From an uncultured Bacteroidota bacterium (lineage in GTDB: Bacteria > Bacteroidota > Bacteroidia > Chitinophagales > Chitinophagaceae): a stretch of DNA of 41,283 nucleotides. Under the pieces are notes generated by a model. It saw nothing but the letters and a program-made list of their open reading frames with translations, ran no database searches and was not told the origin of the DNA. Made by a program: the position numbers and the translations under genes. Below, one piece after another: positions 1 to 41,283 of this stretch (positions within the stretch are counted from its first letter, which is position 1; the number at the start of each line of letters is the position of its first letter). The stretch spans positions 1 to 41,283 of the forward strand of contig CAIQHJ010000080.1 of NCBI GenBank assembly GCA_903871575.1, written 5' to 3'.

Positions 1-1097
1 ACACTATCCAAAGCGCCATATATCAACTCAGATGAAGACAATAGCTTTTGTACCTGTGTTCTAACTTCATCACGCTGACCCATACCCGCTAATGCGCCCA
101 TTCTAACTTTTTCATTGCTAGGATTTCCTACAATGGTTTTTTCTAATTCTGGAATCAGCGACTTCCATACGGATTCCAATTTATTTTCTGGTACAAATAT
201 TCTTCTAACGGCCGTACATTTTTGTCCTGCTTTAACGGTCATTTCTCGCTTCACTTCTTTAATAAAAATATCCCACTCGGGCATATCTGGGTTTACGTCG
301 TCACCCAAAACCATGCAATTCAGTGAGTCTGCTTCCATATTAAATGGAACCGATGCTGCTAATATTTGAGGATGAGATTTGAGCATTAAACCCGTATGTG
401 CAGAGCCTGTAAAAGTGACTACATCTTGAGCATCCACATAATCCAACAAATCGCCAGCACTTCCGCAAATCAACTGAAGTGCTCCGGTTGGTAAAATATT
501 AGAAGCAATGATTTCTTTTACTACAGCTTCTGTAAGATATGATGTTACGGTTGCGGGCTTTACAATTGCGGCTACGCCTGCCAGTAAGTTAACTGCAATT
601 TTTTCCAACATGCCCCAAACAGGAAAATTGTAAGCATTGATGTGTATAGCTACGCCTTCTTTAGGAACCAAAATATGATGTCCCATGAAACTATTTTGTT
701 TGCTTAATGGAATAGCCTCCCCATCCAAAGTAAAAGTTTCATCGGGTAATTTTCTTCTAAGCGATGCATTGGAAAACAGATTGCCAATGCCGCCTTCTAT
801 GTCAATCCAACTGTCTATGCGTGTTGCACCAGATTGATAACTGATGGCATAAAATTTTTCTTTCTTTTCTAACAAATGTAGTGCTAGTGCGCGCAGCATT
901 CTGCCCCTTTCTTGAAAAGTCATTTTTCTTAATCTCGAACTACCTTGAGCTCTTCCAAATTCAACTACGGCGGCAAAGTCTAATCCTTTGGTTGTAGCCG
1001 TTGCAATTGGATTCCCATTTACTGCATTATATAACACTTGCCCATCACCATCGCCATCTATCCAATTGTCCAATATAAAATTTCCTAGCTTTTGCAT
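1..1097 (-). CDS. paaZ: PaaZ, aldehyde dehydrogenase part (3' end off the window)
   Basis: Bifunctional enzyme of aerobic phenylacetate degradation. In the family, an N-terminal aldehyde dehydrogenase oxidises the 3-oxo-5,6-dehydrosuberyl-CoA semialdehyde made by a C-terminal MaoC-like oxepin-CoA hydrolase. I translated the minus strand from the ATG at 1097. The first 365 residues read as the dehydrogenase: a SWIDIEGGIG stretch near 96-105, HINAYNFPVWGMLEK near 152-166, the glutamate in NMEADSLN at about 255 and the nucleophilic cysteine in GQKC at about 294, matching the E256/C295 spacing known for E. coli PaaZ. The hydrolase half would lie beyond position 1 and is not visible. The next gene upstream (1180-1656, same strand) is DinB-like, and adk follows. 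A plain aldehyde dehydrogenase is the alternative, but the N-terminal pattern is PaaZ-like. Confidence 0.9.
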   Translation of the reverse strand, partial: MQKLGNFILDNWIDGDGDGQVLYNAVNGNPIATATTKGLDFAAVVEFGRAQGSSRLRKMTFQERGRMLRALALHLLEKKEKFYAISYQSGATRIDSWIDIEGGIGNLFSNASLRRKLPDETFTLDGEAIPLSKQNSFMGHHILVPKEGVAIHINAYNFPVWGMLEKIAVNLLAGVAAIVKPATVTSYLTEAVVKEIIASNILPTGALQLICGSAGDLLDYVDAQDVVTFTGSAHTGLMLKSHPQILAASVPFNMEADSLNCMVLGDDVNPDMPEWDIFIKEVKREMTVKAGQKCTAVRRIFVPENKLESVWKSLIPELEKTIVGNPSNEKVRMGALAGMGQRDEVRTQVQKLLSSSELIYGALDS

Positions 1098-1179
1098 AAA
1101 AATTCATTTGAGGCAAAGGTATAGGTAGTACCCGCATCAGCATAATAATTTTTAAAAAAATCTGTTGAAGAAAATCTGT

Positions 1180-1656
1180 TTACATCAAACCAAACTGACG
1201 TAGGTGATGTGTTACGTGTTTGTAGTGCAATTGAAGCCAGCCCTGAAAATTGAGCATGCCAAATACAGGATGTAAGGTTTGTTTATTTTCGTTTGCTGCA
1301 AAGAATTGAAAAAATTGATGGATGGCTAGGTGTAAATCGTTTACAGCATCTAGGTACTGTTTGTGTTTTACAGGATGCGGCACCTCGGGCATAACACTCA
1401 AAGGTGCTTTGGTGTTTTCTTTAAATGGCTTATCGCTGAAAAGAAACGCAGTGTATTTGGGAATGTCTGATTCGTTAACAGCCAAATTGAAGGTAATTTC
1501 ACCGATAGATAGTCTGAAAAAATCTGCAAGATGCTCTGTCATTTGCATAAGATTCATCAGTCCCCATTTGGCTGGTTGATTTTCGTTGGCAGTAAGTAGA
1601 ATTTGATGGGCTTGTTGAGAGAAAAATAGTCGTAACTCAATGGATTGGCTATTCAT
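1180..1656 (-). CDS. DinB-like / DUF1569 family protein
   Basis: A 158-residue soluble protein with no signal peptide. Its C-terminal end, with LHYKHVTHHLRQFGLM as the last residues, matches the ending of DUF1569/DinB-like four-helix proteins, whose histidines bind a metal in the superfamily. A second histidine-bearing helix is near residue 42 (MTEHLADFF). No enzymatic role is established for this subgroup. It sits between adk (9 bp away) and paaZ (82 bp away) on the same strand, so it may be co-transcribed with them. DUF1569 genes are often seen next to phenylacetate genes in this phylum, as I recall, but the functional link is inference. Confidence is good for the fold and low for any function. 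Confidence 0.65.
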   Translation of the reverse strand: MNSQSIELRLFFSQQAHQILLTANENQPAKWGLMNLMQMTEHLADFFRLSIGEITFNLAVNESDIPKYTAFLFSDKPFKENTKAPLSVMPEVPHPVKHKQYLDAVNDLHLAIHQFFQFFAANENKQTLHPVFGMLNFQGWLQLHYKHVTHHLRQFGLM

Positions 1657-1665
1657 AAAAAGGCA

Positions 1666-2241
1666 TTAAATTCTGCTGTCTATTTCATTGCATAGCAATT
1701 GAAAAATCTCATCTACAGAACCTTCGCCTTTAACCATTACTACTTTATTGAATTGTTGATAGTAATCTGCAACTGCAGCTGTTTTGTTGTGGTATTCTGT
1801 AATTCTTGCTCTGATAACCGTTTCGTTGGTGTCGTCGCTTCTGCCGCTGGTTTCGCCTCTTTTCATCAATCTTTTTACGAGTTCTTCTTCTGTTACTTCG
1901 AGGGCTAGCATCACTACAATTTGTGCATTTTTTTGCTCGAGTAAGACATCTAAAGATTTTGCTTGAGCTGATGTGCGGGGAAATCCGTCAAATAAAAATC
2001 CTTTGGCTTCTGGGTGGTTATCGATAGATGAACTGATCATACCAACAACTACATCATCAGGTACCAATTCGCCTCTGTCCATCAGTTTTTTGGCTGCTAA
2101 ACCCAAGTCGGTTTGTTTGGCGATTTCTGAGCGCAGCAAATCTCCGGTGCTCAAATGTTTGAGACCATATTGAGCAATCAGCTTTTCGCTTTGCGTACCT
2201 TTTCCACTGCCTGGAGGACCAAAAAGAATAATATTGAACAT
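1666..2241 (-). CDS. adk: Adenylate kinase
   Basis: Cytoplasmic nucleoside monophosphate kinase catalysing ATP + AMP to 2 ADP. The 191-residue product shows the P-loop GPPGSGKGT at 8-16, the AMP-binding stretch STGDLLR, the GFPRT motif, and a short LID (GRSDDTNETVIRARI) with no zinc-binding cysteines, as in short-form bacterial enzymes. I start at the ATG at 2241 (MFNIILFG). A longer reading to 2319 would place extra residues across the TATATTTG box at 2288-2295, which looks like the promoter and would give a leader of about 40 nt. The gene leads the minus-strand group adk, DUF1569, paaZ. Confidence 0.95.
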   Translation of the reverse strand: MFNIILFGPPGSGKGTQSEKLIAQYGLKHLSTGDLLRSEIAKQTDLGLAAKKLMDRGELVPDDVVVGMISSSIDNHPEAKGFLFDGFPRTSAQAKSLDVLLEQKNAQIVVMLALEVTEEELVKRLMKRGETSGRSDDTNETVIRARITEYHNKTAAVADYYQQFNKVVMVKGEGSVDEIFQLLCNEIDSRI

Positions 2242-2287
2242 AGTAAGAATTAAAATCCAAGGGAAGTAAACATTCACTTCAGCGAAA

Positions 2288-2295
2288 CAAATATA
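2288..2295 (-). promoter_or_regulatory. -7 box of adk
   Basis: The minus strand reads TATATTTG, a perfect match to the Bacteroidota -7 consensus TAnnTTTG. It lies about 47 bases before the adk ATG at 2241. I did not find a clear -33 TTG at the usual spacing. Confidence 0.5.
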
Positions 2296-2484
2296 CAATT
2301 CATTGTCGAAAATGTACATTTGGCGCGATTTTTTTATTATATATTCAAAAAAAATTGAAAAATGTGATATTTATTTAGATAAGATTCAAGCTTATTTGTA
2401 ATGCTTCGCAATTTAATCGGTATCCAGTGTTCAAATAAATGCAATCGATGCCGGTTGTAATTTTTTTTTAAACTGCCTAACCTA

Positions 2485-2492
2485 TACTTTTG
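2485..2492 (+). promoter_or_regulatory. -7 box of the aminotransferase gene
   Basis: TACTTTTG matches TAnnTTTG exactly. The predicted transcript would start near 2499, which places the ATG at 2520 about 20 nt into the message and rules out the upstream TTG at 2490 as a start. Confidence 0.5.
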
Positions 2493-2519
2493 CTGTTTTT
2501 AGCAAATCAAATGGGTTAT

Positions 2520-3785
2520 ATGAGCGATCAAACATTAAGTCAGTTAGCAGAAACATTAATAGCATCAGAAATTGTACGATTGGGAGCAATTATTAAAGAA
2601 AAAATTGCAGCTGGAGAACAGATATACAATTATACCATTGGCGATTTTGATTCGAAAGAATTTCCCATTCCCACTGTATTAGAAGCAGAAATTATTGAAG
2701 CATATAAAAGTGGCTTTACAACCTATCCAGCTGCAGATGGTGAAATGGATTTGAGAAAATCAGTTGCTCAATTCATTGAAAGAAAAGAGGGATTGACCTA
2801 TGCTACAAACGAGATATTAATTGCATGTGGTGGACGTCCTTTAATTTATTCCATATTCAGAAGCATAGTAGATAAAGGCGACAAGATTATTTATCCTGTG
2901 CCTAGCTGGAATAATAATCATTATACGCATTTCACAGAAGGTGAGCATATTCACATTGTTTCATCAAGAGAAAACAATTTCATGCCTACGGCAGAACAAA
3001 TTGCGCCACACATTAAAGGAGCAACACTTTTGGCGTTATGCTCTCCATTGAATCCAACAGGAACGGTTTTTGGAAAAGCAGAATTGGAAGCCATCTGCGA
3101 TTTGGTTATTGCCGAAAACAACAGCAGACCAGAAGGCGCAAAGAAATTATACATGATGTACGATCAGATTTATTGGACACTAACGTTTGGGGATACTGTA
3201 CATTACAATCCGGTTTCTCTTCGTCCCGAAATGAAAGCGTACACGATTTTTGTAGATGGAATAAGTAAAGCATTTGCAGCTACGGGTGTGCGTGTGGGTT
3301 GGTCTATGGGTCCAGCACATTTGATTAATAAAATGAAAGCGATCAATAGTCATGTTGGCTCTTGGGCTCCAATGGCAGAACAAAAAGCTGTCGCTAAATT
3401 TTTAAACAATACTGCTGCAGTAGATGCTTATTTACATGATTTTAAAAATGAAATTTCATATAGACTAACGCACTTGTATAACGGCTTTCATCAATTGAAG
3501 GAGGAGGGTTTTAGTGTTGATGCCATTGCGCCACAAGCTGCTATTTATCTAACTGTACAAATAAATCTAGTAGGAAAACAAACAGCAGAAGGTACCATTT
3601 TAGATAACCAAGAAGCGGTAACGGATTATGTGTTGAACAACGCTAAATTGGCCTTGGTGCCATTTGGTTATTTTGGTGCGGATAGACAAAGCAATTGGTA
3701 TAGAATCAGTGTAGGTTGTTGCAAAAAATCTGAAATCGAAGCGGTAATAGTTGGTTTGAGAAATGCATTGAGCAATTTAAAATAA
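2520..3785 (+). CDS. PLP-dependent aminotransferase, class I/II
   Basis: Fold-type I aminotransferase of about 421 residues, probably acting on an amino acid and a 2-oxo acid. Visible landmarks are NPTG near 178, YDQIYW with the PLP-ring aspartate near 215, and DGISKAFAATGVRVGW with the Schiff-base lysine near 250, followed by the arginine-containing stretch typical of the aspartate aminotransferase superfamily. I chose the ATG at 2520 (MSDQTLSQ). The ATG at 2511 is also possible. It is transcribed away from adk and ends 2 bp from a convergent small gene. Substrate specificity cannot be read from the sequence, so no gene symbol is given. Confidence 0.88.
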   Translation: MSDQTLSQLAETLIASEIVRLGAIIKEKIAAGEQIYNYTIGDFDSKEFPIPTVLEAEIIEAYKSGFTTYPAADGEMDLRKSVAQFIERKEGLTYATNEILIACGGRPLIYSIFRSIVDKGDKIIYPVPSWNNNHYTHFTEGEHIHIVSSRENNFMPTAEQIAPHIKGATLLALCSPLNPTGTVFGKAELEAICDLVIAENNSRPEGAKKLYMMYDQIYWTLTFGDTVHYNPVSLRPEMKAYTIFVDGISKAFAATGVRVGWSMGPAHLINKMKAINSHVGSWAPMAEQKAVAKFLNNTAAVDAYLHDFKNEISYRLTHLYNGFHQLKEEGFSVDAIAPQAAIYLTVQINLVGKQTAEGTILDNQEAVTDYVLNNAKLALVPFGYFGADRQSNWYRISVGCCKKSEIEAVIVGLRNALSNLK

Positions 3786-3787
3786 GC

Positions 3788-4036
3788 TTAATTCAAATTG
3801 CTTAAGAATACGAAAGGCTGTTCGGTACGCGCCCTAACATATTTTTTTATGTGAAAATCTCCATTAAAAATTTTGTATTTGTTGAGATCCATGATTTCAT
3901 GAGCAGGTACAAAATTGTCGAGTCGTTCAACCCTAAACAACAATTCATGCAGCCAATCAACCTCATGCTCAATAGCCTGAGGCGTCATCAGTTCTTGTTT
4001 GAATAATACCAGCAAATCACGATTTGATTTGTTCAT
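3788..4036 (-). CDS. Small hypothetical protein (82 aa)
   Basis: An 82-residue soluble protein that I do not recognise, rich in charged and hydrophobic residues, with no signal peptide or membrane segment. It ends 2 bp from the convergent aminotransferase gene and begins 9 bp after the stop of the small lipoprotein gene at 4046-4159, so the two minus-strand genes are probably co-transcribed. The compact packing and lack of internal stops support it being real. Function unknown. Confidence 0.55.
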   Translation of the reverse strand: MNKSNRDLLVLFKQELMTPQAIEHEVDWLHELLFRVERLDNFVPAHEIMDLNKYKIFNGDFHIKKYVRARTEQPFVFLSNLN

Positions 4037-4045
4037 ATTTTGTTG

Positions 4046-4159
4046 TTATTTGTAACCTACCATCCCTCTTTCATTTGGGCAGCCACAAAATATTTTTTTT
4101 GAAGCGCAACCACTCAAGAAAAAAGAGGCTAGAAATAGTAAGATGAATATAAATTTCAT
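4046..4159 (-). CDS. Very small lipoprotein (about 37 aa)
   Basis: From the ATG at 4159 the product reads MKFIFILLFLASFFLSGCASKK and then about 15 more residues. This is a lysine, a hydrophobic stretch and a clear lipobox LSGC, so it should be an outer-membrane lipoprotein with a mature chain of only about 20 residues containing two further cysteines. The ATG at 4171 is in frame, but the -7 box at 4177-4184 would put transcription start at about that position, so 4159 is preferred. It probably leads a two-gene unit with the 82-residue protein. No function is recognisable. Confidence 0.5.
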   Translation of the reverse strand: MKFIFILLFLASFFLSGCASKKIFCGCPNERGMVGYK

Positions 4160-4176
4160 TGTATTTTTCATAGAAA

Positions 4177-4184
4177 CAAATATA
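4177..4184 (-). promoter_or_regulatory. -7 box of the small lipoprotein gene
   Basis: The minus strand reads TATATTTG, a perfect TAnnTTTG match, just upstream of the lipoprotein start. No clear -33 element was found at standard spacing. Confidence 0.4.
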
Positions 4185-4314
4185 TAGTGCTTATTTTTCA
4201 AACTATGAATACATTTGATTGAATACTTTTTTGATTTCAAGGCATTCAAAAAGTTTGCATCATATGATTGAAGTTACAAATTAAACATATTTCTTACTCA
4301 AATATTGTGAATTT

Positions 4315-5415
4315 TTGAAAAATCTTGAAAATATTAACATTGGAACTGAGAAAAAAAAGGTTTTAATAGCGCCATTGGATTGGGGGCTAGGACATGCCAC
4401 GCGGTGTATTCCAATTATAGAGTACCTATTATCTAAAAAAATAACTGTAGTAATGGCGGCGGAAGGGTCCACTGCGGCGATTTTAAAAGAAGCATTTCCC
4501 AATTGTTTGCTCATTCCGGTAAAAGGTTATCGTATTCGTTATAGTTCGTTAGGGAAATGGTTTTTTTTAAAATTGGCTACACAATTGCCCAAGATATTTT
4601 TTGCCATACAACATGAAAAAAAATGGTTGAAAACCATTGTTCAACAGCATCAAATCGACGGCATCATCAGCGACAATCGATTGGGCTTATCTCATAAACA
4701 GGTGCCATCCATATTTATTACCCATCAATTACACATACAAACTGGGCGTCGATGGTTAGATAACTTTGTGCAGCGCATCAACTACTTTTATATCAACCAG
4801 TACCAAACTTGTTGGGTGCCAGATATAGCAACCGAAAAGAATTATGCAGGTGCATTGTCACATCCCAAAAAGATGCCTGTTATTCCTGTTCATTATTTGG
4901 GGGTCTTATCAAGATTTTATAATAAACCCACAACGCTACAATTTCATATTTGTTTTTTGCTTTCTGGACCAGAACCACAACGAACGATATTGGAAACGGA
5001 GATATTGGAGCAAATAAAAAATGTTGAAGTGCCGATGGTGATGGTGCGGGGGTTGCCCAATGAAAAATCGGTTTTGAAAAGTAGCAACACACATCTAACG
5101 ATATACAACCATCAAAATGCAGCGCTGCTCAATGATTTGATTTGCCAATCGGAGCTGGTGCTTTGCAGGTCTGGTTACTCTTCTGTCATGGATTTAATCG
5201 CCTGTCACAAAAAAGCGATATTGATACCAACACCCGGACAAACAGAGCAAATTTATTTAGCCAAACATCTTTCAAAAATGGGATTGTTTATCACGCATCA
5301 AGTGAATGATAATTTGATTGATTTGATTGAACGTGCAAAAGAATTGCAGTCGCCATTGCAACAGGAATTGGAGTGGGACAAATCGATTGTTGACAACTGG
5401 ATAAAATCAATTTAA
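4315..5415 (+). CDS. GT-B glycosyltransferase (MurG/MGDG-synthase-like)
   Basis: A 366-residue GT-B fold enzyme. The N-terminal glycine-rich motif (PLDWGLGHATRCIPIIEYL) resembles the acceptor-domain motif of GT28 enzymes. The C-terminal half carries CRSGYSSVMDLIACHKKAILIPTPGQTEQ, the nucleotide-sugar binding signature shared with MurG and monogalactosyldiacylglycerol synthase. It probably transfers a sugar to a lipid or surface glycan at the inner membrane. No ATG precedes the conserved start, and an in-frame stop lies at 4282, so the TTG at 4315 is the likely initiator. The stop codon overlaps the convergent GT2 gene by 4 bp. Donor and acceptor are unknown. Confidence 0.8.
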   Translation: MKNLENINIGTEKKKVLIAPLDWGLGHATRCIPIIEYLLSKKITVVMAAEGSTAAILKEAFPNCLLIPVKGYRIRYSSLGKWFFLKLATQLPKIFFAIQHEKKWLKTIVQQHQIDGIISDNRLGLSHKQVPSIFITHQLHIQTGRRWLDNFVQRINYFYINQYQTCWVPDIATEKNYAGALSHPKKMPVIPVHYLGVLSRFYNKPTTLQFHICFLLSGPEPQRTILETEILEQIKNVEVPMVMVRGLPNEKSVLKSSNTHLTIYNHQNAALLNDLICQSELVLCRSGYSSVMDLIACHKKAILIPTPGQTEQIYLAKHLSKMGLFITHQVNDNLIDLIERAKELQSPLQQELEWDKSIVDNWIKSI

Positions 5416-6614
5416 AAAACAATGGCTGATCCGGAGCTAATGGTTGTAAGACATCCATTGGTATGTATGTGAAAAGTGGCAACGTTTTTATGTGTTTTCA
5501 TGACGTCAAAAATTTGTGCATAGGAAATGTCTTTTTCGCAAAACAAAACATTTTTAATGTTGTTTTTGGAAATGAAGTTTGCAAAATTATCTAGCGAACA
5601 AGCTGCAAAATCCGTATCAAATTCATCAACGGCAACTCTTCCAAAAATAACCATAGGCGTAGGTGCGTGTTTGATTACATGAATCATCTCGTTGAAACTA
5701 TCGTTACTTCCTACAATCAAAATAGAAGCAGGCTGATGCATTTTATTTCGGGTAGGCGTGATGGTTTGTATGCGTCTTTTTCTTTCTGCAAAAAAAGCGG
5801 TAACACCAATTGCGATATTGATACACCGCAATAGCATTTTATTTTCTTTGTGGTGTTTTTTTACAAACAATTTCATTGCGCCATAAAACTGGGTAATATA
5901 ATCGGCTTGTAATTTTTGGGTACTTTCTCCTTTAAAATGCAGAATCGTTGTATCGGGAAAATAGATGTTTTTAAAGCCAGTCTTTTTTATTCTGAAACTC
6001 AAATCAATATCCTCTCCATACATGAAAAAATCTTCATCAAAGCCTTTTACCCTAGATAGTATTTTTCTGGTAATCATAAAAAATGCACCAGAGAGCACTT
6101 CAACAGAAGCAATTTTGTTTTCGGGAACATGACTGGCGTAATAACTAGAAAAAGTTTTAGACGTCGGAAAAAATCTGCTCAATCCCATCAATTTATAAAA
6201 AGAAGATGCGAGCGTTGGAAAAGAACGTTTGCTTTCTTTTAAAAAATTACCTGCACCATCAATCATGTGCACCCCAAGCCCACTGCAATCATGATGTGTA
6301 GAAATATAATCCAAACATTTTTCGAAGCTGTCTTCGGCAACGATGGTGTCTGGGTTTAAGAAAAGAATGTAATCGCCTTTGGTTTCTGCAAGCACGCTGT
6401 TGTTGGCTTTAGAAAAACCAACGTTTTCTTGGTTCCATCTAAAATTAACCTGCGGAAATTTACCTTGAAAATATTCGAAACTCTCATCTGTAGACGCATT
6501 GTCCACCACAAAAATTTCAGCTTCAATATTTGAACAGGCTTTCGAAACGCTGTACAAACAGTGTTCTAAAAAATATTTTACATTAAAGTTTACAATGATG
6601 ATGGAGAGTTTCAA
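5412..6614 (-). CDS. GT2 glycosyltransferase with extra C-terminal domain
   Basis: A 400-residue protein. Residues 1-230 are a typical GT-A family 2 transferase: SIIIVNFN at the N-terminus, VVDNASTD near 36-43, LNPDT with the metal-site aspartate near 88, and GEDIDLSFR near 200-208, as in rhamnosyltransferase-like enzymes. Residues 296-400 begin PASILIVGSNDSFNEMI and look like a small alpha/beta Rossmann-type domain ending FHIHTNGCLTTISSGSAIVF. This resembles the nucleotide-binding domain that precedes some polyprenyl glycosylphosphotransferases, but I cannot assign it. It is followed at 6656 by a methyltransferase gene on the same strand and meets the GT-B gene tail to tail. A role in surface polysaccharide or glycolipid synthesis is inferred. 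Confidence 0.85.
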   Translation of the reverse strand: MKLSIIIVNFNVKYFLEHCLYSVSKACSNIEAEIFVVDNASTDESFEYFQGKFPQVNFRWNQENVGFSKANNSVLAETKGDYILFLNPDTIVAEDSFEKCLDYISTHHDCSGLGVHMIDGAGNFLKESKRSFPTLASSFYKLMGLSRFFPTSKTFSSYYASHVPENKIASVEVLSGAFFMITRKILSRVKGFDEDFFMYGEDIDLSFRIKKTGFKNIYFPDTTILHFKGESTQKLQADYITQFYGAMKLFVKKHHKENKMLLRCINIAIGVTAFFAERKRRIQTITPTRNKMHQPASILIVGSNDSFNEMIHVIKHAPTPMVIFGRVAVDEFDTDFAACSLDNFANFISKNNIKNVLFCEKDISYAQIFDVMKTHKNVATFHIHTNGCLTTISSGSAIVF

Positions 6615-6655
6615 AGCAAAAAAGGAATCGGGTTTTAAAAATGAAAAATGAGAAA

Positions 6656-7441
6656 TTATGAAATTTTTCCTTTGTGATTATTCCAAAATGAATTGTTGTT
6701 TGTTCCAAAAAACTTTGCTTTCAGTTTCATCCAAATTGTAGCCTTTTTGAGTTCAGTGGCTGCTACATAAGGATTGATGGTTTCAGTTCCTTTTTGAATA
6801 TGAAAAGGTTTGTTTCGTTTTTTCTTTTCGAAAACCACCACGCTATCATAAAAAGCAATGCTATTGATGTTTTCTGTTATTTCACTGATGATGATTTGAC
6901 TTTTATCGTCTACATGTTCATCATACAAAGAATCAATTCGGTCCTTTGCGTATTCTATGAAGCTTCCTTTTTTTCTCAGTCCACCATGAAAAGCATGCCA
7001 ATAAGAAGTGTGCGTATCTTCTACCAAATAAAGACCGCCTTCTTTTAATGTCATAAACAACTTTTCAAAAGACACAATTTGCTGCTGCATGGTATGTCCG
7101 CCGTCATCAATGATAACATCCATAACGGGCAATGTAGAAATAACCCGATCGAGAAACTGTGTATCGGTTTGAGAACCAATAAAAACTTTTGTTCTGTCAT
7201 CTTCAAACTGTTGACATTCGGGATTGAAATCGATGGCAAAGAGATTTATTTTTTCGCCAAAATATTTTCTCCAAAGTTGAATAGAACCGCCATGAGAAAT
7301 TCCAATTTCTAAAATGTTGATTTCTTTCCCTTTGTACTTTTCAAAATAATGTTCGTAAATATCAAAATATTGATCCCATTTATGAATAAGGCGACCATCA
7401 TGTTGATAAAAAATATCCCTCAATGTATTTTTGTCCATCAT
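6656..7441 (-). CDS. Class I SAM-dependent methyltransferase, CmcI-like
   Basis: A 261-residue soluble enzyme with the SAM-binding motif LEIGISHGGSIQLWRKYF near 45-62, an acidic residue after strand 2 (FAIDFNP), and DVIIDDGGHTMQQQ near 108-121, the metal-linked motif of the CmcI/cephalosporin hydroxylase-type family common in sugar methylation. The acceptor is unknown. Its location 41 bp upstream of the GT2 gene, on the same strand, suggests it methylates a sugar of the glycan made by the flanking transferases. The start is ATG ATG, so either 7441 or 7438 is possible. It is divergent from the inositol phosphatase gene. Confidence 0.82.
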   Translation of the reverse strand: MMDKNTLRDIFYQHDGRLIHKWDQYFDIYEHYFEKYKGKEINILEIGISHGGSIQLWRKYFGEKINLFAIDFNPECQQFEDDRTKVFIGSQTDTQFLDRVISTLPVMDVIIDDGGHTMQQQIVSFEKLFMTLKEGGLYLVEDTHTSYWHAFHGGLRKKGSFIEYAKDRIDSLYDEHVDDKSQIIISEITENINSIAFYDSVVVFEKKKRNKPFHIQKGTETINPYVAATELKKATIWMKLKAKFFGTNNNSFWNNHKGKIS

Positions 7442-7584
7442 TTTTTCTGTTGATTGTTTAGCAATGCATACTAAAGCGTCGAAGATAAATATTTATTAAT
7501 AATGTGCAATATACAAGCGAGTTTCAAACCGTAAATAGCTTTAAAATCCTTTATTTGAATGTGCAACACTACTTTATCATTCGT

Positions 7585-7592
7585 TATATTTG
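7585..7592 (+). promoter_or_regulatory. -7 box of the inositol phosphatase gene
   Basis: TATATTTG matches TAnnTTTG and lies 5 bp before the ATG at 7597. This predicts an extremely short leader and argues against the upstream in-frame start at 7504. Confidence 0.4.
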
Positions 7593-7596
7593 CGGC

Positions 7597-8370
7597 ATGT
7601 ACAAAACAACCTTATTAAATGCTGTGCAAGCAGGTGCAGCTCAATTGCAACATTATTTCAATGGTAATTTTAAAATTACGACGAAGGAAGGGATCAATAA
7701 TTTGGTGACAGAGGCGGATCATGCAGCGGAAAAAGCAATCATTGAAGTGATTCAAAACGATTTTCCAGATCATTTTATTTTAAGTGAAGAAACTGGAGAA
7801 ATAAAATCCAACAGTGCGTATAAATGGATTATCGACCCAATTGATGGAACTGTAAATTTTTCGAATGGCATTCCATTGTGTTGTGTGAGTATTGGTTTGG
7901 AAAAAGACGGCCAAATGATATTGGGATCTGTGTACAATCCTTTTATGAATGAATTGTTTTTTGCACAAAGAGATCAAGGCGCCTATTTGAATGAAAAACG
8001 CATTCATGTGAGTACAAAAACGGAAGTCATCAAAAGTTGTTTGGTAACTGGTTTTCCATATACTTATTTGGATTCGGAAAATAGTCCATTGGATGTTTTT
8101 GAAAAATTAATTAGACAAGGCATACCGGTGAGAAGATTGGGCAGCGCGGCTATTGATTTGTGTTGGGTAGCCGCCGGGCGTTTTGATGGATTTTATGAAC
8201 ACAGCTTACAGGCCTGGGATAGTGCTGCCGGGTTTTTGATGGTAGAGGAAGCGGGAGGTAAGGTAACCGATTACAAAGGCGATTATTATTCTCCATATCA
8301 ACCACATTTGTTGGCCACCAACGGAAAAATTCACGATGAACTCCTGGCATATGTGCAGGGAAAATTATAA
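7597..8370 (+). CDS. Inositol monophosphatase family protein
   Basis: A 257-residue magnesium-dependent sugar/inositol phosphatase of the FIG superfamily. The metal-binding motifs are all present: EE at 64-65 (ILSEETG), DPIDGT at 80-85, and WDSAAG at 207-212. The substrate in this family may be myo-inositol phosphate, a sugar phosphate or 3'-phosphoadenosine phosphate, and sequence alone does not decide. The start at MYKTTLLN (7597) fits the usual N-terminus, and the longer reading would run over the promoter box. thiL follows 14 bp downstream in the same direction, so the two are likely co-transcribed. Confidence 0.9.
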   Translation: MYKTTLLNAVQAGAAQLQHYFNGNFKITTKEGINNLVTEADHAAEKAIIEVIQNDFPDHFILSEETGEIKSNSAYKWIIDPIDGTVNFSNGIPLCCVSIGLEKDGQMILGSVYNPFMNELFFAQRDQGAYLNEKRIHVSTKTEVIKSCLVTGFPYTYLDSENSPLDVFEKLIRQGIPVRRLGSAAIDLCWVAAGRFDGFYEHSLQAWDSAAGFLMVEEAGGKVTDYKGDYYSPYQPHLLATNGKIHDELLAYVQGKL

Positions 8371-8384
8371 TAAAAAAAAGAACA

Positions 8385-9410
8385 ATGGAATCACGCACTG
8401 AAATTGCTTCACTAGGAGAATTTGGATTAATTGAGCACCTCACTAAAAATATAGAAATAAAAAACGCTTCCTCACTGGTAGGGATAGGTGATGATGCTGC
8501 GGTGATTGATCATTTTGGCAGACAAACGGTATTATCTACCGACTTGTTACTAGAAGGCATTCATTTTGATTTGTCGTATACGCCAATGAAACACCTTGGT
8601 TATAAAGCTGTGGTTGTGAACTTAAGTGATATATATGCCATGAACGCGATTCCTACACAAATTTTATTGAGTGTTGGTTTTAGCAATAGATTTAGCTTGG
8701 AAGCCTTAGATGAATTTTACAGTGGCGTGTATGCGGCATGTGAAGCGTATCAAGTGGATTTGGTTGGAGGTGATACCAGCTCATCTCAAAAAGGATTTGT
8801 AATCAGCGTTACCGCAATTGGCGAGGTGGCGCCCGATGCATTTGTAAAACGCAATACCGCCAAGGAAACAGATTTGATTTGTGTTAGTGGAGAATTGGGG
8901 AGTGCATTTTTAGGATTGACATTGTTGGAAAGAGAAAAAAAGATTTTTCAAGAAACGGGTGCACAACCAGATTTAGAAGGGCAAAAACACATTGTAGGCA
9001 GGTTGTTAAAGCCTGAGGCAAGAAAAGACATCGTTGCTTATTTTTCAGATGAAGGAATTTTGCCAACGAGCATGATTGATGTGAGCGATGGATTGAGCAG
9101 CGATATCATGCATATTTGCAATCAAAGTAAAGTTGGATGTGTATTGTATGAAGACAAATTTCCTTTCAATGAGGATGCTAAAGAATTTGCATACAAACTA
9201 CAATTAGATCCAACAGCCTGCGCTTTGAGTGGCGGCGAAGACTACGAATTGTTGTTTACCATTGCACAATCAGATTATGAGAAAATAAAACTCAATCCAG
9301 CCATCTCTATCATTGGTTACACAACGCAAGCATCGGAAGGCATGAACCTCATAACCAGGGGCGGAAATAAACACGCGTTGGTTGCTCAGGGCTGGAATCA
9401 TGTAAAATAA
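8385..9410 (+). CDS. thiL: Thiamine-monophosphate kinase
   Basis: Phosphorylates thiamine monophosphate to thiamine pyrophosphate, the last step of cofactor synthesis. The 341-residue product starts with the GEFGLIEHL stretch typical of ThiL, followed by GIGDDAAV near 33-40, STDLLLEGIHFD, VVNLSDIYAMNA and VGGDTSS. These are the ATP and Mg2+ binding motifs of the AIR synthase-like fold. DVSDGLSSD and GGEDYELL in the second half are also ThiL signatures. It lies 14 bp behind the inositol phosphatase gene, ends with one base to spare before a convergent gene, and no TPP riboswitch is apparent upstream. Confidence 0.95.
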   Translation: MESRTEIASLGEFGLIEHLTKNIEIKNASSLVGIGDDAAVIDHFGRQTVLSTDLLLEGIHFDLSYTPMKHLGYKAVVVNLSDIYAMNAIPTQILLSVGFSNRFSLEALDEFYSGVYAACEAYQVDLVGGDTSSSQKGFVISVTAIGEVAPDAFVKRNTAKETDLICVSGELGSAFLGLTLLEREKKIFQETGAQPDLEGQKHIVGRLLKPEARKDIVAYFSDEGILPTSMIDVSDGLSSDIMHICNQSKVGCVLYEDKFPFNEDAKEFAYKLQLDPTACALSGGEDYELLFTIAQSDYEKIKLNPAISIIGYTTQASEGMNLITRGGNKHALVAQGWNHVK

Positions 9411-9411
9411 T

Positions 9412-9849
9412 TCAATTCGACATTTCACAATTATTCAGCCGTTTAAGAATACAATCGATTATTTCTTCGGTGAATGTCATCTCTATGTTTCCTGATTTAT
9501 CAATTTGTCGGATACAGCCATCAAAAAAAGTTATTGGTATTTTTTCGCAAAGGAAAAATGAAAAAAGATTGTTGCTCAATGCGGCATAAACCAATTTTCC
9601 GGTGAATGTGGTTTGTATTAAAATATGATATAACCCGCCCGAATGACCAGTAACAACTTGAAGAAATGTATATGCATTTTCCGAATCAAATTTTGGAGTG
9701 TATTGCTCAAAGGGGATGTTTAATGCCGTATAATTTTCGATAATTATTTCTTTTGTGCGTACCGTTTGTTGATTTGATTTGATGAATGGCTGTCCCGAAG
9801 CAAATTGCCTACAAATCAATAGCATCATTATCATATAGGTCGTTCGCAT
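9412..9849 (-). CDS. Hypothetical secreted protein (145 aa)
   Basis: Begins with a probable Sec signal peptide (MRTTYMIMMLLICRQFASGQ, cleavage after SG or GQ). The remaining roughly 125 residues have no cysteine pair, repeats or known motif that I recognise, apart from a beta-rich look in the middle. It is the last of three consecutive minus-strand genes for exported proteins of unknown function (9412, 9897, 10562) and abuts the convergent thiL gene. Function unknown. Confidence 0.6.
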   Translation of the reverse strand: MRTTYMIMMLLICRQFASGQPFIKSNQQTVRTKEIIIENYTALNIPFEQYTPKFDSENAYTFLQVVTGHSGGLYHILIQTTFTGKLVYAALSNNLFSFFLCEKIPITFFDGCIRQIDKSGNIEMTFTEEIIDCILKRLNNCEMSN

Positions 9850-9896
9850 GGTTGTTATTTTTTAATTTGAATTGTGGAAAATGAAAACGCGATTAG

Positions 9897-10502
9897 CTAA
9901 TCTGCGTAATAAGCAACAGGGTCCATACTTATCACAAACACTTCAACATTTTTCGAATCTCCATATTGCAAATCAATAATTTTTTTATACATATCGAGGT
10001 ACAACAATCCCATTTCTGTAGAGTAATTGACAAACAATTTTAATGGCGCTTTACATGCTTGTATTGAAAAAGTACGATTATCGCTTAGATATTTGAATCC
10101 TATTTGTTTGAATAGCATATTGCGTTCTAAAATAGAATCAGGCACCTGTTTATTTTGAATGGTTTCTTTTATTTCCATGATGATTCTGCCTTCACAAGAA
10201 CTATTTTCTGATAGGAATTCGCTTCGCTTCAGTTTGGTGCTGTCGTTAGCAAAAAAACCTACAAGCAGCATACTGCTATCTTTTTGTAAATAATCATTTA
10301 CATATGGCATGTAAGATTTTGAATCCACATAGAGGATCTTTGTGTTTTGAAAACCGGTGTTGTTTTTCAAATAATTGCGATAAGCCGACTTATCATTAAA
10401 TACATGGTGTTCATTTACTTTATTCTTTTTTAAAGTGTGTTGAAGACATCCGCTTAACATAAAGATTCCAATACAAAATGCAGTTGTGGTTAATGGTTTC
10501 AT
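9897..10502 (-). CDS. Hypothetical lipoprotein (201 aa)
   Basis: From the ATG at 10502 the product begins MKPLTTTAFCIGIFMLSGCLQ, with a lipobox LSGC at 17-20, so it should be a membrane-anchored lipoprotein. The mature part is polar and mixed alpha/beta, without a motif I recognise. I preferred 10502 over the longer reading from 10535 because the longer one runs into the terminator hairpin at 10528-10555 and spoils the signal peptide. It lies between two other unknown exported proteins on the same strand. Confidence 0.6.
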   Translation of the reverse strand: MKPLTTTAFCIGIFMLSGCLQHTLKKNKVNEHHVFNDKSAYRNYLKNNTGFQNTKILYVDSKSYMPYVNDYLQKDSSMLLVGFFANDSTKLKRSEFLSENSSCEGRIIMEIKETIQNKQVPDSILERNMLFKQIGFKYLSDNRTFSIQACKAPLKLFVNYSTEMGLLYLDMYKKIIDLQYGDSKNVEVFVISMDPVAYYAD

Positions 10503-10527
10503 TGTATTTGTTTTGATGAATAGAAAT

Positions 10528-10555
10528 AAAGGCAATGCCCAAAGACATTGCCTTT
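10528..10555 (-). terminator. Rho-independent terminator after the 10562-11047 gene
   Basis: A perfect 10-bp inverted repeat, AAAGGCAATG at 10528-10537 and CATTGCCTTT at 10546-10555, with an 8-base loop. It lies 6 bp after the stop of the minus-strand gene ending at 10562. The minus-strand transcript continues into TATTTCTATT, a weak U tract. The A-rich and T-rich flanks would let it work in either direction. Confidence 0.65.
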
Positions 10556-10561
10556 TGTTTT

Positions 10562-11047
10562 TTAGTTTAGGGGTAGGTTAACAACGAACTCGTCATCTAC
10601 AACAGCAACTGGATATACACCGCCTTTAATATATCGGATGATGCCCGTTTCGGATTTGATGCTAAAGCTTTTTTCTTCCAATTCAAACGTTGAAAAATCT
10701 GTTTTTTCAAAACTCTTTTGATATTTCAATGCCAATGGGATGTGCAGCTCAATCACTTCTTTATTTATTTTAGCTACCGCATCCACCATCGTCCCAGAGA
10801 TTGAAGACTTACGCCAATTTGGATCGCACGAAACATAAGCGCTGTGTTTGAAACACAAACCAAAACCACTGGTACAATTTGTTCTTGGCTTATGAAAATT
10901 GATAAATTGGAGAACAACATGCAATGTAGGGGTATAGCCGTATGGACAATCTACCGGTCCGGTTTGAGGGAAATTTAAAGTAGTTGAGCGCTGTGCCATC
11001 AGCATGTTTGAAAATAAAATCATCGTAACAATAAATAAATTTCGCAT
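10562..11047 (-). CDS. Hypothetical secreted protein (161 aa)
   Basis: A signal peptide is evident (MRNLFIVTMILFSNMLMAQ, cleavage after MAQ). The mature protein has a cysteine-containing N-terminal half (DCPYGYTP, NCTSGFGLCF, SCDPNW) that could form disulfides, followed by a beta-rich second half. No family recognised. A strong hairpin terminator follows at 10528-10555. The gene is divergent from the XRE regulator across a 266-bp region holding several palindromic sites, so regulation by that protein is possible but unproven. Confidence 0.6.
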   Translation of the reverse strand: MRNLFIVTMILFSNMLMAQRSTTLNFPQTGPVDCPYGYTPTLHVVLQFINFHKPRTNCTSGFGLCFKHSAYVSCDPNWRKSSISGTMVDAVAKINKEVIELHIPLALKYQKSFEKTDFSTFELEEKSFSIKSETGIIRYIKGGVYPVAVVDDEFVVNLPLN

Positions 11048-11156
11048 GGTTTAATTTTTAATGTGCGCCTACTCTAAATCAGTTTTCGGCAATCCTGTTC
11101 AATGGCCATTGATGATGTAAAATTGCCAATCACATCAAACAAAACCTACAAAAAAC

Positions 11157-11173
11157 ACTGAACTAAATTCAGT
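11157..11173. promoter_or_regulatory. Palindrome, possible operator between divergent genes
   Basis: ACTGAACTAAATTCAGT has 6-bp perfect arms (ACTGAA/TTCAGT) around a 5-bp centre. Related half-sites flank it: AAATCAGT at 11076-11083 and its exact reverse complement ACTGATTT at 11195-11202. All lie between the gene at 10562-11047 and the XRE regulator gene, a common arrangement for autoregulation. Binding is inference. Confidence 0.35.
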
Positions 11174-11313
11174 CACAAGCTAATTTTATTCAGCACTGAT
11201 TTTATGGTGAAAACCACTAAAATTTGATGTTATTTTCTATTGGTTTTTCTGGTATAAAATCAGATAAAATATTTGTTGGCAGGTTAAGTTTACATTCAAA
11301 AAAATCAAACAAC

Positions 11314-11745
11314 ATGAAATCAAGAAAAAATGTAGACGGTTACGAAAGACTAAAAATTGGCAACAATATTCGCAAATGGAGAGGCATCAAAGGCATCAAA
11401 CAAAAAGACTTGGCTTCCGCAATGAAAATGTCTGAAGCGGCGATCAGTAATTTTGAAAATGACCAATCGGACATTACCTTAAGCCAAATGGAGGATATCG
11501 CTCTCATTTTAGATGTCTCGGTTGAAAGTTTATTTACAGATCCGCAAGACAACATGCTCACCAAAAATTATATAGTAAACAATTTAGAAAATCAGTCGGG
11601 ACAAGTAATGGATGCATCTTTGTTTTATGCATTGATTGGATCATTGCAAAAAAAAGACGAGCAAATAAAGGATGTGCTCAATACTGTGATGTATAAAATG
11701 GATCAAATTTCTGGTGAGCCATCTCGCAGCATACACGCCTCATAA
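11314..11745 (+). CDS. XRE-family helix-turn-helix regulator
   Basis: A 143-residue protein. Residues about 14-70 form a Cro/CI-type HTH: IGNNIRKWRGIKGIKQKDLASAM, then KMSEAAISNFENDQSDITLSQMEDIALILDVSVESLF. The C-terminal 70 residues are predicted helical (YALIGSLQKKDEQIKDVLNTVMYKM) and may mediate dimerisation or be a short coiled coil. I start at MKSRKNVDGY (11314), because the upstream in-frame extension to 11224 lacks family-like sequence. The S41 peptidase gene begins 37 bp downstream in the same direction and may be co-transcribed. The upstream region holds palindromes that could be its operators. Confidence 0.8.
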   Translation: MKSRKNVDGYERLKIGNNIRKWRGIKGIKQKDLASAMKMSEAAISNFENDQSDITLSQMEDIALILDVSVESLFTDPQDNMLTKNYIVNNLENQSGQVMDASLFYALIGSLQKKDEQIKDVLNTVMYKMDQISGEPSRSIHAS

Positions 11746-11782
11746 ATTATGTGTAGTTTTATGGTTAGTGTGTATTTCCTTC

Positions 11783-13258
11783 ATGAAAAATTTTGTATTC
11801 TTATTGCTCATCGTGTTGTTGCTTTGCTCCTGCAGTGCTGTGCATCAAGCACATCAGCCCAATCAAAAATTTGGCAAAGCTGCATTGATGAAAGATTACA
11901 ACATCGCTAGAGAAATTCTCACAACCAAGCATCCATCATTGTATTGGTACACTTCAAAAGATAGTATCGATTACTATTTTGATACCCAAGCACAATTGCT
12001 TAAAGACAGCATGACTGCCCAACAATTTGTTTGGCAAATTATGGCCCCAGTTGTCAACAAGATACATTGCGGCCACACTAGCATTGGTATGAGCAAGTCC
12101 TACGAAAAATGGAAGCGCTTTCATAAACCCAGTGCATTTCCATTTCATTTGAAGGTGTGGAATGACAGCATGGTTGTAATGAATACGGTGTATGAAAAAG
12201 ATACACTGCTAAAAAAAGGTACCCTCATCAAAAGCATCAATGGTATTGAATCTAGCGCAATCATTAAAAAAATGTTGAGCCATTTACCAGAAGACGGGTA
12301 TGCGCACAACGTAAATTTTATTCGCATCAGCAGCAATTTCCCATTGTTGCATACCTATGTTTTTGGATTGAGCGACAATTACCACATACGATATGTTGAC
12401 AGTTTGGCGAATGTTAAGGATACCCTCATTGCCGCTTTCGTAGAATCAAAACAGACAAGAAAAAACGAAATAAAGCTTGCTAACATTAAGCAACAGCGGA
12501 AAACCAAAAATTGGACTTCTAGCAGTTTGGAAATCGACAGTTCTCATCAAAAAGCGCTTTTGCGACTAAACAATTTTACGGCTGTTGGTCTTCGTCGGTT
12601 TTTTAAAAAATCATTTAAAACATTGCATAACAAACAGGTGCCCAATTTGATTATTGATTTAAGATACAATGGAGGAGGCTTTGTGAACAAGTCTACATTG
12701 TTTACGAAATACATTTCAAAGAAACCATTTAAAGTAGCAGATTCTGTATACGCAACGGTGAGCAGTTTGGCGCCTTATACTAGCTATTTCAAAGAAGGCA
12801 GGTGGAACAACATTAAATTGCGTATTTTAGGCAGAAGACAGTCCAATTCAACATTTCATCTTGAGCGGTACGAAAGAAAAATGTACAGGCCTAAAAAGCA
12901 TCTCCGCTTCGATGGCAACATTTATATTTTAATCAATGGTCCGAGTTTTTCAGCAACTACTTTATTTCTAAATGCCATAAAAGGACAATCCAATGTTGTG
13001 TTGGTTGGAGAAGAAACAGGTGGTGGATGGTATGGAAACAATGGCATTTTGCTTCCAGAAATCATTTTGCCCAATACACAAACCAGATTGCGTATGCCGT
13101 TGTTTAGATTGGTGCAATTTAATCACCTAGAATCGCATAAAGGAAAAGGCATTCCACCAGATATATTTGTGCCAACCCATTATGATGCTTTAATAAATGG
13201 CTATGATATGAAATTGAAAGTTGTAGATTCACTGATTAATCAAAAGCCGATAAAGTAA
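11783..13258 (+). CDS. S41-family peptidase lipoprotein
   Basis: A 491-residue exported protein with a lipoprotein-type signal (MKNFVFLLLIVLLLCSCSA, lipid cysteine probably C17). The C-terminal half is the tail-specific protease (C-terminal processing peptidase) core: LIIDLRYNGGG near 289-299, ILINGPSFSATT near 382-393 with the likely catalytic serine at 390, and GEETGGGWYGNNG near 409-421. No clear PDZ domain is seen, though residues 120-200 may hold a degenerate one (KKGTLIKSINGI). The start at 11783 fits the signal peptide, and the longer reading from 11714 does not. Its 3' end overlaps the convergent amidohydrolase gene by 23 bp. The substrate is unknown. Confidence 0.85.
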   Translation: MKNFVFLLLIVLLLCSCSAVHQAHQPNQKFGKAALMKDYNIAREILTTKHPSLYWYTSKDSIDYYFDTQAQLLKDSMTAQQFVWQIMAPVVNKIHCGHTSIGMSKSYEKWKRFHKPSAFPFHLKVWNDSMVVMNTVYEKDTLLKKGTLIKSINGIESSAIIKKMLSHLPEDGYAHNVNFIRISSNFPLLHTYVFGLSDNYHIRYVDSLANVKDTLIAAFVESKQTRKNEIKLANIKQQRKTKNWTSSSLEIDSSHQKALLRLNNFTAVGLRRFFKKSFKTLHNKQVPNLIIDLRYNGGGFVNKSTLFTKYISKKPFKVADSVYATVSSLAPYTSYFKEGRWNNIKLRILGRRQSNSTFHLERYERKMYRPKKHLRFDGNIYILINGPSFSATTLFLNAIKGQSNVVLVGEETGGGWYGNNGILLPEIILPNTQTRLRMPLFRLVQFNHLESHKGKGIPPDIFVPTHYDALINGYDMKLKVVDSLINQKPIK

Positions 13259-14024
13259 AACCATCTGCATCTTTGGCGAAAGGGAACTGCTGTCTAATTG
13301 CTTCCAATTGATCTTTTTGCAGCAGCAAAGTGTGTATATCTTCTTCGTTGGATTTGTGATATAAAATGTTTCCTAATGGATCAATAATCATCGAATCGCC
13401 ACTGTAAGAAATGTTTTTTCCGTCGTTACCTACTCTATTTACGCCTACCACATAACATTGATTTTCTATGGCTCGAGCGGTGAGCAATGATTTCCAGGCA
13501 TGATTTCTTTTTTCTGGCCAATTGGCAACATAAACCAATACGTCGTATTCATTTGTATGTTGTTGTCTTGCCCAAACCGGAAATCTCAAATCATAACAAA
13601 TCTGTAAGTTTAATCGCCATCCATTTACGGAGGCAATAAGTCTTTTGTTGCCGCTGCTGTAAAATTCGTTTTCATTGGCATAGGCAAACAAATGTCTTTT
13701 ATCGTAGAAGCCAAAAGTTTGATTGGGCAGCATCCAAATAAGTCGGTTGAAAAATTGATTGTTTTCAGATATGATGATGCTTCCAGTAAGGATGATGTTG
13801 TTTGCTTTGCTAACGCGCTTCATCCATTGTATGGTGTTCCCGTCTATCGTTTCTGCCAATGCGGAAGCGTTCATGGAAAAGCCGGTGCTAAACATCTCGG
13901 GTAAAATGACTATGCCGCTTTTATGTTGAAGCAGATTGATTTTGCTTTCAAACATATCCAGATTGGCTTGTTTATCTTCCCAAAAAAGTACTGATTGAAT
14001 GGTGGTAATTTGAAGCGAAGACAT
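13236..14024 (-). CDS. Carbon-nitrogen hydrolase (nitrilase superfamily, omega-amidase-like)
   Basis: A 262-residue cytoplasmic amidase. The Glu-Lys-Cys triad is visible: E43 in LPEMFSTGF, K109 in YDKRHLF and C143 in QICYDLRFPVWAR. The sequence and length fit the YafV/Nit2 branch, which hydrolyses 2-oxoglutaramate or 2-oxosuccinamate, possibly in repair of transamination products. The substrate is inferred from the family only. The gene is convergent with the S41 peptidase gene and their coding ends share 23 bp. Confidence 0.88.
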   Translation of the reverse strand: MSSLQITTIQSVLFWEDKQANLDMFESKINLLQHKSGIVILPEMFSTGFSMNASALAETIDGNTIQWMKRVSKANNIILTGSIIISENNQFFNRLIWMLPNQTFGFYDKRHLFAYANENEFYSSGNKRLIASVNGWRLNLQICYDLRFPVWARQQHTNEYDVLVYVANWPEKRNHAWKSLLTARAIENQCYVVGVNRVGNDGKNISYSGDSMIIDPLGNILYHKSNEEDIHTLLLQKDQLEAIRQQFPFAKDADGFTLSAFD

Positions 14025-14196
14025 CTTTATGTATGCTTTTTGATGTTATAAGAAAGATGATGATTGGTGATTAATTTGATGTTTGTTGCAACTGTGTTTA
14101 AAAACATGTTTGCGATACAACAAAAAAACTTCATCAGCCGAATACAGATTGCAATAATAAATCAAAAAATACCAAACTGCTCGATATGCGATGCGC

Positions 14197-14204
14197 TATA
14201 TTTG
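14197..14204 (+). promoter_or_regulatory. -7 box of the DUF2911 gene
   Basis: TATATTTG, a perfect TAnnTTTG match, 14 bp before the ATG at 14219. It rules out the alternative in-frame start at 14186. No convincing -33 element. Confidence 0.45.
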
Positions 14205-14218
14205 CAAAAAAAAATCAA

Positions 14219-14803
14219 ATGAAGCATTGTCTGTTTGTTTTGTTGACCATTTGTTGTATTTCAGGAGTTGCATTTGCGCAGGAGAAAATTCCGGCAATAG
14301 ACAAATCTCCTTTAGACATCAGTTATTTTCCGGTTAATTTCCCTTTGATGAAAGTGCAAGAGAAAACCAGTGAAAATTTAATAGCTAGAATAATTTACAG
14401 TCGTCCTTCAATGAATGGTAGAAAGGTATTTGGGGAGTTGATAGCGTTTGAAAAGCTGTGGCGCTTGGGTGCAAACGAAGCAACCGAGATTGAATTTTTC
14501 ACAGACGTGTACATCAACAAAACAAAAGTAAAAAAAGGGCGATATTCTATTTATGCCATACCAACCCCAACGAAATGGACGATCATCATCAATAAAGCAT
14601 TAGACACTTGGGGCGCATTTAATTACAATGCATCAAAAGATGTGATTAGAGTTGCTGTGGACGTGGAGTACATCAGCCAACCTGTTGAATCATTTTCTGC
14701 AATATTTGACAGCATCAATCCGAAAACGGTTGGCTTGCAATTTTTTTGGGAAAATGCAAAAGTGATCTTACCTATTACCTTAACCAAGCCATTGTCATCA
14801 TAA
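14219..14803 (+). CDS. DUF2911 secreted protein
   Basis: A 194-residue exported protein with the signal peptide MKHCLFVLLTICCISGVAFAQ. The mature part matches the Bacteroidota family DUF2911: IIYSRPSMNGRKVFGELIAFEKLWRLGANEATEIEF is a strong signature, followed by KKGRYSIYAIPTPTKWTIIINK. The biochemical function of the family is unknown. It is probably periplasmic. It lies 49 bp before asnB in the same direction, with no obvious terminator between them. Confidence 0.88.
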   Translation: MKHCLFVLLTICCISGVAFAQEKIPAIDKSPLDISYFPVNFPLMKVQEKTSENLIARIIYSRPSMNGRKVFGELIAFEKLWRLGANEATEIEFFTDVYINKTKVKKGRYSIYAIPTPTKWTIIINKALDTWGAFNYNASKDVIRVAVDVEYISQPVESFSAIFDSINPKTVGLQFFWENAKVILPITLTKPLSS

Positions 14804-14852
14804 GTTTGTTGAATATTTTGGAATTGGAATTCAATAGTTTGATATTTACATT

Positions 14853-16691
14853 ATGTGTGGTATTGCAGGTATTATTTCTCCTATTGCTTCTTTATGTAAT
14901 GAACATCAACTTAAAAAGATGGCAGAAGCCATTGCGCATCGAGGACCCGATGGCGAAGGTTTTTGGATTAATGCGAACAACAATGTTGGATTGGCGCACA
15001 GAAGATTAGCCATCATTGATTTATCGCCTCAAGCAGCACAGCCGATGCATTATCTTAATCGATATTCTATCGTTTATAATGGCGAAATCTACAATTTCCC
15101 TGAGCTGAAAAAAGAACTTAAAAAAGCGGGTTATCATTTTAATACGAGCAGTGATACGGAAGTTATTTTGGCGGCTTATGATTGTTACAAAGAAAAATGT
15201 CTTCCCTATTTCGATGGTATGTTTGCATTTGCGATTTGGGATTCCGTAGAACAAAAATTATTTGCAGCGAGAGACAGAATGGGAGAGAAGCCATTTTATT
15301 ATCACAATCAAAAAGGGCTGTTTTGTTTCGCAAGTGAAATGAAGGCATTGTGGGCTGTAGAAGTACCCAAAGAAGCCGACAATAAAATGTTGTTGAATTA
15401 TCTCACATTGGGCACAGTGCAACATGCATCTGATGCTTCCCGTACATTTTTTAAAGGTATTTTTTCTTTGCCGGCTGCACATTTTTTAACATGGCAAAAT
15501 GAGGTATTGTCGGTGCATCATTATTGGCAGTTGGACAAACAAATTACAAGCAACATTGACGAGCAAACGGCGATTTTGCAATTAAACGATTACTTTAATC
15601 AATCGGTGAAAATGCGATTGCGAAGTGATGTGCCAGTGGGAACGAGCTTAAGTGGCGGGTTGGACAGTTCTAGCATTGTTGCGAGTATCAAACAACAACA
15701 ACCGTTCGATTTGCATACGTTTTCTGCTGTGTTTCCGGGCTTTGAGAAAGATGAGTCTGCAGCTATTCGGGAAATAACAAATCAATTCAACATAACAAAT
15801 CATTTGGTAACGCCCACCGCCGAAGCGTGCATTTTGGATTTTGAAAAGTTGATGTATCACCAAGAAGAACCGATTACCTCATCTAGTGTTTATGCGCAGT
15901 ATCGGGTTTATCAAATGGCCAAAGCGCATGATATTAAAGTGTTGTTGGATGGCCAAGGTGCGGATGAAATATTTGCAGGATATCACAAATATGCACATTG
16001 GTTTTTACAGGAACTAATTAATAAAAACAGGTTCAGTTTATTTATCAAAGAGAAGCAACAATTAAAAGCAAATCAAGTACAATTTAGGTGGGATATAAAA
16101 AACGTGTTGGCTGCATATCTGCCATCGCATGTAGCCATTGCCGTAGAGAAAAAAGCGTATGCCAATATGGTTGGTCATTCCGATATTAACCCCGATTTTT
16201 TAGCATGTACAAAAGGAAGAGAATGGGATGGCTTGCATAAACCAATTGTAACCAAATTGAACGATATTTTATATTTTGATGTGAAACACCAGGGTTTGGA
16301 AACATTGCTCCGATATGCAGATAGAAATGCAATGGCACATGGTTGTGAAGTGCGGTTGCCATTTCTGCAACATGATTTGGTGAAATTTGCTTTTAGTTTG
16401 CCATCAACATTTAAAATTCAGAATGGGTATATGAAATCTATTTTGAGAAAAACGATGCAGACAAAATTGCCAGCATCCATAGTGTGGAATGCAGAGAAAG
16501 TAGCATTTGAGCCGCCACAAAAGATATGGATGAAAACACCATCTTTTGTTGATTATTTGCATGAGTCTAAAAAGGCTTTGGTGAATAAAAACATTTTAAA
16601 GCCATCGGTATTACATAATCCAGCAGTGCCCAAATCGGCATATATGTCAGACAACTACGACTGGCGATATCTTTGTGTGGCTAGAATTTAA
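14853..16691 (+). CDS. asnB: Asparagine synthase (glutamine-hydrolysing)
   Basis: Transfers ammonia from glutamine to aspartate via beta-aspartyl-AMP. The 612-residue product starts MCGIAGI, so the catalytic cysteine of the class II glutaminase domain is residue 2. Further glutaminase signatures are AHRGPDGEG near 28-36 and YNGEIYNF near 75-82. The synthetase domain has the PP-loop SGGLDSS at 267-273 and LLDGQGADEIFAGYHKY. At 612 residues it is longer than the roughly 554 of E. coli AsnB and fits the longer group found in Gram-positives and Bacteroidota, some of which act in polysaccharide or peptide clusters. Here no such cluster adjoins it, so housekeeping asparagine synthesis is the simplest reading. 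Confidence 0.93.
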   Translation: MCGIAGIISPIASLCNEHQLKKMAEAIAHRGPDGEGFWINANNNVGLAHRRLAIIDLSPQAAQPMHYLNRYSIVYNGEIYNFPELKKELKKAGYHFNTSSDTEVILAAYDCYKEKCLPYFDGMFAFAIWDSVEQKLFAARDRMGEKPFYYHNQKGLFCFASEMKALWAVEVPKEADNKMLLNYLTLGTVQHASDASRTFFKGIFSLPAAHFLTWQNEVLSVHHYWQLDKQITSNIDEQTAILQLNDYFNQSVKMRLRSDVPVGTSLSGGLDSSSIVASIKQQQPFDLHTFSAVFPGFEKDESAAIREITNQFNITNHLVTPTAEACILDFEKLMYHQEEPITSSSVYAQYRVYQMAKAHDIKVLLDGQGADEIFAGYHKYAHWFLQELINKNRFSLFIKEKQQLKANQVQFRWDIKNVLAAYLPSHVAIAVEKKAYANMVGHSDINPDFLACTKGREWDGLHKPIVTKLNDILYFDVKHQGLETLLRYADRNAMAHGCEVRLPFLQHDLVKFAFSLPSTFKIQNGYMKSILRKTMQTKLPASIVWNAEKVAFEPPQKIWMKTPSFVDYLHESKKALVNKNILKPSVLHNPAVPKSAYMSDNYDWRYLCVARI

Positions 16692-16735
16692 ACCATAAAA
16701 AATTATATATTTTTACAAATAAAAAAACAAATACA

Positions 16736-17899
16736 ATGAGCAACACATCATTAGAAAATACAGGTTTGGCAACAAAAATGATACATGCTGGTGCAGAGCC
16801 AGATCCATCAACAGGCGCTATTATGACGCCAATTTTTCAAACATCAACTTATGTGCAATCTTCACCAGGTCAACATAAAGGTTACGAGTATGCGCGATCG
16901 CAAAATCCAACGCGTGCTGCATTGGAGTCGGCGTTAGCTATAATTGAAAATGGCAAATATGCATTGGCGTTTAGCAGTGGCGTAGCGGCAACAGATGCGG
17001 TGATAAAATTGCTTTCACCTGGAGATGAGGTTATTGCAGCGAGTGACATGTATGGCGGTACGTATCGATTGTTCATCAAAGTATTTGAAAAATTTGGCAT
17101 CAGTTTTAAATTCGTAGATACTACAGATCCTGCAAATGTATCCGCTGCGATAACATCCAAGACGAAATTAATTTGGATTGAAACGCCAACCAATCCATTG
17201 ATGAATATCACAGATATAGCAGCGATTGCAACAATCTCTAAGCAAGCAGGTACAATCCTTTGCGTAGACAATACATTTGCATCGCCCTATTTGCAAAACC
17301 CTTTGGATTTGGGTGCGGATATTGTGATGCATTCATCAACTAAATATTTGGGAGGACATAGTGATGTTATTCAAGGTGCATTGATTATGAATGATAGTTT
17401 GTTAAAAGACCAGTTGTATTTCATTCAGAAGAGTTGTGGTGCCGTGCCTGGTCCTTTTGATTGTTTTTTGGTTTTGAGGGGGATAAAAACCTTACATGTG
17501 CGGATGAAAGCGCATTGTGAGAATGGTGTAATTGTAGCGCATTATTTGCGCAATCATCCAAAAGTAGACAAGGTATTCTGGTGTGGGTTTGAAGATCATA
17601 TTAATCATGAGATTGCAAAAAAGCAGATGCGTGGATTTGGGGGGATGTTGAGTTTTACATTAAAAGATGAGTCTATTGAGGCAGCAACAAAGGTGTTGTC
17701 ATCAACAAAATTATTTTCATTAGCAGAAAGTTTAGGAGGAGTGGAGTCGTTGATTAATCATCCGGCTAGTATGACCCATGCGAGTATACCTAGAGAAGAG
17801 CGCATTAAAAATGGATTGACAGACGGGTTGATTCGATTGAGTATTGGAATAGAAGATGCGGCAGATTTGGTAGCGGATTTGGGTCAGGCGATTGGTTAG
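16736..17899 (+). CDS. Cys/Met metabolism PLP enzyme (cystathionine gamma-synthase/lyase type)
   Basis: A 387-residue fold-type I PLP enzyme of the transsulfuration family. Visible signatures are FQTSTYVQ, YEYARSQNPTR near 50-60 with the PLP-phosphate-contacting YxR, FSSGVAATDAVI, and MHSSTKYLGGHSDVIQGA with the PLP lysine at 203. The end (RLSIGIEDAADLVADL) is also typical. The family includes cystathionine gamma-synthase, cystathionine gamma-lyase and O-acetylhomoserine sulfhydrylase, and I cannot separate the first two by eye. An imperfect -7 box, TATATTTT, lies at 16706-16713. A triplet of non-coding repeats starts 9 bp after the stop codon. Confidence 0.88.
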   Translation: MSNTSLENTGLATKMIHAGAEPDPSTGAIMTPIFQTSTYVQSSPGQHKGYEYARSQNPTRAALESALAIIENGKYALAFSSGVAATDAVIKLLSPGDEVIAASDMYGGTYRLFIKVFEKFGISFKFVDTTDPANVSAAITSKTKLIWIETPTNPLMNITDIAAIATISKQAGTILCVDNTFASPYLQNPLDLGADIVMHSSTKYLGGHSDVIQGALIMNDSLLKDQLYFIQKSCGAVPGPFDCFLVLRGIKTLHVRMKAHCENGVIVAHYLRNHPKVDKVFWCGFEDHINHEIAKKQMRGFGGMLSFTLKDESIEAATKVLSSTKLFSLAESLGGVESLINHPASMTHASIPREERIKNGLTDGLIRLSIGIEDAADLVADLGQAIG

Positions 17900-17907
17900 G
17901 AGGGCAC

Positions 17908-18244
17908 TGAATAAACATCAGTGAAAATATTTGGCTGTGTCATTGCTAGGGACGTAATATTGCAATATTGCATAATCCAAAATGCACGAAAGTCAGTGAT
18001 AGCAAGGGTTTTATACAAAACGGCCTAAAAATAACAGCAATTGAATAAACATTAGTGAAAATATTTGGCTGTGTCATTGCTAGGGACGTAATATTGCAAT
18101 ATTGCATAATCGAAAAAGGCGAAAGTTAGTGATAGCAAGGGTTTTATCCAAAATGACATAATAATAACAGCAATTGAATAAACATCAGTGAAAATATTTG
18201 GCTGTGTCATTGCTAGGGACGTAATATTGCAATATTGCATAATC
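17908..18244 (+). repeat. Non-coding tandem repeat cluster 1 (three 70-bp cores)
   Basis: Three cores at 17908-17977, 18042-18111 and 18175-18244, separated by 64 and 63 bp of related sequence (period 134 and 133 bp). Each core starts TGAATAAACATYAGTG and ends with TGCAATATTGCATAATC. Copies 1 and 3 are identical over the core, and copy 2 differs by one base. The right part contains overlapping palindromes (AATATTGCAATATT and TGCAATATTGCA). No ORF, tRNA or promoter consensus explains it. Related copies in the opposite orientation lie at 21570-21909, and a single variant lies at 27401. Apart from this cluster and the stretch before the next gene, I see nothing in 17900-18332. Confidence 0.9.
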
Positions 18245-18374
18245 GAAACAACAGATTTGAATCCCACAAAACCCTTCAAAGCAACTCGAAATCCCGTTTG
18301 TTCCTTTCTATATTGAGCATAAACCTAAACCCATTACCATCAATACGCAACTCAAAATATTTCTCAATAGAAAG

Positions 18375-19109
18375 GTGAATGAATATAACCAGCCTTTATT
18401 TATCGCATCTGATCCAATTTGCATTCCCCATGCATTTACCAAAAAACAAGACATAGAAATTGCAGGATTTTTTGCAGCCATTTTTTCCTGGGGCAATAGA
18501 ACTACCATTATAGCCAAATCAAAAGAGCTGATGCATTTAATGCATAACACGCCTCATGATTTTTGTTTACATCACACTGATGAAGATTTGAAAAAGTTAC
18601 TACATTTCAAACATCGCACTTTCAATGCAACCGATTTATTGTATTTCATTGAATTCTTCAAATTTCATTATAGTCAACACGAATCATTGGAAACCGCATT
18701 CACCAAGAGTATGAAAAAAAAGGACATCGACACTGAAAATGCTTTAAATGGATTTTACGATTATTTTTTCTCATTACCTGATGTGCCAAAGCGAACATTA
18801 AAACATATCGCATCACCACAAAAAAATTCTGGTTGTAAAAGAATCAACATGTATTTAAGGTGGATGGTTCGCAAAGACAAGCGTGGCGTTGATTTTGGTA
18901 TTTGGAATCAAATCAAACCTTCGCAATTGATTATTCCATTGGATTTGCATGTGGCAAGAGTAGCTGGAAAATTCAATCTTATACAAAGAAAAAAATTTGA
19001 TTGGCTAACCGCTGTTGAATTAACACAAACACTCAAATCATGGGATGATAAAGATCCTGTAAAATATGATTTTGCTCTTTTTGCATTGGGTGTGTTGGAA
19101 AAGTTTTAA
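18375..19109 (+). CDS. TIGR02757 family protein
   Basis: A conserved Bacteroidota protein of unknown function (TIGR02757/DUF2400). The signature KKQDIEIAGFFAAIFSWGNRTTIIAKSKELM is clear near the N-terminus, followed by KRINMYLRWMVRKDKRGVDFGIW and PLDLHVARVAGKF, a helix-rich pattern reminiscent of helix-hairpin-helix DNA-repair folds, though I cannot show a link. The GTG at 18375 is the first standard start, but the conserved N-terminus continues upstream in the same frame (reading LKIFLNRK from 18351). The true start may therefore be a rare ATT (18333) or ATC (18339), with the frame open back to a stop near 18256. It is the first gene of the block bracketed by inverted repeat clusters. Confidence 0.8.
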   Translation: MNEYNQPLFIASDPICIPHAFTKKQDIEIAGFFAAIFSWGNRTTIIAKSKELMHLMHNTPHDFCLHHTDEDLKKLLHFKHRTFNATDLLYFIEFFKFHYSQHESLETAFTKSMKKKDIDTENALNGFYDYFFSLPDVPKRTLKHIASPQKNSGCKRINMYLRWMVRKDKRGVDFGIWNQIKPSQLIIPLDLHVARVAGKFNLIQRKKFDWLTAVELTQTLKSWDDKDPVKYDFALFALGVLEKF

Positions 19110-19165
19110 ATTCAAGTTGCTTTAGCTGTATTTGCAGGGGTTCTTGTCAAATTTAAAATCATCTT

Positions 19166-19498
19166 ATGTCATTATTAGCATCCAAAGAAAACAACACAAC
19201 ACTAGAAAAGGTATTTTCTTGTAAGGATTTGGCTGTACTTGAAGATGCAGATGTATTGCAACAGTTGACAACATATATTAATCAACTCATTCTAACCAAT
19301 TTCGAATCGCTTGTACAACTGTTATATAGAATTGATGTAAGTGAAATGAAAATAAAAGCACTGCTCAAAGAAAATCCACAAGAGGATGCAGGGTTTCTCA
19401 TAGCCCAATTAATCATAGCCCGACAAATTCAAAAACTGAAAACCATCAAGGAAATGTTCGATACAACAGCGCCAGATGATGATGAAGAACGATGGTAG
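19166..19498 (+). CDS. Small conserved hypothetical protein (110 aa)
   Basis: A 110-residue acidic, helix-rich soluble protein ending in DDDEERW. I recognise it only as the kind of small conserved protein seen in Bacteroidota genomes, with no assigned function. It lies 56 bp after the TIGR02757 gene and 45 bp before the fumarylacetoacetase-family gene, all in the same direction. A near-consensus box TGTATTTG at 19127-19134, with TTT about 20 bp upstream, could give it its own promoter. Confidence 0.6.
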   Translation: MSLLASKENNTTLEKVFSCKDLAVLEDADVLQQLTTYINQLILTNFESLVQLLYRIDVSEMKIKALLKENPQEDAGFLIAQLIIARQIQKLKTIKEMFDTTAPDDDEERW

Positions 19499-19517
19499 TT
19501 TTTCCCAAGCTTTGCTT

Positions 19518-19525
19518 TACATTTG
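19518..19525 (+). promoter_or_regulatory. -7 box of the fumarylacetoacetase-family gene
   Basis: TACATTTG matches TAnnTTTG exactly and ends 18 bp before the ATG at 19544, giving a leader of roughly 12 nt. No clear TTG at standard spacing. Confidence 0.45.
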
Positions 19526-19543
19526 TGTTTCAACATTTAAGAT

Positions 19544-20551
19544 ATGAAACTGGTTACACATAGAAAAGATGGTCATGATCAACTAGCATTGGTTGTAGAC
19601 GGCAAGTTATATGACACAGATACATTACATCCCGATTTACCCATTAGCATGGCAATGTTTTTAAATTATTGGGATGATGTTTTACCATTGGCTTTATCTG
19701 CAGAGCAACAAATTAAAAGTGGCATTGCACGCTCTACCATGCCAACTGCTTTGCTTGAATCTAATTTATTGGCGCCCGTACCCCACCCCACAAGTTGTAG
19801 AGATGGCTATGCATTTCGTCAGCATGTAGCGGCTGCTCGAAGAAATCGAAAAGTTGATATGATACCCGAGTTTGATCAATATCCAATATTTTATTTTACC
19901 AATCACAATAGCATTCAAGGACCAGGTCCGATTCATTGTATGCCAGATCATTTTGAAAAACTTGATTTCGAATTAGAAGCAGCAATTGTTATAAATCGAC
20001 CGGGTAGAAACATACCAGCCAACCAAGCAGATGATTACATTGCAGGACTGATGATCATGAATGACATGAGTGCACGCAGATTGCAAATGGAAGAAATGCT
20101 ACTGAATCTTGGTCCAGCTAAAGGCAAAGATTTTTGTACGGTGATAGGTCCTATGTTGGTAACCTTAGATGAATTGGCTGCATACGAAATACCATGTAAA
20201 GAAGGGCATACCGGTAAAAGCTGGAATTTACCGATGAAATGCTGGGTGAATGGAATACAAGTGAGCGAGGGAAACCTTGGAGATATGGATTGGACATTTG
20301 CAGAAATTATTGAACGCTGCAGCTACGGCGTAGATTTATACGCAGGAGATGTAATTGGAAGCGGCACAGTAGGTACAGGTTGTTTTTTAGAATTAAATGG
20401 AACAGGGAAATTGCATAATCCCGATTATCAAGAGCAATGGTTGCAAGCCGGCGATCTAGTGGAAATGGAGATTGAAGGGTTGGGGAAACTTTCAAATACA
20501 ATTGTAAAGGAAGATTCAGATTTTTCGATATTGGCTTTGAAAAAAGTCTAA
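19544..20551 (+). CDS. Fumarylacetoacetate hydrolase family protein
   Basis: A 335-residue enzyme of the FAH superfamily, which cleaves or hydrates beta-diketo or related acids using a divalent metal. The metal-site acidic cluster FELEAAIVI is near 142-150 (E143, E145), and MNDMSARRLQMEE and GSGTVGTGCFLE are in the C-terminal half. Length and N-terminal domain suit a true fumarylacetoacetase-type protein of tyrosine/homogentisate catabolism, but the other genes of that pathway are not in the window. A flavin reductase gene follows 64 bp downstream, a pairing I have seen in homogentisate loci of this phylum. The exact substrate is inferred. Confidence 0.82.
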   Translation: MKLVTHRKDGHDQLALVVDGKLYDTDTLHPDLPISMAMFLNYWDDVLPLALSAEQQIKSGIARSTMPTALLESNLLAPVPHPTSCRDGYAFRQHVAAARRNRKVDMIPEFDQYPIFYFTNHNSIQGPGPIHCMPDHFEKLDFELEAAIVINRPGRNIPANQADDYIAGLMIMNDMSARRLQMEEMLLNLGPAKGKDFCTVIGPMLVTLDELAAYEIPCKEGHTGKSWNLPMKCWVNGIQVSEGNLGDMDWTFAEIIERCSYGVDLYAGDVIGSGTVGTGCFLELNGTGKLHNPDYQEQWLQAGDLVEMEIEGLGKLSNTIVKEDSDFSILALKKV

Positions 20552-20615
20552 TGGTTGCATTTAATTCATAAACCAGCAAATTGATTTAAATCTTTAATTA
20601 CAAACACCAAATAAA

Positions 20616-21506
20616 ATGGTATCAATCAAGCTGTCTGATCTCAGTGCTGCACAAAAACAAAATTATCTACAACACGCCATTGCACCGCGTCCCATTTGTT
20701 TTGCATCAACGATTGATAAAGACGGGCATGTAAATTTAAGCCCGTATAGTTTTTTTAATTTATTTTCTTCCAATCCTCCAATAGTTGTTTTCTCTCCCGC
20801 AAGAAGAGTAAGAGACAACAGCACAAAACACACACTTCAAAATGTAATGGAAGTGGCCGAAGTGGTTATCAATATTGTAGATTATGATATGGTGCAACAG
20901 ATGTCATTGACTTCTTGTGAGTATGATAAATTTACCAATGAATTTGAGAAAGCAGGTTTTACGGCTCAAAAAGCTACATTGGTTACACCCCCAATGGTTA
21001 AAGAAAGCAAGATAAAATTGGAATGTAAAGTCAATCAGGTGATACCCTTGGGAATGGAAGGAGGTGCTGGAAATTTGGTTATTGCAGAAGTGTTGATGAT
21101 TCATGTTGATGAATCTGTTTTGGATGAGGATAATAAAATTGATCAAACCAAATTGGACTTGGTTGCAAGGTTGGGGGCAAATTGGTACACAAGAGCAAAT
21201 GCACAAACCATTTTTGAAGTAGAAAAGCCCAATTTGAATTTAGGAATAGGCTTCGACCAGCTTCCAATTGCGATTAGAAATAGCACAATTTTAAGTGGGA
21301 ATGATTTGGCTAAACTAGCTAATGTTAGCGAGATACCGGCGATTGATAATACTTTTATAGATGAAAGAATGAAGCATATCATACAATACTATTCTATCAA
21401 TCCCGACGATATGGAAAAAGAGTTGCACCAATATGCAAAGGAGATGCTACAACATGGGAATGTAAATACAGCATGGCAAATTTTATTAACAGGGAATGAC
21501 AACTGA
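20616..21506 (+). CDS. Flavin reductase-like (FMN-binding split barrel) protein
   Basis: A 296-residue protein of the DIM6/NTAB flavin reductase family. The flavin-binding split barrel fills the first 200 residues, with the signature APRPICFASTIDKDGHVNLSPYSFFNLFSSNPP near 23-55. The remaining 90 residues are helical and not part of the core fold. It probably reduces FMN or binds it for a partner oxygenase in aromatic or tyrosine breakdown, which fits the neighbouring fumarylacetoacetase-family gene. The partner is not visible here. The inverted triplet of non-coding repeats starts 63 bp after its stop. Confidence 0.8.
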   Translation: MVSIKLSDLSAAQKQNYLQHAIAPRPICFASTIDKDGHVNLSPYSFFNLFSSNPPIVVFSPARRVRDNSTKHTLQNVMEVAEVVINIVDYDMVQQMSLTSCEYDKFTNEFEKAGFTAQKATLVTPPMVKESKIKLECKVNQVIPLGMEGGAGNLVIAEVLMIHVDESVLDEDNKIDQTKLDLVARLGANWYTRANAQTIFEVEKPNLNLGIGFDQLPIAIRNSTILSGNDLAKLANVSEIPAIDNTFIDERMKHIIQYYSINPDDMEKELHQYAKEMLQHGNVNTAWQILLTGNDN

Positions 21507-21569
21507 TTTTTTAGGATTGTATAAACGAGAATAAGTTGGGCGAAGGTGTGTTGTTATAAAAATGAATTC

Positions 21570-21909
21570 GATTATGCAATATTGTAATATTACGTCCATA
21601 GCATTGAAACTGCCAAATATTTTCACTAATGTTTATTCAACAACTACTTATAAGTTGATTTTGTAAGTCGAAATACCCGTTATTACTCACTTTCATTCAT
21701 TTTCGATTATGCAATATTGCAATATTACGTGTACGGCAATAACATAGCCAAATATTTTCACTAATGTTTATTCAATAACTATTTATAAGTTGATTTTCTA
21801 AGTCGAAATGCCCGTTATTACTGACTTTCATTCATTTTCGATTATGCAATATTGCAATATTACGTGTACAGCAATAACATAGCCAAATATTTTCACTAAT
21901 GTTTATTCA
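21570..21909 (-). repeat. Non-coding tandem repeat cluster 2 (three 70-bp cores, inverted)
   Basis: Three cores at 21570-21639, 21705-21774 and 21840-21909 with an exact period of 135 bp, in the opposite orientation to cluster 1. On the minus strand each begins TGAATAAACATTAGTG and ends ATTGCATAATC. The central 16 bases differ from cluster 1, and the first copy (21570) also differs there from its two neighbours. The 65-bp linkers are alike and share their first half with the cluster 1 linkers. No gene lies in 21507-22033. Besides this cluster the stretch holds only the lysS promoter. Confidence 0.9.
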
Positions 21910-22000
21910 ACCTCAACCGCTTTAATTTTCCAATTTAATCACCAACATCCAATCACACTCGCAACCCCTTTTCCAATTTTAATTAACGCCTTACTTCCTA

Positions 22001-22008
22001 TACCTTTG
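22001..22008 (+). promoter_or_regulatory. -7 box of lysS
   Basis: TACCTTTG matches TAnnTTTG exactly, with a TTT about 20 bp upstream as a possible -33 element. It lies 25 bp before the lysS ATG. Confidence 0.5.
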
Positions 22009-22033
22009 CCAAACAAAAAAAGACTTTAATAAA

Positions 22034-23554
22034 ATGAGTGAACAGCATTTATCTGAGCAGGAAATCATCAGAAGAGAGAAAAAAGCAGAATTGGAAAAAA
22101 TGGGAATCGATCCCTATCCTGCCGCACTATATCCTGTAAATACTTCCGCAGAATACATCAAATTAAATTACAAAGGCGAAGAAAATAAAGCTGATTTCGA
22201 AGACGTATGTTTGGCCGGCAGAATCATGAGTGTTCGCGATATGGGAAAAGCCAATTTCGCAGTGATGCAAGATGGTTCAGGAAAAATTCAATTCTATATC
22301 AAACAAGATGATATTTGTCCAGATGATGATAAATCATTGTTTCAACAGGTTTGGAAAAAATTGGTAGACATTGGCGATTTTGTTGGTATAAAAGGATATG
22401 TATTCACTACCAAAACCGGTGAGACTTCTGTTCATGTAAGAGAATTTACCATACTAAGCAAATCACTTCGTCCACTACCTATTGTTAAGGAAAAAGACGG
22501 AGAAGCTTTTGATGAGGTAACCGATCCAGAATTTAGATACAGACAACGATATGCAGATTTAATTGTAAATCCGGGTGTAAAAGAAGTGTTTGTAAAGAGA
22601 ACAAAATTTGTCAATGCCATTCGTTCGTTTTTAAATGAACGTGGTGCTTTGGAAGTAGATACTCCAGTATTGCAAAGTATTCCTGGAGGCGCTGCTGCTC
22701 GACCTTTTACAACACACCACAATGCATTGGATGTGCCAATGTACATGCGAATTGCCAATGAGTTGTATTTGAAAAGATTGATTGTGGGTGGTTTTGAATG
22801 GGTGTATGAGTTCAGTAGAAATTTCAGAAATGAAGGCATGGACAGAACACACAATCCCGAATTCACCGTGTTGGAGTTTTATGTAGCGTATAAAGATTAT
22901 GAATGGATGATGGATACCACTGAACAAATGCTCGAAAAAGCTGCCATCGCTGTAAATGGAACTGCTACATGCTTGGTAGGTGACAAAGAAATCAGCTTTA
23001 AAGCGCCATTCAAAAGAGTAACCATGTTTGATGCCATCAAAGAACATACAGGTTTTGATATCAGCAGCATGGATGAAGATGGTATCAGAGCCGTATGCCA
23101 ACAGTTAGGTATACACGCAGATGCGAAATGGGGAAAAGGAAAATTAATCGATGAAATCTTCGGAGAAAAATGCGAAGGTCATTATATTCAACCTACTTTT
23201 ATTACCGACTATCCGGTTGAAATGAGTCCCTTAACTAAAAAACATCGCAGCAAACCAGGATTGGTAGAGCGTTTCGAATTGATGGTAAATGGCAAAGAAA
23301 TCGCCAACGCATACAGCGAATTGAATGACCCAATAGAACAAAGAGCACGTTTTGAAGAGCAAGTAAAATTAATGGAAAGAGGAGATGACGAAGCGATGTT
23401 TATTGATCATGACTTCTTGCGCGCACTTGAATATGGTATGCCACCAACCAGCGGAATTGGTTTCGGAATAGATAGAATTTGCATGTTGCTGACTAACCAA
23501 CACAGCATTCAGGATGTATTGTTCTTTCCAATGATGAGGCCAGAGAATATTTAA
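22034..23554 (+). CDS. lysS: Lysyl-tRNA synthetase, class II
   Basis: A 506-residue cytoplasmic enzyme that charges tRNA-Lys. The N-terminal OB-fold anticodon-binding domain is at about 50-150 ([30 protein letters not shown]). The class II catalytic core follows, with motif 2 [20 protein letters not shown] near 260-280 and motif 3 [11 protein letters not shown] near 480-490, and the ending LFFPMMRPE is typical. Length is normal for bacterial LysRS. It has its own good promoter and a strong downstream palindrome that probably terminates it. The inverted repeat cluster 2 ends 124 bp upstream. Confidence 0.97.
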
Positions 23555-23752
23555 TTTTTTTCACCGAAAAGGAAAAGAGTCGCTGATTTTACCAAGCTTA
23601 TACATTTCCAGTATCCAGCATCCAGCATCCATCTCATCTCATATAAACATTTGCAAATATGGCGTATACATGATGGAAGTAAGAATGGGAGATAAGATGA
23701 AAACAATCAGAACAGTAAAAATTTAATTAGCTAAAAAATAAATTTTTATTCG

Positions 23753-23780
23753 ATTGCCCACGGTTTAAACTGTGGGCAAT
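23753..23780 (+). terminator. Long palindromic hairpin followed by T run
   Basis: ATTGCCCAC at 23753-23761 pairs with GTGGGCAAT at 23772-23780, and the centre GTTTAAAC is itself a palindrome, so almost 28 bases are self-complementary with one G-T pair. GTTTTTATTTTT follows, so it should act as a terminator for lysS, about 200 nt after its stop. The flanking A/T tracts suggest it could work in both directions. No gene is supported in the 198 bp between lysS and the hairpin. Confidence 0.7.
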
Positions 23781-23821
23781 GTTTTTATTTTTATCTTATC
23801 TTACGCTTCAAATATTTTCAT

Positions 23822-25957
23822 ATGCAAAAACAATTCCTTTCAGCAATCCTCATCATTATTGCAACTTCGGTATTCGCTCAAAAAACACCCCTAACCAATG
23901 ACCAATATTTTAAAAATAATTTCAAGGGAATTATAAATCCCTTACCTCAATCGATTACATGGTTGGATGATGCTACATTCGTGATGACAAAAAACGGCAC
24001 CAAAATAATGGTTGATGCAAAGTCGGGAAAGGAAGGACCTGTACCTCAGGGATTTGAAATGCCAAAACAAACGGCTCCTGAAGCTGCTTATACCAAAGGG
24101 AATGATCTATTTATTAAATTAAATGGAGCAGAACTACAACTTACCAACGATGAAACCAAGGAAGTAAACCCGACCATGAGTCCGGATAATAACTATGTAG
24201 CCTACACGAAGAACAATGATTTATACAGTCTGGAAATTTCAACTAAAAAAGAGAATAGATTAACCAATGATGGAAGTGATGTGATATTGAATGGTTATGC
24301 AAGTTGGGTTTACATGGAAGAAATTTTGGGACGTTCATCACAATACCGCGCTTTTTGGTGGAGCCCAGATAGTAAACAAATCGCTTTTTTTAGATCCAAC
24401 GATGCTAACGTTCCAGCGTATATTATTACCGATGCGCCTGGTCAGCATGGTGTGGTAGATAAAACAAGATATCCAAAAGTAGGCGATCCAAATCCGGAAG
24501 TAAAAGTTGGAATGGTATCACCAAATGGAGGAGAAATTGTTTGGGCTGATTTTAATGAAAAGAATGATCAATATTTTGGATTGCCTTATTGGAAGCCTGA
24601 TGGTAAAACATTGTTGGTTCAATGGATGAATCGCTTGCAAAATGAGTTGAATATTTTTGAAGTAAATCCAATCACTGGAAAGAAAACTGAATTTTTAAAA
24701 GAGACCCAAAAAACATGGATAAGCTTGGATGATGAAGGGAAGCGAATCACGTTTTTAAATAATGGAAAAGGATTTATTTACAGAAGCGATGCCAGTGGAT
24801 ATGAGCAGTTGTACCACTACGATATGACCGGGAAGTTGATTAATGCTATAACTACAGGAAAATATACAGTTACAGATATTAATTTTGTTGATGAAAAAAA
24901 CAGCTTAATATATTTTTCAGCTAGAAAAGAAAACACCGCACGCAAAGATTTATATGTTGTTAATTTCAACGGAAAAAAATTGCAACGATTAACATTCGGT
25001 GAATATAATCATGCTACAATCAGCCTTTCTCCATCGGCAAACTATTTCACCACCACATATAACAATGCAACAACACCATCCAAAATAACGTTGGTATCCA
25101 ACAAAGGAAAAATAATCAAAGATTTAGGCGACACTAAAGGAGAAGCTTTAGAAAAAACAGAAATCGCGAAAACAGAATTACTTCGTGTAATGAGTGACGA
25201 TAGTTTGTATAGTTTACCCATGAAAATTACTTGGCCAACCAATATGGTTCCAGGGAAAAAATACCCAGTATTGATTTCTATATATGGCGGTCCAAATGCA
25301 GGAACGGTAATGGATACTTGGTCATTGTCGGGCACTCAACAATGGTACGCAAAAGAAGGATTGATACAAGTAGCGATGGACCATAGAGCAAGCGGGCATT
25401 TCGGAAAAGAAGGCGTGAATTATATGTACCACAATCTCGGTTACTGGGAAATAAAAGATTATTCCACAATTGTAAAATGGCTAGTTGCTAACGGTCAGGC
25501 AGACCCATCTAAAATTTGTATTACAGGGTTTAGCTATGGCGGATACATGAGTTGTTATGCACTCACATATGGCGCAGATGTATTTACACATGGAATGGCT
25601 GGCGGAAGTGTGATTGATTGGACTTTATACGATTCACATTATACAGAGCGCTTCATGGGAACGCCTTCAAATAATGCAGAAGGATATAAAACAAGTTCCG
25701 TACTCACGCATGCAAACAAATACAAAGGCATGTTGCAAATTGTGCATGGTATTGCTGACGAAAACGTTCATCTCCAAAATAGCATTCAACTAACAAGTAA
25801 ATTACAAGACCTCAAAAAAGATTTCGAATACATGACATATAGTGGAGGAAGACATGGATGGGGCGGAAACAAAGGATTACATTTTCAGAATCTAAAAACT
25901 AAATTTATTTATCAGTACCTGTTGGAAAAAGCTGTTCCAAAAGAAATGTTGAAATAA
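23822..25957 (+). CDS. Dipeptidyl peptidase IV (S9B prolyl oligopeptidase family)
   Basis: A 711-residue exported serine peptidase that removes Xaa-Pro dipeptides from N-termini, probably periplasmic. The signal peptide MQKQFLSAILIIIATSVFAQ is clear. Residues 40-450 are a beta-propeller domain with the Glu pair of DPP-IV (WVYMEEILGR, E166-E167) that binds the substrate amino end. The alpha/beta hydrolase domain has the catalytic serine in GFSYGGYMS (S571), the aspartate in GIADENVHLQNS (D646) and the histidine in GGRHGWGG (H678). All key residues are present. It stands alone downstream of the lysS terminator and is 4 bp from a convergent gene. Confidence 0.92.
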   Translation: MQKQFLSAILIIIATSVFAQKTPLTNDQYFKNNFKGIINPLPQSITWLDDATFVMTKNGTKIMVDAKSGKEGPVPQGFEMPKQTAPEAAYTKGNDLFIKLNGAELQLTNDETKEVNPTMSPDNNYVAYTKNNDLYSLEISTKKENRLTNDGSDVILNGYASWVYMEEILGRSSQYRAFWWSPDSKQIAFFRSNDANVPAYIITDAPGQHGVVDKTRYPKVGDPNPEVKVGMVSPNGGEIVWADFNEKNDQYFGLPYWKPDGKTLLVQWMNRLQNELNIFEVNPITGKKTEFLKETQKTWISLDDEGKRITFLNNGKGFIYRSDASGYEQLYHYDMTGKLINAITTGKYTVTDINFVDEKNSLIYFSARKENTARKDLYVVNFNGKKLQRLTFGEYNHATISLSPSANYFTTTYNNATTPSKITLVSNKGKIIKDLGDTKGEALEKTEIAKTELLRVMSDDSLYSLPMKITWPTNMVPGKKYPVLISIYGGPNAGTVMDTWSLSGTQQWYAKEGLIQVAMDHRASGHFGKEGVNYMYHNLGYWEIKDYSTIVKWLVANGQADPSKICITGFSYGGYMSCYALTYGADVFTHGMAGGSVIDWTLYDSHYTERFMGTPSNNAEGYKTSSVLTHANKYKGMLQIVHGIADENVHLQNSIQLTSKLQDLKKDFEYMTYSGGRHGWGGNKGLHFQNLKTKFIYQYLLEKAVPKEMLK

Positions 25958-25961
25958 TTTT

Positions 25962-26315
25962 CTAAAGAAAATAACTGGAAAAAACGGCTTCGTCAAAACC
26001 AACTATGACCACATCTCCATATTCAATAACAGGGCGCTTAATAATACTTTTATGTTGGAGCATGATGTCTATTGCTAATTTTGTATTTATGGCAATACCT
26101 TCATAATCTGCTGCAATTTTTTTCCAGGTTGTCCCTTTCTTGTTTAACAAAATTTCCCAACCAACTGCTTTGCACCATGCTTGCAGTTGGTTTTTTTCAA
26201 TACCCTTTTTTTTATAATCGTGGAAAGTATAATCGATTTGATTTAATGTAAACCAGTTCAACGATTTTTTGATGCTGTCACAATTGGCGATGCCGTAAAT
26301 AATAATTTCACTCAT
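25962..26315 (-). CDS. ArsC/Spx/YffB-like thioredoxin-fold protein
   Basis: A 117-residue protein of the arsenate reductase ArsC family, nearest to YffB/Spx-like members. It starts YGIANCDSIKKSLNWF, where the cysteine sits in the position of the ArsC catalytic cysteine. Later IIKRPVIEYGD and GFDEA match the family C-terminus. Arsenate reduction is not established for this subgroup, and no ars genes adjoin. It begins 1 bp after the stop of the aldo/keto reductase gene, so the two form an operon, which may hint at a redox role. Confidence 0.8.
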   Translation of the reverse strand: MSEIIIYGIANCDSIKKSLNWFTLNQIDYTFHDYKKKGIEKNQLQAWCKAVGWEILLNKKGTTWKKIAADYEGIAINTKLAIDIMLQHKSIIKRPVIEYGDVVIVGFDEAVFSSYFL

Positions 26316-26316
26316 A

Positions 26317-27306
26317 TCAATAGTCGGGTAATGTTGGTTTGTTTTTCATGATCTCGTCAATTTTCGTCATGATTTCTGGTGTTAGCAGTTTCACTACTTC
26401 AAGGGATTTGAGATTGTCGAGCAACTGCTGTTTTTTAGTTGCACCTAAAATAGCTGTGCTCACATTGGGATTTTTGATACACCAAGCAATACTTAAAGAT
26501 GCCGTCGAGACGCCCAATTTCCCTGCTAAATCTGTAATCTTTTTTACTTTTTTAATATTGTCATCCAACACCCAACGATCTTTTAACCAATCAAATCCCT
26601 CCAAAGCAAATCGACTATTTTTTGGAATACCATCATTGTATTTTCCACTAAGCAAGCCAGAAGCCAACGGACTCCAGATGGTTGTGCCCAATCCCACCGT
26701 TCTAAAAATGTCGAGATATTCTTTTTCCATTTTCTGACGCTCAAACATGTTGTATTGAGGTTGTTCAGTAGTTGGCCCAATTAATCGGTATTCAGCAGCA
26801 ATTCTATGTGCTTCCATAATTTCAACACCGCTCCATTCACTCGTACCCCAATACAAAACTTTTCCTTGTTGTATGAGTGTATTCATGGCTAACACCGTTT
26901 CAAGAATTGGAGTTCCTTTATCTGGCCGATGACATAAATACAAATCTAAATAATCCACTTGTAGTCTTATTAAAGCTTCGTTGCAAGCTTCTATAACATG
27001 CTTTCTGCTCAGTCCGGTTTGATTGGGCTTATTGTTGGCACCTCTCCATCCCCAAAATACTTTTGATGAAACCAAATAAGAAGAACGGTCCCATTTTTTC
27101 TTTTTTATAACACGACCCATCATTTTTTCACTTTCACCCAAAGCGTAAATTTCTGCATTGTCGAAAAAGTTGATTCCGTTGTCATAAGCCAAGCCCATCA
27201 ACTCGTCGGCAACTTTATCATTGATTTGTTTACTGAAGCTAACCCAGCTTCCAAAAGAAAGCGTACTTACTTGTAGGCCGGATTTTCCTAGGCGACGATA
27301 TTCCAT
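26317..27306 (-). CDS. Aldo/keto reductase (Kv-beta-like)
   Basis: A 329-residue NADPH-dependent TIM-barrel oxidoreductase. The catalytic tetrad is visible: D49 and Y54 in FFDNAEIYALGESE, K82 in VSSKVFWG and H126 in LYLCHRPD. The sequence (RRLGKSGLQVSTLSFGSW at the start, TTIWSPLASGLLSGKYNDG in the middle) fits the branch related to potassium-channel beta subunits and YghZ. The physiological substrate is unknown. It leads a two-gene operon with the ArsC-like protein. A near-consensus -7 box (minus strand TATCTTCG, 27327-27334) lies upstream, and the single copy of the dispersed repeat lies at 27401. Confidence 0.9.
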   Translation of the reverse strand: MEYRRLGKSGLQVSTLSFGSWVSFSKQINDKVADELMGLAYDNGINFFDNAEIYALGESEKMMGRVIKKKKWDRSSYLVSSKVFWGWRGANNKPNQTGLSRKHVIEACNEALIRLQVDYLDLYLCHRPDKGTPILETVLAMNTLIQQGKVLYWGTSEWSGVEIMEAHRIAAEYRLIGPTTEQPQYNMFERQKMEKEYLDIFRTVGLGTTIWSPLASGLLSGKYNDGIPKNSRFALEGFDWLKDRWVLDDNIKKVKKITDLAGKLGVSTASLSIAWCIKNPNVSTAILGATKKQQLLDNLKSLEVVKLLTPEIMTKIDEIMKNKPTLPDY

Positions 27307-27400
27307 AATTGAAAATTTTTAGGATACGAAGATATAGAATGCATAGAGAAATTGGTGGTGGAAATTGTATGATTGAAAATGAATAAATATAAACGTAGAC

Positions 27401-27478
27401 TGAATAAAGTTTAGTGGAAAAATTAGGCTGTGAGTTGTCGGTGGACGTAATATTGCAATTATGCAATATTGCATAATC
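27401..27478 (+). repeat. Single variant copy of the dispersed core repeat (78 bp)
   Basis: Starts TGAATAAAGTTTAGTG and ends ATTGCATAATC like the cores at 17.9 and 21.6 kb, but is 78 rather than 70 bp because of an 8-bp expansion in the right part. The expansion creates a perfect 20-bp palindrome, ATTATGCAATATTGCATAAT, at 27458-27477. It lies between the divergent aldo/keto reductase and ArsR-type genes, 20 bp before the latter's ATG. Confidence 0.85.
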
Positions 27479-27498
27479 TAAACCTAAACCAAAAAATA

Positions 27499-27834
27499 AT
27501 GGGAGCCTCAAAAAAACAATTCTTCCCCCCAAATCAAAACGCCATCGCCACACTTTGCAACGCCCTTGGCCATCCAGCCAGAGTTGCAATCATCGAACAC
27601 TTACTCATCAACAAAGTATGCATCTGTGAAGATATGCTAAGCATCCTTCCATTAACAAGACCAACCATCTGGCAACACTTACAAAAACTAGAACGTGCGC
27701 AACTCATCCAAGGAAACTTTAAAAACAATAGTTTGGTGTATGAAATTGACAGCATCAACCTGAACAATGTAGACGCCTATTTTTCTCATTGGAAAATTGA
27801 AAAACAAAAAAAATTACTTGCAAGAAATCATTGA
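27499..27834 (+). CDS. ArsR-family winged-helix regulator
   Basis: A 111-residue DNA-binding protein. LCNALGHPARVAIIEHLLINKVCICEDMLSILPLTRPTIWQHLQKLERAQLIQG is the full winged HTH of the ArsR type. The VCICED stretch resembles the ELCVCDL metal site of ArsR/SmtB proteins, but with a single CxC, so metal sensing is only possible. I start at the ATG at 27499 (MGASKKQFF), because the upstream extension to 27469 runs into the repeat. It is divergent from the aldo/keto reductase-ArsC-like operon and could control it, with the palindromic repeat between them. That is inference. Confidence 0.85.
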   Translation: MGASKKQFFPPNQNAIATLCNALGHPARVAIIEHLLINKVCICEDMLSILPLTRPTIWQHLQKLERAQLIQGNFKNNSLVYEIDSINLNNVDAYFSHWKIEKQKKLLARNH

Positions 27835-27871
27835 TGAATACCATCACCCGAGCACAGCATTTTTTCAACCT

Positions 27872-28264
27872 TTAATCTTCTATTAAATCACTCAAATGTA
27901 ATCGCAATGCATTCACAGAAATGCTTATCTCCCAAAACGAAATACCCAGCGAAATCAACAAACACAATAAGCTCCCACCAAAAAAATAAATACCCCATTG
28001 ATAATTTTCTAAAAATAAAATCAACATAGCCAATACCGACAAAAACAAACACAACACACCAAACAATTGCATATACCTGATTAGCGTAAGCCGGAGGTTG
28101 AGGTTTTTTATCTCAAGTAAAATATTCTTGTTTTCATTTTCTTGATATGATTTCTTCAATCCACGAATGAGCTGTGCTATGGTCAGAAATCGATTGGTGT
28201 AAGCCAACAAAATCAAGGAACAGGCAGAAAACAATAGTGTAGGCGTTTCTATGGTAAGTTTCAT
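27872..28264 (-). CDS. DUF2721 membrane protein
   Basis: A 130-residue integral membrane protein with a DUF2721 pattern: TPTLLFSACSLILLAYTNRFLTIAQLIR at the start and three hydrophobic segments near 8-27, 62-85 and 90-110. The C-terminal SISVNALRLHLSDL also fits. The family has no established function. It is convergent with the ArsR-type gene and divergent from the TMTC-like gene, so it appears to be a single-gene unit. Confidence 0.85.
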   Translation of the reverse strand: MKLTIETPTLLFSACSLILLAYTNRFLTIAQLIRGLKKSYQENENKNILLEIKNLNLRLTLIRYMQLFGVLCLFLSVLAMLILFLENYQWGIYFFGGSLLCLLISLGISFWEISISVNALRLHLSDLIED

Positions 28265-28375
28265 CTTTACAATATTTTATGGTATATCTAAGTTAATTAC
28301 AAAAAAAATGAAACGCAGTGCTTGTTGCTGTATTTTTATGAATAATTAGTTTAGCAACACATACAGCACGCTCTT

Positions 28376-30481
28376 ATGTCACAACGCAAACAGCCAACAA
28401 CTTCCACAAAAACAGAAATACCATCTCCAAAAGACAACTCAATTGCTTATATCCGATTTTCGCTGATACTACTTGTATTAATGATTTACGGACAGTCGGT
28501 AAATTTTGAATTCACATTAGACGATGATTTATTTTACTTGAAACACCAATCTGTTCAGCAAGGCATTTCAGCAATATCAGACATTTTTCATTACGGCAGT
28601 TTAAACAAATTTGATGGTACTGTAGGCTTGCAACCATATCGTCCAATCACGCTTTTTGTATTTGCCCTACAGAAAACGCTATTTGACAACTCACCTGCAA
28701 TGGCCCATCTGGTCAATGTTTTGTTGTATATCATTATGGTGCAAATGGTATTCAGTCTAGCTCGGAGGTTGTTACCCAATATTCATATTGCATTAATTGG
28801 GATGCTCGCAGTTTTATTTGCTGTTCATCCCATCCACACAGAAGTAGTAGCAAGTATAAAAAGTTTAGATGAGCTATTGGCAGCTATTTTTTGTTTTGGT
28901 GCTTGGATGATGTTGATGCCCAATAGTGAATCAGAAAAGCCACAATACTTAAAAAATATATTTGGGTATGTCTTATTTTTTCTCGGGTTGTTATCGAAAG
29001 AAAGTGCCATCGCATTTCTACTCATCATTCCACTTTGTAACTGGATGTTTTTCAAAAGCGATATAATTTCAACATTGAAAAAATCATTTCCGTTGTTGTT
29101 AACCACAATGCTTTTTCTCTTTTTAAGATATTTGGCAATTGGCAATGAACCCAACAATATTGGACTCTCGGATTTAGACAATGTGTTGCATGCAGCAAAA
29201 GGTATAGGAGAAATTACCGCCACCAAAGCAGTGATTCTTTTTTATTACATCAAACTGCTTTTTGTTCCGTATCCATTGAACTGGGATTATTCGTATCAAC
29301 AAATTCCGGTTACCGATTGGATGAATATTTTGCCATGGATTGGTTTAATCATTTATGCTGCATTGTTTGCATATGCAATTTTGAATATCAGAAAGAATAG
29401 CGTGCTGTCTTTTGCTATTTTGTTTTTTTTCATCACCACCTCACCAACCAACAATTTGTTCTTTTTAAATGGCGCAACCATTGGAGAACGATTTTTATTC
29501 GTTCCATCATTTGGATTTGTATTGGGCATTGTCATCTTATTGGTGCAGCTTTTAAAAATTCAATCAGCAACTTTTTCAGGCGCAACAAAAAATGCGATGA
29601 TCGCTATTTTTGGCTTGCTGACTATTTTGTTTACGGGGTTGTCTTTTGCCAGAACGGGAGATTGGAAAAATAACATAACACTGTTTGAAAAAGGTGTAGA
29701 AAGATCACCCAATAGCAGTCGCACCCATTATAGTTTGGCAACAACATATATGAATACCGCTGAATCACTCATTGACATCAATGAAAAAAATACCTATCTC
29801 CGAAACGCTATTCTCCACTTTTCAAAGAGCTTGGAAATTTATCCGCAAAACAAATTATCTTATTACAACGCGGGGTTGTGTTATACCATGTTGGGAGATA
29901 CCAATAAGGCCATTTCAAGCTATCAAAAAGCAATCGAAATTGATCAAAAATATTTAATGGCCATCAACAATCTTGGTGTGCTGTTTCAAGGTATACGAAA
30001 TTTTGACAGCGCACAACTTTGCTACGAAAGGGCTTCCATCATCGACCCCAAAGCAAAGATGCCTAAAAAAAATCTGAGTGATTTGTTTATCATGAAAGGG
30101 ATCTATTTGAGTCAAAAGGGTGAAAGCGAAGCAGCTATAAAATCCTATCAAATTAGCATGCAATTCAACAGCGACAACAATGCCATGATTGTAAACAATA
30201 TCGCTTCTATCTATGCCAATAAAAAAAATTATGACAGTGCATTGCATTATTTAAAAATGGGGTATGCCAATTATCCTAAAGACCTCATGATTTTACAAAA
30301 CATTGCAGCTGTTTCTTATCTAAACAAAGCATACATGCAAGCGATAGCATTTGCTATGAAAGCGTTGGAAATTAACGGTCAACTTAAAAAAAGTTTTGGT
30401 GTGTTGGCCGATACATACGCCGCATTAGGAAACACAAAAGAAGCGAGTAGATATAGATTACTTTACAATCAGGCGAAATAA
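28376..30481 (+). CDS. TMTC-like membrane protein with C-terminal TPR repeats
   Basis: A 701-residue protein. Residues 25-440 hold about ten hydrophobic segments of a GT-C type glycosyltransferase, with an acidic DDD in the first periplasmic loop (FEFTLDDDLFYL, near 46-57), PYRPITLF, and HPIHTEVVASIKSLDELLA near 142-161, all features of the TMTC/O-mannosyltransferase-like group. Residues 450-701 are about seven TPR repeats, likely periplasmic, such as LSYYNAGLCYTMLGDTNKAI. Related eukaryotic proteins O-mannosylate cadherins. For bacterial members the activity is unproven. It stands between divergent and convergent small membrane-protein genes, so no pathway context is available. Confidence 0.8.
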   Translation: MSQRKQPTTSTKTEIPSPKDNSIAYIRFSLILLVLMIYGQSVNFEFTLDDDLFYLKHQSVQQGISAISDIFHYGSLNKFDGTVGLQPYRPITLFVFALQKTLFDNSPAMAHLVNVLLYIIMVQMVFSLARRLLPNIHIALIGMLAVLFAVHPIHTEVVASIKSLDELLAAIFCFGAWMMLMPNSESEKPQYLKNIFGYVLFFLGLLSKESAIAFLLIIPLCNWMFFKSDIISTLKKSFPLLLTTMLFLFLRYLAIGNEPNNIGLSDLDNVLHAAKGIGEITATKAVILFYYIKLLFVPYPLNWDYSYQQIPVTDWMNILPWIGLIIYAALFAYAILNIRKNSVLSFAILFFFITTSPTNNLFFLNGATIGERFLFVPSFGFVLGIVILLVQLLKIQSATFSGATKNAMIAIFGLLTILFTGLSFARTGDWKNNITLFEKGVERSPNSSRTHYSLATTYMNTAESLIDINEKNTYLRNAILHFSKSLEIYPQNKLSYYNAGLCYTMLGDTNKAISSYQKAIEIDQKYLMAINNLGVLFQGIRNFDSAQLCYERASIIDPKAKMPKKNLSDLFIMKGIYLSQKGESEAAIKSYQISMQFNSDNNAMIVNNIASIYANKKNYDSALHYLKMGYANYPKDLMILQNIAAVSYLNKAYMQAIAFAMKALEINGQLKKSFGVLADTYAALGNTKEASRYRLLYNQAK

Positions 30482-30486
30482 TGCAA

Positions 30487-30861
30487 CTAAGTTGAAGTCA
30501 TTTGCTTTTTTTGATGCAGATATATTCTTCTTGTCTTTATAAGATAAACAACATTCAACACCCAACCAATAGGATAGGGTAAAATGGTTAGTCCCCACCA
30601 CCATGACAGTGAAGAATTTCCGCCAAAGCCTCCGAGTGCAGATAGTAAAAACAAACAGCCAACTCCAAAAGCAATCAATATGGCTGCGCACGTGAATGTC
30701 TTCCAATATTTTTTTTGTGTGCTAATGGAAACTGCTGCAAAAACAATAGAACCAATTAAAATTAAAATCGAGCCCTCCATTGGGTATAGTGTTCCGATGA
30801 TAAATAGGATAACGCCTATTCGAAAAAAAATTGCATTCCAATCCTTGGTAGAAGTTGTCAT
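30487..30861 (-). CDS. Small hypothetical membrane protein (124 aa)
   Basis: A 124-residue protein with four hydrophobic segments (near 11-27, 31-45, 58-76 and 84-105) and a basic C-terminal tail (TRRIYLHQKKQ). I do not recognise a family. It is convergent with the TMTC-like gene, with 5 bp between the stops, and lies 66 bp downstream of the GH13 gene on the same strand. Confidence 0.6.
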   Translation of the reverse strand: MTTSTKDWNAIFFRIGVILFIIGTLYPMEGSILILIGSIVFAAVSISTQKKYWKTFTCAAILIAFGVGCLFLLSALGGFGGNSSLSWWWGLTILPYPIGWVLNVVYLIKTRRIYLHQKKQMTST

Positions 30862-30927
30862 ACATTATTTATTTTGGTACAAAAAAGCGGATTAAAAAAT
30901 CCGATAAAAATTTCACTATTAAAATGA

Positions 30928-32304
30928 TTACAATTGCTTCAAAATATAGAATTGATAAGGGTTTAAAAGGATAGAAACATCCAAAAAAACATTGCTGTTG
31001 TTTACTGCATCTTGCCAATTTGTTTGTTGCAATGTTGATGGCAATGTGTACGTAATGTCAGCGTTACTGGTGTTGCAAATAACCCACATATTTTCTCCCG
31101 GAATTGCTTTCACAAAACTACATACAGCCCCATCACTAAATGACTGCAACGTTCCTGCTTTAATGGCATTGCTATTGTTTCTGATGTTGATGAGTTTTTT
31201 GTACATTTCTTTTGTACTTGGGTTTATATTCCAATTGATATTGGAACCGGTAAATGGAAAGGTCAAGCGAAATGGTGTACCTACTTCTTGTCCATTGTAA
31301 ATCATGGGTATTCCTTTCATAAAAGCAGCTATAACAAATGCCGACATTGCGCCTTCGTTGCCGCCAAACAATTCCTGCGGTATTCCATCCGATCCATTTA
31401 CATCATGGTTGCTTGTGTATCTAACCACTTGTTGTTGGCTATTGGCATTCAAAAACTCTGCATTGTTTACAGCATCTAATGTTGATGCAGCTGCATGATT
31501 GCCAAAGATGTTTTTCAATTGTGCGTAAGAACCAAATCCAAAATTAAAGTCAAACCCTGCAGCAAAATTGCTGTTTCTACTGCCTTCCGCGAGTAGCAAC
31601 AGTTGATGATTGCTGATGTTTCGAAGGGTGTCAATTGCTTGTTGCCAAAAATCCACTGGTGGCCCATCCGCATAATCAAATCTAAATCCATCCACATTGG
31701 CAGCAAATACCCAATACTTCATTTTTTTGATCAATGCTTTGCGCATATCAGCCGAATTAAAATTCAATTGAGCCACATCATTCCACCCCATTCCTGGCGG
31801 ACTAACAATATTCCCAGCGTTGTTTTGTAAGTACCAATCGCTATGTTGTGATATCCAAGCATTGTCCCACGATGTATGATTGGCAACAAAATCTACAATC
31901 ACACTCATGTTTTTATGGTGCGCACTATCAATCAAATTTCTCAATTGTGTTAGCGTGCCAAATTCCGGATTTACTGCAGAATAGTCTTTAACACAATACG
32001 GAGAATTAACACTGTTGACAACACCTACAGGGAAAATTGGCATCAAATAAATCACATTCACACCCAATGATCGAATGGAATCCAGTCTATTCATAACGCC
32101 TGTAAAATTTCCAGCTTCGCTAAAGCATCGAATATTTACCTCGTACATGATGGCATTGGATGCTGATGGAACGCCAGAAAATGGCGTACCATATTGATCA
32201 GGATCCTGCTCTATAGTTTGTGTAAAAACCGGCGGCTTGATTTTATAACATCCACTGAAAAGAAAAAAGCCAATCAGCAAACGAAAAATAAATTTTAAAT
32301 GCAC
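30928..32304 (-). CDS. GH13 alpha-amylase family lipoprotein
   Basis: A 458-residue exported glycoside hydrolase. From the GTG at 32304 it starts MHLKFIFRLLIGFFLFSGC, with a lipobox FSGC, so it is probably an outer-membrane lipoprotein. The TIM-barrel catalytic residues are present: D210 in DGFRFDYADG, E240 in LLLAEGS and D301 in TSNHDVNG, with VDFVANHTS as region I. It likely cleaves alpha-1,4-glucans or related oligosaccharides. No ATG is available near the signal peptide, and TTG at 32307 is an alternative. No starch-utilisation (Sus-type) genes adjoin. It is separated by a strong hairpin from the next minus-strand gene. Confidence 0.85.
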   Translation of the reverse strand: MHLKFIFRLLIGFFLFSGCYKIKPPVFTQTIEQDPDQYGTPFSGVPSASNAIMYEVNIRCFSEAGNFTGVMNRLDSIRSLGVNVIYLMPIFPVGVVNSVNSPYCVKDYSAVNPEFGTLTQLRNLIDSAHHKNMSVIVDFVANHTSWDNAWISQHSDWYLQNNAGNIVSPPGMGWNDVAQLNFNSADMRKALIKKMKYWVFAANVDGFRFDYADGPPVDFWQQAIDTLRNISNHQLLLLAEGSRNSNFAAGFDFNFGFGSYAQLKNIFGNHAAASTLDAVNNAEFLNANSQQQVVRYTSNHDVNGSDGIPQELFGGNEGAMSAFVIAAFMKGIPMIYNGQEVGTPFRLTFPFTGSNINWNINPSTKEMYKKLINIRNNSNAIKAGTLQSFSDGAVCSFVKAIPGENMWVICNTSNADITYTLPSTLQQTNWQDAVNNSNVFLDVSILLNPYQFYILKQL

Positions 32305-32367
32305 CAAAGTAAAATAATTGAGAATGAAACATAAAAGTACACGACAAAATTGAGGATTGCACAAATA

Positions 32368-32396
32368 AAAAAAGCTTCGTATTTCGAAGCTTTTTT
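32368..32396 (-). terminator. Rho-independent terminator after the 32417-33310 gene
   Basis: A perfect 12-bp inverted repeat, AAAAAAGCTTCG at 32368-32379 and CGAAGCTTTTTT at 32385-32396, with loop TATTT. On the minus strand it ends in a U run, 20 bp after the stop of the gene at 32417. It is a classical terminator and separates that gene from the GH13 gene. Confidence 0.85.
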
Positions 32397-32416
32397 ACAA
32401 AAGTTTGTTTAATCGG

Positions 32417-33310
32417 TTAATTAAAAACAATGCAGTAATCACCATATTGAACACGAATCCATTGTGCTACTTTCTCATCATTTTCTAAAAACTTTTGCGC
32501 ATATTTTAACACCACAAAATCTTTGTATTCTTCTGGTCTTATTTTTCTGAATTTGCGCTTGTACATAAATCCAATAATAGAACCCGAACCATATTCATTA
32601 TACAAATACACGGGCCTTCCTGTAATTTCATCGGTTGCTTTTGGCTTTATTGCCATGGTGGCTTCTTCCATTTTTGGTTTAACCATTTTTTTGATGGTTT
32701 TGATATGCAGCCATTCATTTCTTTGCTCCAATTCTGTAGAGGTTAACATTACTGCAGGTTTGATAACAACGGGAATGTATAGTGGGATGTTCACAATGTC
32801 TCCATAATACATACTTGTAGAGTCCAAGCATTTGTATTCATTTACAACTATTGGCGCAATTCTGTTATCGTATATCGGCATAGGAGCTTCTAAATTGATA
32901 ATCTGATTTTCTAGCTCCCGCTGGTAAAATCTATATTCATCTACTTCCTGAAAATAATCATTGAAGCTTACATCTTTGTACTCCAATTCCTGTATGGGCT
33001 TACTCGGATTTGCTTTTTTATCTTCGATGCTCAATTTTGATACTTCTTTTCTGATGACATAAAACATCTTTCTGGCTTTCTGCAGCTTGTCAAAAACTTC
33101 TTTTTTATCTGAAGCATTTCGCACCTCGTACGTATTGATTTTGGTATATGAACTGTTCTTGTCATAAAAGTCATACACCCTTAACGTATTGTTGTAAATA
33201 ATTAGACTGTCTTCCGCATCTGGACAATTCACGCGCTTACCAAAAATGTCGGTACATTGAGCATATGATGTGAACGACCACATCATGATGATGGTTAAAG
33301 TGAGTTTCAT
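32417..33310 (-). CDS. Hypothetical secreted protein (297 aa)
   Basis: Begins with a signal peptide (MKLTLTIIMMWSFTSYAQC, cleavage after YAQ). The mature protein is charged and mixed, with a lysine-rich helical middle (KKEVFDKLQKARKMFYVIRKEVSK near 69-92) and two cysteine-containing spots near the N-terminus. I do not recognise a family. It is a single-gene unit, with a terminator at 32368-32396 and a 175-bp upstream gap. Confidence 0.6.
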   Translation of the reverse strand: MKLTLTIIMMWSFTSYAQCTDIFGKRVNCPDAEDSLIIYNNTLRVYDFYDKNSSYTKINTYEVRNASDKKEVFDKLQKARKMFYVIRKEVSKLSIEDKKANPSKPIQELEYKDVSFNDYFQEVDEYRFYQRELENQIINLEAPMPIYDNRIAPIVVNEYKCLDSTSMYYGDIVNIPLYIPVVIKPAVMLTSTELEQRNEWLHIKTIKKMVKPKMEEATMAIKPKATDEITGRPVYLYNEYGSGSIIGFMYKRKFRKIRPEEYKDFVVLKYAQKFLENDEKVAQWIRVQYGDYCIVFN

Positions 33311-33360
33311 TTGGGTAGGTTTTACGGTTATATAACTGAAAAATAGAAATATTATTATCT

Positions 33361-33397
33361 AAATGCAAATATTTAATCGAAAAATATATTTGCATTT
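33361..33397. repeat. Perfect 12-bp inverted repeat
   Basis: AAATGCAAATAT at 33361-33372 and ATATTTGCATTT at 33386-33397 with a 13-base loop, lying between two minus-strand genes. It may be a weak terminator for the gene ending at 33486 or a regulatory site for the gene starting at 33310. It also contains TATATTTG on the plus strand with no gene to serve. Confidence 0.45.
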
Positions 33398-33485
33398 TTC
33401 TATTTTCTTGAACCAAAGCTAATGCGAATGGCGGTTTAATGCAAGAATGTAAAACACCGTTAACAATGATTGATGACGAAGCAAT

Positions 33486-33980
33486 TTATTCAACAACTTT
33501 TCTGAAAACAACTTTTTGTAAATTAGGAATGGTAAAATTGAAGATGTCGTTTTTTGCTTTTTTTATTTTGGAAGCGGAAGTCAACTCGTAATAAATCTCG
33601 TTGTTTTTCCAAGTATATACTGAAGAAAGTAAAAAGCCTGAAGTTTCAAATTGACAATACATGCTGCTGTCTGCATAATATTCCAACAACTCAATGCCAT
33701 CGCCTTCATCTACAATATATATACCCCTGCTGGCATCTTTAACCCGAAGAATATAATCTTTAACAACGGGCAGTTTAACCGATTTGTATACGGTCTTCCA
33801 TTGCCAAACACTGTCTTTGTAAAGGTTTTGAATCGTGAGTTCAACAGAAACAGTATCAGTAAGTTTACCCAATTTATAAATATGCATCAGTCCTTCCCAT
33901 TTTCCATTTTCAATGGGTATTGTTTGCGCAAATGAATGATTGCAGAAAAATATCAAAGCATTGAAAAAAAACGATTTCAT
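33486..33980 (-). CDS. Hypothetical secreted protein (164 aa)
   Basis: A signal peptide (MKSFFFNALIFFCNHSFAQ) precedes about 145 residues that look beta-rich, such as GKWEGLMHIYKLGKLTDTVSVELTIQNLYKDSVWQWKTVYKS. This resembles small lipocalin-like or GLPGLI-like beta proteins, though I cannot assign it. It starts 31 bp after the stop of the tolC-like gene on the same strand, so it could be the last gene of the efflux operon. Function unknown. Confidence 0.6.
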   Translation of the reverse strand: MKSFFFNALIFFCNHSFAQTIPIENGKWEGLMHIYKLGKLTDTVSVELTIQNLYKDSVWQWKTVYKSVKLPVVKDYILRVKDASRGIYIVDEGDGIELLEYYADSSMYCQFETSGFLLSSVYTWKNNEIYYELTSASKIKKAKNDIFNFTIPNLQKVVFRKVVE

Positions 33981-34011
33981 TTGAAAGGATGATTAATTAT
34001 TCAAATCAAAA

Positions 34012-35292
34012 TTAATTATTCCAATAATGAATACCTAACAATTTTACGTGTTCAATTTTTGCTATACACAATTGATATTCGTATTGCAATTGTGTTAATG
34101 CAATTTTCTGAACATTGGTGGCAGCAGCAATTAAATCAAGATATGTGGCCACTCCATTATGATATCTTGTGCTCGTAATGTCTTGTGCCATTTTGGTGGC
34201 AACAACCTGCCCCTTTATGTTTTCAATTCTTTCTTTGTTGGATTGAATGTCGAACTCAGTTTGCTGTAAATCTTTTTTGAAGGCTTCACTTAAACTCGTT
34301 TCGGCCAAAGTTTGTTGTTGGATAAAAGTTTGTTGCAACTTTAATTGTTGGTTGATTTTTCCAAAGTTATACAATGGAACTGCAACAGACACGCCGGCTA
34401 AATAGTTGAAACGAAGTGTATTGACTTCAGGCACAAAACCATTTCTAAATCCGGCTGCTGCATTCAAACTAATTTTTGGTTTGTTGTTGTTTTTTATGAT
34501 GGCTAATTCTTGCTGCGCCAAAGTAGTTTTGTCTTTTTGAATAAAAAAAACAGGATTTAAGGTTTGAGCCATTGACAATGATGATGGTGATGATTGACCA
34601 ATAAAATCAAACTGGTTTGTATTAACGGTGTTGATCCCTGAAGTATAAACCAATAAATTCAATTGCTTGTTGAGCAGGTTGATCAAATCTATTTTTTTAT
34701 TTTCTTCCAAGCCAATGCTCGCTTCGAGATTCAATACATCCAATTGAATCATGTCGCCACTTTTGAGTCTGTTTTCTACCCATCTTTTATTCTCCAAATA
34801 AAAACGAATCACACTGTCCTGAATGGCTATTGCTTTTCTGTAAAAAATGATGTTGTAAAAAATGGCTGCAACCTGATTCGCCAATTGACATTTAGCATAA
34901 TCAACCTGATCGTTGGCCAATTGAATATCAGTTTTTGCTTTAGCTATGTTTGCTTTCAATCTCCCAAAATCCACAATTGTATATCCACCTCCAATAGAAG
35001 CATTGATATTGTGAACTGGTGCAAATTGAATTTCATTTCCATTGATGGGGAAAGAAATTTTGGGCATGATATAGTTGTATGCTGTATTGAAGTTGATGTC
35101 TGGCGTTTTGGATAACAACGACCACTGCATTTTTTCTTTGGCAGATTGTACACCATTTTCCACTTCTTTAATGGAAGAAAAATATTGAAATGATTGATTG
35201 ATGATGGATTTCAATTCCGCATTGACAGTAACTTGTGCACTTGCAAAACTTACACTAAAGCAAGTCATTAAACCAAAGATTATTTTTTTCAT
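34012..35292 (-). CDS. TolC-family outer-membrane efflux protein
   Basis: A 426-residue exported protein with the signal peptide MKKIIFGLMTCFSVSFASAQ. Two long helical halves with TolC-type features are seen: VESRLKSG-like heptads (WVENRLKSGDMIQLDVLNLEASIG near 170-193) and TSTRYHNGVATYLDLIAAATNVQKI near 374-398, where the NG turn and following helix are diagnostic. It forms the outer-membrane channel of a tripartite exporter. It begins 16 bp after the EmrB-like gene and is co-oriented with the EmrA-like gene, so the three make one operon. Confidence 0.9.
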   Translation of the reverse strand: MKKIIFGLMTCFSVSFASAQVTVNAELKSIINQSFQYFSSIKEVENGVQSAKEKMQWSLLSKTPDINFNTAYNYIMPKISFPINGNEIQFAPVHNINASIGGGYTIVDFGRLKANIAKAKTDIQLANDQVDYAKCQLANQVAAIFYNIIFYRKAIAIQDSVIRFYLENKRWVENRLKSGDMIQLDVLNLEASIGLEENKKIDLINLLNKQLNLLVYTSGINTVNTNQFDFIGQSSPSSLSMAQTLNPVFFIQKDKTTLAQQELAIIKNNNKPKISLNAAAGFRNGFVPEVNTLRFNYLAGVSVAVPLYNFGKINQQLKLQQTFIQQQTLAETSLSEAFKKDLQQTEFDIQSNKERIENIKGQVVATKMAQDITSTRYHNGVATYLDLIAAATNVQKIALTQLQYEYQLCIAKIEHVKLLGIHYWNN

Positions 35293-35308
35293 GTCTAAAC
35301 ATTTTATT

Positions 35309-36892
35309 TTAGTGTGACTCCGATACGGCTTTCATTTGTGATGCAGTTTCTGCTGCTGACTTTTTCTTTACACGCAAGAAAAACACCAATGGCAATACGA
35401 GCAGAAAAAAGATGCCAATCAATCTAAATGAATCGAGGTAGCTGAGGTAATACGCTTGTTTGTCTACCGCATAATTGATAGAAGCATATGCTTTTGAAGT
35501 TGCACTAGCAACATCCCCTGTCTTGGCAATGATGCCTTGAGCAATGGTGTTTACCCGTTCATTGAGTTGAAATGAACCAGCTGGCATCGCACTAACCAAA
35601 TCGGTGCGATGTTGTGCATATCTACTAGCAACATAATTATTGGCAACGGCAATTCCAACTGCACCACCCAATTGTCGAACCATGTTATTGAGTGAAATTC
35701 CGGTAGGGTAATCCTTTGGCGCCAAACCCACAACAGCCTGATTAATCAATGGTAACTGACACATTGAAATTCCTACGGCACGAATCACCAGGATATAAAA
35801 AAAATCAGCTTTGCCAACATCCGGACTGATACCTGCGCTCATAAATGCATACACAGAAAACAGTATAAATCCAATAAAAATCAATGGCACTGGCGTTACA
35901 CCTTTGCTCATCATTTTTCCGATGATGGGCATCAATATCACCGCAGCCATCGTGGGTAGCAACAACGAATTTCCGGTTTCATATGCTGTAAATCCCAGTA
36001 CACGTTGTGCTAAAACAGGAAAAATAAATACCGAAGTAAAAAGCCCAAAGCCCGCTACAAATGTAAAGATGGTGGTGAATGCCAGGTTTTTATTTCCGAG
36101 CAAACGCAGGTTTACTGCAGGCTGTTTGATGTTGAGTTCGTACGCTACAAAACTAATTAAACCTACAACCGCAATGACACTGCAAATTCGGATGGATTCA
36201 CTGTTCAACCAATCCTCCGATTGACCTCTTTCCAATACGAATTGCAAACAACCAATTCCGGCCATCAACAAAAGAATACCTGTATAATCCACCTTGATGT
36301 TTGCCTTGTTTTTTCCTTCTCCCTCTTTCTTGTCTACAAAATAAAAAGTAAGCAAAGTAGCAATGATACCAATCGGAATGTTGATCATGAAAATCAAAGG
36401 CCAGGAAGAGTGGTCAATGATATAGCCACCTAATGTTGGTCCTAGCGTAGGCCCCAACACCAATCCCATCCCAAACATACCAGCTGCGATGGGTCGGTCT
36501 TTTGGTTCAAAAGCATCAAACAAAATAGATTGAGATGTTGAAAGCAATGCACCCCCGCCAATCCCTTGCACAAAACGCCAAATCACCAATTCGATAAGCG
36601 AATCCGACTGACCACACATATAAGATGCGATCGTAAAAATCACCATCGACACCAGATAATAATTTTTTCGGCCAAAATATTCTGCTAAAAAACCAGTTAA
36701 GGGAATGATGATTACATTGGCAATCGCATAGGCAGTAATTACCCAACTAATGTCTTCAATGTTAACACCCAAGCTACCACTCATTTCACTGAGCGCAACA
36801 TTCACAATAGATGTATCTACCAATTCCATTACTGCAGCGGTAACTGTAGTAAGCACTATTATTGCACGGGCAAATCCTTTGGGCGTGGGCAT
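35309..36892 (-). CDS. DHA2-family MFS drug exporter (EmrB-like)
   Basis: A 527-residue inner-membrane proton antiporter with 14 predicted membrane segments. Motifs include MELVDTSIVNVALSEMSGSLG at the N-terminus (DHA2 motif D1), GFLAEYFGRKNYY (motif A) and GLVLGPTLGPTLGGYII near 143-159 (antiporter motif C). With the EmrA-like adaptor and TolC-like channel it should export hydrophobic drugs, uncouplers or similar compounds. It lies 8 bp after the adaptor gene and 16 bp before the channel gene. The C-terminal tail is basic (LRVKKKSAAE). No regulator gene adjoins the operon. Confidence 0.92.
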   Translation of the reverse strand: MPTPKGFARAIIVLTTVTAAVMELVDTSIVNVALSEMSGSLGVNIEDISWVITAYAIANVIIIPLTGFLAEYFGRKNYYLVSMVIFTIASYMCGQSDSLIELVIWRFVQGIGGGALLSTSQSILFDAFEPKDRPIAAGMFGMGLVLGPTLGPTLGGYIIDHSSWPLIFMINIPIGIIATLLTFYFVDKKEGEGKNKANIKVDYTGILLLMAGIGCLQFVLERGQSEDWLNSESIRICSVIAVVGLISFVAYELNIKQPAVNLRLLGNKNLAFTTIFTFVAGFGLFTSVFIFPVLAQRVLGFTAYETGNSLLLPTMAAVILMPIIGKMMSKGVTPVPLIFIGFILFSVYAFMSAGISPDVGKADFFYILVIRAVGISMCQLPLINQAVVGLAPKDYPTGISLNNMVRQLGGAVGIAVANNYVASRYAQHRTDLVSAMPAGSFQLNERVNTIAQGIIAKTGDVASATSKAYASINYAVDKQAYYLSYLDSFRLIGIFFLLVLPLVFFLRVKKKSAAETASQMKAVSESH

Positions 36893-36900
36893 GAATGATA

Positions 36901-37938
36901 TTAATTTATAACAGCGCTAACAAAAACACTTAGTCCGGCTCTAAGCTTTGATTGGTATTTTTCTATTTCGTTGAGCTTAATTTTTACCGGAATGCGCTGG
37001 CTTACTTTTACAAAATTCCCACTTGCGTTATCAGCTGGTAACAAAGCAAATTTTGCACCCGTTGCATCGCTGATGCTTTCAATCGTTCCGGTAATTTTTT
37101 CATTAGGGAAAGCATCAATCCGGATGTCTACAACTTTACCCACAAATAAATTTTTAATTTGATCTTCTTTAAAATTAGCGGTCACCCAATATAGACTGTC
37201 ATTCACCACCGAAAACAATGGTGTTCCGGCTTGCACAAATTGGCCAATAGAAATGTTCTTCTTTCCAATTTTGCCCGATACGGGTGCATAAATTTTTGTA
37301 TAGGATAATTTCAATTTAATTTCTTCAATCTTCGTGCTTTTAAGATGTAAAACACTTTCGTATTTTTTTACCATCGACTCCAAAACGGGAATTTTACTTT
37401 GCGCAGCTTTTAAATCATTGAGCGCATTTTCGTATGTTTTTAAAGCAGATTGATAATTGAATTTACTTTCATCTAATTGTTTTTGTGTGATCGCTTGATC
37501 GGCAATTAGGTTTTTATTTCTTTCATACTCACTTGATGCCTGTTGCATTTTTACATTACAAATTTCAATATAGCCGCTGTTTACTTTCAAAGCAGTTGTT
37601 GCATTTTGAACAGATGCTTTTGCATTTAAAATATCTGCTTCCGTTTGAACAGAATCGGCTTCAACTTCTGCCAGCTGCGATTGCAATTCTGCATCATCCA
37701 ACGCCACTAAAAATTGATTTTTGTACACACTATCATAGTCTTGAACCATTAATGATTTAACATAACCTGCGGTGCGTGGTAATATAGGCGTAATTTGTGT
37801 TTCAATCTGCGCATTATCAGTTGTTTCGTGTGTAATGCTATAATGAATTTTTTGATAGCCAAAATAACCTGCTGTCAACAATACGATGGCAAATATGATG
37901 GGTTTGATGGGTGCTTTCTTTTTGGATGGCTCAGTCAT
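36901..37938 (-). CDS. HlyD/EmrA-type membrane-fusion protein
   Basis: A 345-residue periplasmic adaptor. A single membrane anchor (PIIFAIVLLTAGYFGYQKI) lies near residues 13-31, followed by a barrel strand (DNAQIETQITPILPRTAGYVKSLMV), a helical hairpin of about 110 residues (ADSVQTEADILNAKASVQNAT onward) and the second barrel half (IYAPVSGKIGKKNISIGQFVQAGTPLFSVV). It links the EmrB-like pump to the TolC-like channel and is the first gene of the operon. A -7-like box (minus strand TAGATTTC, 37958-37965) lies about 20 bp upstream, and a 5-bp-arm palindrome at 37985-38010 could be an operator. Confidence 0.92.
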   Translation of the reverse strand: MTEPSKKKAPIKPIIFAIVLLTAGYFGYQKIHYSITHETTDNAQIETQITPILPRTAGYVKSLMVQDYDSVYKNQFLVALDDAELQSQLAEVEADSVQTEADILNAKASVQNATTALKVNSGYIEICNVKMQQASSEYERNKNLIADQAITQKQLDESKFNYQSALKTYENALNDLKAAQSKIPVLESMVKKYESVLHLKSTKIEEIKLKLSYTKIYAPVSGKIGKKNISIGQFVQAGTPLFSVVNDSLYWVTANFKEDQIKNLFVGKVVDIRIDAFPNEKITGTIESISDATGAKFALLPADNASGNFVKVSQRIPVKIKLNEIEKYQSKLRAGLSVFVSAVIN

Positions 37939-38181
37939 TTTTTTTGGAGTTGTGTTTGAAATCTACAATTAGAAAATGTAAGAACTACATTAAACTGATT
38001 TGGTTTGTAGAATTAAAATATATTTTCGTTATGCAAAACTATGGCTTAAATATTTGAAAATCATCCAAATAAATATTTTGCAAGCTAAAAAATATACGAA
38101 TTCAAAAAGACAACGAAAATATAATAATCAATATATGGTTGTTTTTTACGAATTGGCCTAACTTTTGCCTTTGGATGCATC

Positions 38182-38205
38182 CCCATGACACTGTCGTGGG
38201 TTTTT
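38182..38205 (+). promoter_or_regulatory. Leader hairpin with T run before the adhesin gene
   Basis: CCCATGAC at 38182-38189 pairs with GTCGTGGG at 38193-38200 (one T-G pair, 3-base loop), followed by TTTTT at 38201-38205. It lies just after the presumed transcription start of the adhesin gene and about 106 nt before its start codon, so it could be an attenuator or a protective 5' structure. Function is inference. Confidence 0.35.
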
Positions 38206-38269
38206 AATCCCCCCCGAAAGAAAAAATTGCATTTGAAATTCTTGTAAAAAGCAGTTGACGTTTAATAAA

Positions 38270-38302
38270 ATGAAAACGCTAATTGGTTTGTATATTCAAT
38301 AA
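38270..38302 (+). CDS. Possible 10-residue upstream ORF (leader peptide)
   Basis: ATG at 38270 opens MKTLIGLYIQ and stops at 38302, 8 bp before the TTG start of the adhesin gene, in another frame. It may be a chance ORF, or may feed ribosomes to the weak TTG start by translational coupling. Low confidence. Confidence 0.25.
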   Translation: MKTLIGLYIQ

Positions 38303-38310
38303 ACAACATT

Positions 38311-41283
38311 TTGAAACAAGGCTACTTATTTATTTTATTGGTTTTTTTTGCAGCGCAAGCCTGGGCAGGTATCGCTATGCCTTCAAATCTGTTGTCTTTG
38401 TCTACATATGATACAATTCCCCAACAACAACGAGTTGATATAAAAAATACAATTCAACAGTTTCAAGCCAATGTAAACAGGGCTGCTCCTTGCGGCATTT
38501 TAATTGACCCAACATTTCCTGCATTTCCAAGTGTTTGTAAAGGATCACCGGCACCAGCTTTGCCTCTAATTTCTACCAATGGTATCACCGGTACTTGGTC
38601 GCCCGCAGCCATCAACAACTTGCAAACCGCAACCTATGTTTTTACACCAGATGCCAACCAATGTGCCAATAGTTTTTCAATTGTCATAACAGTCATTGAG
38701 CCACCCATTACCTACCCGCGTCGTACCAATCCTACCTGTTCAAACAATTGCAATGGCAATGCCTCAGTAGACGTTGTTGGCGGATTGCCTCCTTACAGTT
38801 TTGCTTGGAGCAATGGAGGCGCTACACAAACCATTACGAATCTTTGTATAGGTACATACACCGTTGTAGTTACAGACGCCAATGGTTGCAGCTCAAATGC
38901 TTTCACACCGGTTACGACTAGTTGCTTTCAAATACAAAGTATTTTGGTAGATGGCTGTTCGCCAAATGAATGGGAAGAAGAGATGGTGTTTTTTCAAATC
39001 GGTCAATCACCCATCAATACGTCGAGTTTAAATGTAACTTGGCCAACTTTCACCTCATCGGGAGGCACAACAGACCCATGGAATGGGCTTTGTCAAAATC
39101 CAACTTTCATTGCCAATGTAAATGCTACCATAACTGGCGGCGGCCTGTTGATTCCTGTTCCTGCTGGCGGTACAATTCCTGCCAATGCGAATGCTGTTTT
39201 AATTACAACCAATACAACAACAGCCAGTACAACCAGTTTTGCAAATTTGTCCGATACATTATATGTGTTGTTTCAATGTGCTGGAAATTCAGTAGGTCAT
39301 TTTGGAAATACCGCAGCCACTATCCGAACATTGATGATGAGTTTTGGTGCAGGATGTACACAATCAGTAAACTACATTCCCAATAGTCTTCCTGGTGGCA
39401 ACGGCGCCTATGTTAACTATGATGTAAATGGAACACCAACCTACTTAAACTATGGATGTAACATTCCAAATAGTATTCAAGGAAATCAGGCCATATTAAC
39501 GGCACCTGCGCCAACCGCGCCATCTTTCGACAGCATTCCACCAGTTTGTAGAGGAACAGTGCCACCACCGTTACAATTGCCTTCCATCAACACACCACCC
39601 ATTACAGGTACTTGGTCGCCGGCAGTTATCAATACCACAAATGCAGGAACGTATAATTATATTTTCACGCCTTCAATTGGAACTTGTGCAACAACAAAAA
39701 TCTTGCGCATAACCATTATGCCATATACCAGAACCAGCACCACAAGGATAGCTTGTGACTCAACCATTTGGAACGGAACGACCTACACTTCGAGCGGCAC
39801 CTATGTCCGCAATTACAACAATGCAGCCGGATGTCCATCTGCCGATACTTTGCGACTCACCATAAACAATTCCGTTATCAATAGCACAACAATTGATATT
39901 TGTCAGAACCAGCTACCATACATATGGAATGGCCAACCTTACAATACAACAGGCGTTTACTCGGATACGTTATCAACCGTATTTGGTTGTGATTCTATTT
40001 TGAAATTAATATTAAATGTGCACCCAACGTACAACGTAAATGTGGCTGCTTATACCTGCAATGGAGTGTCCTACAACTTGCCATGGGGAGGCACCGCATC
40101 CACCGCAGGCGTTTACACACATACTTATAATTCCGTTTTTGGGTGCGACAGTACCGTAAATATCAACTTGACATTCAGCAATATTGATGCGAATGCAGAT
40201 GTCATTATTTGTAATGGAAACAATACACAACTCAATGCTACGGGATCAGCAGGCCTAACATACAATTGGTTTCCAACCAATGGATTATCTAACCCAAACA
40301 TTTCTAATCCGGTGGCATCTCCATCGGCCACTACCACCTATCGAGTAACAAGTCAAATCAGGTTGAACAATCTGATTGAGAATGGTGATTTTTCGCAAGG
40401 GTTTTCAAATTTTTCATCTGGGTATAGCTTCATACCATTTAGTATACCAAATACTACAGAGGGAGAATGTACAGTTGGCAATACACCTATCTCCTGGAAT
40501 CCCGGCTTTTTTCCTTGTAGTGATCATACCACGGGTAACGGAAATATGTTTTTGGTAAATGGATCACCTATTCCCAACGAAAGTATTTATTGTCAAACCA
40601 TTAATGTTACACAAAACACCACATATGCATTTAGTTCATGGTTGATGAACCTCAATTCAGTAAATCCTGCAATACTTCAGTTTTCTATAAACAATGTTTT
40701 GCTGGGATCTACATTTTCTTCAACAGGAACTTGCAATTGGGAAGAATTTTTTAGCACTTGGAACTCGGGTAATAACACCACTGCAGAGATTTGTATTGTT
40801 AATCAAAATACACAAATCAGTGGCAATGATTTTGCCTTGGATGAATTAAGCTTTACTGCATTGTGCACAGTAACAGATTCGGTAACGGTAACTGTATTGC
40901 CTACTTATACCAATTCGATTAACGCCACTATTTGTCAAGGTCAACAGTATGCATTGCCTTGGGGCGGAACGGCAACAACAACAGGTGTTTATACACACAA
41001 TTATTTTACAGTAGACGGTTGCGATAGTGTGCTCAATATTTCATTAACGGTAAATGCGGTGGGTAATCAATCAACCAATATTACCAACTGCGAAAACTAC
41101 ACTTGGAATGGAACGACTTATACTTCGAGTGGCAATTATTTATACAACTACACCAACGGAAACGGATGCGCATCAACTGATACGCTGCATTTGATTGTCA
41201 ATTATGGAACACATAATTCGTTTAACCAAACTCAATGTGAAAGCTATACTTGGAATGGAACGACTTACACTTCGAGTGGCAAT
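38311..41283 (+). CDS. Large repetitive secreted protein, SprB repeat (3' end off the window)
   Basis: An open frame of 991 codons to the window edge. It starts at a TTG (38311), because a stop lies at 38266 and no ATG precedes the signal peptide LKQGYLFILLVFFAAQAWAG. Domains visible: paired ITGTWSPA modules near 91 and 431; an SprB-type repeat near 142-193 (GGLPPYSFAWSNGGATQTIT, VVVTDANGC); a cysteine-containing domain near 210-390; short repeats of the WNGTTYTSSG...GC type at 487, 932 and 981, with related LPWGGTA...GVYTH modules near 590 and 883; a galactose-binding-like domain near 688-850 (LIENGDFSQGF). Gliding or adhesion proteins of this build are exported by the type IX system through a C-terminal signal, which would lie beyond the window. 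Confidence 0.8.
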   Translation, partial: MKQGYLFILLVFFAAQAWAGIAMPSNLLSLSTYDTIPQQQRVDIKNTIQQFQANVNRAAPCGILIDPTFPAFPSVCKGSPAPALPLISTNGITGTWSPAAINNLQTATYVFTPDANQCANSFSIVITVIEPPITYPRRTNPTCSNNCNGNASVDVVGGLPPYSFAWSNGGATQTITNLCIGTYTVVVTDANGCSSNAFTPVTTSCFQIQSILVDGCSPNEWEEEMVFFQIGQSPINTSSLNVTWPTFTSSGGTTDPWNGLCQNPTFIANVNATITGGGLLIPVPAGGTIPANANAVLITTNTTTASTTSFANLSDTLYVLFQCAGNSVGHFGNTAATIRTLMMSFGAGCTQSVNYIPNSLPGGNGAYVNYDVNGTPTYLNYGCNIPNSIQGNQAILTAPAPTAPSFDSIPPVCRGTVPPPLQLPSINTPPITGTWSPAVINTTNAGTYNYIFTPSIGTCATTKILRITIMPYTRTSTTRIACDSTIWNGTTYTSSGTYVRNYNNAAGCPSADTLRLTINNSVINSTTIDICQNQLPYIWNGQPYNTTGVYSDTLSTVFGCDSILKLILNVHPTYNVNVAAYTCNGVSYNLPWGGTASTAGVYTHTYNSVFGCDSTVNINLTFSNIDANADVIICNGNNTQLNATGSAGLTYNWFPTNGLSNPNISNPVASPSATTTYRVTSQIRLNNLIENGDFSQGFSNFSSGYSFIPFSIPNTTEGECTVGNTPISWNPGFFPCSDHTTGNGNMFLVNGSPIPNESIYCQTINVTQNTTYAFSSWLMNLNSVNPAILQFSINNVLLGSTFSSTGTCNWEEFFSTWNSGNNTTAEICIVNQNTQISGNDFALDELSFTALCTVTDSVTVTVLPTYTNSINATICQGQQYALPWGGTATTTGVYTHNYFTVDGCDSVLNISLTVNAVGNQSTNITNCENYTWNGTTYTSSGNYLYNYTNGNGCASTDTLHLIVNYGTHNSFNQTQCESYTWNGTTYTSSGN

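Follow-up and report, generated by a model that had tools for sequence, protein, structure and literature searches.

Outside the REP/RAYT system, the source of a dispersed repeat in bacteria is often unknown. At ArsR/SmtB autorepressor loci, a short dyad overlaps the promoter immediately upstream of the gene for the repressor; the conserved cysteines of ArsR proteins in this family are presumably the metal sensor. The element described here, E, is like such an autorepressor site in that its dyad overlaps a predicted promoter before a repressor gene and has a sequence common to the canonical arsR loci of the family. It is unlike one in occurring in dozens of copies per genome, in the extension of the dyad into 8-bp iterations and in a repressor without most of the conserved cysteines. 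Among described repeats, REP sequences are defined by a short hairpin that carries an unpaired tag, GTAG or CGTC, on one side, and are palindromic, extragenic and dispersed, as E is; the CGTC families are also described as having no dedicated transposase (PMC3733652). E differs from REP as described there in being longer and polar, in its promoter spacing and in lacking either tag, its hairpin beginning CGTAATATTGC, and REP occur mostly as head-to-head dimers whereas E forms tandems of the same orientation (PMC3733652). BrickBuilt of Porphyromonas gingivalis consists of intergenic tandem 23-nt repeats with a leader, a tail and promoter elements, present in 19 copies in one strain (PMC4596501). 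It shares with E a Bacteroidota host, intergenic placement, tandem repeat units and promoter elements, but it has small inverted-repeat ends, is described as a MITE, has a unit of 23 nt against the 20 of E and, in the abstract of its description, comes with no mention of a repressor-operator link (PMC4596501). Our literature search found no title or abstract start describing the E repeat.

The window, the whole 41,283-nt stretch analysed, comes from a Chitinophagaceae genome (G000). A sequence-only reading had reported six 70-bp cores and a 78-bp version with a common start and end, and we recovered all seven at its coordinates, far above chance, each beginning with TGAATAAA and ending with ATTGCATAATC (Table 1). 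When as many as 3 mismatches were allowed, the 25 bp of the 3' end had 6 matches in the window, the longer-tailed copy at 27401 not among them, against 0 in 100 dinucleotide shuffles. That reading had described the core accurately and missed the upstream 20-bp boxes, the promoter spacing and the variable palindromic tail; likewise it located the 27401 copy and overlooked its placement, ending 20 bp before an ArsR-type gene begins at 27499.

Table 1. Copies of E, their parts and the adjoining ArsR-type gene in the window.
Feature	Position	Strand	Remarks
E copy 1, of three-copy tandem array	17908..17977	+	TTTG 17930-17933; operator-like CGTAATATTGCAAT 17953-17966
Spacer, E copy 1/copy 2	17978..18041	.	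resembles copy 2/3 spacer; degenerate box-like stretch inside (by eye)
E copy 2	18042..18111	+	operator-like 14-mer begins 18087
Spacer, E copy 2/copy 3	18112..18174	.	between-copy DNA
E copy 3	18175..18244	+	operator-like 14-mer begins 18220
E copy, array upstream of lysS	21570..21639	-	sole window copy without exact 14-mer; has CGTAATATTACAAT
E copy, array upstream of lysS	21705..21774	-	sequence match
E copy, array upstream of lysS	21840..21909	-	sequence match; lysS locus in relatives, see text
Degenerate upstream box TGAATAAATATAAACGTAGAC of pre-ArsR E copy	27380..27400	+	sequence
E copy before ArsR gene, 78 bp	27401..27478	+	box 27401-27417
TTAG (not TTTG) at -33 place of pre-ArsR E copy	27423-27426	+	sequence
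-7-like TAATATTG of pre-ArsR E copy	27448-27455	+	sequence
20-bp perfect palindrome of pre-ArsR E copy	27458-27477	+	sequence
ArsR-E gene, ArsR/SmtB-type, 111 aa, diverged	27499..27834	+	four of six conserved cysteines lost

Sequence comparison gives E the layout of a promoter-operator. Between one and four boxes of 20 bp come first, then TTTG, a spacer whose length is fixed, TAATATTG and lastly CGTAATATTGCRAT, which leads into a palindrome that varies. The consensus of the Bacteroidota primary-sigma promoter has TTTG near -33 and TAnnTTTG at -7 (PMC7366714), and E has this layout apart from the one mismatch of TAATATTG to TAnnTTTG. TTTG together with a -7 block fitting TAATATTG is retained in 95 of 108 copies, with a spacer of 21 bp in 93 and 22 bp in 2; some copies vary at the -7 block. 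E is a predicted promoter of the Bacteroidota housekeeping layout, overlapped by CGTAATATTGCRAT. The DNA fold z-score of the hairpin was -0.07, not above chance, in the single 70-bp window copy folded, -5.5 and -5.8, above chance, in two long-tailed copies, and an intermediate -2.5 in the copy at 27401.

The sequence-only reading had called for a search of the full genome and its relatives. E occurs in about 37-39 copies in the genome of the window and in 10 of 93 genomes of the genus, that one included, at 3-43 copies each; neither of the outcomes that would have refuted the reading, absence elsewhere or identity with a catalogued family, was observed. E is a feature of some freshwater bacteria. 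The full element, with CGTAATATTGCRAT prolonged to form a palindromic tail and with 20-bp boxes on its upstream side, was found solely in one subclade. When 298 genomes sampled from the order were searched with a model of E, the sole match outside the genus directly preceded an arsR gene. Between relatives, occupancy is patchy, with E in 10 of 35 orthologous places; this is a lower bound, since several contigs end close to the place tested and one locus scored 'absent' (L265) has an E-type box interrupted by an insert, X, just before its contig end. The array in the lysS gap was found in G000 alone among 18 genomes, the locus being free of E in 17/17 relatives that retain the same upstream gene. 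The compared flanks were too diverged to give a clean empty site, and by eye they showed no constant target duplication.

Counted over the loci fetched rather than all copies, and with genes taken from crude longest-ORF calls, convergent gaps holding E number 33 and divergent gaps 7, or 25 and 5 once G097 and G102, which share some orthologous loci with G091, are left out. This ratio is the figure to use, since a control of E-free gaps carries a bias: the neighbour of a convergent gap can never be convergent itself. Of the 94 copies having both neighbours, 58 face an opposed gene downstream. A driver gene beside E was rejected, as within a single genome no protein family was its neighbour at more than two loci.

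The dispersed, intergenic, patchy and convergent-enriched behaviour of E, its same-orientation tandems and the lysS array confined to one genome are what a selfish, non-autonomous MITE- or REP-like element would show, one that an undetected transposase mobilises in trans and that resembles an arsR promoter by chance or through a captured promoter without function. The behaviour agrees with the MITE-like or REP-like identity suggested from sequence, but the structure does not: no terminal inverted repeats were seen (by eye, the 5' end TGAATAAACATC is unlike the 3' end in reverse complement, GATTATGCAATA), no linked transposase was found and the REP tags are absent. In flanks this diverged, no target duplication was clear. 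The absence of a nearby transposase holds to the extent that no transposase family is among the matches of 19 distinct window genes, 6 of which have no family match at all. Y1 genes are found in 82 of the 93 genomes, E-free ones included, and are absent from E-bearing G098. Nine E-bearing genomes gave 28 Y1 matches, of which we scanned 22 with their flanks, both Y1 genes of G000 plus 20 from relatives, and found none with E at its ends, a single stretch also containing E some 2.6 kb off; a REP/RAYT pair was therefore rejected. A Y2 transposase had no match in G000, G091, G097, G102, G095, G012, G011 or G005 and was present in G049 and G098; an IS91/Helitron-like driver was rejected on its absence from the six copy-richest genomes. 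A parent transposon sharing the ends of E was likewise not found: an exact 20-bp box pattern occurred at 14 places in four genomes, 13 of them at E by coordinates and one solitary, with no recurrent neighbour family. The match to arsR across genera, set out below, is also not explained by chance, and we consider the selfish-element explanation rather unlikely.

Further candidates were set aside. For a phage or plasmid origin, two collections gave no match and viral contigs contained no exact occurrence of the pattern. A polar chromosome motif does not fit the opposite-orientation arrays 3.3 kb apart in the window. The suggestion of a small RNA family found no support, with 0 Rfam matches at gathering score in the window and an empty consensus fold. 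A protein binding site is the best of the four options first put forward, given the ArsR-operator-like 3' half and the promoter spacing, with a chromosome-structuring role as one possibility.

Canonical arsR loci have a sequence in common with E. Of 24 such loci (76 kb, six genera), 21 contain exact CGTAATATTGCRAT a single time and close to the start codon, compared with 0 in 23 lysS loci (103 kb). Of these 24 genomes, 23 are without dispersed E, the remaining locus (L348) being a second arsR of E-bearing G102. A laxer form of the 14-mer lies no more than 75 bp from the start codon in 23/23 readable loci, one being masked upstream, and TTTG stands 18-21 bp before it in 13/23 of them versus 3.3% of shuffles. 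The arsR set comprised 30 loci, with G012 included and G198 in no count. In G198, ATCGCAATATTGCAATAT precedes the arsR start. We regard the shared 14-mer as a candidate ArsR operator. The 14-mer and, at 13/23 loci, the promoter spacing also precede arsR in congeners that lack E and in further genera, and so are older than E. The restriction of boxes and long tail to the subclade would suit a mobile element that brought a promoter along, landed before arsR in the subclade ancestor and replaced the promoter there, arsR-E having borrowed E; the greater age of 14-mer and spacing argues against this order of events, to which we give very little credence.

The protein encoded at 27499 and its four closest relatives, here ArsR-E, form one clade (support 100/99), which is fast-evolving with long branches. 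Four or five of the six conserved cysteines are lost: the CYC and C-terminal CC cysteines are gone in 5/5, the second CxC cysteine in 3/5, and CxC is kept in G000 and G012 only, compared with CxC in 24/24, CYC in 23/24 and C-terminal CC in 21/24 canonical rows. The lost cysteines would have been the metal sensor. SQH has become WQH in 5/5, a change to the presumed recognition helix.

E lies before the ArsR-E gene in 5/5 genomes where it was found, and ArsR-E is present in 5 of the 6 genomes with at least 18 copies of E. The five ArsR-E genomes hold 18-43 copies, and 20 relatives without it hold 25, 10, 6, 6 and 3, three single copies (weak matches, unlike E) and twelve zeros (Mann-Whitney p 6e-4, relatedness not corrected; 25 genomes that either carry E or have a lysS at least about 90% identical, leaving out G084 and G040 at 90%). 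With absence taken as a best match below 46% identity or none at all at 1e-8, ArsR-E was not detected in E-bearing G102 (25 copies, 79% complete), G011 (10 copies, 99% complete), G005, G049 and G098. Only L348, L349 and L352 were read singly among low-identity matches, so that a strongly diverged ArsR-E could have escaped among the relatives with less than 45% identity.

Collectively, the 14-mer at canonical arsR, the spacing of E, the out-of-genus match, the ArsR-E clade and the copy numbers point to E as the promoter-operator of an ArsR-type autoregulator, multiplied to many intergenic places and probably bound by ArsR-E, a reading to which we assign a probability of roughly 0.66. Against it count the five E-bearing genomes without detected ArsR-E, the TTAG of the window's own pre-arsR copy, the 10/23 canonical loci without a well-placed TTTG, the mostly opposed downstream genes and the long ArsR-E branches. 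In the proposed model, the promoter-operator of the ArsR-E gene was copied to dozens of intergenic sites, ArsR-E dimers would bind the tail of every copy, at their own gene and elsewhere, and bound ArsR-E would silence the promoter that each copy carries; the copies would therefore be tolerated, mostly at gene ends.

If the copies instead formed a true regulon, each would control a neighbouring gene under ArsR-E. Some do stand right before co-oriented genes, as at L041, 11 bp upstream of an open frame of 435 aa, and at orthologous places core identity is mildly above that of the flanks (0.90 vs 0.84, higher in 17/23 pairs; flanks aligned with free end gaps and possibly including gene ends). 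However, the opposed downstream genes and the turnover of occupancy between relatives make a regulon improbable.

Under the promoter-operator reading, ArsR-E may, more tentatively, have left metal sensing and taken on the dedicated task of binding the multiplied copies of its operator genome-wide, the pair co-evolving. The two would form either a bridging system of nucleoid type or a selfish repeat that silences itself, with a silencer stemming from that very promoter; we hold this extension possible though doubtful. For E a likely source is visible, namely the single 14-mer dyad before the arsR of relatives, which would have multiplied in one subclade beside a changed repressor. This makes testable both the passage of a transcription-factor site into a repeat family and the shift of the factor from sensor to binder of dispersed sites.

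All seven copies of the dispersed intergenic element (E) noted in the sequence-only reading were found in place, and the whole-genome search of the core that it had suggested, made by BLAST and with a profile built from 33 copies, shows that E is a family with copies outside the window as well. The genome that carries the window, G000, comprises 2.3 Mb in 279 contigs and is 95% complete. The profile gave 42 matches at an E-value up to 0.1, 37 of them scoring 44 bits or more, and 39 at up to 0.01; some lie at contig ends, so that single copies may have been counted twice (C89/C126; C189/C98). Across the genus, 13 of 93 genomes match at an E-value up to 0.01, namely G000 (39), G091 (43), G097 (28), G102 (25), G095 (19), G012 (18), G011 (10), G049 and G005 (6 each), G098 (3), and G064, G082 and G096, which have a single weak match each that is unlike E by eye. 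Eight E-bearing genomes gave a lysS match, in each case with 92% identity or more to G000 (G005 and G102 gave none), and E-free genomes are intermixed with them.

In an order-wide sample of 298 genomes, into which few congeners were drawn, only G000 and a single genome from a different genus gave matches at an E-value up to 0.001. Scanning the GTDB r220 contigs for an exact pattern returned 64 stretches; the MAGs they come from are titled Chitinophagaceae, except one that bears the title Streptomyces griseus (HRS-ES1-bin-403; CALPIT0200000xx contigs L152, L155, L161 and others), probably a labelling error. The same kind of scan gave no matches in viral contigs, and none of the phage and plasmid records searched matched E.

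A comparison of 110 copies from eight genomes shows that the 5′ part of E consists of one to four 20-bp direct boxes (four in succession at locus L040), each comprising TGAAKAAANTTYAGTGG and three free bases. The last box merges into AAATATTTGGCTRT, followed by a stretch that is free in sequence and fixed in length, then by CGTAATATTRC and a tail in which an 8-bp unit, AATATTGC or GATATTGC, is iterated. In some G097 and G102 copies the tail is a perfect 44-bp palindrome, and the median palindrome arm is 14 bp in G097 and 18 bp in G102 versus 7 bp in G000 (104 copies; six were omitted because the search string did not match their left arm). As single-stranded DNA, two long-tailed copies folded far better than shuffles, and one 70-bp window copy did not fold better than shuffles.

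The promoter layout of E, TTTG, 21 bp and TAATATTG, is one mismatch from the Bacteroidota primary promoter, which PMC7366714 gives as TTTG around −33 and TAnnTTTG at −7. Such a −7 block together with TTTG is found in 95 of the 108 copies whose left end is complete, at a spacing of 21 bp in 93 and 22 bp in two. The sole profile match outside the genus in the 298-genome sample (27 bits, locus L323) lies directly upstream of an ArsR gene, and the gene behind window copy 27401 is of that family too. A search for ArsR in 80 chosen genomes gave matches in 58 of them, and 30 loci were returned.

In congeners that lack E, and in five further genera, ATCGTAATATTGCRAT or similar precedes canonical arsR genes. 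A laxer motif was found upstream in all 23 readable canonical loci, with TTTG 18–21 bp before it in 13 of the 23 versus 3.3% of shuffles (17–22 bp tested). The exact 14-mer, an operator-like sequence common to E and arsR promoters, occurs once each in 21 of 24 canonical loci, at six of the seven window copies, and nowhere in 103 kb of lysS loci. These sequences thus mark the 3′ half of E as part of an older arsR promoter, to which the spacing of E also belongs in roughly half of the loci.

The diverged protein ArsR-E, encoded in the window and in G095, G091, G097 and G012, forms one long-branched clade (support 100/99). Among canonical sequences CxC is present in 24/24, CYC in 23/24 and a C-terminal CC in 21/24; these cysteines are presumed to sense metal, as in the ArsR family. 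All five ArsR-E proteins lack CYC and the terminal CC, three of the five have CxA in place of CxC, and in the presumed recognition helix canonical PLAQPTVSQHLKEL has become PLSRPTIWQHLQEL or similar. A methyltransferase gene follows canonical arsR in the two loci examined, and one of these, also scanned with NCBIfam, encodes an arsenite methyltransferase; in three ArsR-E loci inspected the following genes encode a DUF2721, a PKD/CHU_C and a SOUL protein. Beside the window ArsR-E gene lies a divergent region with an ArsC-family protein, and that family (PF03960) takes in proteins other than arsenate reductases.

E is directed into the ArsR-E gene in all five genomes where one was found, and these hold 18–43 copies in the compared set. 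The 20 other compared genomes hold 25, 10, 6, 6, 3, 1, 1 and 1 copies, and none in the other twelve. The main difficulty for the ArsR-E reading is that E is present without a detected ArsR-E in five genomes, including the 99% complete G011.

The window's lysS-gap array is missing from all 17 relatives that keep the upstream gene, and the G091 counterpart of the window's metC gap has no E. Eleven G091 loci have 35 orthologous places in five relatives, and at least 10 of these places carry E; some are common even to distant G000, namely arsR, L040/L093/L122 and L019/L092/L260. Orthologous cores are slightly more alike than their flanks (identity 0.90 versus 0.84; core higher in 17 of 23 pairs), which is weak evidence for constraint. 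Of 73 E-bearing gaps, 33 are convergent, 33 co-directional and 7 divergent (binomial p 4e-5). Because the listed tandem copies share a single orientation within every array, local duplication after arrival is suggested; tests of Y1, Y2 and linked genes gave no driver for the copying.

Other repeats were seen near E or apart from it. Sequence X is MITE-like and about 103 bp long, with ends TACC...GGTA; four copies are flanked by TTA/TTA or TAA/TAA, and in L107 the flanks are imperfect. In loci mostly picked for carrying E, four of six distinct X copies lie at the identical point of an upstream E box, TGAAGAAANTT(T)A or similar (G091, G102). At L125–L129 and L150 (G095, G049), E lies within a larger dispersed repeat of roughly 360–430 bp with arms CCTGTTTTCC...GGAAAACAGG, two units of which are 360 bp apart in L125. 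The two G000 Y1 transposase genes and their palindromes resemble pairs of the REP/RAYT type with no relation to E.

Coordinates of genes and of other repeats (locus coordinates unless the window is named)
Feature	Location	Strand	Remark
ArsR-E gene	window 27499-27834	+	
ArsC-family and aldo-keto reductase-like proteins	window 25962-27306	−	divergent from ArsR-E, E between
48-nt repeat, three copies	window 39754-41283		last copy ends at contig end; perhaps inside a repetitive surface protein
X	L133:1663-1765		
X	L107:1391-1493		
X	L132:1406-1508		
X	L096:2937-3039		
X	L150:1815-1916		
X	L265:57-108		cut by contig end
Two CACCGTTTAAATGGTG palindromes	L060:1966-2083		Y1 transposase gene, G000
TGTTCC-N-GGAACA palindrome	L061:2027-2041		Y1 transposase gene, G000
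TGTTCC-N-GGAACA, twice	L048:2089-2230		near an E, G000
Solitary 17-bp box TGAAGAAAATTCAGTGG	L295 (G097:C242:3179-3195)		no E core; downstream gene starts like cysteine desulfurase (by eye)

At the level of sequence, E is dispersed and laid out like the promoter-operator of arsR. ArsR-E, whose gene stands behind an E, is a diverged ArsR protein that has lost most of the conserved cysteines. ArsR-E would bind E and silence its promoter. Our search of literature that included few subscription papers found no account of this repeat, nor of an ArsR operator that has become a repeat family. By kind, E belongs with dispersed intergenic repeats that have regulatory content, and the closest one found in Bacteroidota is BrickBuilt; what seems new in E is its tie to the operator of one repressor and to a change in that repressor.
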